A DNA stretch of 64,000 nt from Tetrapyrgos nigripes (lineage: Eukaryota; Basidiomycota; Agaricomycetes; Agaricales; Campanellaceae): contig JAACJM010000110.1 of the NCBI GenBank assembly GCA_013368315.1, forward strand, positions 1 through 64,000, given 5' to 3'. The translations under genes and the position numbers were made by a program. This document shows positions 1 through 64,000 of the stretch, piece after piece. The notes below the pieces were generated by a model, which was given only the letters and a program-made list of their open reading frames with translations, was not told the DNA's origin and ran no database searches. Positions within the stretch are counted from its first letter, which is position 1, and the number at the start of each line of letters is the position of its first letter.

Positions 1-2030
1 TAGCAGCATATATAGAGAGTATGGAACCATACAATCTATACACCTTGAGGATGTATAGACAAGGGGGGTAGGTGTCTCTCTATACCAATGGATAGAGAAT
101 ATACCTGCCTTTTACAGCTTTGATATCTGCACTTTCCATACATCTACTAGGTGTCACAGAAAGTGAGGATATCTCTAAAACAGCTGCATATTTCTACTTC
201 AACCAAGTTGTAATGTTGTTTGTCAGCGAAATCAGTTGGATGTATGGCTGTAGAGGAGTATTTCTGATACCCCATTTTTGCTATACCGCGACATGATTTT
301 TTCTCGCAAAATCTGATTATACCAGTGGAAAGAGTGACATCAAGAACATGGGATGGAGTCCACTCCCCAGCAATCTGAGTAAAAATGAGGGCAATTTTTG
401 GAAAAGAGTAGTGAAATGGGGTTTTGGCAAAACTCCTGTCTACAGAAGAATCACTTGCCTGGGGTATCACAAATTTGGTTTCAAAAGCTTTCTATTTTAC
501 TACTGAATCAGTCTACAACTTGTTTGAAGTCAAACGACGCAGCCGTCATAGAGATACAGTGGTAAAGATGTTGTGGAAAAATATGGGGACCATCATTTTC
601 CATGACAATGAGTATATGCTGCTATACGAAGGGTTAAATTCTATTGCAGTATTCAGACACAAGCCATGCAGTAGTAAAAGAAAGAATGATTATATATTGC
701 AATGACTACACAGTACAGGGTATGTATATATGTAATACAATGCACCTCATTAGCCTCACCCCACACATTGAACTGCAGAGCACCCAGCAACAATGCTAAA
801 CCTTCATGGAACAGGCACACTAATAAAAGAAATGGATAGAAGAAGGGAGACTCTGAGAAAATCACCACTTAACTTGAGATTTGAGAATGGTGGGACTATG
901 ATAATTGATTCTGCCAGTGTTGAGCAATGATAGAGGCCAAATAAGACCAGTAAGACCTAATCTCTTGTTAAGGCACTGTTTGCAGTGCTTGAAAGATAAT
1001 GACTTACAGAGAGTCTGAGGAAGACATGTGGATGCATGCTAGCAGGTCACATAATGAAAGACAACATACCAATTTTCAACACATAAACCAACCACCACTT
1101 ATCGAAGGCCAGCATTGAGTATAATACTGACGAAAACTGCAGCTAGAAAGGCTAGAAAGAAAGTAATCAGTACAACAGCTGTCCAAAGCCTGACATGACA
1201 GACCTAGAGAACATCCAGCATACAATGGCACCTAGAGAAGACACTCTATATCCTACATGCACTAATGGACCTAGACTGGCTGGGGAACAGCTGATTTACG
1301 TAGCCAGACAGCACATGAAGCCATTGACAAAGGGGAGGAGGTCCAAGGAAGAGATGGTAGGGAAAGATGGAAGCAAAGAAGCGAAAAATCAACTGTAGTC
1401 AGGTGATTGTTACAAATATGTCAACTGTATAGTTGATGGAGTGGAGTTTGAATTTTTTTATCAGTCTGGAATAGCTTTGAAGTTTGTATTTGTTCACAAA
1501 GTCCATCATCCACATCCTTCTGCACATAGTAATTCAGGCATAACTGCAACATCCTCTCAAATGCAATCCTGAGATTCCTGACTTCAATTGTTCTCCTTTC
1601 AGCGCAACTCCCATATGCAGTTAAACCTTTGCAGATGCTATTCTGATGTGTGTATTCTCTCATAACTATTCGGCAGACAAGGCAGGTGAGTGATGTTGGA
1701 ATCCATATATCATTTACTACAGCATTTGATTCATACTTACAGCTTCACTACAGCTTTCTAGCTATGCATAGCTGTGTAGTTATCTAACATATTCAGCTTG
1801 TAAAAGTAGATACTATCATCAAGCGATTGCAGCAAGCTGCAAGCACAATACACCATTATCAGCTCCATATTATGTGGCCTATGATCTTACTATGAATTAC
1901 TTTCATTATATTGGAATGTTTTCCAGCTTTTTACTATGCCCAGTGTCGATAAGTAGAGTGTATAGAAGTTTCAGACTTCCATGTCTGCTATACTTGTCAT
2001 GAATCTCTTCATGCCTTCATCTCATTCTTT
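1..2030. other. No recognisable gene
   Basis: Only scattered open frames shorter than about 110 codons, with no motif I recognise and no convincing exon chain on either strand. The sequence is AT-rich. It may be old transposon debris because a decayed Copia follows, but no terminal repeat or domain supports that here. Confidence 0.5.
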
Positions 2031-2300
2031 TGCTTTTAGTCTTCTTTCCAGTACTTTGGCTTATCCAGATCTTGTTCCTCTTTGTCTTCCCTCTTCTTTG
2101 CTTTGCTTCCATCATTCCTTTTGCTTCTAGTCTTCTTCCAGTACTTTGGCTTATCCAGATCTTGTTTCTCTTTGTTTTCCTTCTTCTTTGCTTCACTTCC
2201 TTTGTTCCTGTCACTTCTATAGTTCTTCCAGGTGTTTCTCCATGGTTCTTCCTTTCTCCATAGTTCTTCCTTTGTTTCCCCATAGTTCTACCTTGTTTCT
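2031..2300. repeat. Pyrimidine-rich tandem repeat, about 105-bp unit
   Basis: Two adjacent copies of a unit of roughly 105 bp are visible, each containing the string CAGTACTTTGGCTTATCCAG (near 2051 and 2140). Shorter imperfect GTTCTTCC-type repeats follow. The frames across it are low-complexity Leu/Phe/Ser and are not likely genes. Confidence 0.75.
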
Positions 2301-3010
2301 CCTTGATTCTTCCATAGTTCTTCCTTTCCATCAGTACCTATTGATCTAGGCTTCATCTCTTCATTCCTTTGATCATATATACTTCAGTGCTTCGTAGATA
2401 GGTCTCTAGTCTGTCCACTTGTATCCCTTAGATTCATACTGCTCAGCTTGCCTCAGTACTATGTTGACATAGGCCTACCTTTGGCTTACTCACTATCTAT
2501 CTATTCTACTTGCCTTGTCATCATCTATTGCCTCTGTGTGGTGGCCTGAGAGGTTACCAGTACCCAGCCTGACCTGTTCTTGACAATACTTCTATGCACT
2601 CCATAAAATTGTTAATTTACTGATGTACCCTCTGGATATGGAATCTTGGAAAATTGAATAGGAGGACAGGTATCCTGAATATGTGATGATCTCAACATGA
2701 CTTCATATTGTGCCTCTAAATACAATTTGGCAGCCCCCCAGCTAAGCATTGTACTTGGTGGACAGGCTTCTGGGAAAGCAGTACTGTTATCTGCATCTAG
2801 CACATTATCTTTGGGTTATTAAAATCTCAACTTCTGTTGGTGAAATTGATTCAGAGAAAGTCATGAACATGAACATGTAAATTGAGTGGTATTATGAAAC
2901 ATGTACCTGACACAGAAGGAAGAGGTCTAAAAATGAGAAGAGCATGGATGTTTCTTTGTAGATGCAAAACAATAATGTGGTTCTGGATTGAAACCTGCTA
3001 AAATAGTAAT
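2300..3010. other. No recognisable gene
   Basis: Nothing on either strand beyond short random frames. It lies just upstream of the Copia pol remnant and may include its lost 5' part, but no gag or integrase motif was found. Confidence 0.4.
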
Positions 3011-5067
3011 CGGCTTGCCAGCTAGGCCTGGCCTCTTCTCACCAAGTTAGAAGCAAGAGTTCATGCAGAAAATCAATGATTGAGAGAAATCCAATGCGAA
3101 CAATCTGCAGAGCAAGAACAAGAGGTTCCTGGACCTAGTTCTGCACCCAGTAGCACACCAGGAAGTGTGACGCAAACTGAGGATGAAGGCAATGAATCTG
3201 CTTCGCAATCTGAAGAATTAGAGGAAGAAATGGGAAAACTATGCTGTGAAGGGGAGTTAAATTTATAAACTTCTTGCCTGGAGATGATGGAAATCAGCCA
3301 AATGTCCGAAAAATTCGCAATTGGACATTCTGAAATATAGCTCACTTACCCAAAGCAGAGCAGCAGGAGTGGAGATCTGCTTGCCATGAAGAATTAGAGG
3401 CTCTTCACAAGCATGGAACTTTTCAACTTGTAGATCGACCTAAGGATAGGAAGGTCATTAAAAACCAATGGGTCTTGGATGTCAAATCAGATGGCCATAA
3501 AAAGGCGAGACTGTGTGCTTAGTGCTCACAATAGCTGCACTTAAGAACTGGCACGTATCCAGTGTCAATGTACAATCTGCCTACTTATATGGCAAACTTG
3601 ATGAAGAAATCTATATGGAAAAACCAGAGGCCTTCAAGATCAAAGGACAGGAGCATAAAGTCATTCAGCTACTTCATGCTCCTTATGGACTCAAACAAGC
3701 AGGACTCGTGCAGTGGCGAGGACTTGATAAGTCCATGAAGGAACTTGGTTTCAAGCAAATCAGTTCCGATGCCAGAACTTTCATCTACAAGGATAAAAAT
3801 GGCTTGATCGTTATTGCCGTTGTCTATGTAGATGATGACAAAAGCCTAGTCTTATGACTAAAGACACTGTTTATGAAGAAATGGGAATGCAGGGATCTTG
3901 GTGATGCTAAGAAATTCCTCAGAATGAACATCGTTAGGAAACGCAGCAAGATCTTTTTAGATCAGTGCACTTATCTGAACAAAGTTCTCGAACAATGTGG
4001 TATGCAAAACACGAAAGCTTCTGCTACTCCATTACCAAATGACCCTTCAGTTGAACCTAATCATTGTCAGAGATACCAGACCTTGATTGGGTCTCTTCTT
4101 TAAATAATGCTAGGGACTTGACCTGACATTGCTTTTGCAGTCACTACTGTCCCATTTTGTTCAATTCATGAGTCACACGTCATGCACCCCCCAAAATTCA
4201 CGAAAAAAAATTGGCTGTCACGCATTACAAAAAGCCATTCACATAGTCCCTGCCAAGATACCTTCCAAAACCAGTAATTCTTCTATCAAATTTCGCGAAA
4301 TTTTGCAAAAAAAAGCTCGAGTCACACACAGCTCACCCCGCAGTTTTTGCAGTCAAAAAATTCACGAGGGCATGTCATGGTCGAATTGAATGAAATGGGA
4401 CAGTCCACTTGCACAATTTGCAGCAAACCTTTCAACTGAACACCTAAACAAAGCACAGTATATCTGATATCTTGTTAGCACTAAAAACTATGCTCTTGTG
4501 TACAACAGTTCAGGGGGAGAAGGTCTTTCTGCATGCACAGACTCTGATTGGGAATCAGATCCTAATACTTGTCGATCTCAGACTGGATTCTTTTTGAGTC
4601 TAGCCAAGGGTATATTCAGCTGGATGTCTAGAGCTCAACATACCATTGCACTTTACTTGACAGAAACCAAATATATGGCACTCAGTGATTGCTGCCGTCA
4701 AGTCATCTGGATCCATACACTTCTTAGTGAGATCAGATATAATCTAGGCGCTATGCCAATCTATGGAGATAATCAAGGTTCTATCTTCATTGTGTCTAAT
4801 CCTGTTATGGAAAAAACACTCTAAACACATTGATATTTGGTATCATTATATCTGAGAATGTGTTGAAGAAGAAACTGTCAAATTATACTTCATTGATGGA
4901 AACGACAATCCTGCAGACCTATTTACTAAACCTTGGTTGTACTAAGTTCAAAAAGTTTAGAAGTCAACTTGGACTTCAATTTTTATTCAAGTTGAGCAGA
5001 GAATCAAGAAGTTCTTTTTATCACTTGATGAAATCAGCCAGTAAGGCTCTTAGCCATTCTCTAGCCT
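3011..5067 (+). pseudogene. Degenerate Ty1/Copia retrotransposon pol (RT-RNase H)
   Basis: Remnant of a Copia-type polyprotein. From about 3347 the frame reads like the start of the Copia reverse transcriptase (EELEALHKHGTFQLV, then NQWVLDVK). About 25 residues are then missing around 3511. The fragment at 3513-3857 carries SVNVQSAYLYG and ends with the YVDD active-site motif. The first catalytic aspartate of the usual DV(K/V)xA(F/Y)LNG motif reads as Asn here. After 3873 comes the RT C-terminus, then RNase H pieces at 4498-4824 (SDWESD, QTGFF, DNQGS) and the end motif NPADLFTKP near 4910. Stops, frameshifts, the deletion and a nested MITE at 4147-4403 show it is dead. Gag, protease and most of integrase are absent. 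A purine tract and the 3' LTR follow. Confidence 0.85.
4147..4403. mobile_element. 257-bp TA-flanked MITE nested in the Copia remnant
   Basis: Inverted ends: CTGTCCCATTTTGTTCAATT at the left, and the complement of GAATTGAATGAAATGGGACAG at the right. It is preceded by TA; the right flank is TC, so the duplication is mutated. The Copia RT frame stops at the left edge (PDIAFAV) and resumes after the right edge (PLAQFAANLSTEHL), which proves an insertion. Much of its interior is alignable by eye with the MITE at 58225-58500, so both belong to one family, probably Tc1/mariner-derived because of the TA target. Confidence 0.8.
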
Positions 5068-5150
5068 AATTCAAGCTGTATTTCTCCTTGGCTACTTGCT
5101 AGCACCATCCTATGCTTACATGCATCACCATGCTGCTTAGCAAGGGGGAG

Positions 5151-5450
5151 TGTTGAAACGGCGCAATCTAAAGTAGCCATCAATGCTTTCTATGTAGAAC
5201 AATAAGTAATACATAGAACAATAGATAATATGTAGTACAATAGAATATACTACCATCATTGTTCTATCATTAGTAAATACATCAATCCCATTGTTACAGT
5301 AGTTATACATAGTCACATGTATTTACCCTCTCTCAAAGGTATAAAAGGGCTTGTAAATAGCCCTCCAAATAACAACTTAACCATTCACTTCACAAACCTC
5401 TAACAAGCTCTTAACAAGCACCTCTCATCCCCAGATAAGTATGGAGTTGC
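5151..5450 (+). repeat. 3' LTR of the Copia remnant (right end uncertain)
   Basis: Begins TGTTGAAACGG directly after a polypurine tract (CAAGGGGGAG, 5141-5150), the expected order at the 3' end of an LTR retrotransposon. It contains a TATA box and GC-poor promoter-like sequence. I could not find the matching 5' LTR in the window, so the right boundary is a guess. Confidence 0.55.
5340..5347 (+). promoter_or_regulatory. TATA box within the LTR
   Basis: TATAAAAG lies about 190 bp inside the LTR, a typical spacing for an LTR promoter. There is no independent evidence of activity. Confidence 0.4.
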
Positions 5451-6032
5451 CACTTTGCTTTTAGTGTACTGTTTGTACCATGCCTGCTCATCACATCTTC
5501 ACTCTGTGATGTCATCAAACTCAAGTGTTCCACTTAAATTCATCAATATTGCCCAAAAAAGTAACCTGAAAAAATATGAGATCCTCCAATTAAGTACTTA
5601 CACGAATATTTCTGAAATTTTTCATCTTTGCCCAATAGCTTGAACGAAATGCACCTCGCGGTCCTCGCCATCCAATCCACTTTTCCTCTGTGACCATTGC
5701 AGACACTATGAAGCATCCATGGGCAGTTTCCGGTATAGCTAAATTTGCAGACACCCTGCAGATAGCATCATAAACTACTGTATGAGACTCTATCTACTGT
5801 ACCAAATAGATATTTGCCCTCAGAGATGCTTTCAAGGTTGTGTATCTGCTGTACACAGAATGTAAAAATCTTCAAAAAAGCAGGATAAGCGTTTTCTGAT
5901 ATGTTCCTACAGATTATCTCTATACATTGACTGAGTTCACCGGCTTCAAGGCCGGCAAGACTTGATGATAAGACCATGAGATGTCAGAAGTCGTCATTCA
6001 TTGGGCCGAAATCAACATTTGATTATACACAC
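5451..6032. other. No recognisable gene
   Basis: Short open frames only. The rightmost part would be where the lost C-terminus of the monooxygenase gene should lie, but I could not recognise monooxygenase sequence there. Confidence 0.4.
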
Positions 6033-6080
6033 CGGGTCCTAAAGGGGCCACTTGGCGTGTATCTATCTATCTATCTATCT
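6033..6080. repeat. Dispersed 43-bp repeat ending in (TATC)n, copy 1
   Basis: Carries GTCCTAAAGGGGCCACTTGG, then CGTGTATC and tandem ATCT units. An essentially identical segment lies at 11304-11346; the flanks of the two copies do not match. The tandem tail at one end resembles the 3' end of a non-LTR element or SINE, or a short transposon end. On the minus strand the ATCT run supplies the stop codon of the monooxygenase frame. Confidence 0.7.
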
Positions 6081-8063
6081 ACAAACAAGTTCTTCCCCCA
6101 GAAGTGCCACCACTCTGCAACTGCGTCTTTCGGATCGTAGCTCACACTCAAGATATGGCTGTGCCATATTTTCGCAACTACCTCATCATCTACTTCTCCT
6201 CCCTGAAGGGTGTGACCTAATGCCTCGTTACGAGCATTCCGCTGGGGACCAGGTGGGAGGGTCAGTATAGTCATAAGATCCCTATCCGAGATTGTATCAA
6301 CTCTTTTTGTACGCAGGTCGTTATACACGTGGAGAAGCCTGGCTACCTGGTCCTTGCCAGTAAGTTTGGAGAAAAGGAAACCAAGAATGAAGCTGTCCTC
6401 TATCTTTTTCGTACTAATTAGCGTTGATTTGAGAAGGTTCTGGAGTAACTTACCGCCATAGTCCTAAGGAATGCGCGAGGGGTGTGTTGAGCTGAAGATA
6501 CTGAAAGAAAGAGAGCTCACGTATTATACAGTCCATTTATCTGTATGGGCAGGTTAAATTCTGTTCGTTTGAGCCTGTAAGATGGCATTGACCAAAGCGC
6601 TTCCACGCGCAGCATCACCGATGAGCACAATTTGGTTTGTGCTGTTGTTAAAGCAAGGTGGCGTGCTAGACTTCTGACAATTTCTATAACATATCTCTGA
6701 CATGCTCAGAAGTTTCTGAAAGCTGAAGGAGAAAAACAGTCAGGCAATCACTAAGCTTATAATGAAGGGCTTACCGAGGCTCATGCTGAAGGGATACTAG
6801 CTCTGGTGGCCTGCTCAAGGAAGATCCCTTGCTATCCCATTCCATATCACCGCCGGTGGTTTCCAAGGTTGAATAATATGTATTGAGTACATAATTATTT
6901 TTCCCTTCCTGTAACATCCAAATTTTCAATATCGAGTGAGCAAAGACAGAGGAGAAATACAGACGCGTCCACCATTCGACCAAAATCCGTTGCCCATCCA
7001 GGTCGTCCACTAACATCAAACTAAATAAGGAAATATCACGAGATAACAAAAACACGTACCCAGTTTCCTTCTAACAAGCTATTTAGGCCAGCATCGTTTT
7101 TCATTGTTTCAATAGGGATGGACATTCTGCACCTACTGAGGAATCACATACTGAATTCCACGAACAGAAGAAGAGACATACGTGTTCCATTTTCTAGACT
7201 CCTCTAAGACACCCTCGTCTTCGTCATTACTTTCCATTTCAATCAGATCGCAAAATTTGCTGTTATGCCCATCGGCGGCAATAACCTGCAAAATATTTCA
7301 TTGTACTGAAACCTTCCGGCTGGAAGAATATGCTTACCAAGTCACCAGCAATATGTCTTCCAGAGCTGGTTATAACCTTTGCTGGTTGATGCAGGCTTTC
7401 TGCAGTGATGACATCTATTGCTTCCAAATGAAACATAAATTTCACTTGATTTCCAAGGCAAAGCTGATATAAATATTCCCAGAATTTGGAGTACTGGCAA
7501 GCCACATAATGAGGTAAAAAAAGCGAGGTTTATTTGACGCACTTACCTCTATCCGGTAACCATTAGCGCCAAGATCAGAAATGATGTGATCTCCGTACAC
7601 CATCTGTCCAACCAGCTGAAAATCTTCTCCTGAAACAATTACAGTGTCGGAATAATCTCGAGCGAGCACAGGTCATTCGTATGCACCTTGACGAAGAACG
7701 GAACTACGAAAGGCGCCTATTGTTAATAATAACCAATACCGAGAGACTAGTACTCTTTCATATGTACTTACCCTGGATGCTGAACCCCTCGATTCTCCAA
7801 TAGGTCTAGAAGGCCTGGCAGTTCATCCCACAACCGAGATGCAGTGGCTGGTATGCGCAGCCCACTGAATGGTTGAGCCTGAAAAGGACGTATGTCAAAA
7901 TCCTCCAAGAACTAAGAAGACTTACGCGAAAATATTCCTCATCACATCTCTCTATGACAGTCACATTATGCCCAGCTCGTTGAATGAAGTAAGCGGCCGA
8001 TAAACCAGCAATACTGCCCCCAATGACAATTATATCAAGTTTGCACTCTGAAGGGGAGATCAT
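6071..8063 (-). CDS. FAD-dependent monooxygenase (salicylate hydroxylase-like), C-terminus truncated
   Basis: Flavin monooxygenase of the group that hydroxylates or epoxidises secondary metabolites with NAD(P)H. The start at 8063 gives an N-terminal dinucleotide-binding fold (IIVIGGSIAGLSAAY, then VIER). Later exons hold QMVYGDHIISDLG (about 7610), IAADGHNSKFCDLIE (about 7270), the GDAARGSALVNA FAD-ribose motif (about 6615) and KIEDSFILGFLFSKL (about 6390). Several short introns are needed and their exact edges are approximate. The last exon ends (GKNLFVDR, stop) inside a (TATC)n repeat, so the natural C-terminus looks replaced. It sits next to a trans-ER and a PKS pseudogene, which suggests a tailoring enzyme of that cluster. 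Substrate is unknown. It could still be functional if the tail is dispensable. Confidence 0.75.
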
Positions 8064-9562
8064 AGAGGAGAGGGAAAGGAAAAACGTTCGCAGCGTCTCT
8101 CAGATTTGAGCTTTAAATAGCCCGTATACGTACCATTTCTTTGACAATGGTTGTTCGGCGTCAAAATATCGGACCAGAATGTATCTTCGTCTAATGATTA
8201 TCACACCAGCATCATCTTTCTCGAATCTTGACTCCAATCATTCTGGTACTCTTCTTCTTGGGAACGATCTTTCCACCAATACTTCACGTACCAACTGATC
8301 AATAGCCACTTAAGGGCCACTGATCGGACCCAAACCTTTACCGTCATAGTAGAATGAAAACAGACTGATGATACCCACTACGTGTGTAGGACTTCTCAAT
8401 GTGAAATTCCGTTGTTCCCCAACCCTCACAAAAGCACGCAAGATTTGACGGCTCACTATTGCACTATGGGCGAAACGAGGAGAGCAGTCATGTCATCTCC
8501 ACCCTCATGGTTTCCATGGAGTGATGTGCCAAGTAATTGCTGTACACCGTGGACTATAACTTGGGAAAGAGTTCACAAAAGTTCAAAAAAAGTTGTGAAC
8601 TTGAAGCCAACGAAAAATGTCCGTGTGGAAAAGGTCGTCAAAAGTCGGAACCGGCAAATAGATAAGTTGCCAAAAGGATCGAAAGAAGGTGACAAGTGAA
8701 ACGCGTTTTTGCTGATGTGAGAAGAGCAGAGAAGAGCGCTGATGCTTGTGCTCGATGAAATTAATGAACGGGAGAAGAATCAGCGTTGCCGCTTTCTGCT
8801 TTTGAAATATGTTCACGCAATCTTCAGCGGCCGAGCCTAAGAGGTGGTGGCCTTCACTTTCGCATATACAGTTGGCAAACCTTTGGTTGTAACTTGAAGT
8901 ACCTACAGCGTGGTCTGGTTGCCGGCACCTGAGAAGGTTACTACCCAGTCTGCCGTGCTGACCGAAAGGGATATATTTTCCCAGGATACGAATAGTGCGG
9001 CTCCTCCCAAGTTCTGCGCCCCAATGCCCACGCGGGTTATTGTTCCGATCACCGAGTCGGCAGTACGAGGTCAGGCCGAGAATACAAATGAGGTTGGACC
9101 TCGGGGATGGAGAGCGTTGGGAGCCCGGAGGATGAAGGATGATTTTGATACTCGGACGAGCAGTGTCCTATAATAGTTATAGGATTCGTCAAGGACTCGT
9201 AACAACTAATTCGTACTCGTTCACAGTACTGCAGCCAATTCGCCTGGACCCTCCAATACATATCGACCATGACATTTGGTTCAAGCGCAGGGAACAAACA
9301 CCCTCTAGTCCTCCTGGCACCACCTTTGAAATTGAAAGACGCAGGGTCTAACTCAAAACGGCTCGGTCAGGCTCCAGTTTACTGTAGAACACAAATTCGT
9401 TCTTCTCGACATGTTTTTATGTTATGGAAGGGCACGAACCATTCAAAGTTCAAACTATTAAGTTCTTACTTGTCCTATCAAAGGGCAATTTGATAGTTTT
9501 CTAGTACGGATTACTGTAACATCAAAGGAGACCAGGCTTCGATTGCATGCAGAAATGAAGCT
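8064..9562. other. Intergenic, no recognisable gene
   Basis: Upstream region of the monooxygenase and downstream region of the enoyl reductase. Open frames up to about 105 codons on both strands overlap each other and show no motif. Confidence 0.5.
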
Positions 9563-10856
9563 TCACAACACGGCATCTATGAAATCGAGCGCAGGAGTAT
9601 CTGCGATTCGGTACACTATTTTCTCCCCCGTTACCTGTATATGAACGAGCGAATGTTAGTCATCAGCGATTGCAGCAGGTCTTTGATACTCACGGCACCT
9701 CTTTTCATGAACTCGAAGCCTTCGGCAACTCCGACCAGGCCACGAGGAATAATTTTCACTGGGCCAAGTTGAATTTGCTGACCTGCAAGTAAAACCGCTA
9801 CCGTCTGGCATATCCTCTTCCCGATTTCCACCTGTCGAGGATCCGGCTCATACACAATAGGGAATTCAAATGCCTAGAAGACCATCAGCTCAGAGTTATA
9901 TCTAGAAGACCAATATCAAATACATACATTACCCAGCATCGTGTACACCAGAGTCAAGATCGTCTCGATTCCGTTCTTCCGGCTCACATACGGATTGACT
10001 GTTGCAATGGTGCCTCCGGCTGCGCTGAGGGCAGTACTGACCTGGTACGGAGTTGTCCCCTCGCTGATACAATCCACTGCCATACACAAAGAGCCACTAG
10101 TGCATAGATGTATCTTCTCCCCAGCCAGCGGATCGCGATAATCGAAAACATCTGTTGCTCCTAGCTTTCGCAACGAATCGAAGTTCTGTGGTGATGAAGT
10201 GCTTATAATGCGCTGCAACCCACTCATTTTTGCAAGTTGAATTGTGAGTCGTCCCACCGACGTGTTCCCTCCCCATATCAAAAGGCTGCCTGTGACCGGA
10301 GTAGTGGAATCAGATGGCAGCGGCAAAGAAAGGGCCTGGTAGAGACAGCAGTATGCCGTCGTTGACGCAATTGTGACTTGAGCTGCTTGCTCAAAGGAGA
10401 GATGGTCGGGTAATTTGATGAGAAGATGGCTTGGAGCTACCAAATACTCAGCGAAGGCGCCATTTGGCTTGATTGCTGAGATAAAGATGAGCAAAACCTT
10501 TCCCCTTGGCATAGCTGGAACTTACATCCATGAACGCAACCAGTAACTCGCTGTCCAACTTGAACTTCCTCCGCTTTGACATTCTCTCCAACTAGAGCTA
10601 CAACCCCAGCAAATTCACAACCGACAACGTTTCCTTTTCTCTTGAAATTGATCACAGTTTTCCCTTGATTTCTTAGTCAGGTAAAGTTCTAGTTTCAGAG
10701 ACAAATTCACATACAATCAGTAGGATTCTGTGCAGCCACGATCACTTTGACCAAAACTTGCTCTGGTCCTGGTTGGGGAACGGCAATTCTCCTGAGCTCT
10801 ATTCCACCGCTCCCGGTGGTCAAGACTGCGGTCATAGTCTTTGCCTCCGAGTCCAT
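9563..10856 (-). CDS. Trans-acting enoyl reductase (LovC-like, zinc-type MDR superfamily)
   Basis: Medium-chain dehydrogenase/reductase that in fungal highly reducing PKS systems reduces the enoyl intermediate in trans with NADPH. I trace five exons from 10856 (MDSEAKTMTAVLTTG) to the stop at 9563. Each junction has GT-AG ends and stays in frame, giving about 350 residues, normal for the family. Visible parts: PGPEQVLVKV and AAQNPTDWK near the N-terminus, GCEFAGVV, AFAEYLVAP, the cofactor motif LLIWGGNTSVGRLTIQLAK (about 10290-10230), KLGATDVFDYRDP, and the C-terminal AEGFEFMKRGAV. The zinc-ligand cysteines of alcohol dehydrogenases are not evident, as in LovC-type reductases. It is transcribed away from the PKS at 12589, leaving a shared 1.7-kb upstream region. 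The gene looks intact although its PKS is broken. Confidence 0.85.
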
Positions 10857-11303
10857 TGCTTCTGAAAGATGATTTGGTGTTGCTGAAGGTCAATGGTCGT
10901 AACTGATGACTGTCTTACCTATGCTTTAGAGCAGAAAGATTGCACTGCAGATATATGTTCTAGTATCCAATGAGGCACTGATACCTCGAATCACCTCATT
11001 ACAGGCTCGGAACAACTTGAAGCATGATCATCATTACAATTTAACCTAATTTAACCCAGTAAAACTATTCTTGTCCAGCTCGGACCTATAACAGGGTAAC
11101 TGACCCTATGCCTTATACTGGACTCGTTGGCTCCGAGTCGTCCGTCAACACCGGAGAAATCAAACCCTTTCTGGTTCTCAGCTTAGAGCTTTTCTGCTAC
11201 CGGAAATATTAGAGGCTCCATCTACCCTGCTGCGTGTGGGGGACTGCCTCGTCCTTGTAACACACTATCACTGATATTGTGACCATGCAACGCCACCTCC
11301 GCC

Positions 11304-11346
11304 GAGTCCTAAAGGGGCCACTTGGCGTGTATCTATCTATCTATCT
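11304..11346. repeat. Dispersed 43-bp repeat ending in (TATC)n, copy 2
   Basis: Same sequence and orientation as 6033-6080 (GTCCTAAAGGGGCCACTTGG...GTGTATCTATC), with unrelated flanks. The copies look identical over the shared core by eye, so they are young or gene-converted. Confidence 0.7.
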
Positions 11347-11691
11347 AAGGGAAATTTGAATGGAGATAAAAAACGCTAATAAAAGGCTTAAAGCCCGAAG
11401 TCTGAGACAGTGTCTTCCGGCCTATCTAATGATGCAATATCGCCTTAGTTTTCGGAGTCACTGTAGGTCCTATCTTACTGGCCCATAAACTCTTGATGCT
11501 GTCTGAAGACGGCCCTGATTCTGGTCATCAAGCCCGGCGAGTCAATGATCCTCCCGAAATATGTTTACCATCCGTTCCCAAATTTGGGTAAATACATATT
11601 CAAGTAGGATACGAAAATAGCTGAATTATTATGATAGAAGTTGCATTGTGACCAACAGATGTTTGATGCTGTCTGAAGATGGCACTGATTA

Positions 11692-11981
11692 GGGAGTATT
11701 AACAACCACGTCAGAAAGTACTTTTTTACTGTGGGAACTCGGCTAGATTCTGAGCCATCGTCAAAGAGTAGTGAAAGGAAGATTAATGCTTCAGGATTGG
11801 ATACTAATGGCCTGCCTACCAGGGCTTTCAGAGTTATGGCCTGGTTTACGCTCGGCTGACCAGAATCCATTGATGTCTCGGATGAGAGAAAATTGTGACT
11901 CAGTGGTCGGCTGTTTAATTTCAGCCAAAACTCGGCTAGATTCTGACGCGCTTAGCTTTCTGACGTGCTGCTAATACTCCC
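11692..11981. mobile_element. 290-bp TA-flanked MITE
   Basis: Ends GGGAGTATTAACA...CACGTCAGAAAG and their inverse (CTTTC...TGACGTGCTGCTAATACTCCC) at 11955-11981. TA occurs directly outside both ends (11690-11691 and 11982-11983), fitting a Tc1/mariner-type target duplication. The inside repeats the motif CTCGGCTAGATTCTGA twice and has no coding capacity. Confidence 0.75.
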
Positions 11982-12062
11982 TATTTATCCATTCCTAATT
12001 CGTTCATCAAGCTCGACAAGCCAGCGCTCCGTCAACTTGAAGCAACCTTTGAGAGTCACAAA

Positions 12063-12090
12063 GATTCTGATTCTGATTCTGATTCTGATA
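12063..12090. repeat. (GATTCT)n microsatellite
   Basis: Four to five tandem GATTCT hexamers. No function indicated. Confidence 0.8.
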
Positions 12091-14661
12091 CTCGCGGATT
12101 GGATGATCCGCCGATGAGGCCTCGGATAAGGATGGTGGACCCAACCGAAGGATACCATCCTGTACACTCGTCCATCGGAATGGGTCAAGCAGCTTTAAAA
12201 TCTTTGAAAACTTGCACACAAGTTCTTTAGCCGAGACACAACTCTGCCCGGTGAAACACCGGGATGTATGCCATGGTATATTGACACCTTACATCATCAT
12301 GATATCAGATCATTTCCGACTTTCCCCGCTCTGTCTTCCCCTCCACCCTCCAAAAATACTGTCTATCCCTTTCCGTCGAGCGGATGATTTTCTCCGTGTG
12401 ACCTGAACCAGGCTCAAGAACCAGCTCAGATCTATATCTGACTCGGAAGTCAAGGTACATGGGTCATGCCTTGATGATATCAACCAATGTACAGCTTTGC
12501 AAGGGTAGAGCATCCACTCCCAAACTCCGCAGTATTTGTTCACTTTTTTTCGCCAGCCAGACCAGCACCAATTTTAACGTCCTTGGCCATGCCGCACAAC
12601 ATTGCCATAGTAAGTCTCTCCTTCACCTTTCAGGTCATGTCTGACGCCTCTCACAGGTTGGTATATCCGTAGAGATTCCGGGTGGAGACACGTACAACAA
12701 AAACCTCGATCATGCCTCGTTTTTCGAGTTCCTGCTTAAAAGCGGCCAATCCTACACGAATATACCTAACGATCGTTTCAACATTGATGCGTACGTCCTA
12801 CGATATTATGTACCCTTGAAGTTTGACCGTCTCATTTCACCTAATAGATGGCACGGACCAAACGTTGGTAAAATTTCGACGCAGAAAGGTTCATTCCTGA
12901 AAGACATCGAGCTCTTTGACAATGTAGAATTTGGAGTCTCACTCAAGGATGCTCGTGCAATGGCCCCAGCCACACGAAAAGTTCTTGAGCATTCATTCCT
13001 AGCTCTTTACGATTCTGGAATTGACTATCGTGCTCAAAATGTTGGATGTCCCAACGCAGGCAGCACTTATGATATCCTTACGGTTGCTGAGCCAGTGAGT
13101 TGTTCAACCTTTGTTTCTATTCCTGCTTTTGAGCCATTCTTTCTGAAGGATCATTTCGACGCGGAAGGATCATTTGCAGGTGCACCTGCCATGATGTCCA
13201 ACCGTGTTTCTTATCATTTGGATCTCAGAGGGCCTTCCATCCCAAGTGATACCGCTTGCAGTTCTACTTGCACGGCAATGCACATCGCTATCAACTCTAT
13301 AATATGTGGAGACTGTGATGCAGCTGTCGTAGCTGGCTGCCAGCTTGCCCACCAGTAGGAAGCTCGATCTTCTCAACAGCCATTCACTTAGCCCATCTCC
13401 CCAGATTCACAGACTGGTTCAATTACAGTGAAGGACATGTACTCTCGAAGGATGGAAAATGCAAGCCTTTTGACGCTTCAGCCGACGGGTATGCTGAACT
13501 CTACCCTGAGTCTATTGTACTGACATTCCACACAGGTTCTCCCGAGGTGAAGCTGTCGCAGCTATCGTTCTTAAACCTCTTCAGGATGCTGTCAGAGACG
13601 GAGACCATGTATATGCAGTGGTAAGCTGTCAATAAGCACTTGTACAACCTGGTAATATATTGAGTACTAATCCTTTTTGTTCTAGGTTCAGGGGACGGCG
13701 GTCAATGCAGCAGGCTCTCTTGGTCCACCGAATGCACCTGTCGCTGAAGCACAGCAAGATGCCATGTTGAAAGCCTTTCATCGATCTAAGCGTTCCCCTC
13801 AAGAGGTAGATTACGTTGAATGTCACGCAACAGGTAAATCATTCACCTTCTTTCAATCAACGTTTCTAAATAGGTTTTACGCAGGCACTGCAAAAGGCGA
13901 TCCCACTGAAGTCAACTGGGTTGGACGTCAGTACGGAAGAAATGATCAGCTCACGATTGGCAGCGTGAAGGGGAACGTAGGGTGAGTCTGAAGATACCAT
14001 AACCCGTTTTATTCTGTTTACTGATTTCTGCCATCACAGACATACCGAGATATGTTCGTTCCTTGTCTCCCTATCCAAAGTCCTCTCAATGTTTGAACAC
14101 GGTGTTATTCCGCCGAACGTCAATCTGTCTACGCTTAACCCCGCTATCGATTGGGAAGCCTACAAGCTTCAGGTCCCTCTAACCATCAGCCCTTTGTCAT
14201 GCCGTTCTGGAACCACCTCTCTCGTCGGAATGGCTAGCTCAGGCATCGGAGGCTCCAATGCGCATGTCGTCCTTGAAAGTCCTCCTATCCATAGCACTGT
14301 GGACACCTGTTATGATGTTTCGAAACCTGCCCTGTTTGTGGCAGGAGGTCTCTCCCCGCGATCCGCAAACTCCATCATGACATCTGCCTTACAAGCGGCT
14401 GCGAAGAACCCCAAAGTGATTGGAGATCTAGCAGTCCATCTCGGTCGACGCGCACGTCAAATGACTTGGAGAACGTTCACTCTTGTCAGCAAGGAACAAG
14501 CCTTATCTGTGGAGTTCCCTTCACCGGTGTTAGCTCCACAGGCTCGGCCTAAAGTCGTCTTTGTTTTTTCGGGACAAGGGCCACAATATAGCGATAGTGA
14601 GCGATTATAGCTTGATTTTTAGCACTATGCTAATGAAACCTTGACAGTGGGCCGCGAACTG

Positions 14662-15855
14662 TTACGAGGCCTCTTAAAGGCCGAGTTAACTTAGGTCGAC
14701 TTTTGCAATCTTCCCACGCCTGCAGATTTATATTGCGGTCTCTACGACAACCGAATTGCGGTCTGGACCGGGTCCAAGGACTATGTAATGACGTCGACAA
14801 CGACGACGTCATGCCAGCGTCATGCTTCATGGGATATACGGTGTGTCCACGGCTTTCTCTCCGGAAGTATAGTCATACTATCTGCTGTTTGCCTGCACTC
14901 ACCGCCCTACTTCTTCAGCCTCGACGCCCTCGTGATTCTTGCCTCTCCACCGTCCATTTAATTTACCTTAGAAATCGTTTTCATGGTTTCAAACTCCGAG
15001 TCCCACCCCTATTAGCTGGCGCTTGTCAAGCGCTCATTCGGAGTCATCTGGCATGATGGTCGAGAATCTCATGACGTCGTAAATGGTTTTCTTGGACCAG
15101 CTGTAACCAATGCGTCCTTGTCTTCTCCCCGTTCCTCACTGCGTCCAGGTCCCTTCACCAGTGTTCTGCTCATGATTCCTGCACTTTTCAACCTACACAA
15201 TACCAGGGTTGGTCATAGACTAACTAATACCTGTCAGTTCAAACCAAAGTCTGGACTCTGTCAATGCTGGTCTATACTGCGGTTGACAGATAACTGAGGA
15301 AAGATTCCTACAGAGTGCTTGCTGCCCAGAATGGCAAGGCTGGAAATGGCCAACTGCGGCCAGATGCCATCAGGCAACGGCATGTTCCAGCAAGGCCTGA
15401 TCTACTTACTGATTGACCAGTGTCAATTGGCTAAACCCAAAATATATAGTCCAGACCATAGTCAATAGTTGAGCACTGACTCTCTCTCTTTGCTTTGCCC
15501 TCCTTCTCCCCATCTCGTATGCATGTTGCTTGAGCCAGACCCAGTTTTACCAATGTTCCCTCCAGTTGGTTGCCAGTGGGTAATTGTAGACTATATACCT
15601 GAGGGAAGCCAAAATGTGTCTCGAAAAATATTACCACACAATGATTGTGCACAGATAAGTGCAGTCTGTTTAAACTGCAATCAGTGTTCACTGCTCTTCA
15701 TCCACTGTTATGCTTAATACCATACTTATTTTTCTGATAATACTCTGACAGTAGCAATTACATACTTAATGTAAGAATATTGTGATATTAGTAGACTTTA
15801 TTGAGGGAAAGAGGCCTCGTAATTTGCCATGCAAAGCAGTGGCCCCTTTCCCCAG
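14662..15855 (+). mobile_element. Insertion 1 in the AT domain: asymmetric-end element, about 1.19 kb
   Basis: Splits the AT between GREL (before 14662) and FATFPVF (after 15855). Left end (A end) TTACGAGGCCTC; right end (B end, read inward on the minus strand) TGGGGAAAGGGGCCACTG, with the TTACGAGGCC repeat lying 32 bp inside the terminus. The A end aligns by eye for about 60-100 bp with the right end of the 20656-21304 insertion (GAGTTAACTTAGG, CACGCCTGCA), and the B end with its left end. No target duplication beyond one ambiguous G. No coding capacity, so it is non-autonomous. Family not recognised. Confidence 0.8.
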
Positions 15856-18017
15856 TTTGCTACCTTCCCCGTATTCCGAGACAGTGTTATTCAGTCAGAT
15901 CGCATCTTCAAAAGGATCGTCGGGAAGTCCTTGATATACGATTACGGACTCTTCGGCCCACACCGATCATCCATTCCTCTTCCAGATCCATGGCCCGCAG
16001 ACCTTACCCTGCCCTCGTTGGCAGTATTCCAAGTGGCAATGTTTGAGCTTCTCATTCACGTCGGAGTTGAACCCGACATGGTGATGGGTCACTCTGCCGG
16101 GGAGACTACGTTGTTATATGGCTCTGGTGGTGGATCCAGAGAGATGGTCATCGAACTCGCCATTGCTCGTGGTATTGCCTTCCGTTCTATCGAGGAAGCT
16201 AGTGGTACCATGGCTGCATTGTCGTGCACTGCTGCAGATGCTTCACGGCTTATTCGACTTGCGCACTGCGACGGTGTGGATATTGCTTGCTATAATTCTT
16301 CGTCAGCAGTTGCGATCTCCGGGAACGGGAAAGAAATTGACCAGGTCTTATCGTTCGCAGCAGCCGAGGGTATCACGGCGACCAAGTTGAAGACCAAGGT
16401 CCCTGTCCATTCGGCCATGATGGAGCTCTGTCGTGTCCAATACCAGTCCCTCGTTGGTGACGTCTTCGCCCAATACAATGGGGCTCGGAAACCACAAATA
16501 CCGACAATATCCACACTGACCGGGAAATCTCTCTTTTCTGCCTTTGACGCAAAGTATTTCTGGGACAACGCTCGGTCAGCAGTCAGGTTCACGGATGCGA
16601 TGGAAACTGCTACACGCATGATTCCCAATTCGGTGTTCATCGAAATTTCTCCACATCCTGTGCTCTCTTCGTACATTCAGGACCAAACCGCACTTCCGCA
16701 TCAAGTTCTTTCTTGTGCGTGTCGTCCTCGTAAAGAGCAAGGTCCTGCAGAGCTCTCTGCGTTCTTGCAGATGCTCGGTAACTTGACCATTTATGGCTAC
16801 AACGCAGTTCATTTCCATCGAGTGCATCCTTCTCAGCAAAGCAAAAAGTCCAGGGATAGGAGCTCATTCATGGAATATCCTTTTGCTCGCAAGGCCTTTC
16901 CACTTTATTCCGACATGCCATCAATGCAGAAACAGCTAGAGCCTCATAATGGACCTCTCAATCACAAGTACTTAAGGATCAATCAAGATACGCATCCATC
17001 CCTTGCAGAACACATCATTCGAGGAGAACCAATAATGCCGGCAGGAGGGTTCATTGAGATGGTATGTTGTCTGTTTAATCTCATCATGTTCTAGCGCTTA
17101 ACTCTGGCTTAGGTATTTGAGTTCGGTGCAACTTGCTTGATCAATGTCGAATTTCGATCCATTCTTTCCATAGCTGCTGAGAAGCCTATTCCAGTGCAGG
17201 TAGCCTTGGACGGATGCCATTGGACTGTCGCGTCTTCCGGGGTAAGAAGCTCATCCAAGTACTCTGTACGTACTTCTATCTAATTATCAGTGACATATAT
17301 CTTCAGAATCTGCACGCAGAGGGTTATTTGACGTACGACCATCCCTCTCGTTTGCCGAATTTGGATCTACCGAGTATTCAGCGACGCTGTGAAGCACATC
17401 ATTCGATTTGTAAGTGGACTCCTCATTCTTAGCCAGCTGAGCTCATAATGAACATGCCTTTCCCTCAATTAGCTATGTATCCCGCTCTCGAATACGCGTT
17501 AAATTATGGGCCTTCGTATAAGCGTGTTATTGAAGTCCATCTCAATCAAGAAGAGGCTCTTGTGGTGATGAAAGGCCTGACTGAAGATATTTTCAAGTAA
17601 GTACTACACACAAGAGTAGTAATCGGAGCTGACTTTCATTAGTGATGATGACTACATCCTCCATCCCGTGGTTTTGGACGCCTCTCTGCATGTTCTATGC
17701 TATTCGCAATTCCATGCAAATCTGGACGCCAACGTATACTATCTGCCTGACCGGATAGGACGAGTGATACTTCATCATCCATCCAAGGCAAAATATTTCC
17801 CCTCCACGCGTTTATTCGTACACCACAAGATTGTAGGCTGGTTGCCTGGTATGTGCGAGATTGTCAGTTATCTACATATCTCGTAACTGATACGTTTAAA
17901 TGGCGACAGATCGAATTATCTCGGACGTTGCTATTGCAGATGAAGATGGCGTGATTTTGTGTTCACTCGAGGGGTTAGAAGTTGCAGTGCATTTCATGCA
18001 TCATGTTTCCACACACA

Positions 18018-18682
18018 CCGAAAAGGGACAAATTTCCGCTCGACGGATACATGACCGGATACGTGTATGAAAACGAGATATATTTGGAATCTAGATATAA
18101 GTACAAAAAGATGATGTATCTGTAAGCTAGATATTTGATCAGAAAGTTGCTATATAAGGATGAATTTTTAGTATATTTGATTGGTGTGCAGACATATTCT
18201 GTATCAAAGCTATTGAAAGAACTACAAAAAGACCTCAAATCAGGATTCCAGACATGATTACAGATATGTGTCCGAAAAGACAATAAGTCCGGATTCTGGA
18301 CAAGGGTCCCGATAGTAGTCCTGGCAGATGAACTGATAGATCAGAATGAATGCTATAAAAATATCAGTATTACGGACATATAAACTATACGCACCCATAT
18401 CTGGAAGCCGGATGTATTATCTTTTCAGACGCATATCTGTAACTATATCCGGATTCTCGATTCTCGGTCTTTTTGTACTTCTTTTAATAGCTTTGATACA
18501 TAATATGTCTACACACCAATCAAATATACTAAAAGGCATACCTATATAGCAACTTTCTGTTCAAATATCTAGCTTACTGATACATCATCTTTTTGTACTT
18601 ATATCTAGTTTCCAGATATATCTCATTCTCGTACACATATCCGGTCACAGATCCGTCGAGCGGAAATTTGTCCCTTTTCGGC
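18018..18682. mobile_element. Insertion 2 in the PKS: 665-bp foldback MITE
   Basis: Very long inverted repeats. The left arm (18018-18240, starting CCGAAAAGGGACAAATTTCC) and the complement of the right arm (18470-18682) match at roughly 90 percent by eye over about 220 bp, with a short spacer. It interrupts the PKS between DH and the decayed MT region, where the left frame ends EVAVHFMHHV. A related fragment lies at 42655-42745. No coding capacity; the superfamily is not determined because the target duplication is unclear. Confidence 0.8.
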
Positions 18683-20655
18683 GTGACACCAGATCGTTTC
18701 TACGACGTTGTCAATCAACCTCACTCCATCATCAACGTACTTTCATGTGATCCATCGGACCTGCTGAGTGATTCGCTCGAGGCATCGTTGAACAAAAGAT
18801 TATCTCAAGTACAAGTGAGCCCGCGTTTCACAATTATCTCTGATTCGGGACTGACAACTCTTGAGATCTTGAACTTAGCAACCGACATTCTATCCAAATC
18901 TGATTTCTCGCATGCCTCATTGAGATTCCTTCAAGAATATCTTTGCTGGCTGAGTTCTCTGAAGCAGTTCGTCAACATATTCATTGTCGGTCTTGAAGGT
19001 GACGATTTCATTCTCCATCGCTAGTACGTTGTTAGACTAATAGTGCATTTGCTTCAGACTCAACGGCTGGGCTGAGTTCTGACCTTACTCAGCTATTGTC
19101 ACTGGACCTAGGAGCTACCATCGCCTATTATCTTTACAACAGCTCCCAGCCCCTAGACTGCAAATGCACGTGGGTGCATGGCCGATACGGTGCAGTCGAC
19201 TTCCTTCAGCCACTTCAGCCTCAAGGGTTACATCCGCATTCTTTTGACATGGTGGTGATATTTGCGGAGTCCGGCCAATTTTCCATGGACTCTGAATCCG
19301 AGTCGATCTTCGCATTTTCACGCCAGCTGCTTTCTCCGGGTGGTTGTGTATTTCTCCTGACGCTGTCTGGACCACAAATGGCTTCTCCCTCCTACCCCAG
19401 CCCAGAAACACTGGACACACTCCAGAGATCTGCCGAAGAAGCGGGTTTCATGAGTCTTTACCGAGACATTCACGACTTCGCGGAAGGTCAATCATCCTTC
19501 TTTCTGGCGAGGTTCCGACCATCTTTGAACGACGCCGTGTTCTTAACCATGCCAGGTGCCGCAGACCCACTTATTTATACCTATCATGAAGGTCGTGAAA
19601 TCGATCTGCAATGGTTTTTGAGTGGCCTGGATCAGACCAAAGCATTGGACATCTGGATCGCTGCTCTCTGTGGCCGTGAAGGAGATCAGGCATCTGGACT
19701 TATTCGAGTCCTTCACCTAGAGTATCCAGCATGGCGACTTAGACTCGCTGTATTCCCATCGTCGTTCAGCAAGAAAAGAAGAGCTGATTTCATTCGCACG
19801 CTTCCCGTATACTTGGAAGGCGAATTGGAGATCATCGTCACAGAGTCAGGGGGTGTGCTTGTCCCTCGAGTCATTTCCTGCCCCTCAGGAAAGTCACGAG
19901 CTGTTCATGCTGACGCAATTCCTCCCATTCCATCTTCTAAATTGATTGCAGTGGTGAAAATCGTTGCTGCTGTCTCCTTTGGTAACGGATATGGGTTTGT
20001 GGGAAAGGTGGATGGTGGGAATGCGGACTACCAAGGCTGTTTAGTGGGTGGTATAACCGAGAGTATCTCAGGCAGTTGGATCACAGTAGAAGTGGCGCAT
20101 CTTTTCTTGCTGCATGAAGTCTATAAAGTGTTCCTTGAGTCAATCCGGGCTTTAGACACTGGGTTGGCAGTAGCAGCTCTTGCTCCCTCGTTATCCGCAT
20201 TCAATCAACCGACCTGCCTTGATGGGGTTCGCGTACTTCTGACTCACAAAAGTTCGTCGATAGGTCGTGTGGTCAGCATGATCTACAAGGCCAGAGGAGC
20301 CTGCGTAGTTGAGGTTGAAGCAGATTTGAACATTTTCAGCCTGTCCTCGCTTCGTAAAGAACCATTCGACTTGGTCGTATCAGGGCACACAAATTCCCAA
20401 TTCCGTCAAATATCCCAAATCTTACTGCGGAAAAAGTCTGGCCGACTCTTCTTATGGGACGCCAAAGATAGTGGTCTTTGTAGTATCACTCAGCAAGAAC
20501 CGTACACTATCCGTGATGCCTTGTCATCAGCCTTCCCACTCCTGCATGGTACTTCACTGCACGAGGAAATTGCGACACACACCGAAATCGACGTAGAGCA
20601 TCACTTCACGAGTATTAACACAACGCAACAACTGTTTGATCCCGACAAAACATAC

Positions 20656-21304
20656 TGGGGAAAGATGCCACTGCTTCGCATGGCAAGTTACGAGGCCCAT
20701 AGTAGGGTTGCAGCGTTAGCCATATTAGGAATATCATACTGTGGTTATTCAGTAGAGATTCACTGTAAGAACAAGATAAGTAATCATGCAATCAATGCCT
20801 ATTCGTACTTAGAACCCCAGTGTTTATATTGCTCGGCTTGTACAACCGAATAAAGGCAGGGCACGTTGCCGTTTAGCTGCTGTCAAGCCGGGCAACCGAG
20901 TTAATTAAATCGTGGCGTTTTCTGATGGCCTACACACTAAAACCTCGCTATATTCTTGAACCGCGTTGTAGCTGATCATGATTGCAAAAACAGGGCTGAC
21001 CAATTGACGGACGGCGCGTACTTGTATGCTTGTGTATTGGCTACATAAATACATACATATCGCGGGGTGAAGGCGAAAGGACTTAGGAAAATCCGACGGG
21101 ACTTGGGTTATGTCATTGTTTGTTCATGGTTGACGACAGCTTGAGTCGGATCGAAAAGCCGATGCGTCGTGAGTCTAGACCGATCATTCTTGGATCATTC
21201 GGTTGTCGGCATCATAGACTGGCCAATAGAAATTGCAGGCGTGGAAAAGTTGCGATTGAATTGCAAAGGTCGCCTAAGTTAACTCAGCCTAAAGGCCTCG
21301 TAAC
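20656..21304 (-). mobile_element. Insertion 3 in the KR domain: same family as insertion 1, opposite orientation
   Basis: The PKS frame reads DPDKTY up to 20655 and resumes directly after 21304 with YLV...IGNLG, the KR cofactor loop, so the boundaries are exact to one base. Left end TGGGGAAAGATGCCACTGC (B end), right end the complement of GTTACGAGGCCTTTAGGC (A end). It shares both ends with insertion 1 but has a different, shorter interior and inverse orientation. A single ambiguous C is the only possible target duplication. Non-coding. Confidence 0.8.
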
Positions 21305-21811
21305 TTTTATTTGGTGGAATAGGGAACCTGGGTCCCCATGTTGCATTATGGATGTACAATGTATGCTTTCTCATCATATCTGCTCTTCTCAAGGTTGATA
21401 TCAATGCTTTAGTGCGGTGCCCGTCATATCGCTCTGACGTCTCGCGGTGGCGAGACTACACTGTCGCGTGATGGCAACCAGTGGGCTCGCAGGGTGGTAC
21501 AATATCTTCATACTCGCCCTGAGCTTCGATTGCGTCTGGAAAAGACCGATGCCGGTGACAAATATTAGCTCCAGAAGTACTTGGCCTCCGTGGTACCTGC
21601 AGTGGCGGGTTGCTTCATTTTCACCGGTGCCAAAGCCGATGCATTCTTCATGAACATCAATCCAGCAGAATACGAACATGTTCGCAATGCAACATCGAGA
21701 GTTTGTGATGCTTTGATGAAGGCTGCAGATGTTTCGCAATGGCAATTTTGGTACATTTTTCCTCAGTATCCGCAGTCTTCGGAAATGCGGGCCAGGCAAA
21801 TTACAGCTCGT

Positions 21812-23642
21812 GAGTTCCCTCATCAACGCCACCCTGTGACGCGGCAATTTTGTAAAATACTAGGTTGTTCCATAGATAGCTTCATATAGAAAATGACGGT
21901 TATTCCTATGCTCACAACCGACTCTTTTTTATAAAAGCCCTGCTAAATAACCTAGGCCAAGACAGAGACTCATATGACTGGTGCTCTGGGCTGGATGGTA
22001 TGGACCAAGGTCCATCGCTGCCTGTCCGTCCTCAAGGCTTCCAAACTTGGCTTTGGCCTCGCAATCAGCTTGGACGGCCACTTTACAAAACGAGTATCTC
22101 AACGCATCGCGTTGAACCGTTACATCATACTGCAGGCGGGTTTGCGGTTGGGCACATATTTGGGTAGCACACAAATAGACCTATCATTACTTTGTACATA
22201 TGATTGGTTAATAGATTGAAAAAACTCCACGCCGCCAACATGCGTGCCGTCTGCTACAGTGGTACCAGGTTGTGGCGGGGTGGGGCTCATCACAGGTAGA
22301 TGTTGTACGCTGGCCCGGCTCTATACGTCGGAACGAAAAAGTCAGCCAGACGGGAAAAGACAAACAACAAATGAAAGACGCACCATCCCATGACCAGTAT
22401 GCCCCGCACACACCCATAGTCCCGGTTTGCCCGGTCTGGGTCTGATGAGGAGAAGGCCATCAGAGGTCTACACGGTAAAAAAAGTCAGTATAAAAAGCCA
22501 AGAGAAAGCAACTCGAAGGGAAGTAAAAAACAAAACAGAGAAGAAATAAAAAGAAACACTCACAAACCCTACAATCCCCCTCAGTCTCCATTAATGATCC
22601 ACTCCCCGTTGCAGTCCTGCCTTTACAGTGTGTTCAGTTCCCTATAAAAAGGTGTCATGTAAATGGAGGGTTGAAGGGACAACGTTACTCACCACTCTCC
22701 TTTGCTCCTTCATAACCCATTTCCTCACTGCATCTGTAACAGTCTTAAACCCACTCAACCCATTATTAATCCGGTATATTCCCTGGGTGGTACCCATTTA
22801 ATCAACTCCTTCTGTCTGTACTTCCTCCAAACATGACATTCCATCAGACGGGCGGCGGCGGCGAAGGGCTGATTGAAAAGAGAGCATTATTTGAGACAAA
22901 TATGCCATGGTTATTCGGAACTGGAGAGTGCAGGTGTGGAAGTATGAGTTACGGAAGTATGAGACACGTAGTACTACTAGTAGGACGCACCGTAAAAGTT
23001 GACGGCTATGTATGGCCAGGCGTTGCAAATGAGGCAGTATTTTCAAGGAGAGAGGTCCTCTATACATGTGGGTGTCCGTCATCATCCTTTGTGAAAGCAG
23101 AAGAAGAGCGGAGGAGATACGCTGGCGGTTGGACGATGATGACGCGTCATTGGAAACGCCGAATTACAGTCGAATTAAAGTCGAACTCTTGATTCCCACG
23201 CCTTTCAAGAGCGCTTAGCACGCCATCTCGGTCTTTGTTTCGATTGGTGTTGCATCGACAGAGCGTTTTATACCTCGGAGAAGTTCGGGATAGGCTTGGG
23301 TTATGTATGAAAACTCCCTGAATATTTTTTGTTATTATAATTTGAGTGATACACAATATACTTGCATGTTGACACAAACTCTCATAAAATGGTCAATCTG
23401 AGACGTTCATCTTGGATTAGAGGTATCATCTAGTACTACAGAAATCCTCAAAAAATAGAAAAAATGTCGTGAATAGCATATCAATCAGTAATACCAGGTA
23501 TCCAGCTATATTACAGCCATTTGCAATTGGCAGAACCTTAAAAGCACCTGGGATGCGAAAACTTCAAAAAAGCGCATCATCCCAAAGCTCAAACATATAC
23601 TGCACTTGCTAAACCCCATGCCATATTAGTCTTGTGGTTATC
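21812..23642. other. No recognisable gene (region after the PKS break)
   Basis: An ACP would be expected here if the PKS were full length, but no DSL phosphopantetheine motif is visible on the plus strand. Short frames on both strands (for example 21929-22174 minus, 22833-23192 plus) have no motif. It may contain unrecognised debris. Confidence 0.45.
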
Positions 23643-23681
23643 TATAGGCGTGGGCGCTAGCGGAAAGTTATGACATAATCA
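23643..23681 (+). repeat. Left 39-bp terminal inverted repeat
   Basis: Contains two short palindromes, CGCTAGCG and TTATGACATAA, and ends CATAATCA. One base differs from the right copy (CGG versus CGA after GCTAG). Confidence 0.92.
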
Positions 23682-23815
23682 TGCACGCTCCCACGCCCTT
23701 TATCCATTTGTGGTCAGTGTGTCTTATCTCTCTACCATCATCTCGAGCGTCTCCTTGGATGTATCTATCGTTCTTTCTATTCAAGAGACTCTCTGTATAG
23801 ATTTCCTCACTTAAT

Positions 23816-26022
23816 ATGTCTCTCAAACCTTCATGGACCGATCCATCCGGCAAAGAAACCCTCAAACTTGTGGTGTCCCGCTGTATACCTCAATGGACCA
23901 ATGGATTGCACGAGTACCAGGTTGGACCTATCTCCATGGTCCTTAATAAGGAACATGTTCTTCTGTTCACGGGTACCGGCTCTGGGAAAGCTGCGCTTTT
24001 TTTTGTACCACTCATAGTCCACCAAGAACTCAATCAATACCCCGACAACTATCCGCCTCTTCCCGCACAAAGCAACGCCATCGCTATCGTGGTTACACCG
24101 ACTAAAGGCTTGGCCAATAGTATTGTGAGTGTGTCTATTGTCCTTTCGCTTACTATGTTTGCTGATTATGCCCTGAGATATACGACATTGAACGATTTGG
24201 TCTGCGTGGCCTCTCATACTGCCACGAGACTATTACTGAATACAGAACCAAGAAGAAGCAAGACCTCATACAGCTTATCTGCGACTGTCGTTCTTGGGAT
24301 CTTATTTGCGTTGACCCCAAGCATCTAGCTAGCCCGGAATGGCGAAGAATCATTCAAAATGAGAAGTTCGTGCAACACCTGGTTCTCTTTGCTATTGACG
24401 AAGCACATCTCATCCGGAGGTGGTCCCCTAATTTCCGGCCTGCTTTTGGTGATATTGGTGCTGTTGCTCGAGGCTTTCTTCCTAAGAATATACCCATCAT
24501 CGCTCTCACTGCGACATGTTCGCCAGGTCGAGATACTGCTGAATTGTGTCAATCTCTCGGACTTGTCAGCAATGATTATCATCTCATTTGGCATTCCAAT
24601 GAACGAGAAAACATGCATATCATCCTCGACGTCACCAAGCACACCTCTGGTATCCCTAAATATAGCCAACTTCTCAAATATCTGCATAGCGGGCGCAAAG
24701 TCCTTATCCATGTGCAAACAATCCCTACTGCCTATGACATTTACGAATTCCTTTTTAATCACCTTCCTGATGGCGTTAGTCCTCTTCAACGCATGCGGAT
24801 GTACCATGCCCTGTGTACAGATGCTTACAACAGGGAAACATTCCGTCTCATGGATTCTGATCCCATGCTACAGGTTATCATAGCAACGATCGGATTTCTG
24901 GCGGGTATAAACTGTATGCAGCTTCTGGATAGCATATTTTGGAAATTTCCGTCATCCATTGATGATTTCGTTCAGGGAGGAGGAAGGGGTGGTCGTGATC
25001 CCAATGTGATGTGCAGAAGTATTGCAATCATTTCTCCCAATGAATTGAAGGCTGCTCAGGAATTCATCCAACGTACGTTGCCATCGTGCTTGATCTGTGA
25101 TCTCACTGATCTTTGATTAGCGTCTACTGCTATTACATGTGTTCCGAAAGCGAAAAAGAAGCCAACGTCAACGAGTACAGATCTGCCTATGGAAGAAGGC
25201 AAGGCACTTTTTATCATTGAGCCTCACTGTCACACGGCATGCGTGAATCGAAACTATCAGAACCCGCCTCTTGAAACTTCTGTTCTTGATTGTAAGGAGG
25301 CTGGCCGCAAAGTTTATTGCAAACTTTGCGCTACTCGCTATAACATCTCCTACACTTTTGATACACCCCTGTCTCAACATTCTCCTCCTTCATGGCTTCC
25401 ACTCTTGGTCAAATCTTCAAAATCAAAGCAAAAATGGCAGTCCGCAACATACCTCGGAAAAAAGGAGCGAGAGAGCATGCGAATATGGCTTATTGATTTT
25501 CAGAAACTTGTTTGGAGTCAGTTCCATTTGATGGACTCCAGTTTCTACAACGATCCTGTCCAGCGCTTCTTTTCTGCTGCAATCATTAACGAAATTCTCG
25601 ATAAATTCCTGATCATTGATTCCCTCGACTCTCTTATCAGCCTTCTTTATCGTCATTCTTGGAAGTTTATTGAGCAAAAGTCCGACTCATTATTTCGCCT
25701 TCTTACCGATTTTCAATCATTTATTCGAACGGAACGTGAAGAACTCAAAACAAAGCGATCTGTCAAGACGACGAGTAAGCAGAGAATGCCTCGGGAGCAG
25801 GGGAGGTCTAGGGCGGTCATATCCGAGTTGGAAGAGGCAGAATCAGAGGAGATAGAGTCCGATGATAATGAGGCTGGTGACGATCCCACTCCCGCAGTAC
25901 CACCTAAACCAAATGTACAACCTTCTCGCCCTCGTCCATGTCCCACTCGCAAATCCCAGCCCAATACAGTTGCTGACTGGTCAGCCACATATGGCCCTCA
26001 ACGAAGAAAACGGAATTGGTAA
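23816..26022 (+). CDS. RecQ-like DEAH-box helicase of the TIR element
   Basis: Superfamily 2 helicase, ATP-dependent DNA unwinding expected. Exons 23816-24124, 24178-25072 and 25121-26022 join in frame with GT-AG introns and give 701 residues without a stop. Motifs in order: Walker A GTGSGKA (about 52-58, Ala where Ser/Thr is usual), VVTPTKGL (Ia), Walker B IDEAH (about 176-180), LTATCS (III, about 214), VLIHVQT (IV), YHALC, IATIGFLAGIN (V) and QGGGRGGRD (VI, about 369; first Arg of QRxGRxGRD replaced by Gly). After the core comes a Cys/His-bearing stretch (HCHTAC, YCKLC, about 438-475), possibly zinc-binding, then a Lys-rich and acidic tail. The ATP-site and motif VI changes could reduce activity. 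It is convergent with the DUF6589-like gene and was probably mobilised with it. Telomere-linked RecQ genes are the nearest alternative. Confidence 0.85.
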
Positions 26023-26054
26023 GTATTTTTGCTTATTACTTAAAAACTGTTCAT

Positions 26055-29000
26055 TTACTCATAACTATCATCAGAACTAGAACCTTCCTCATCGCCGCTA
26101 TTTGGTATGTCTGCACTCCCTTCATTGCTCCCATCATCTATCTCACTCAGAATTTTTCCACGCTCACTGTCTGACCGCAAATCCTCCTCTTCATACAGTG
26201 ATATTTCGTCGTCAGAATGTCCACTTGATTCGGACTCGCATTTGGAAGATTGAGAAAGTTGAGGGCTATCAGAGCGGTCTAGCAGGTTGGTATTTGAGAG
26301 TGTAGGTGTAGAGACTGCATCAAATGTAGGGACATCGTCAATTGGAGGTGTATGGAGTTGTATCTTTTCAGCTTCAATAGCTGCAATAAATTTGGCTCTG
26401 GCAGATGTCTTCTTGATGAATGAATTGAGTTTGCCTTCGTTTTCTAGGCGATCGTATCCAACACTGAGCCGGGGTAAGTCCTCCCTGATCTGAATAAATG
26501 AATTTCGGATGTTTGGAATTCCATTTGGAGGACACGAAGCTCAGGCTGAGTGGAAGGCGATGTGTGAGAATTAGATCGTTGCTTGAGATTGAGTGCGGAG
26601 GCCCAGACCCTTCCTGAATCAATGAAATTATTGACGTTGGGCGCAATAATATCACAATAGTATGGCGAATCAAAATCACCCCCAGACTTGTCAACCATAC
26701 TTTCAAGTTTTCCGTTATGGTGTTCTTGCATAATATCTTTTTCTTGACAGCGTAGACCGAACTTGACGAGATAATTATTGAGGATCGCCGTACGCATCTC
26801 AGGAGATGACTCGTCCTCCAAAAGGCAGTGCAACTCTAGAAGATACGAGACATATTGTTGATGTGTGGATCCGCAAAACATGAAGATCCAAATCTACGAC
26901 GTCGAGTAAACATCCATAGAGAGAATAAGAAATGAATACACCTACTGTAAGCTGCTGAATCACTGTACCAACATCACCATCCTTGATGGCATACTCCAGA
27001 AGTAACCAAGAACCGAACTGCATCTTGAATAGAATCGAGTTGGTAAGAGTGCGGTCACCATCAAAATTCTCCGGGTCTTTTGACTTCGCAGGGACATTAT
27101 AGGATAGTTGCTCCTCCGAAGTATCCAATAACGATGATGAACTCCCTGATGTCCCAGTCTTAACCCTCAGTTCTTTTTCCCTGAGCTCCGTCTGGCATTG
27201 CAAAGAAAGGACTCGTTTGTAACCACTGATGCAAACATAGGTCTTAACGAGGATACTGGCTTGAGAGAGGAGTCGATCCAGTGAGGGTAGTTCATTCTTC
27301 TCAGAGAGGGCTTGAAAATGTGAATGCAAATCATCAACTCCGAGAATAATCCTTGAGAAATAGGTGGTATACGTATCAAGCGATGAGATTAATAAAGAAC
27401 GTATAATAATTACTTACCGCCAACAATCAAGGATCTGAGCTATCCAAATGATCTCCATGCAACGCAGAGTAGGATAGTGATCACATTGCTTCAGATTAGC
27501 TGGCCGCTTGAAAGAGCATAGACAGTAGAGCCGGGATAGGGAAGAGGGATCCACGCATGTAGATGGGCCAAAGTGCTCTTGAGCAATCGCTTTCATTGCC
27601 TTGTCCTTCGCATGCCAGGTTTCAGGGGTAGCAAAGGTGTTCCTAAGTGTGGCTTGATCGTTTTCTGGAGAGGTGGTGATGAGATATTTTTGTAGATTGA
27701 GAAATGTTGCAAAGGTGGCACCATCACCAGATATCCACTTCAATGTTGACTTATCTGCTCCTTCACCTGTCCAACCAATTTGATCCGCAAAATCTTGAGT
27801 GCACCGATGTAACCCATGAATCTCCACCTCCCTTTCCGAGTTGGTGCCCAATGGTTGTATTGTTGACTGTCGGTTCTCAGGTATACGATGAATTGAAATA
27901 GGATGTGAGTGAAAGCAAGATGAGATGAGTTCGGAGTAGGAGGCCAACTGTGGGATATAGTCGACAAGGGTTTTGACGATGTATAAGGACTGGGAGTCGT
28001 GATGATTTGACCAATTGACATAGTCCCACAGTTTGTCAATTGTCAACGTTGAACGGAGATTCTCGGATACTCGTGAGAGGTAAGCCTGGAGGTCCCACGT
28101 GCCTGGTGGACAGTCTTCTAGATCAATTGCTGTTGCTGCCATACCAACTTTCATCACTGTCTTGAGCAAAAGGCCACCTCCCTCGTGGATAGATGAGTTT
28201 CGTTGGACATTATCGAGAACATAAGTTTTTGCGACTTCATTTCTTTCTGTTGCCTCAATAGTTGACTGGCGCATACGTTCTCGGTCACGTTCGGTCAAGT
28301 TCTGAATCAATAAACAGGTAGTGTTATCACTTGAGGCAAGTCCCATACGACAAAGCCATCGCTTGATATCAGTGTGGATTTGACATGAAAACAATTGGAC
28401 GCCGAGGTGAATGGGAAGATAGCTGTTGATGAAGCGGCTATGCCCTACGACTAGTGCATTGATAGCGACAAGAATACGCTACATAGAACAATGGGAATGA
28501 GGCATAAGTATAGCGGAGATAATGGTCACTCACAATATCTGGAGGCCTATACTTTCGGGGCAGAGCAACACCATTCTTACGAGGACTTGCTAAATATTCA
28601 CAGAGTCCATGAAGGAACAGTGCACGACGTTTGAATGTTGCAACAGTGCATGCAGGAGTAAATGAGTTGATGTCATCCCAAGTGACCTCACGGAGAGGCA
28701 TACGAGCAGGCTGATCTTCAGGGAATTCAATCGGATCCGAGTTTGTGGTCAGAGTCGAGATGTCTTGATATGCCTGAGCTGCACAGAGCTGCGCAGCGTA
28801 AGACGCAATAGCTGGACGTGCATAAGGTATGTCTGCTGGGTCTCCATCAAGTCGGAAAGCCTTGGAGCATTCTAATTTCGGAGCCTGGGCCTGATGCGTT
28901 GGTTGGCTACTTGGGTGATGATATATCTTGCAGATGATGTGAATAACCTTGACGGAAGAGTCTCCCTGGAGTAAACGACGAACAACATCCCGGTGATATT

Positions 29001-29634
29001 GGTGGCGAGGATCTTGATCGCGTTTGATACCCTTATGATAGAATAGAAGTCGTAGAAATTCCCCGAGACTGCCAAAGTCGTTGCAGATGCCGATAAGATG
29101 CTCGTTAACTTTTTCCAGGTCATCAAGAAGCTTTTGACGTGGAGACCGTTTACGCTTTCGAATACGCATAGTAGGATGATCTGGAATATTCTCTTTCGCC
29201 TTGAGAGAAGCCCATAAAGATGAGTCGGGTGAAGCGAGGGAAGGTGAGTCTAAACTCATGTCAGACTGCGCAGTATTGGAACTGGTAAAGAGTAATATAG
29301 GGCTTTTGAGGACAGAGTTTGATGGCCATGTGGGAGAAAGTGATCCTACGAGAGTGTCTGGTGTACCTGGCTCAGGTACTGCAGAGCTTCCGGGATTACT
29401 TCGGCTGTCGTCAGCGTGAGAAGGGATGGAAAGATGGGGATTCAGGGTGGCGTTGACAGTGTTCTGACTGTCAGGAAGATGATTGGTATCTAATCGAGCT
29501 AGGAAAGGTGTATCTGGAGCTGTTTGAAGCTGGTAATGAGACGTGCCAGGAGGAGGAGCAGGAAGAGTAGGGACATCTGCATTTGTAAGGTATTTAAGAC
29601 GGGGTTTTTTGCGCTTTGACGTGTCTTGTGACAT
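26055..29634 (-). CDS. Large DUF6589-like protein of the TIR element, one frameshift
   Basis: Exons 29634-28534, 28478-27418, 27351-26946 and 26893-26055; introns of 55, 66 and 52 bp with GT-AG ends, all phases consistent. Total about 1,135 residues. The N-terminal 190 residues are low-complexity with a basic patch (RIRKRKRSPRQK). The core carries KWISGDGATF (about 613-622), TWHAKDKAM, HFGPS, DPSSLSRL and ANLKQCDHYPT, ending ILDCWR (about 721), then FKMQFG and LFRSGR. I recognise this pattern from agaricomycete proteins called DUF6589; function is not established. The frame slips by one base around 26463-26478 (a run of four G), after which a Lys-rich helix and an acidic, Ser-rich tail continue to the stop at 26055. 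As the only large gene besides the helicase, it is the candidate recombinase or transposase (inference). Confidence 0.8.
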
Positions 29635-29747
29635 ATCGACACAGTATATGGGTAGTAGAAAGCCCTAGGAGACTCTACGAGGCCAAAATGTGTGGTACAA
29701 GGCCGTTGAGGATGAGAGAGGTAGGAAAGGGGCTCGTGTGAACCTTG

Positions 29748-29786
29748 TGATTATGTCATAACTTTTCGCTAGCGCCCACGCCTATA
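29748..29786 (-). repeat. Right 39-bp terminal inverted repeat
   Basis: Complementary copy of 23643-23681, with 38 of 39 bases identical. The internal palindromes CGCTAGCG and TTATGACATAA are conserved. Confidence 0.92.
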
Positions 29787-32468
29787 CATTGGTACCAGAC
29801 TACTATGTACACACGATGAGTGTCAAAGTACATACGTCAGTCTGGATATTCGAGACTAATGCCATATATTGACACTTGACACAAAGACTTGCAGCTGAGC
29901 TCAAATGCATATTCAGTTCTTATTTTTGGGCTCTGGCTGTGATCTTAGCAGTTGAGGTCAGATGTAGAGAAAAAGGCTTGCCAAATTAATGTCGAACACT
30001 GCATAGGTATGAGCCACTTGGCGCTACTTATTATCCAGAAAGCAATTCTAAAGCAATTATACGCGTACCAAACCTCCCGCTAAACGGTACAGCATGATTA
30101 CCGCTTTCAGCCACAATTTACCGCCAAATTACTGCCAATTCACTGCGGATTGACATTGGGGGTCCAATGATCCCTCAAAAGTAATAATATGCTTTTGATT
30201 TCAATAAAAGGATTTAAGACAACCGAATCCATCAATTGCGCTCATGTATAGATGTGCACCAAGTTGTCCAGAGCGGTAGAGGACGGGGGGTCGCGGCAAT
30301 TCCAACCTGCCCAATCAGGTTTGATGTAATCATTCTTAAAAGGTAGCTTGATCAAGGGAGCATATAATGTGTTCAGCATGCATATGCATCCATTTGGACG
30401 AACGTGAATAGAGCCGAACCCGATTGATGTGGGGATCAATGCTCAACAAATATCTACATAGAGTCTAGAGAAGAGCATTTCCCATTGACATTCACCTATG
30501 TACTACTACAAGCTAATATGTAGTGCGATGCCTATTTACGACTGTGGGCGCAATATACTGATACAATGGATGCAATGGATGGGTGCCCAAACAGGGGCAG
30601 GAAATATTCCCAGGGTGGGGTGGAACGACCTAGTGTGCACCTAACTTCCTGTTGATATCCTGGGACTATACTATACGCCTAGTACTTAAAAATTCATTAT
30701 TCCTTATTCGCTAGTATATTTTCATTTCTCTTGACTCCTGCTACACTCATACATGTATCACGCCTGGTACATGTTTTATACCAATTCCGTTAGTCTATCT
30801 CATACTCATTTCTTCTTATACGTCTTTCTCTTACAAATTTTAGACTCAAAATCCCTCATTTTCTTACTATTACTGACTTGGCGCGTAGTACATAAATACC
30901 TAGTACTTACATGCACACAATATACCAAGTTATCCACTACCAACTTCACTCTTCCTAGCCTAAGCCAATCCAGAAAGCCTCTCATTGTTCCCATCTTCCT
31001 ATTGTTGTAAGGGGAAATAAACCAATAAGAAAACTCCCCGAAACCGAAGTAAGTTCAAGAAAATAATCTAGTGGCTGAAAATGGTGCTGATGTATCCACT
31101 CTAGGGCAGACAGACCAAAGATAATTGAAACAGTGGATATGAAAGAGACAAGAGGGTGAGTAGAGGCTTTCTGGGAGAGAGCTGGGAGGTTGGGATTTGG
31201 GTAGGATTCGACTTAGGCTGGGACTGGTGAAGTTGGAATTTGGTAACTTGGTATTTTCGATGTAAGTACTAGTATTTATACAAAAGTGAGGCTCAAGACC
31301 CGAGTTGATAAATAGCAAGTAAATGAAAGATATTGAGGTTCAAACACATAAGAGACAGACACAGAGGAGATGATAAGTATAAAAGGTGTGCTCAGAAAAT
31401 AGGTATAAAACTTGTTCCAGCTGTGATACATGTACGCGTTTGATGGAGGATAGGATAAATAAATTATAGACGAGAATAAGGGATAATGAAATAAGGAAGT
31501 AAATGGAAAAGAGCCAAGATGGTGTAAGGTACATAGAAGATAAGAAATAAGAGAAAAAGAAATAGGGGTTGAAGCGTACTCATGACTTTGATTTCCAAGC
31601 TTCCTACACGTCTAGGGGCTAGCTGCAATACCAGAAATGGTATTACACTATCTCATTGCTGTTACAGATATTTCTTGGTTGTTACTGCCTAGAAAGTGCC
31701 ACCGTCAACCTCTAGACAATTTCTCAGACTTACCTGGGTTTGAGGAGTTTTCTATTTAGGTTTATATCTTCCGTGTCAGCGCTGTCCGGCCTCGTACGAG
31801 CCACGCCTCAGCGCTGGCCCACACCCCCTTCATATATACCTGTGGCACTTGCAGACATCTATCTTATAGATTTGTGTGGGTAGGTAGATAAATGTTATCT
31901 GAGTTCATGAATACTGACATCAAGCTAGAATTGCCATATATTCAAGATTCAAGACTCTATTGATACTTTATTCCCAAAAAAGCGAAAATGGTCTCTTTTT
32001 AGACCATATAAATAGGGATAATTCATGCCATCAGTTATGACACATACTCATACTGTGTATTCCATCATTTAGTAACAGTACAAAGACAAATAACCATCCA
32101 TAATATCTAGGAGATGCTCCATGTGTATCAGGTAGCTCAAAGTCAAATTAGGTTCCACTAATGAGTGCATCTAGCACTTAAGGCTATATCTAAGCATGTC
32201 TTTCATTGAGAATGACCAAACTCCCCATAATCAAAGTATTATGGTATTGAAGTATGTAGAATCTCTTAGAATGCGAAGAAAGTAGCCGAAGGATATATAT
32301 ATGTCCAATGAAGGTGGAAATCAGTGGTATTCTCGCTTTTTTGAGAATAAACTAGGAATTAAGTCTTGGAATTTGGATATATAACAATTCTGACTTCATA
32401 TTTGTGTTCTAGATATTGAATGACACTTATTTGCCTAGCCAAAGTATTTTATAAAGCAGCCATATGCA
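29787..32468. other. No recognisable gene
   Basis: AT-rich DNA with frames below 90 codons, several of low complexity (30753-31010, 31055-31534). No domain, terminal repeat or RNA gene was recognised. Confidence 0.5.
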
Positions 32469-34222
32469 GGTGCCACCGGTATGTGGAATTCTGCGTGCCG
32501 TGCCTGCGTGCCTGCGTGCCAGTACCTGCGTGCCTGCGTGTCACTCGTATATAAGTACCATGTATTTAAGTTTTGTAGATGAGCACAATTTCACTTCTTT
32601 TGCAGGACATGAATGTTTAGTAATGTTTATTCTTCGATTTCGGATGGGAATACAGTGTTATGTATAGCTCACTACCATCAATAATGCCTCCAAGGGCTCA
32701 TTTCGGCCTAAATTTTATCTCAATAATGTATCTTGAGCCTAGTATCATCAACTATGAGTACTACACCTTGATTTTCAATCCAAGATGAGCTTTTCAAGTC
32801 GATTCCTGTGTTCAAAAACTGACACGCAGGCCTGTCGACATACACTCCGAGCCATCGGATGACACGCAGATCGATCGGGCCGGCACGCAGGTCACATATA
32901 CCTGCGTGCCGCCCTGCGTGCCAGTCCCCAACGCGTCGAAAATAATATTTGCGCCATAATAGATAGAATTATAATATGTGCCACTTGCGTTCCAGCTCCA
33001 GAGTTATCAAAACTGATACTTGGGCAGTATAAGGACAATACATGACCCGTTTACTTGTCGCTGAGTCAACAAATCATATTCATTTGAAATTTCGGCTGTA
33101 CTTACTCAAATTTCTTTTCTTCTTTTCTCAACGCTCCGCGCGTAGGACCTCATTGCTGTCCAGTAATTGCCCCCGCGGAATTATAGGTTGACGCCCCAGG
33201 GCTACATACCCGTTGTGCCTCCGTGGCCTCATTATACGTCTCCGTGACTTCTTACAACGTTCACACTTGTTTTATATTCCTCTTTCAAGTATCAACTTTT
33301 ATGTATCACATCTCTTACTTCCTCCTCTCTCTTACATCCTTATTCCTATGCATGTTTTACTTCTTATTTGATTTTCCATTATAGTACTTAATCTTACCCA
33401 AGAGACTCCCTCACATATCATCCTTCTCCATCTTGCCATTTATTTACGAGTCTCTTGGGTAAGTTCATTCATTCTTCTCCTCTCTTTCAGTTATTTACGA
33501 GACTTTATAGTCATACCTGATCTATTTCGAGTTACCCTCCCTCCTCTCCCACATTGTACTTATTTACTAGTAGCGCCTTTCGAGTCTCGTTTCGAATATA
33601 CCCGGGGGAAGTCGATGTTTCAGGACTCCCCGCATTTTGCCTATTACTCCTCTGCTGTGAAATTCTTCAAACGAACTTTAAGATGATTAGTGATTTAAAA
33701 ACCAACACCACACGGACCGTCCTTGATCTGCTTTTTCCCTTAAAGTGCGTTAAGGTATGTATCCAATTTATACATATACTACAGATAAATAGACAGGGGG
33801 TGGATGGACGGACTGCGATCAGGCCTACGTGCCTGATTGTGGAGTCGCCCCTAATGGGGATAGGAGTATCAGAGCGTCGGAGCAGAATTAATTCAATTTG
33901 ATTATAAGTCGAGATTTCTCGAGGTTCTTGCTCACTTCTAGATATATGTACTAGTAAACTACACCTCGTTACAAAAGTATTTACATACATACATCCTATA
34001 CATGTACATATACTACAGATAAATAGACAGTGGATGGATGGACGGACTGCGATCAGGCCTACGTGCCTGATTGTGGAAAGTCACCCCTAATGGGGACAGG
34101 AGCGTCGCAGCAGCTCGCCTAATTCCGGGGTCGGCTAATTGGCACGCAGGTAAGGTACTGGCACGCAGGTGGCACGCAGGAGTGGCACGCAGAATTCACG
34201 CAACCGAGGTGCCACAGGTACC
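32469..34222. mobile_element. Probable non-autonomous element bounded by inverted GGCACGCAGG clusters
   Basis: The left end (32469-32540) runs TGCCACCGGTATGTGGAATT then CTGCGTGCC units, including CTGCGTGCCAGTACCT. The right end (34141-34222), read on the minus strand, shows the same order: GGCACCTCGGTTGCG, AATTCTGCGTGCC, more CTGCGTGCC units and CTGCGTGCCAGTACCT. A third cluster in both orientations lies at 32822-32935, so two adjacent elements (32469-32906 and 32907-34222) are also possible. No protein of a transposase type inside. Arrays of short subterminal repeats are typical of transposase-binding ends; the superfamily is unknown. Confidence 0.6.
33771..34113. repeat. Direct repeat of about 110 bp, two copies
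   Basis: Copies at 33771-33885 and 34005-34113 share TACATATACTACAGATAAAT, then GGATGGACGGACTGCGATCA, GCCTACGTGCCTGATTGTGG and CCCCTAATGGGG. Both lie inside the 32469-34222 element. No coding role. Confidence 0.8.
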
Positions 34223-34984
34223 TATGTTTAGGGGTACATACTGAACAGAGCCAGAACCCTTTACTTTTTGGTGTATACAAGTAGAAATTTGAATTCAGCG
34301 ACTCAAATACCCCTAGGAGACATATCTGTACTCTTATTGAATGCTATAGCATGCAGTGTTCATGGCCATCCCAAGTTTTGCCATTCTGGGACATTGTTTT
34401 GGGCATAGTTCCACAGGATCTGATGATATAATGGAATAAACTATATTTCTATGTTCAGGGAGAGTAAATGCAATATCCTACCAACTCACCTGAATATTGG
34501 AGCTGATTGGATGGAATGACCAGTGCCTATCCTACTCTTTTGCTATATTTGGACAGTATTTTGGCCATATCTCCACGATGATGAAAGATATTGCAAATCC
34601 GATTGAATATTCTGATTCAGCAGCCCAAAATACACCTTATTACCATCTCACAACATTTTTCATCACCGGCTCCAGGATTTTATTCTGCAATTTCTGAGCC
34701 AGCCACACTGTCTACCCCTATTCCACTTGCGGATTCTAGGCCCTATGGACCGCCTGCACCTGCCCGTCAAATTAGAAGTTGTGGGAAAAAATCACCAGAC
34801 CCAATGAGCAGATTATTTCCAAAAAGGAAGACTGCTTCGATTTCTAAATCTAGCAGTTTTTTCAACTTGAAACAAATAGGCTCAATGTTTCCCAAATAGG
34901 AAAATGAGGGTTAGTGTTCCTAAAAAGGAAGATACCAATATTTCCAAACTAGGCAGGTATAGCAGTCATCCATATAATGTCAGC
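34223..34984. other. No recognisable gene
   Basis: Only short frames; no motif, terminal repeat or RNA gene recognised. Confidence 0.5.
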
Positions 34985-35640
34985 TGGGAAGTCCCATGAA
35001 GTGATGGAGGGAGTTCCCAAAGGGAGGCCACAGTTGGGAAGTCCCAAGTGCAGAGGCTGGGTTGTCCCTGGATGTGGTGGGTCCTTGGGAAGTCCCATGA
35101 GGATACAGTGGGAAGTCCCAGGAAATATGACAGGATGGGAAGTCCCTTGAGGTGATGGAGGGAGTTCCCAAGGTGGGCAACAGTTAGGGAAGTCCCATGA
35201 GGAGAATATGGCATGTGTCAGTGGGAAGTCCCAAGTCCCACAGCCTAAGTTGGGAAGTCCCAAGTCCCACTGAGAAACTTGGGAAGTCCCAGGACCCACT
35301 GAGAACCTTGGGAAGTCAGAAGTCCCTATGTTGAGTGTTGCACTATGGCTGTATAGACCAGACATTATGTGGTAGGTCTGTTTTGTACACTGTATTGGTG
35401 TGGAGATTTGAGCATAACATGAATAAAAAGAGGTAATAAAAGGGGCCAACTACATAGCAAGGAAATGTGGAGTGTATGAGAGCTTTAGTGGCAAAGTAGT
35501 GGTATATACAATTTTGAAGTACAAATGAGTGTGACAGTGTGACATCTGGGAAGTCCCAGGTAGGGGGATGGGTAGTCCCAGCTGAGAATGGGTAGTTCTG
35601 GGAGATCCCAAAAAGCATCTGGGAAGACCCAGAGTGCATT
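34985..35640. repeat. Palindromic minisatellite TGGGAAGTCCCA
   Basis: About a dozen exact or near copies of the 12-mer TGGGAAGTCCCA (5-bp arms around AG), spaced irregularly 20-50 bp apart, plus the variant GGGAGTTCCCAA. Copies lie near 34986, 35036, 35085, 35109, 35139, 35193, 35222, 35252, 35280, 35548 and 35620. On the minus strand it yields overlapping frames with repeated GTS...WDFP peptides; these are probably by-products. Confidence 0.85.
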
Positions 35641-36494
35641 TCAATAGAGTGGATGTAAGTCCCAGGGAGCTGGATAGATCCCTGGCTACTAGGCCTCACT
35701 AGGCTATTGATGCTAGAGACCAATTCCACCTAACTTAGGTACCTATATATGGGTGCCTGAAGTGGAGCTAGGAGGATTGGGGAGCTACCCATGACACTTG
35801 TCGGTTGCATGTGCACAGCCACGGATATGGGCCAAACGGGCCTGTCATTTGGCAGTCCTACTGGTCGCTCAGCAAACGTTGCAGTCCTTCCTCTTCACTC
35901 ACTCAGCATTCAATTGCTGTTGTAAATAGGAATAATTCGGAACGCGGATAGTTGGGATGATTTTCATTGGGGCTTTGGGTATTCTTGAAGTGGACTACTC
36001 AGGGACACGAAGTTGAAGAGGACGGATCAGTGAGGAGTACGAGAAGTTTTTCTATAGTTCTGCCTTCGAGAACACTTATTTAGATCGTTGTAGGCGGCGA
36101 ATTTGCTGTTGTGCTTCTTATTGTCCGGGTATACATGCTGTTCCGCCTTTCTCTATACTTACATCAATCATGTCTTCATTTTTATGCTTCTGCCAAATAT
36201 GACATTTCGCCTCAACTCGTCGAACAGGGCGCCCTAAAATCGCCGCAAGATACATCCAAGATGAACCAGCTGACTACCGTCACAACCTCAACCCAGTTAC
36301 AGCGACTCTCGAAGAATGGATTGAGTGGACCAGGCGTATGCATCCCGATGGTCGAGTTCAGGAGTAGCTTGAGGTCAAAGACCGATTGGAAAATGACCCA
36401 TCATAGAGGTACAATTTGCCCTTACTTTGCCATCCTTTCCACTATCGAGCAAGATAGAGAGAAAAGGAGATTTCCGACTTCATTTTCATACTAA
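35641..36494. other. No recognisable gene
   Basis: Region downstream of the WD40-type gene. Plus-strand frame 36111-36494 has no motif and abuts the 3' end of the opposite gene, so it is probably not coding. Confidence 0.45.
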
Positions 36495-38447
36495 TCACCG
36501 AGCAGACAACACATTCAGACTGAAGTCCATGAAGGTAAGACTATCTCCACCAAATGCTACGAGGTGATCATCCATGCAAAGCATATGAACGACCCCTGTT
36601 TCCCTTTTGCATTCTGTAGCGACAGGTTTCTAGGTAAGAAAAGAGTGAGTATGCAACCCATACGGCATACGAAAAGGAGAATGAAGCTTGAAGTCAGAAG
36701 GCCCACCTTTGGATTGCGATAATCCCATAGGCAAATCATCCCGTCTTCATATCCTCGCGCAAAGTAACAAAACTTCGTGCTTCCCTTGGTGAACCTCCTT
36801 CTCGGCTTGCCAGCAACCTGCTCTGCTCGATAACCAAATGAACAATCGGATTTGTGATCGTATAGTAGTCCGTATTTGTCCTTGGGAGATTTTCGGGAAT
36901 CATATACATGAACTTGCGTATCGAGGCGATCAACCTAGTTATGAATTCGAGTGATTGTCAGAGAAAAGCAGAATAAAGATGGGTTGACATTCCTCACCTC
37001 GAACACCTGCATCCTGTGGTCGTCAGCATGGAAGTAAAGATGTTGGATTGTGTTGCTCATCCTTGAGGTGGGAGCTTTTTCACCGTAAATCATCGTGCTT
37101 GTCGAAACGCGATTCAAATCATACGCTTGCACGTATAATCCAAACCCCACCAGCAACGTTGTCCGATGACAAGCAAGTACTGCTGGCGTTCTATCAAGAA
37201 CGAGGATTTTCTCGCTACGAGTATGATGTAACGAATTTGGATCCAAAGTCCATTTCCGCAGTATCTTATCATACCCCGAAGTGAGAAACTCTCTTCTGCG
37301 GTCCGGACCCGGTGTGATACATCGAATGAGCTTGGGTATGGATGGACGTGACACATTGGGATCTTCTGGGGGTTCAGAAAGACGGGGATGATGAGGAGTG
37401 TGTGGGAGGTCGACAAGGACGGGTCTTGAAGCCCGAGAATTTTCTGGGAGAGAGACGCAGGAAACTTGAACATCGGAGGTATGGTCATACGCTAAGACGA
37501 TTGTATCGCCTATAGCGCATGCATCCTCGACTTGACGAACTGTGTCTAAATTCCCGGATGGTAAGGAGAAAGTTGATATCCTGGATCTGTAAAGACATAC
37601 AAGAACGCCCCGTTAGTGAAGGAGCGAAAGCGAGAGAAAAGACCGCAACGAACCGTCTCTCTGGGTCAAAGAACTGTATATCAGCTCTCATCGAGACTGT
37701 AGCCAATGGTCGTCCAGCCGACGGGCTAGCCAAAACGCGTCTTGCTCTGCCAAACGCAGTCCTTGGAACCCTCGCAGTGACAAACGGTTCAGTTTGGCTG
37801 GGAGCTGAATAGGGACCCGAAGATCCCGTCTGTCCCCGAGCTCTAGCCACATCTGTTTCCCTCGCTTTCCCCTTCTCTTTCCGTTTTGACGATGACCCGG
37901 GAACTGCACTTGACACAGGAATCCGAGGAAGGTTAGCGCGATCAAAGTTGCTTCTGAAGGGTACGAATTCGCCTGATTCCGACGAACTTGAATCCGAGGC
38001 ATTCCGGGTACGACCAGTTGGCTCCATATGTTCGGACTCTGAACCAGATTTGACATATAAGGGAATTGGGTGCGACAGAGAGGACGTTTTATAGTGACTT
38101 CCAGAGCAATTGAATAGAGGTTGTGATATTGATTCCCAGTCAGAATTCGACTCAATCTCCATCGGAGTCAGTGAGCGCAATAGGGAACGAGTACCAGAAG
38201 GATTTGGCTGGATTTCAGGTGCTGGGTCCGAGTCTGAGGAAGACTCGACTTCCATGGGTGTCAGTGACCGAGATTTTGGCCGAGATACGGGTTTTGGATT
38301 TGGAATCGGGTGTTTCGTGTCCATCGGTTCCTCCGTAGGATCCATTACTACGCGGTGACGGTATTGAGGACTCGGAATTGGACGGTGTGGAGAACTGTCA
38401 GACGAAGACGAGTCCGAGGAGAAGTCGTAGGGGATGTCAATCAGCAT
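36495..38447 (-). CDS. WD40-repeat protein with a disordered Ser-rich N-terminus
   Basis: Multi-exon gene read leftwards. I choose ATG 38447 (MLIDIPYDFSSDSSSS); 38510 is an alternative. Residues up to about 220 are disordered and Ser/Pro-rich, with an internal repeat (SLTPMEVESSSD and SLTPMEIESNSD) and a basic stretch (SKRKEKGKARE). After an intron near 37600, the frame reads FSLPSGNLDTVRQVEDACAIGDTIVLAYDH, then REFLTSGYDKILRKWTL, a clear WD40 blade ending. Later exons give DTQVHVYD, YARGYEDGMICLWDYRNP-like blades and the last exon CKRETGVVHML...AFGGDSL, stop at 36495. Introns are GT-AG and frames stay open, so the gene looks functional. WD40 propellers are protein-interaction scaffolds; the specific role cannot be told. 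It resembles a normal host gene among transposon debris. Confidence 0.7.
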
Positions 38448-40977
38448 GATGTTGAGAGAGTTGATGAACAAGTAGTAAAGAGGCTGTCGGAGGTGGTGGT
38501 GCGTGGTCAAGTCACTGAAGCGAAAATTGACGCGGCTTATCGGACTCGGAGTCGGAAACGCTCACGTGGCATTCGTGTAAGTCGAGACGCGTTCATAGGA
38601 AGCAACTGGCAGCGTGGTAGCTTGCTTCGGTCAAATCCCGAGGACCCATAATTAACTGAGTGTCTTACACGAAAACAAGCATTATATTAGCTAGTGGTGC
38701 TTATACTTGCACTAGCTGCAGAACATCAGGTGCATACATATGAGCCTCATGTTTGGATACTCCAGACGTATAGCAAGGTTTGGTGCTAATATTATTAGCA
38801 CCAAACCTCACCCAGCGTCCTACAAAACATAGTACGGCAGACAGAACCACTCGTCATTCCGACTCATATCCTTCCCAACTGCATCACCTTCCACCCGGAC
38901 TGCAAGACGGAGACGACTTGAGGGGAAAGAAAGTAGGTCGCACTTGGACTTGACACCATGATGACGAGGTAAAGTCACTACTATCCTGTCTTCAATGGAT
39001 AGGTTTACATTTGAGCTTAAAAACGAAAAGAGACTCACTGCTTTCAAAAGAGCCTTTCTCGTTCAGGCAGCTCCACGAGCCTTGGTCATCTCTTCGGAAC
39101 AATAGGTCAAAGAAGGAAAGAAGTGAGTAATCAACGACATACCTGTAACATTCTTACGACATGGTCGCCGAAATCACGATTTCTCTAAACCCTTTCTTGC
39201 TTCCCGTTCCCTTCCTTCCCACTCCTAGCTCATCCATCTTCATCAATCAGTTATTCTATTCCATTGGACAAGTTCGTCAGGGCGTCAAGAGGATTCTTCT
39301 CGAGGACTCGGTTTGCAACTGAAGAGAAGATCGGCCTTGGTTGCCATGTCGGTCGGATTGGTGGGTCCGCGATAGCATACAATCCGGATATGTTCTCAAT
39401 CACCACGGTTGCAGAAGAGAACACCATGATATGACTGAAAGCCAGTGTTGTTGTCATCCTCGGCGGGCCCGGGTATGGTAGAGCTCAGAAGGCGAGGGCA
39501 AGGCAGATAAGAATTGGGTCCAAGTGACGCATCAGGATGCAAGCTCGTGCGAGTGAGTGTAGGCTCGGAGGGTTAGGACATTGATACACAGAGGCGTTGG
39601 GAAGACGAAAAAGCTGGAGCCCAGGTTTTAGCCAAGCATGTCCGTCGGAATCATTCTGCATCATAACTGAGCCTCAGGTGGAAAATAGCAGGAGAAACTC
39701 GCATACCTATATATGAGCTGCCGGCATAGCTATGAGGACACGTATCACCGGTGGCATTGACACTAATAATAAGACTCGATGCGATTCGCGGTTACTATTA
39801 GCTATATGGCACCGAAAATGAGCGAGACGACTCGGTTTACATGGGGTTGACGCTCCAGGTGCAAATGCTGCTGAATATATATACAACGATGGCAACGCTT
39901 GGAGCGGGGAATAGAACGAGTTTGAGCCAGGGTGGTGGTCTCTTGAAAGGATTTGAGAGAGAACCTCGGGTTGACAGGGACAAAGATGTTGTTTGTGAGG
40001 GAAGAGCGTATGAAGGCTAGCGGTCGGGGTGGGTCTGTGAAGGATATGAAACCAGCTGTATGCTTGAAGGGGTTGGGATTGGGTATCTCTCGGAGAGGCT
40101 TAGAGAGTGTAGAGCTAATATCAATGGCATTAGCAGTGTAATGAAAAAGAAATGATTTCAACGTACTCTTTCTTAGTATCTCCCAACACAGAAAGAGTGA
40201 CCGCTGTCCTAGCGGTCTTGCTGGAGTCCGATGAGATGCATGGGACATGGTTCCAAATATCCTTCCATTCTCTTTCTTCTTCGTCACACAACTAGTAGAC
40301 CTTCCTACATCGCCCATCCTACATGTCCTGCATCTAAACCAAGACCCTGCATAATATGACACTAGAGTCACAGATAAGGGATTTCAGCAAGAAAGGACTC
40401 GAAGATTATTGGAAACACATACCATTTCGGTAAACCACTGCGACCATGCATATGGTATCCATATGTGTTGTCAAAACCCAAGTTGAACCCACTTCACTTC
40501 CAGTCGCTAAGATAGCTGGACTTGAAGGTCCTCTACACGAGACGCTCAAGTCGACGGCTACGACCAGTCGCTAGGTCCCCGACTCCGACCGAAGGGAGGA
40601 AGAGGGAGTGTCCAACCGAGTGGAGCTGCCGTCACTGCCGAGCGGAGTTTGAATCTCGCTGGAGATCTCCGGAAGATGTCCATTTTTCTACTACCTGTGC
40701 AACAGCGAGAACTCGTCGTCGGCTTCTTTCAAGCTGTGTATTTGCTGCTCATGGTGAACTATTTCACGGTATAGCACACACCAGTACCAGGCCGTACGCG
40801 CAGTTCTTGATGATTGATAAATTGATCCGCGGGAACAGCTTTCATGTGACTTGTTCCTAATTCTCCGTCGTTCTCCGCGGTTCCATAGCAATCATTGGAT
40901 TGGAAATTGGATTGGAAAAAAAAATAGTTATATATCAATCCGCCTCATCTCAGAATTCGTTCATCACCATCCGCCAT
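38448..40977. other. No well-supported gene
   Basis: Several minus-strand frames exist: 38820-39047, 39251-39457 and 39802-40371 (189 codons). None shows a domain and I could not build a convincing exon chain. The 39802-40371 frame is the longest and may be a small hypothetical gene. The rest seems non-coding. Confidence 0.4.
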
Positions 40978-41322
40978 GAGACTCGTTGATTACCTTTGTG
41001 AAGCTGCTGCTGCTGATCCTATCTTTCTTTCTCTTCCAACTGAGAGTCTGTCTCAATATTTGGAATGACTGCCTGTCCTGGACCTTTGTCAAATACAACG
41101 TCGAATCGATTGCTATGCGCCCAATAAACAACTGAAACATACGCGAGCTGAACAGATTGCTAGATTTGTTGTTGACAATTTCTCTATGAGTAACACCAAA
41201 TTGTTAACTACCGCTGAGCATCAATACCATGCAAAGTACCTGTTTGTAGACCAGAAACTCGGACCAGGCTTTAGTCCAAGGGGGGTCAGAAATTTTATTA
41301 CACGATGCCTAAAAATTTCTTA
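40978..41322 (+). pseudogene. Unrecognised small gene fragment with an in-frame stop
   Basis: From ATG 40978 the frame reads MRLVDYLCEAAAADPIFLS and hits TGA at 41066, then stays open to about 41322 (LPVLDLCQIQRRID, RAEQIARFVVDNF). The composition is protein-like (helical, charged) on both sides of the stop, which suggests a decayed gene of about 115 residues. No family recognised; a multicopy repeat protein is possible. Confidence 0.35.
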
Positions 41323-41441
41323 ACGGTCTCTGAGGCTCGACCGATCGAGCGCTCCTGCCATATATGGAAGGTGGTCACATGACTAAGCAGCCACACGTCA
41401 GATTGCAGTTGAGTCATGACTCACTACCACCGCCTCTTGAC

Positions 41442-41486
41442 TGGGGTAAGGGGCCACTGCTTCGCAGGGCAAATTACGAGGCCCCT
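41442..41486 (+). repeat. Solo B end of the PKS-inserting element family
   Basis: TGGGGTAAGGGGCCACTGC followed by TTCGCAGGGCAAATTACGAG matches the B ends at 20656 and 15855 (minus) with few differences. I could not find the matching A end nearby, so this is an isolated or truncated copy. It shows the family is repeated outside the PKS. Confidence 0.7.
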
Positions 41487-41489
41487 TGC

Positions 41490-44400
41490 TGCGAATAAGG
41501 GTGCTGTTATAGATGGAGAGAGGGGTTGAAAAAAGCGTACTCGCTGTAGTTGTGCCGTCGTTGTTGCTGCCGCAAGTTAGGGATGGCACGGTGGAGATGG
41601 CCTAGAGGATACCAATGCTCGGTCACGTCGCCGTTCGGTTCTATCTGTCTCTATCTACTACATGTGGTATATAGTTAGATGCTCATGACAAACATGTACA
41701 AACAAAGGACTCCTATCCTTACTCCCCTACTCCAATGGAAGCTCGGTTTAATCGTTTTTTAAAGTCTTTGATTTTACAACAGTCTAATTATCGCAGTACG
41801 TGGTTTTAGTAGTCTATTCTTCTGCACTCCTCCTTTCTTTTTTGCTTCACGCCCATATGTCGTCTCCCTACGTCTCTGTTATATTGTTTCTTATTTCCCC
41901 CCTTCATGTTTTATCCGCTCCATTTTGATCCGCACGCTACACGCCACAGCATCAGCTCCGAAGACGAGTGCCTACCCTTTCTTCCCTTCCACCACTCGTC
42001 TTCTTACATTCTCTCAGTCTTGTCCCATTCAATATTTGCGCTACCCACCTCCTCTCCCTTGTTTCTTGCTTGATTGCATTTTATCTGTGTTTTCTCTGAC
42101 TTGCAAGATCTTGCACGATGTTGGTGCGGTGGGGCCACACCTTGTTGGATTTTGGGTTTCCACTGATGAGCTCAGAAGCTCGGAAATGCATCGACGCCTC
42201 CGTTAACGAGTTTGATATATTAATTGTAAATACGATTGACTGCGAAAACCCCTATTTAGCTAGATATATACTGTTATGTATGAATTGGGAACCTCGTGCG
42301 CTTGCAACGGGTTCCCTGCCTATCTGAATTTTACTTCTTGTTGCTCCGAAGTCTTTTCACTCGCCTACACCGAACGTAAAATTCAACACACCTCACGCAG
42401 CGTGGATTTTTACCTGACCCAGCAAAGACCTATGAGGGCACAGTGCGGTTACGCCTGAATAGGGGTCGAGGTTTTGATCACAATGCCAGGGAAATTCAGG
42501 GGTGTCGCTGTTTCCCCGTGTTGGCCTAATACTTCCCTCGTTCCTTGACTACGCCCTATCGAAAAGCTGATAATTAGGTATGGTGGTAGTGAAAGCGGGT
42601 CGACACATTGGCATGACGTTGTGGTTGTCCCTGCACGCCAAAAATACCAAAATATCTGTCAAGCGGATAGGTGACCGGATATGTGTACTTAAATGAGATG
42701 TATTCGGAAACTAGACATAAGTCCAAAAGAAATCACTATAACATTGAGAATACTCAAAATTGCCCATATTTCCTCCTCAAAGCCTTGAAAATTTTTGAGT
42801 CACCAAAATTTTTTAGTGGCCTCGACCACTCGACCGACCGACCTCCGGAGTGTGCCGGTCCGCATTCCCGGACACCCCTTGCTTTAGTCATCTCCTTGGG
42901 GAGAAGGTGCTGTACGCCAAAGCGAGTCTGCCTATACTACTTACCTGGAGTCGGGGGTGGCGCACCTGTGCGCCGTTGAGTAGGTAGTGGATGAGGAAGA
43001 ACCCGGTTGCAGACATTGAATGCATATCCGCTATCCGGAAGTTTCAGTCACCACGTCATTGACATCTTCTTGTCCTACATCTCGCTTGCGCAGGCTCTTG
43101 AATGCAACGCCAGCGGTGGATTTCTCAAGGACGATTACCCTCAAGACCGTGATTCGCATTACGAGGGTTATTTGCTTTGCCTCATATTGTTGACGTTGTA
43201 ACTTGGAGCTGTCGAGCATTTTACCGCTATGGAGACGTCGGGGAGGGTTGAGGACAATGGATTTGAGATCGTTGGCGGCATTGCAGCGGCCTAGAACAGT
43301 CTCAGATTGATGGGGCACGTTGGAGCTGGAGATATGGAATGTGAGCAGACTTTTTTCGTTCTTCTTTCATTCTTTCCAATTGACTGACTTTCTTTCCCCG
43401 TAGCTAACCCTGGGCACATCATCACTCGTCACCAACGAAAACAAAGGCAACGATGGCACTGTCCCAATTCTATCTCCCAATTCTGCAACGCATAGTCAAC
43501 GTCAGAACGCGCCAAAACCTTTTCTCTCGCTCAATCCTCATCATTGCCACGGGCTATTCTCGCTACCTCTGACAGCAGCAAGGAGGTATTTACTGCATTA
43601 TGGTCCAGCTTTTGCCGTCCCAATAGACGCAACACCCTACAGAAAAGTCATCCTGTCCGAGTCCGCGAGCACGTTGTATGAGCGCCAGAACCAACTCCGA
43701 GATTCTAGTAGGGAGAAGGACTTGGGAAGGACTGGTTTGGTGTTTTGTACGAGGCACCCGGTCGTGACGAGGGCGTCTCCCGGCTAGTTAGTCGACTTCA
43801 AAGCACTGGTTGACAATAGTCAGAGGGAAGTCGGAAACATGCGCAAGATGATACGTATCATGGTGCGTCCTTTGGTTTGCTCTATATTATCATGTCTTAA
43901 CTTTCGTCATGCTAGACTCCCGCCTTCTTCTTCTATCGATATCATCATATCCTAGACATCCCCAGTAGGAGTCAATAACCCTCTGCTTTGCTTTCTCGCA
44001 TCGGGACCACCAGTGTCTCATTGGCTACTTATGGCTTCAGTGGCTTTCCCCGAGACTCGAATGCGCAGAAGGACTGGTGGTGCTAAAGACAAGGTGCTTC
44101 AGTGAACGGAATGAAAACGGCCGCGTAGCCCGCTATTCTGTCTGCTGGATTGGTCTGTTGGTATACTAAGGAGATATTCTGATATTTTTGGTGTATTGGG
44201 ACGAGGGGTTGGCTGTGCGTCAAGAGCTGCTACATGATGTTTTTCTGGGCGTTGAGGCGGATACGCTGCGAGAGAGTGTTTTGTCTCAAAGCATACTTTC
44301 GGCTGCGTCAGGTAATGGGACCCAGGGAGGAAGAATACGTTTGAGGGGTTCGTCACCGAGCTACTATTCTTGCTGTATACCACACTCACACTTTTATCAC

Positions 44401-45081
44401 GTAGAACCTTCGCCGTCTTACATCGCGAAAATCCACTGGGTTGGATGAAGAACAGTGCTCTACTGTCCAATGACGCTGCGCCGTGCCAAACTCTCCGTCA
44501 TCTCGCCTCGTCCCATGAGTCCACTACTCGAAAGCTTTCTGCAAGTGACTTTACCTGCCAGTCATTGCTCGTTCGCTCAGTGGATTTACCGATCTTCAAC
44601 AACAGAGTTACATTGGGCTTGGCATGTTCTGCCAGCGATAATTTACCCCCGATTTGCAGCTCCACGCTGGTCTTCATGCCATCCTGTTCAAGAACCCAAA
44701 GCGAGATGCCGAGACCTGCTGAAGATAATAGTAGACTCGTGCTAATGCAAGCATGACGGTACCGGTGCGTCAAACACCTCTCGCTCCATGCTTCAAATTA
44801 TGACTAAAAAGCCTATCAGACAACGGCTTTGCCCCAAAATTGTCGGGATTTTCTCGCTGGGGCTGCTTGATAATGTAAGTCTTTGTTTGGGACGACTGAG
44901 CGACTCTATCAGATATTGATGTTAAGCATCAGCCCATGTATGATGCTTTAGGGTTTTCCACGTCCACGCTGCTTGATAATACGAGCATTTCTTGTGGATA
45001 ATAGAGCCACTAGTTTGTAAAAGTGCAGACCTTTTAAAAGGTGAGTCTCAAAACCAGGATACTGCGCCTACATCCTCAAGT
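41490..45081. other. No well-supported gene
   Basis: Frames of about 60-130 codons on both strands overlap one another. A stretch at 43405-43787 (plus) is open for about 125 codons without a start (contains YRKVILSESASTLYERQ) and could be an exon of an unrecognised gene. The rest shows no motif. Confidence 0.4.
42655..42745. repeat. Fragment related to the foldback MITE of the PKS
   Basis: Shares GTGACCGGATATGTGTAC and GGAAACTAGA(T/C)ATAAGT with the arms of 18018-18682, at roughly 80-85 percent by eye over about 80 bp. Only one arm end is present. Confidence 0.65.
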
Positions 45082-46393
45082 ATGTCTGCAGGTGCATCCT
45101 CAACGCTCCTTCCTCTATTCGACGCCCCAGCGCCGTTCAATTCCGACTTATCCAAGGACCTCAGTGTTTCTAGAGGCCTGAATTACCACTATTACGCTGT
45201 CTCGGCGGATACTGGAAAACCCACCCTTCTCTTGCTCTATGGCTTCCCTTCCACTTCGTATGATTGGCGTCACCAGGTAACCTTTTTCCAAGATAAAGGA
45301 TACGTCTCCTCATACCCGATATGTTGGGTTATGGTTATGGAGGCACCCCGAAACCAATGGACCCTCAGCTTTACGTTTCCAGTCTGTTTACGAGGGATAT
45401 CATTGATATTTTGGACGCTGAGGGCATTGACCAGGCAGTTGTAGTAGCCCATGATTGGTGGGTTCTCTCGAAGCATTGTTACCTGAGCTCATGACTGATG
45501 ACGGTTGGGTTACTCTCGCGTTGAAAGGGGCTCAAAACTGCCAGTCGTCTTGCGAATTATTTTCCAGAGCGGTTCCCGTGTCTGGCTGTGGGATACATCA
45601 CTCCTACTTTCTTCGCAACTCCCTTCGAAGAGAACCTCAACCTGGTGAGTAGTTATCTAACCCTACCAGTGGCCTCCAGTTCTTAATTGTGTTGCATCGA
45701 CACCATGTCTACTCTAGAGCAAAGCAGTACTTGGCTATGAGAATTTTGGATATTGGGATTTCTTTTCCTCTGATGGCGCAGATCAAACCATTCTGGACCA
45801 TCTCGATTCCTTTTGGGACATAGTCTACACGAAGGACACCACTAAAATGATCACGGACTGGTCTCCATTAGGAGCCTTGGAGGCGTTTATCACGAATGGT
45901 ATCAGGATTCCCTCAGTAGACTATGTTACACCTGAGGTGAGTCTAGACAAATTCCATTGTAGATATTAGAACTAATTGCGACTTCTACCTAGGAACGAGC
46001 CATTCAAATGGAAGCCATCCGCCAAGGCGGTTTAGCCGCTCCTCTCAGTTGGTACAAAATTGCACGCGGTACCCTCGAAGGGCAGGACGATCAAGGTACG
46101 AATTTCCCTTTAAATCCTCTGTTCTAACAAAATTAATGGAGACGTCTATCTTGATTTTACTAGGTATTCCACCAGAAAACGCATTCATTCATGGTCCGGT
46201 CTTCCTCGGTGCTGCCTTGCGAGACTACGTCTCAGTCAGTGCTCCGAGCTTTTTGGCAGGAGCTCTTGTTTCGAGTAATAGCACGGCGACTATCCGCGAG
46301 TATAATTCGGGACATTGGGTCCAGATGGCTTTACCAGACGAGGTGAACGGTGATCTACTCGAGTGGATTGAGGGTTTGGGTCTGGATGCGTGA
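45082..46393 (+). pseudogene. Epoxide hydrolase-like alpha/beta hydrolase with a frameshift
   Basis: Alpha/beta-hydrolase of the soluble epoxide hydrolase type, which opens epoxides through an Asp nucleophile. ATG 45082 gives MSAGASSTLLPLF, then LLLLYGFPSTSYDWRHQV (oxyanion loop, Tyr in place of the usual His of HGFP). The reading frame slips by one base near 45305: the continuation PDMLGYG...GGTPKPMDP and the nucleophile motif VVVAHDW are in another frame. Later exons read RLANYFPERF, LGYENFGYWDFF, SWYKIARG and the catalytic-His motif SGHWVQ, ending EWIEGLGLDA. Introns near 45645-45718, 45937-45992 and 46095-46163 are GT-AG. The exon joint after HDW is unclear. It may be a recent pseudogene, or the shift could be a sequencing error. 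A role in the nearby polyketide locus is possible but 24 kb away. Confidence 0.75.
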
Positions 46394-46599
46394 TGAAATG
46401 TTCAACGACTCAGCGCCATCATCTGCTGTATGCGTACTGGTATAGTATTTCTTAAAGTCCTTATGTATTAGACTTTTCTGCTATTATGCGTTACACGTTC
46501 ATATACCCGACATTGAGCTTCTCCAGCAGTCCCTTTAGGACGAAGGGAACGAGTCTTGAAGCGACATAGAACAGATGATTACAGTCATATGAAATAGAT

Positions 46600-47640
46600 T
46601 CCATGTTGAGATGTGTAGAACAAAGTATGTAGAAATACACGTAGATGCATCAGTGGTTGCTCGAGAGTTATTCGAGAGTGTAGGGCAACAGGGAAGTGAA
46701 GAACAGCAAAGTGCGAGGAAGTGAAACGGGGCATGGCAGTGTGGTAAAGTGTAGTAGAGGTAATGGGAGTTGGCATTATACAAGTCGGCATAGGTGGATG
46801 CGCATTAATGCGGGGAAGGGAAAGTCAAAGAAAAGTGGTGAGAAGTTGCGTGAATGATAGAAGCTCATGTACATGTGGATGCGTAGTAGGTAAGAGAATG
46901 GAAAGGGTAGATGCTCAAGAGCTGGTAGTGGGAAGGATAGATGCTTGTGGGCGTGTAGCATGTACATGCTTGTGTGGATGCATGGGTGGTAGAGTGAGAG
47001 GAGGATGTTCATAGACACGTAGATGCACCAGTAGTAAAAGTACTAGAAGGAACGCTAGGTGCTAATAGAGGTAGAGGAGTAGTGGATGTATGCATTGATA
47101 GAATCGGCGGTAGATGCTCTTGAGCGGTAGATGGGGCGGACGATGCTCACAGTGGCAGTAGATGGTGCAGTAGATGCTTGTGGTGAAACGATGGGCGGTA
47201 GGCGTTCGGTGTAGCGGAATGAGCAGTAGATGCTCATGGTAGAATATTGAGCAGACTCATGGTAGAATGCTGAGTGGTAGATGCTCGAGGTAGCGGATTG
47301 AGCGTGCGGTAGAAGTAATGATAGATGCTTGGGCGACGGTAGAAGGGGTGGCTTGCAGTGGCAGTAGATAGAGTGGTAGATGCTCGGGATAGTGGAAGCA
47401 GCAGTGGTCCTGTCATGGCGGAAGGGCCATAAATGCTCATGGTAGTAGAGGGAGTGGTAGATATGTTTGTGACTAGGTAACGTGAAGCGGGCACGTTTCA
47501 CGTATTTGATAGTGAAGAGAAGGCAATGATGCTTGTGGTAGTAGAGGCAGCGGTATATGCGTTTACGACCGGGTAACCTGGAGCAGGCACGTTTCTCATA
47601 TTTGAAGTGAAGAGAAAGCAGCCCATGTACTACCAGACGA
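46600..47640. repeat. Degenerate tandem repeat region (GTAGATGCTC-like unit)
   Basis: Dozens of imperfect units containing GTAGATGC(T/A)(C/T) or GGTAGATG, spaced about 15-40 bp, with G-rich plus strand. Minus-strand frames are long but repetitive (YHSxYYH, STAPST-type peptides), most likely a by-product. Confidence 0.7.
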
Positions 47641-48403
47641 GGGAGGGATTGGAACACTGTAAGGAATTTGGTAGATGAACGAACGGGCGATTGAGTGCTC
47701 GGTCAACGGAGAAGGAAGGCGTAGTTGAGAAAACCATTAATGCCAACGATGCGACGTGTGGAGTGAGGATACGTACCAAGTAGTCATTTGGATTCTTTAC
47801 ATCCTCCTGCGGTGGTTACTCGTTGGCGAGAGACACGGTTGGGGGGTGAAGTAGGGTTTAATCTATCTAGAGATCGGAGGTCCTGAGGCGGGGAACTCGT
47901 GCTGGCGGTACTGACGTACAGCATCACGTAAGTCCAAACTCCTCCGATCGGCCTCGCCCTCTTCGAGGACACATCAACATTTCGTAAGCCTCTTGCTGTG
48001 GCAAATCTAGGTTTGCATTTGCCACAGTGGTGTAGTTGTTAATGGCTATTCGGTATCTCTAATAGTAGTGTCCATGCGAGACAGGTCACAGGTTGCTACT
48101 TCTTGAAATAAGTAAATCTCTGTTCATACTCTTGACTAGGAATCTATCGTCCCTTCGTGCTACGTACATACACCGCGTGTATAAGCGATCTCATCCCTAC
48201 ATCGGTGGGCTCCGGGCTCCCAGGGCGCCGTCGACCTTTGTTGAAAAACGTAAGCAGGCTAAGTAGTGTACCGGAATGTGTCGTGGTCATACCATGACAC
48301 CGGTACCATAGATCTCTTTCCCTTCACCACCACCACCACCACCGCGAGGTGAGGCACGGCTGTTCTCCCTTTACCACTACCGCCACTGCCATGCAAACGG
48401 CTA
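47641..48403. other. No recognisable gene; contains (CAC)n
   Basis: A (CAC)n run at about 48324-48342 is the only clear feature. No tRNA-like structure with a proper B box could be confirmed. Confidence 0.5.
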
Positions 48404-48879
48404 GTGCTGCAGGTCGTGGTTGCGACTGCTGTCCCAGGGGGTGACATCTCATCAGCCCAGCAGTCTTTTTCCTCTCATACATCCCGGACTGTCCATCATC
48501 AGAATCATCATCCTTACTACCCGGACCTTCGAGACAAAGCAGCTTGGGCTAGGTTCAGGTTGCGCCGCAAGGCAGCCAAACAACGCCGACGACCGTCGCG
48601 GGGTAGTTCTTGCCATGGTCTGCATTCTCGGGAGGACTACGACAATTTCTACCGCCATCTGCAAGACTTGTGGTATGTGTTTCTGGTCTTCAAAAGGTTG
48701 TTTTCGAGCAAGCTAACAGGTTCTCCAGACCAGCTCCAAGACCAATGACCAGCTCAACGCGATGACCATGGTTGTCCAGAATCTGGCTTCAATTCCTCCT
48801 CCATTCCCTCCTCCATCATTCTTTGCAGGCAGTGCCACTGCTTCTGTCGACGACCATGCCCCGTCGTCGTCTCTGTAGC
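48404..48879 (+). CDS. Hypothetical small gene, one possible intron
   Basis: Two overlapping plus frames start at 48404 and 48420. The second (ending ...GRTTTISTAICKTC) can be joined across a GT-AG intron (about 48672-48728, GTATGT...TTCTCCAG) to a Pro-rich exon (SIPPPFPPPSFF, stop at about 48879). The join is plausible but nothing identifies the protein. It lies about 870 bp left of the CACTA element and outside its ends. Confidence 0.3.
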
Positions 48880-49249
48880 CTCAACCGTCGGGCCCAAATG
48901 TCTGTCTCCTCTGCACACTTCCGACATAACATTACCAGTCGTGTCGTCCGGTAGTAAGGGTGCTGCTTCCGTGTCACCGTTCAAGGACTCCGGGTCGACC
49001 GCGGAAGGTATCGGTTCAACATTGTCTGGGCCCAAAGGCATGTTTTCCAAACATGTTGCATTAGCATTACTATCACTCCGCTCTGATTACTGTACCACGG
49101 ACCACCACTTTTATAATTATTATTTTACTCTGATGAGCTATCGAGGTAGATATTCGTTGGTATTTACCTGAACCACTGTATAGATAGCCAATTTGATCAT
49201 TTTTCATTTTTATTGGTATTGGTTTCGTCGAATCGGATGAAGTGAGGGT

Positions 49250-49680
49250 TTAAATCGTCGTTGTCATCGACACAGGAAGAAGACTCTGCATCAGACCTCT
49301 CTTCGGAAGGGGGTCCGAGTCACCTGAGGATCCTGGAACGTCTTTGGGTAAAGAGTGAAGACCGGATGCCGGGGAAGAGGACTCATCATGGAGGCTGCTA
49401 GCAGACGAAGTTGAAGCACCGTTGTGTGACTCAGCATTGGAAAACACTGGCAGGACGGTGGCAGAACCATCGTTGTCAGGGAGTGTCGTGCCGTTGTTTT
49501 GGGAGAAGGGCTGCTTGGGATCGATCCGAAAAAGGCTTGGGGATCAAGGGGTTTGACGTCTATTATGTCCTTGAGGTCAGCTCCCAACGCAGTCATGAAA
49601 TCAGGAAATGAATGAAGCGTCTTCTTGTTTCCGTTGGCATCCATATACAAAGCCTCAAGGCCTCAAGGCTTTCCTGGGAG
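49250..49680 (-). pseudogene. Unrecognised gene remnant next to the CACTA insertion
   Basis: Minus frame starting near 49650 (MDANGNKKTLHSFPDFMTALG) shifts into a second frame near 49530 that stays open to 49250 (VFSNAESHNGAS, then a Ser/Pro-rich tail). The change of frame without a good intron suggests a frameshifted gene. Its 5' side lies about 70-100 bp from the CACTA left end, so the insertion may have cut off its upstream part. Confidence 0.35.
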
Positions 49681-50162
49681 AGGAGTATGTACAAGCGGTC
49701 CTTCATGTCGGACTGTTACGGCCGAATCTGGATATATGATTTTCGAGCACTGTGGGCTGCCGGATGGGGGATTTTCACCCACCTCGACCGGGTTTTCCAC
49801 CGATTTATTTAAATTCGGTGTTGGACGGATCTTCCCCCTTTTCTGGAGGGATTAGTACCCTTCTCAAAATCGGGTGAATTTGTCCGCCAGAAAACCCTGT
49901 TTTGACCCACCGTCAAATTTTCCAAAAATTTCGCCCGGTCGGTCAAAATGACTCCGTTCCAGGGCAATTCGAGAATAGGGTGATCTTGAGAGGAACGGAG
50001 GGATTGTCTGTGGGGCACAATGGAAGGATTCTGCATGAGTGATAATGACCCGCTTTCCCTGTCTTGTAAATCCCCCTGGAATGGACGTAAAATAAAGCTC
50101 TGTTTTAGTAGTGAAAAAAATCATATTTAGCTAGTAATTTGTACACTGCAGTCAGACCGTTT

Positions 50163-51392
50163 CTAGACTTCTTCGTCGTCGCTAGTGCTGGCTTCCTCAT
50201 CATCGTCACTGTCCGAATCCTCGTCCTCTGACTCCTCTGCAGCTCTACTCTTCTTCAGCTTTTTGTGAGTCTTGACTGAGCTCTTGAGGGATTGCTTCAA
50301 TGCCGCAAGCGTTGCCCAGTAACCCGGGAAACGCTTCTTCGTGAAATAGGGAAGCTCTTTTTCAACCTGCATGAAAGTATGTAAATATAGAGACATCTTT
50401 GAATAAAAAGAATACTCACAAGTTTGCACAGTCTATCCTTGGCTTCGAGCTCTTGCTTGCTGTAGGACACCTTGATATCGATGCCCGCCTTCAAGCGGTT
50501 GTTCCGTACAGCAGCCTACACAAATCAAGTCAGCCGGAGCCGATAGCTTTAGGATTAAATAGTGCCAAACGTACCAGAAATGCGTTGTACGCGTCATCAT
50601 CAGCAACCTCGATCTTCTCTTGAAGATTATAGCCTTTCTTCTTGTCTCCCGCCTCGCCCTTTGGCTTTTTGATAACCCTCGTTGTGTTGGCTTGGCCCAT
50701 GGCGTTGCCGGTGGAAGCAGTCTGAGTTGTACCACCTCGCTGGGCAGCCTGGGCTATAGAAAAGGACAAAGTGAGTATCTCTTCAAGTGATTTGCGTTAT
50801 ACAAGGGACGTTGGCTTACCTTGCAATGCTAATGCCATTTTTTTCCAGTACTCCACACTATCTACATCTGCCGGCTCGTTTGAAGTAGTGCTCGCTGTGT
50901 CAATAGTGGCCGGAACGACAACATTGACTGGCTCGACATTGATAGGACCAGAAGCAGGTGGGGTAGCTGGAACGACTGGAACGACTGGTTCGGCGTTGGT
51001 AGGAGTGGCTGGGACATTGCTGCGCATGGAATCTCCCATTGGGACTGGGGCCTCAACCTCCTTGCTCTTCTTCTTTTTCACGGCTGTCTCATTGGTCAGT
51101 GATATGTTTGGCTTATACAATAAGTAATGATTAACAGAAGGCTTACTTTTCTTTTTTTTCGTCTTAGGTTTGGCAGTGCTGTCTTGCCCATCAGGTGCAT
51201 CCCCTGCTGTGAAGACCGCATCAGAATTTGATCAGGCGATCATCAACAAACATACCAGCTGCTTTCACCAAGACGACACATCAAGAAGGGTGTATGGTAA
51301 GTAAATGGTATATCACTGACTCGAAGGCCTCACTCACCGTTTTCTTGACGTCCTCTTTTTTTACTGGTACCAGCACGCTTGGCCTTTGTCAT
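50163..51392 (-). CDS. CACTA accessory protein, Lys-rich with acidic tail
   Basis: Multi-exon gene transcribed away from the transposase, starting at about 51392 (MTKAKRAGTSKKRGRQ). Exon pieces in order: a Lys-rich segment (AKPKTKKKK), a Pro/Val/Thr-rich linker (VPATPTNAEPVVPVVPATP), VEYWKKMALALQ, a basic segment (IKKPKGEAGDKKKGYN), NRLKAGIDIKVSYSKQELEAKDRLCK, LPYFTKKRFPGYWATLAALKQ, and an acidic Ser/Asp/Glu tail to the stop at 50163. Introns are GT-AG, but the first ones are uncertain. No known domain. By position it could be a DNA-binding helper like the second protein of plant CACTA elements, but that is inference. Confidence 0.6.
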
Positions 51393-51645
51393 AGCTGCCC
51401 CTTCGTCTACCTGGGTTGGTGGGCTAGGGCATGGAGCAATGGTCACTAGAGACATGTGAAGAGAGGATTGGCGGTCAAAAAACAAGTAGCGGGTGGTCAA
51501 CAAGAGGGCGTGACCTTGGTTGGACTTTATACCTGTCCAATTTGTTTTTCCGTTTATCTATCCGCCTCTTGTTATCGTAACCATCTTGACATAGCCCAAA
51601 TCGACATGCTTATTTCTTTTTCCGAGTGCGCTTACAGTGTGCACA

Positions 51646-54600
51646 ATGCCACGACCCGTGAAAGCCAGCAAGAAACGTGTTCGCAAGGAAACCATGGTGA
51701 ACTGTAGGCACTGTGGTGTGCGTGTAACCCAACGGACAGAACGCCGACACCTAAAAGCCCTCAAGAGACCCAAAATACCCCTTCCGATATTCAACACTTC
51801 TACTAGTGGTGCTGAAACTGACAACGAGGACATGGACGTTGACAATCTGGATCCTCCTGACGCTCCTGGACCAGAGCTTGATGCACCTGCTCTTACAGAG
51901 GTGGACGCTGCAAATATTTTCGAAGCTTTTGCCGGAGTAGAAACCTTTGACGTCGACTTCGAGATGGAAGCACCTCCATCTCGTCATCCATCTCCAGATC
52001 CTGTGCCTCTTCAGCGGTCCAAGCGTATTTGGGTGGAAGATGTTCCTGAAGATGAGGATGAGGATGAGGATGCGGAGACTCGGAATGAGGAGGATGGAAT
52101 ACTGGATGAGGAGCATGGCGTAGATTGGAATGCCGAAATTGATGAAGAGGGGTTAGAGGCTCTTACGCTGGAGGACCTCATATGGGGTGATGTTGAAGCT
52201 GAGCTGTCCGAGTTTGGTAAGTCAGTTGTAAACGTTGCTCTTTGTCTATGTCTGACTTTTATTTAGCACAGGAGCTCACCGATGATGAAGTGGCCCTGCT
52301 TCGTCATTACGCACTCAAAGTTGAAACATACATGACTTTGAGTGTGTTCGAAGCCCTTCCTTTCGCTTTTCGCTCGGAGAATATCCAATCATGGAAGGTC
52401 ACCAAATCTCGTGCTGCCTTCCTCGCTCGCTTCAAGCCGGTCCCCTATGACTGTTGCATCAACTCTTGTTGTTGCTTTGTTGGTCCACATGCCGAAGACT
52501 CTCGTTGCGAGTACTGCAATGAGCCGCGATTCCGTCCAAGCAGCAAACAGCCTCGAAAAAGGTTTTGCTACATCCCTCTTATTCCTCGACTCGTCTCCTT
52601 TTTCCGCAGTCCTTCCATGATGAAGGAGATGAAGTACCGAGCCAACTACTCTCCTGATCCTGACAAAATTAACGACATATACAACTGCAAGTTATACCAG
52701 ACACTCTGCGAGAAGAACATAACTGTTGGCACCACTACTTTCCCCCACAAATTCTTCGAATTCGAGCATGACATTGCGCTTGGGCTATCAACGGACGGCT
52801 TTGCCCCTTGGCGTCGGCGAACCAAAACTTGTTGGCCATTACTCGTCTACAACTACAATCTCCCACCGGAGCTCCGTAATCATGTCGAGAACATTCTTTG
52901 TGTAGGCGTCATTCCCGGGCCGAACAAACCCAAGGACCCAGACTCGTTCTCATGGCCACTGGTTGAGGAGTTGATGAAGCTGGAGCGAGGTGTACGTGCA
53001 TTTGATACGTTCGCCAACGTTCTCTTTGCGCTACATGCGTACCTTATCGTGCTGTTTGGTGATATCCCAGCAATGTCATTTTTGGCTCGCTTTGTCGGCC
53101 ACAACGGTTTTCGCCCTTGTCGCATCTGCAACATCACCGGTATTGCAGCACCTGGAGGTCGCACATTGTATGTACCTCTAGATCGTTCTCGACATCCTGC
53201 TGTGCAAGCGGATGACTCCAAAATCAAGAAATACGACCCTTTCAATCTTCCTCTCCGTACAGATGCGGAAATCAAATCACAGGCAGAAGAAGTCGATATG
53301 GCACCGAACGCTACCCAGTCCAAACGACTTGCCACCCAGTATGGTATCAAAGGCTCTTCCGTCTTTCATAACCTGTCATCACTCATCTTTCCACATTGCA
53401 TACCCTATGAGGTCATGCACCTCTGGTTCGAGAATATCCTACAGATACTCGTCAACTTGTGGACAGGTTCTTTCAAGGATTTGGATGAAGGAACAGGGTG
53501 TTATGAGCTCCCGAAAAATATATGGGAGGCGATTGGTGCTGCTACTGCTGTGTGTGGTGACTTCATTCCATCTGCATTCGGTCAGAGACCTGTCGACATT
53601 GCCTCGGACGCTGGCAAGAAAGCGAGTACTGCTGACTCGTGGTCTTTCTGGCTGATGCATCTAGGGCCAGTTCTTCTCCACAACCACTTCAAGAAACGAG
53701 TATATTATGAACACTTTGTCAAGTTCGCGAAGATTGTTATCTTTTGCATGGACTTTGAATACGAACGCGCACAATTACCAGCACTGCGGGCTAGTATAGC
53801 TTCTTGGGTAGAAGAATTCGAAAAGTATGTTGATCTGTTGTTCTGATTGATATCTCTGACACTTTCGTTGACATTAAACCTTGTTCGCAGACTATACTAT
53901 CAATACAATCCTGACCGCATGAGTGCCTGCCCCCTGACGATACATGGTTTCTTACACATACCTGATCAGATCGAGTGGATTGGCCCCACATGGACACACT
54001 GGTCATATCCGACTGAACGCTATTGCAATCGTATAGGACCAGCCATCAAGAGCCGACGTTATCCTTGGGCATGCATCGACGGATATGTTACCGATTATGC
54101 AGTGCTCTCGGTTCTTATCATGAACTATGATTTGAAAGAGACACTCCGTATGCGAGGAGAGCTTGGAGGCAGGACTCAATTAACTGATGATAAATGTAAG
54201 TCGTTGACGAGTATTCCATGAATCCATGTATTATATTTACATTTTTTGCAGACAAGACTTGCTGCTTGGTAGCCCCGCAGCAGCCATCTACTTCAATTTC
54301 GAACACGTTACATGAAAAGATCATGATCCATTTCGTTACTCGCTTCGGCAAGACAGCTACTGGTGACGATGTCACTCTGGCCCTCATTCGTCAATACTAC
54401 AAGCCAGACCGAGTCTCACAGTGGGCCAAAGTGCGTAGACTAGGTGGAGGTGATGACATGAAGGCTTCTGCCATGGATCTCCACACAGAGGACCATCGAA
54501 ATGCGACATATATACGGGTGAGGCATCCTTACTGTTGTCTGTGGAACAAAAATTGATCTTCTCATAGTATGATGCTCTAGTTGATATCAATTCACGGAAT

Positions 54601-54918
54601 CGGCGCCAGGCACCAGTATATGAACTGCAAACATTTTACAGCCAACTGCAAAACATCTTTGCTGTCACATTTCCAGCAGTCCCTGAGCTCAATCATCCCA
54701 AGGACGAGATGTATTTTCTGGCTGGGATACAGGTATGTGAAGGTATGACGAAGAAGAACGGCCTTGGGATGCCTTATTACAAGAAATTGGGAAGATATGA
54801 GGTGGTGGACATGACTTGTGTGCAGTGTCTGATAGGGCGAGTAAAGGCACCAGATGGAGATTGGGCGATTATTGATCGGAGTGGGACTATACAACGTGCA
54901 GTCTATGTACCCGAATGA
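51646..54918 (+). CDS. Tnp2-like (Transposase_21) CACTA transposase, intact
   Basis: Catalyses excision and insertion of the CACTA element. Exons 51646-52216, 52267-53824, 53891-54195, 54252-54517 and 54568-54918 join in frame (introns 50, 66, 56 and 50 bp, GT-AG) to 1,016 residues. ATG 51646 (MPRPVKASKK) is preferred; an in-frame ATG lies 9 bases upstream. An N-terminal zinc finger of the CxxC type (NCRHCGVRVTQRTERRHL, about 20-40) is followed by a long acidic region (about 120-185). The Tnp2 core has LSTDGFAPW (about 365, likely first catalytic Asp), VIPGPNKPKD, FGDIPAMSFLARF (about 455), GHNGFRPCRICN and IPYEVMHLW. The C-terminal part ends in CVQCLIGRVKAPDGDW. No stop or frameshift seen. 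The finger probably binds the subterminal repeats. Confidence 0.9.
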
Positions 54919-55124
54919 AGTATAAATTGCAGTTTCCGTTTTACTTAGTATTTATATGATGTGTAATGCGTCGAGTTGAGTCCAAGTCGCGTCTACATAT
55001 ACCACACATAAGTGGTCAGACTGGTATATCGTCAGTCTGGCTACGCGAGACTAAGTCGCGTCCATCATGTCCATCACGTGCTATTGACCTTGCTTTAAAC
55101 AAACCGCTTTGACGCGACACCGCC

Positions 55125-55887
55125 ATGTCTTTTTCCAAATGTCCCCACTCCGACGAAGTTTATTCTTCCCTAGGCCCGAAGAAAAACAGGCCAAACTGGG
55201 AACCCTTGAAGGAATCTAGGTATGTGAATGCCTGCTAATAACACATCAGCATCTTGACGTTTGACAGGTTAACAAACGTACTTCAATCAATTGATGATCA
55301 CACAATCCCATCCTCTGCCACTCCGTCTCCACTTACTTCGCCAGTTGGAAAGAAGGGTAATGTCATGGAAGGGCAGCAGTATGTATTAACTTTGTTCTTC
55401 GAGTCTGCACCAGCATTAAAATGTACAATACCAGCCTGTCTGACCAAGACCCAGACTTAACCTTGCTAGACATCAAGCTGGAAACAACATCAGGCATTGA
55501 CTCGAGGTCATTGGGGGAAAATTTGCATGATTTGAGGTATAAGCCAATAAGACGTGCGTCATACAATTTTTCTGAAGGCAAAGTTGCTTACTGACTGTCT
55601 ACTCAATTGCAGATAAGGCTTGGCTTCGAAGAGCACACCTCACAAGCTCATTCCACCCTCAAAGCCTCTCTCGTGAAGAACAGCTTGCACGGAAGGTTAA
55701 AGAATTGCAGAACGTACACAGCGATTTGATCCAGAACCACGCGGAAACTCGGATCAGGCTTGACAAGGCCCTATTGGAACGAGAGGCGGCACTCAAAGAA
55801 CGAGACTTGGCGCTTGCGAGAGTGACTTTCCTGACCTCTCAGCTTAACGCTGTGCATGCTCTCAGTGCTGTAGATATTTCGGATTAG
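55125..55887 (+). CDS. Small coiled-coil protein of the CACTA element
   Basis: Four short exons from ATG 55125 (MSFSKCPHSDEVYSSLG): about 55125-55218, 55268-55379, 55424-55536 and 55614-55887. They end in a strong heptad region (KVKELQNVHSDLIQ to ALLEREAALKERDLALARV) and VDISD, stop at 55887. About 190 residues. No known domain. It lies inside the CACTA ends and on the same strand as the transposase, so it is cargo or an accessory subunit that dimerises. Exon edges are approximate. Confidence 0.6.
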
Positions 55888-56256
55888 GGCGGCAGCCGCA
55901 GAATTCATGTTAATCAAATGTACTCAGTGCTATCTAATTTTTATCTATCAGATCAACCTGTTTCGAGAGGGATTTTGGGTAGGAGAAGATCTCCTCAGCG
56001 AACACAGTTTTAGGGTCTTTTGTGGTGGAAGAAATTGACCCACCAAATCAGTAGGGTATTTTCACTCGGAGGTAAAAAGTAGGAAATGGGCGACCCGGTA
56101 AACGGGTTGAGAGCAGGTGAATAGGGGTCACCCGATTCACCGGGTGCTTTTGACCCACTGTGGTATTCACTCCTAAGAGACCCAGTTAGCGGGTGATGAG
56201 GTATAATACCCCTGCGTTCGTGGTAAAAATCACCCGGCTTGGGTTCCATAGTGGAG

Positions 56257-58222
56257 CATAGCATAAAGCCACCACTCATGCCCGGTTTTCACTAGACTCG
56301 CGGGCCATTTCGTCTACCGAACTGAGATATATGTCACTGTTCCACGCGGAGACAAACGCATGTCCGCTTGCGAAATGACTCATGACCCAGGCGGGGAAGG
56401 AGCCTGGGTTTTCGCATAAGCCCGCGTTGTCAGGATGTTGAGCTCAGTCAGTGTTGTGGTATTCCTCTTATCAGGAGGACCCGAGTATGCACTGAAAAAA
56501 AATCAGAAGACGGGTAGGGGGTCTGGAGAGATTGGGAGCTGGAGGAGGAGGATGGCTAAGGGAGGATGGCTGAGGCCGTTGAGACCCTGTCGAAGTTGCT
56601 AGAGACTGGGACATGTGGCTGAGAAATCAAAAGCCTTGTTAAAAGTCCTGGACAATGCCTAATTTGAGAACAAAGGTGTATATGACTGAATAAATACACG
56701 AACGGTAAACTAGAGGTAATAGTCAGTAAAGGCGTTGAGACAAAGACCGCTGAAAGTATATACTCGCAGGGGGGAGGGGAGGGTAATGAGGGTTTCGAGT
56801 TGAAGAAGCGAAGGGACAAACAAGGGTAATGGAAGGAAGATAGTGTATGGGAGTATGGGAAGAAAGGCAAAGGAGGGGGGAAGGAAGGGTAAGGCAAGAA
56901 CATAATTCCTGCGATACCCTATTAGCTAAATGAAGACTGTATCACTCATTCCGCTCGTATCTATGGGTGTTGTTCGGGGAGAGCGGTAGTTGTTTTGACT
57001 TTTGTATGGACTTTGAAAGAAATCAGGCGAAGAAGCGAAGTGGGTGGGAAGGAGTAAGGTCGACTAGAGAGAAGGGATTGGGGAGTGGTTATGTGGGATG
57101 GAAGAGGGAGCGGAAAGTTTCAGAGTAGAGAAATGAGAGGGGGAGCCAAAAAATTAGAGAAGGAAGGGGAGGACCAAGGGAGGACGAGAGGGCAGGGTGT
57201 TTCGAGTTGAAGAAGCGAAGGAGGGGGTGGGGAAAGCAGAGGACGAGGGGGAAGAATTAGAAGGTATGCTTGCTCTTTCGTTTGGTTGTGGGGCACTGAG
57301 CTGACTGAAACGATACAGGAACCTAAGCCTTGAGCGCTTGAGCACACATGAGAACGAGCCGGTAAAGAAGAGGTGTTAGCGGAAGTTTGGACTGCGACGG
57401 GGCAATCAAGCAAGGATTTTCAAAGACATAATTGTGATTTCGACAGAAAATGAGGAGCAAAGGACTGGAAAAGGCGAGTGGAGGTCGAAGAGCGACGACG
57501 TGTGATCCCAAGCTGCAAGCGGAATGAATTTCCGGCGGCGAATTTCTCAGATCACGAGTATTCGTTACGAGGGAGTTAATTTATGTCGTAACCTGTACCA
57601 GAGCGACCTCTCAGACGGGTTCAATCTCCCACTCCTAAGCCGGTCTCTGTCCTTCCCGACAACCGAAATGTCTACTAGACTCGGTCTGGACGACGTCATG
57701 CCAATTTCTTTTCTCTCAACCGTCATTGACCATCCTTACTACTACTTATGTATGCACCTCTCGTTGTCAAGCCCGTTGGCGTGCCAGGCCCCTACACCAC
57801 TTTTCTAGCAACGCACAGGCTGCGTTGAAGGAGAGTGAAGCAAAAGATTGTGACCCGGTAGCCCGGCACCCTACATCAATTTTTGCAGCTACTGTAATCC
57901 CTGAGTGGCGCACATCTATATATTTCAACGGCTATATTCCCTTACTTTCAAAGAAATGAAGTGGCTGTGGGCCAGCGCTAACGCGTGGCGAGTACGAGGC
58001 CGTAGCAATAGCAATTCAAGTTTTAATGTACACTTTATTTTATTAAACTTCTTTGTATCAGTCACCCCAACTAAGTCAATGGACTGGTTGTAGAAAAACG
58101 CCGTGAAATCGAAACTAGAGGCGGAATGGAAGAGGAGGCCTGAGTGAGCGAAATCTCCGCAGTCCGTCTGGCTGCGATTGTGAACGCTTGGTCTGATTAG
58201 AAAGGCAAGGTTGCCTTCGAAG
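56257..58222. other. Purine-rich, low-complexity region; no gene
   Basis: Plus strand is GA/GGA-rich (about 56480-57260). The string GTTTCGAGTTGAAGAAGCGA recurs with variation near 56790 and 57199. Minus frames are Ser/Pro/Phe-rich and overlap, typical of low-complexity sequence. Confidence 0.5.
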
Positions 58223-58224
58223 TA

Positions 58225-58500
58225 CTGTACTATCTTAATCAATTCGCGACGGTGTTGTGACTGTGACCCCGTCTCGCGAATATTTTTTTCGCGATTCTAG
58301 CTGAATGACCTGTGACAGAGGAAATTTTTCGCGAATTTCTCGAAATTTTGATCTGTTTCTAGCCGTTTTTGGTAGATTTTTAGTGATCGTTCTGTGATCC
58401 CTTTCGCGAATGGGCCTCCGTGACCACGGACAGCTCGGGAAAATTCGCGAATTTTTGGGGACCGTGACGCGTGACTCGCGAATTGATTGAAATAGTACAG
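58225..58500. mobile_element. 276-bp TA-flanked MITE
   Basis: Inverted ends CTGTACTAT(C/T)T(T/C)AATCAATT with CGCG next; TA flanks at 58223-58224 and 58501-58502. The interior is rich in TTCGCGAA motifs. It aligns with the MITE inside the Copia remnant (4147-4403), including GAGTCAC and TTCGCGAAATT, and is the better-preserved copy. A right-end fragment (CGCGAATTGATTGAAAT) also lies near 58852. Confidence 0.85.
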
Positions 58501-58560
58501 TAATCATTACACAAGGCCAAAGTCATAAACGGTGGAGCAAAAAAAAGCTTCGTGGTGATA

Positions 58561-58648
58561 CAGTGACCGACAAAACTGATGTCACCCCCGTGACCAGATT
58601 CAATTCAAAAACTCAATTAGGGGGTGACATCAGTTTTGTCGGTCACTG
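58561..58648. mobile_element. 88-bp hairpin MITE with perfect 29-bp inverted repeats
   Basis: Left arm 58561-58589 (CAGTGACCGACAAAACTGAT then GTCACCCCC) is the exact complement of right arm 58620-58648, with a 30-bp loop. TA flanks both sides (58559-58560, 58649-58650). Perfect arms suggest a recent insertion or selection on the hairpin. Confidence 0.85.
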
Positions 58649-58650
58649 TA

Positions 58651-59930
58651 TGAGAGAGAGGGAAAAGAGATTGACAGGGACGAATTAGACCCTGTAAGCT
58701 GTCGGAAATGAAAAGGAAAATTGCCGGATGAAAAAGGAGCGGACTCGGAAGAATGCGGAAAGAGAAGTCGGGAGAAATTGGGACGTAATTGACATAGCCA
58801 CATGCAGAAATGCACTAGTCGCGAAATAGACATTGCCATGAAATAAAATTCGCGAATTGATTGAAATTGTATGTGTCTTGTCTGTAACTTGACCCTGACC
58901 GATTCATTGACTTCTAAGTTCAATACTCTGGCCTCCCTGTTTTGTGCTCAGCGTTGTAAAGTGAAGTTTGCAACGCGGATGGTATACGTATAATTAGCAG
59001 ATGAGATGACTGGGGAAAAATAGCGATTCTAGGTAAGTAAAAGTTGGCAAACCTGTTTTCATTCCTTTCCCATGCATGACTCGGAGGCACGAAGGGATGC
59101 ATGGACACTACCGATCTTCTTGCTTTTAAGTTTCTACTCATGCTTTTTCTTCACGCGCAATACGTTCAATTGTATACTCCCCTTGCGTCCGGTCCAGAAA
59201 TTTTCTGAACTCCGGATTGGACCATGGCTTATAAGGACTCATGTTGTGCCTCACGGTTGGTCTCCGCGGTCAATTACAGTTACGTTTGAATACTAAAGCC
59301 TTGAGTCTCGGAAGCTCCCCGCAGAAAAAGAACGGCCAACTGTGATCTGGATTTCAAAAGGCCCGTATTGACCTTTCATTGTGAGAGTTCGGCGAAGAGA
59401 ATGATGTGTTTAGCAGGACATCTGCTGAGAGAGATAAACTGGAGATCCGAGCCTAGTAAAGCTATTGCCATACTAGCTTGCATGGGGTTAACGTTAGCGA
59501 GGAAGATGTGTTTCCGCTAAAAGTGGTTTCCCTTCCTCGCTCAGGCTGAACATTAAGTACATAGTACGTCGTGGAGGAACTCCGTGCAATCAAAATCAGC
59601 TACGAAGCACCATAGATAGAGCCCTGTACACCGGTGGAGGTTGCAGTACCCAGGAGTCATAGTGACGGGAGTTATGGAGACCTCGCGTGGCGTGAGCAGA
59701 AATGAAGGAATGGTCATTTCGAGTATACTTCCCTTTGAGTCAAACTAGTTTCATGGCTTCATCTCTACTAGAAGCATTTATCACTCTCGTGAAACCCGAC
59801 TGACGATACCCACTACGGGTGTTTGTGCATTATCAGCCTTGAGCATGTACTGGACAGATACAACAGAGGTATTTGCTGCAATAAGTGTTGTGGTCTGGAT
59901 GTTGCCGGATTCGCAAAGCTGGTAGGAGGG
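58651..59930. other. No recognisable gene
   Basis: Short frames only. A fragment of the CTGTACTATT-type MITE right end is near 58852. Nothing else recognised. Confidence 0.45.
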
Positions 59931-60694
59931 GATAAATCTATTTGGCAACCCCGCTGCCAGCGGCAACCCTAGATGCTTATTAGGCAACCCCGTGGGAAGA
60001 GTCTCCTCCCACGCCGTTGACTTGTCCATCCTGGCTCTCCTGAACGTCCTCTGTGCCTTAGACGACCAGACATGGTGTCCTATCATGTTCTTTGATGCAT
60101 AGAATACTCGCATACCCTCATTATATATTAAATAACATAGAATATTTGTTTTCTAAGCTCTTGACTTCTTATACTTATAACTTCAGAGGAAGAATGGACT
60201 AAGTACGTCGACGGTGCAAGCACTGGCAAAGCGTGGGCATACACGGTCTGCTATGTGTCTCGGACACCTCAAAAACCTAAAGCATTGAACGATAACCTAT
60301 AAATGTCCTACTGTAGTTGTAAAAATGAGCTAAGTTCCTTGTTGGCTTTGTAACCTCCAAGTTCCTGTCTCAATGACTGATCGTTTGCAGCTTCTCAAGA
60401 TGCTTGAGCATCCAAAAATATGAATATGACTGATATGACTGATATTATCAGTCAGTGATAGTCAATGATTGGTTTGCATTGAGGCTGGAAGCAAAGTTAG
60501 GGGTCTTGGGCGGCATAGGGCTCAAAATACAAAAAGGCTCGTCACTCGTGTTGTTCGACCAATTTAAATCTGCAGCAAGACACTATCCAAAGTCATCTAA
60601 GGTGCAGAGGACGTTCGGGAGAGCCAGAATGGACAAGTCAACGGCGGGGGAGGAGACTTCCCACGGGGTTGCCAAATAGATTTATCCGGTAGGA
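59930..60694. repeat. Inverted duplication (about 90-150-bp arms)
   Basis: Sequence at about 59931-60073 is repeated in reverse at about 60598-60692, both containing GATAAATCTATTTGGCAACC and GTTGACTTGTCCAT. The left copy has an extra 40 or so bases made of GGCAACCC units. Both copies can be read as the peptide RTFRRARMDKSTA or RTFGRARMDKSTA, minus strand in the left arm and plus in the right. The roughly 520-bp spacer shows nothing. Confidence 0.7.
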
Positions 60695-61426
60695 GGTCTT
60701 GTAGCATTGCCAGCTAACTATTTCTGGGACCCGAGAAGCTAAAACTACATTAAACTCCAGTGTCTTGTAGGTAGGTTGATGAAATGAAATGACTTGGTTC
60801 AAGTTTACGAGGCTCTTTAGGGTCTCTGAAATTCATATCGAGTCAGAGACAGTAAAACCATAGCCTAGAAGCGATAAGTAGGTATGAGTCCAGAAACGCA
60901 TGGTAGATAGAGGTCGAAGTCGTGGATGAGAGTCCTGGGAAAGCCACGGCGACGTCGCGTGGTAGTGTCCCTATTCGTCTGGCGCGTGCATGACTGTGTT
61001 ATTATGCAAATAGTTTCTCTATTAGATGCTCTCCAGCTCTCATCAAAGATTACGTTCATATATATGTACGTCTAGAGGGCAACCTGGGGAGGTGAAGACG
61101 AGTACAGTGTCGATGGGTATTAACCGATCCAGAGCCTAGAAGTCCAAGAAGCAGAAGCATACGGTTCGACCGGCGGCGCGGATTCTTCCGCCGGATATTA
61201 ATTATTAATAATATTATAGTAATGCTAGGAGGATACGAATTCGGGGAGCGGAGTTAGTGGATGGAGATATGTAGGTATAGTGGGTTTAAAGAAAAGAGTG
61301 TGGAGGCACTGCTGGCAACGTTGGGAGCGTAGGATTGGCATTTTTTTTTGGCCAGGGAAAATGCCAGTCGAGTCGGTTGGTCAGAATGACGCGACGAAAA
61401 AAATAAAACAGAAAAATTATTAGGTA
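60695..61426. other. No recognisable gene
   Basis: Short frames; a TTACGAGGCTCTTTAGGG string near 60809 is similar to, but not clearly part of, the asymmetric-end element family. Confidence 0.4.
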
Positions 61427-61947
61427 CGGTCAAAGTGCGCTTATTTGGGCGCTGAAGTGCCTGCTTATTTTTTAAAAGAAATAAATGGAAAATAGTATTT
61501 TGAATATCTGCATCTGCAGCGATCGCTGAAACAATAAAATATATGCTGTTGATTATTCACTCTACCCAACCTTACTCTAGGGTTTGACATGAGCTCTCTA
61601 GACAAATTCAGAGGTGAAGAGTACGCCATGGCCGTGCCCAGTCTGAAGACACACAAGACAGTCAAAAGTGTCGTCCAGGAAGGCCTCGTAGATCTAAGGA
61701 CAAACCCAAGCCTACGGATCAAGCTGCTATCACCAAATGCAAGAGCATTGTGGTGGTTGCAAAGCACGAGCAGCCTGGAGCAGCCGTGCAAGGTCCTCAT
61801 CAATCACTGTACAAATTTTAAACCGATAGATATGTATATAATAAAATGTAAAAATAAGTCGGTCGGTCAAAGGACAACCTTGCTGAACTTTGCTCCGAAT
61901 AAAAACAACAAAGGATCAGCGGAATATTTTATTCCACACTTTGACCG
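61427..61947. mobile_element. About 0.5-kb TIR element, Tc1/pogo-like
   Basis: Inverted ends CGGTCAAAGTG at 61427 and CACTTTGACCG ending at 61947, each flanked by TA. The symmetry extends six or more bases further out (ATTAGG / CCTAAT), so the true end may be slightly outside. An internal plus frame (61589-61954) starts MSSLDKFRGEEYAMAVPSLK and resembles no catalytic domain I can name. Likely a deletion derivative of a Fot1/pogo-type element. Confidence 0.6.
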
Positions 61948-61955
61948 TACCTAAT

Positions 61956-64000
61956 GAAAGAATGACATAAAGGAGGTGAAGACAAGAGATGGTCAGCAGC
62001 TTCACGTCAAATCCCAGCGCTGTCCTTTGAAAGAAGACAAGGACACTGGGTGGCACGAGGCTTCTCCTGGCGGTGGCGTATCAGTTCTTGATCCCAGCCC
62101 GGGTAAACCACACCTTCTCCTGCTCGCGGCCTCCACCATCTGCCATGACACAAAATCAAAAAATATGCATTTCATGGTAAAGACGGCAGCTCAGAGTCAA
62201 ATGGGAGGGAAATGATTTAGGAAGGTACGGAAGGGAATATTTATTTCCGACTATCTTCGGCCGGGTTTCTGGGACCTGGATCGGAAAATACCCATCGACG
62301 TATCACTCGGTGAAGACGCGTGTCTGGGGGTTCCGTTGCCCGGGTAATACATACACTCCTCCTCTCTGTCATCGTACCTTACTTTTCGGGGATATCTAAT
62401 AGTACTCAAGAGTACCAAGTATCTGGATCTTGCACCTTTTGTGCTGTCCCCCGGGCCCGAGATGGGTCAGATCCAAATGTGCATCAATTTTATGTAATTC
62501 CGAGATTCTCAGGTAAGAGTTTCACCTCCCCGTCGCCCAGTCTGGGCAGGGGTATTCTCTATATCCGGCATTCCAGAAACACACTCTCGCCTCGTCCAGT
62601 ACAAATATCGTACATAAGATAGATAGATGGATAATACACGGTAATCACCTTAATCGAGGTCGTGGCAGGTTATGTAATGCTGTACGGACAAACTCGCGGG
62701 AGGGGTCTGTCCGGCAGGTGGCGAGCTCAGCGGAGCACGGTTACTTCTCAGCTTGTACGCCTTCCAGGTCAGATGACAGGGAACCCAGAACGATTGAGGA
62801 GACTGCTTTCCATAGGCAGTCCACAAGACCCAACCATCACCCGCGCGTACCTCCGGGTGCGTTGTCGTCGTTCCGGCCTCCTCGAGACTCGGACACTCGA
62901 GCAGAGCCGTTATCCCATAGTCCAGTACCGTCAGACAGTCCTGGCGAGGTCTCATACACAGTAATCCCCATGTTGTCCCCCAAAAACCTCCAAACCTTTT
63001 GCACTCCTCGCATCTGCCTCTCACATTCACATCCATCCTCACGTCGTCCTACGCTATCCACGTCGTTCTTCCAAACCCTCATGTGCCACATTGCACAAAA
63101 ACAATGACTTGAGCACGGCTCATCATCCATACTGCATCCAGCTGTGCTTCGACCCACTCAGAGCACTCTTACGGCCTTTCAGTGTAAGCTTGAGATCCTG
63201 GAAGACCAGAAGTCAGTGCCACCTGGCGTCTCGTCATCGAAATGAAGGATCTTTGCCGCATTACTCCCACTCCCCAATCATTTCCGAATCTCTTTCTTCC
63301 CAAGCCAAAGCTGTCTATGCGACTTTTCACACCTTTTCACTACGTGCTCTTCCTACATCTTTTCTTGCTCCCATACACCATGAAACTGTTCCACGCCCTC
63401 CTACCTTACTACCACTTCCCTTCATTATCCCTGCAAAGCTTCACACACATCCTCCCAGACTGCGACGAAATTTTTTCCTTGCCAGCCGAAATTCCTTCAC
63501 ACCTTTTCCCATTCTTTACTCACTTCGGGTCACTCCTATACCCCATCTACCAACACACCATGTACTGCTCCCTGTACCATCTCACCGTTCATGTCCACTC
63601 TTGCACATATGTACATCCCCAGTGACCAAATATTTTCTTTCTTGTCCAGTTTGGTTCCTCATGTAATCCAGGGCCTTGTATTTCCCACGCCACATGTTAC
63701 CTTCCGTGTCCCCTACCTATGTCATTACTGTGCTTCATGTATCATCTCTCCGCCCATGCCGTCACACTCTGCTCTGCTGCTACTTCTACTTATTACTATC
63801 TAGTGCATCATGTATAGCCTATCCCTCCCCCCATGTCCTCTTCTGCACATTTTCACTTCCACTTCTTCGAGTCCGTATCTCCTCTATACTTTTACAAGTC
63901 TGGTTCATCGAGGTTGATAAACTTGGTCTTAATTAGGCGTAGATGAATATCATCCATGTAAATATGTAAACATATATTCGGTTGTCTGCCTAGGGGAGAC
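61956..64000. other. No recognisable gene; pyrimidine-rich end
   Basis: Overlapping frames of 80-190 codons on both strands come from C/T-rich low-complexity DNA (about 63200-63900). The longest (63091-63666 plus) has no motif. The minus frames 62650-63157 also lack motifs. Confidence 0.4.

Follow-up and report, generated by a model that had tools for sequence, protein, structure and literature searches.

AcademH transposons (Kojima 2020) encode a helicase and are described as generating 9- or 10-bp target duplications (PMC10045372), with low copy numbers reported from Basidiomycota, Ascomycota and Mucoromycota (PMC10799480). Marasmius oreades, which shares the suborder Marasmiineae with the mushroom studied here, Tetrapyrgos nigripes, is reported to have putative non-autonomous Academ elements (PMC8290104). 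A second described class that joins a transposase to a RecQ helicase is KolobokH, which pairs the helicase with a DDE transposase, places it downstream of the transposase domain and is reported only from fungi; Kolobok elements have 4-bp TTAA duplications and 5'-RR..YY-3' termini (PMC9587614). The first-pass annotation of the 64,000-nt stretch of T. nigripes DNA analysed here (the window) had proposed a two-gene element, pairing a helicase with a DUF6589 protein, of an architecture with no described counterpart. That claim of novelty did not survive comparison with AcademH and KolobokH as presented in published reports (PMC10045372, PMC10799480, PMC9587614). The locus resembles AcademH in being a helicase-encoding DNA transposon with a 9-bp duplication, a low copy number and a basidiomycete host, and no difference emerged among the features compared, AcademH being represented by its published description and not by a transposase sequence or published termini.

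Comparison of copies and empty sites placed the whole element at window positions 23627-29858 (6,232 bp, unstranded), with termini TAGTCTTG...CGAGACTA. Its ends, TAGTCT...AGACTA (left terminus TAGTCTTG at 23627-23634, plus strand; right terminus, read inward, TAGTCTCG at 29851-29858, minus strand), are bordered by a perfect 9-bp duplication, ATGCCATAT, at 23618-23626 and 29859-29867. The flanks (window 22627-23626 and from 29856) were each matched at seven other places with 95-98% identity, and five of these are paralogous empty sites (C33, C53, C74, C34 and C189), where the matches to the two flanks have an overlap of exactly nine bases and the junctions proved uninterrupted on reading. This is the overlap expected for an element spanning 23627-29858, and the 6,232-bp limits therefore follow from the five junctions. 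At the other two places (C21:544258-545460 and its counterpart in C512), the flank matches are separated by about 1.2 kb of other sequence, which lies a few bases from the same insertion point. The sequence that received the element is itself a repeat (window 21830-23626 plus 29859-30686, with seven other places at 95-98% identity), and a 650-bp repeat with 16 near-full-length matches lies to the left (20653-21304), so the insertions here are nested.

The 39-bp inverted repeats that had been taken as the ends of the element do exist, with 38 of 39 positions identical (left arm 23643-23681, plus strand; right arm 29748-29786, minus strand); within the 8.2 kb searched, the runner-up was an inverted repeat of 21 nt with 81% identity. 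The 39-bp repeats are subterminal, however, with 16 bp between the left arm and the left end and 72 bp between the right arm and the right end. Reading outward from the subterminal repeats of other copies showed that the sequence outside them is still conserved, and the copy and empty-site comparisons rule out the repeats as termini. A TATA or TA target duplication, prompted by a TATA at the repeat edge, was rejected by the same comparisons.

A search of the genome with the whole unit returned a single full-length DNA match, the element itself, followed by seven long matches that were 66-71% identical and by short end matches of up to 93%. Both ends were located in eight copies, and their duplications agreed at 9/9 positions in six (C107, C300, C22, C18, C127 and C318), at 8/9 in one (C78) and at 2/9 in one (C24), as against at most 6/9 among mismatched end combinations used as a control (n = 56). 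This count leaves out C44, in which the left terminus was not located, and ends left unpaired at C123, C53, C246 and C86. Copy lengths ranged widely: 6,232 bp (C107), 6,205 bp (C300), 6,602 bp (C24), 10,682 bp (C318, with stops in its exons), 2,659 bp (C22) and 2,736 bp (C18), together with two non-autonomous copies of 507 bp that share the same ends and have duplications of 9/9 and 8/9 (C127:3355-3861, L057, and C78:91664-92170, L039, respectively). Multiple copies, duplications and empty sites together support the conclusion that the feature is a mobile element. The 2/9 case (L009, C24:409305-415906) is a near-complete copy with both ends and unrelated flanks, and it looks as if its two ends stem from different insertion events.

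The subterminal repeats carry a motif, TTATGACATAATC, with the near-palindrome TTATGNCATAA (23668-23680, plus strand; second copy at 29749-29761, minus strand), which has 55 exact matches in the 98.5-Mb genome compared with 2 for the reversed control. The left terminus TAGTCT begins 41 nt ahead of this motif in each of the eight copies measured. The right end consists of the same subterminal part as the left plus an extra hairpin, an imperfect palindrome (29795-29845, minus strand) between the subterminal repeat and the right terminus, for which the 41 nt at the left end leave no space. The arms of the hairpin vary between copies yet remain complementary across 22 right ends from 21 places with 16 distinct variable parts (23 loci were given, all but L014 yielded an end, and L017 and L048 mark a single place). 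The search string held the first bases of the outer arm and the loci given did not include truncated ends (L029, L036 and L037, for example), so that this set is biased towards hairpin-bearing ends. When arms were permuted among 15 of the 16 distinct sequences (the variable part of the remaining one being too short), the total energy of own-arm pairing was below that of all 10,000 permutations, a result that is not a strict probability given the relatedness of the sequences and the partial selection of the ends by their outer arm. Own arms paired with a mean energy of -9.0 kcal/mol and crossed arms with one of -6.5 kcal/mol. In the ranking, own arms came first in just 2 of 15 cases (ranks 1 to 8), as expected for related sequences. 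Two length classes lost register in a MAFFT alignment of the right ends (n = 14), which was therefore kept outside the pair counts.

The two convergent multi-exon genes of the first-pass annotation do fill the interval; they were modelled as a three-exon helicase gene on the plus strand and a four-exon DUF6589 gene on the minus strand. The helicase gene (23816-26022; exons 23816-24124, 24178-25072 and 25121-26022) encodes 701 aa with the motifs TGTGSGK, DEAH, TAT and QGGGRGGR, a Pfam DEAD domain (1.8e-16) and a best PDB sequence match to the ATP-dependent DNA helicase 1oyw (4.1e-13), followed by RecQ, WRN and BLM. Judged by these motifs and matches, it is a RecQ-like SF2 helicase. Its translation was 100% identical to a deposited T. 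nigripes protein (P0092, 701 aa) over the 650 residues searched, and P0092 in turn matched the exons of the window at 99-100% over residues 1-701. A DEAD-family search of the same genome, which listed the best 36 of 205 candidates, enters none of the counts given here.

The DUF6589 gene (26444-29634, minus strand; exons 29634-28534, 28478-27418, 27351-26946 and 26893-26444) encodes a modelled protein of 1005 aa, the four-exon structure being our own gene model, with splicing that has no deposited-protein match. A further intron, placed provisionally where exon 4 ends, was dropped on comparison with other copies, and the C-terminal tail known from those copies sits here in another frame. Pfam PF20231 (DUF6589) matches residues 508-966 at 1e-84, and three candidate catalytic residues, D456 (28212-28214), D619 (27723-27725) and E913 (26723-26725), all encoded on the minus strand, form a putative, conserved D-D-E triad. 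For a close homologue (P0002), structure prediction gave an RNase H-like transposase fold whose best structural alignments were to the transposases of Hermes (hAT) and the P element, at a Foldseek E value of 0.022 and 7-8% sequence identity. DUF6589 thus looks, on the predicted fold and the conserved candidates, like an RNase H-like DDE transposase that probably works with the helicase, as the first-pass annotation had suggested. No mention of DUF6589 was found in the literature searched, where PF20231 as a query gave unrelated work only.

The association between the two genes extends beyond this locus. Among 20 close helicase homologues (P0092-P0111; 3 from T. nigripes and 17 from other species), at least 6 of the 17 apparently share a contig with a DUF6589 match, a count that is a lower bound because it draws on the best-scoring candidates of both searches. 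Consecutive gene numbers for helicase and DUF6589 were seen in at least five of these pairs (one in Dendrothele, three in Marasmius sp. AFHP31 and one in Paramarasmius); the sixth pairing, in Mycena polygramma, is apparently on one contig, without the support of consecutive gene numbers. Within T. nigripes, 108 exon-level DUF6589 matches condensed into 54 loci and 74 helicase matches into 43, of which 12 of each lie no more than 6 kb apart, all in convergent orientation. The remaining 42 DUF6589 loci included 10 with a Helicase_C match within 8 kb, versus 0.8 expected (3 convergent and 7 divergent), and 32 with no Helicase_C match found within that distance; this comparison used 18 of 104 Helicase_C hits, namely the ones that share a contig with an unpaired DUF6589 locus plus a single further hit. 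One locus, L065 (C37:23000-32000), and six similar ones carry DUF6589 beside a divergent, more distant helicase. Such loci may represent a second lineage; at L065, neither paired TAGTCT ends nor the motif TTATGACATAATC was found on reading.

Three comparisons between copies gave pN/pS ratios of 0.24-0.27 for one helicase exon, and five gave ratios of 0.11-0.38 for two DUF6589 exons, aligned pieces shorter than 80 codons being excluded; the value of 0.38 belongs to the C318 copy, which has three stops in that stretch. The true ratios are lower than those given because synonymous sites are near saturation. By this measure, exons of both genes are under purifying selection, and both genes were kept up while the copies diverged.

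We consider it highly probable that the locus is a full-length DNA transposon of AcademH type, in which DUF6589 is the DDE transposase and the RecQ-like helicase acts in the same pathway. Its duplication falls within the 9- or 10-bp range of AcademH (six of eight copies at 9/9, five empty sites), its helicase has a DEAD domain (1.8e-16) with RecQ-family chains as the best PDB matches, and its single full-length match among 54 related DUF6589 loci accords with the low copy number reported for AcademH in Basidiomycota. The sister lineage AcademX, which has an XPG nuclease beside the transposase and a 3-4-bp duplication, does not match: the duplication here is 9 bp, and none of 10 XPG_I hits lay on a DUF6589-bearing contig. 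It is unlikely, on the other hand, that DUF6589 is a DDE transposase non-homologous to that of Academ, constituting a separate superfamily whose resemblance to AcademH is convergent. The closest folds are those of hAT and the P element, DUF6589 is absent from the literature searched and the likeness to Academ is known by description rather than by transposase sequence, all of which favour such a separation; the coincidence of helicase partner, 9-bp duplication and basidiomycete host with the published AcademH summaries argues against it, as do the putative non-autonomous Academ elements of M. oreades in the same suborder (PMC8290104). The likeness to Hermes and the P element lies in the predicted RNase H-like fold and in the large, mainly helical segment that separates the second candidate catalytic residue from the third. 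P elements usually leave an 8-bp duplication and, to our knowledge, neither hAT nor P elements carry a helicase, whereas the T. nigripes element has both a helicase and a 9-bp duplication. Published accounts of hAT likewise give usually 8-bp duplications, with 5, 6 or 7 bp in named sub-lineages (PMC12730594), and assignment to hAT was rejected on this difference.

The remaining explanations fare worse. MULEs leave duplications of about 9 bp, so that a Mutator-like element that had captured a helicase would agree with the target site, but DUF6589 was the sole domain that Pfam (E up to 0.1) assigned to that protein, with no MULE domain, and the partnership with a helicase, present in other genera and other copies too, is thus not a single capture; we regard this origin as very unlikely. 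Less probable still is a KolobokH element, despite the shared combination of DDE transposase and RecQ helicase in a fungus (PMC9587614): the duplications here are 9 bp and varied instead of TTAA, the termini read TA...TA and lack the 5'-RR..YY-3' pattern, and the helicase, instead of following the transposase domain, has a convergent gene of its own. Helitrons have a hairpin near one end only, and the locus shares with them this feature and a helicase, but it differs in its target duplication and inverted repeats, and neither protein has a Rep or Helitron domain according to Pfam. The probability that two ordinary host genes lie here amid chance repeats is negligible, as no point in its favour was found and the empty sites, target duplications and dispersed copies refute it.

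Under the AcademH-type reading, for which the boundaries, 9-bp duplication, empty sites, gene pairing, purifying selection and conserved candidate triad provide the sequence-level basis, the DUF6589 transposase would bind the subterminal repeats at their near-palindromic motif and cut at the TAGTCT ends, with insertion through a staggered cut producing the 9-bp duplication. The same enzyme could move the 507-bp non-autonomous copies in trans. The helicase would most likely open or remodel the element ends, with their hairpin at the right, or alternatively clear the strand-transfer product for repair. More speculatively, DUF6589 might be a large unrecognised mushroom family of helicase-partnered DDE transposases in which the one-end hairpin is recognised or opened by the RecQ-like helicase, giving asymmetric end processing and not symmetric cut-and-paste, an idea that we hold as tentative and doubtful. 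Possibly new are the link of DUF6589 to an AcademH-type element and the covarying right-end hairpin. A testable transposase role thereby emerges for a domain of unknown function that has 108 exon-level matches in one genome. The part played by a RecQ-type helicase in transposition by a DDE enzyme likewise becomes testable, and an excision assay can be built on the exact ends, the duplications, the empty sites and the 507-bp derivatives.

Elsewhere in the window, a 605-aa open frame (19036-20853) had no Pfam match at E up to 0.01. Pieces of a polyketide synthase gene, comprising a ketoacyl synthase, its C-terminal extension, an acyltransferase and the start of a dehydratase, lie at 12645-17091 on the plus strand, and an ORF with a Transposase_21 (tnp2) domain (52221-53843; E 8.4e-22) marks another DNA transposon.
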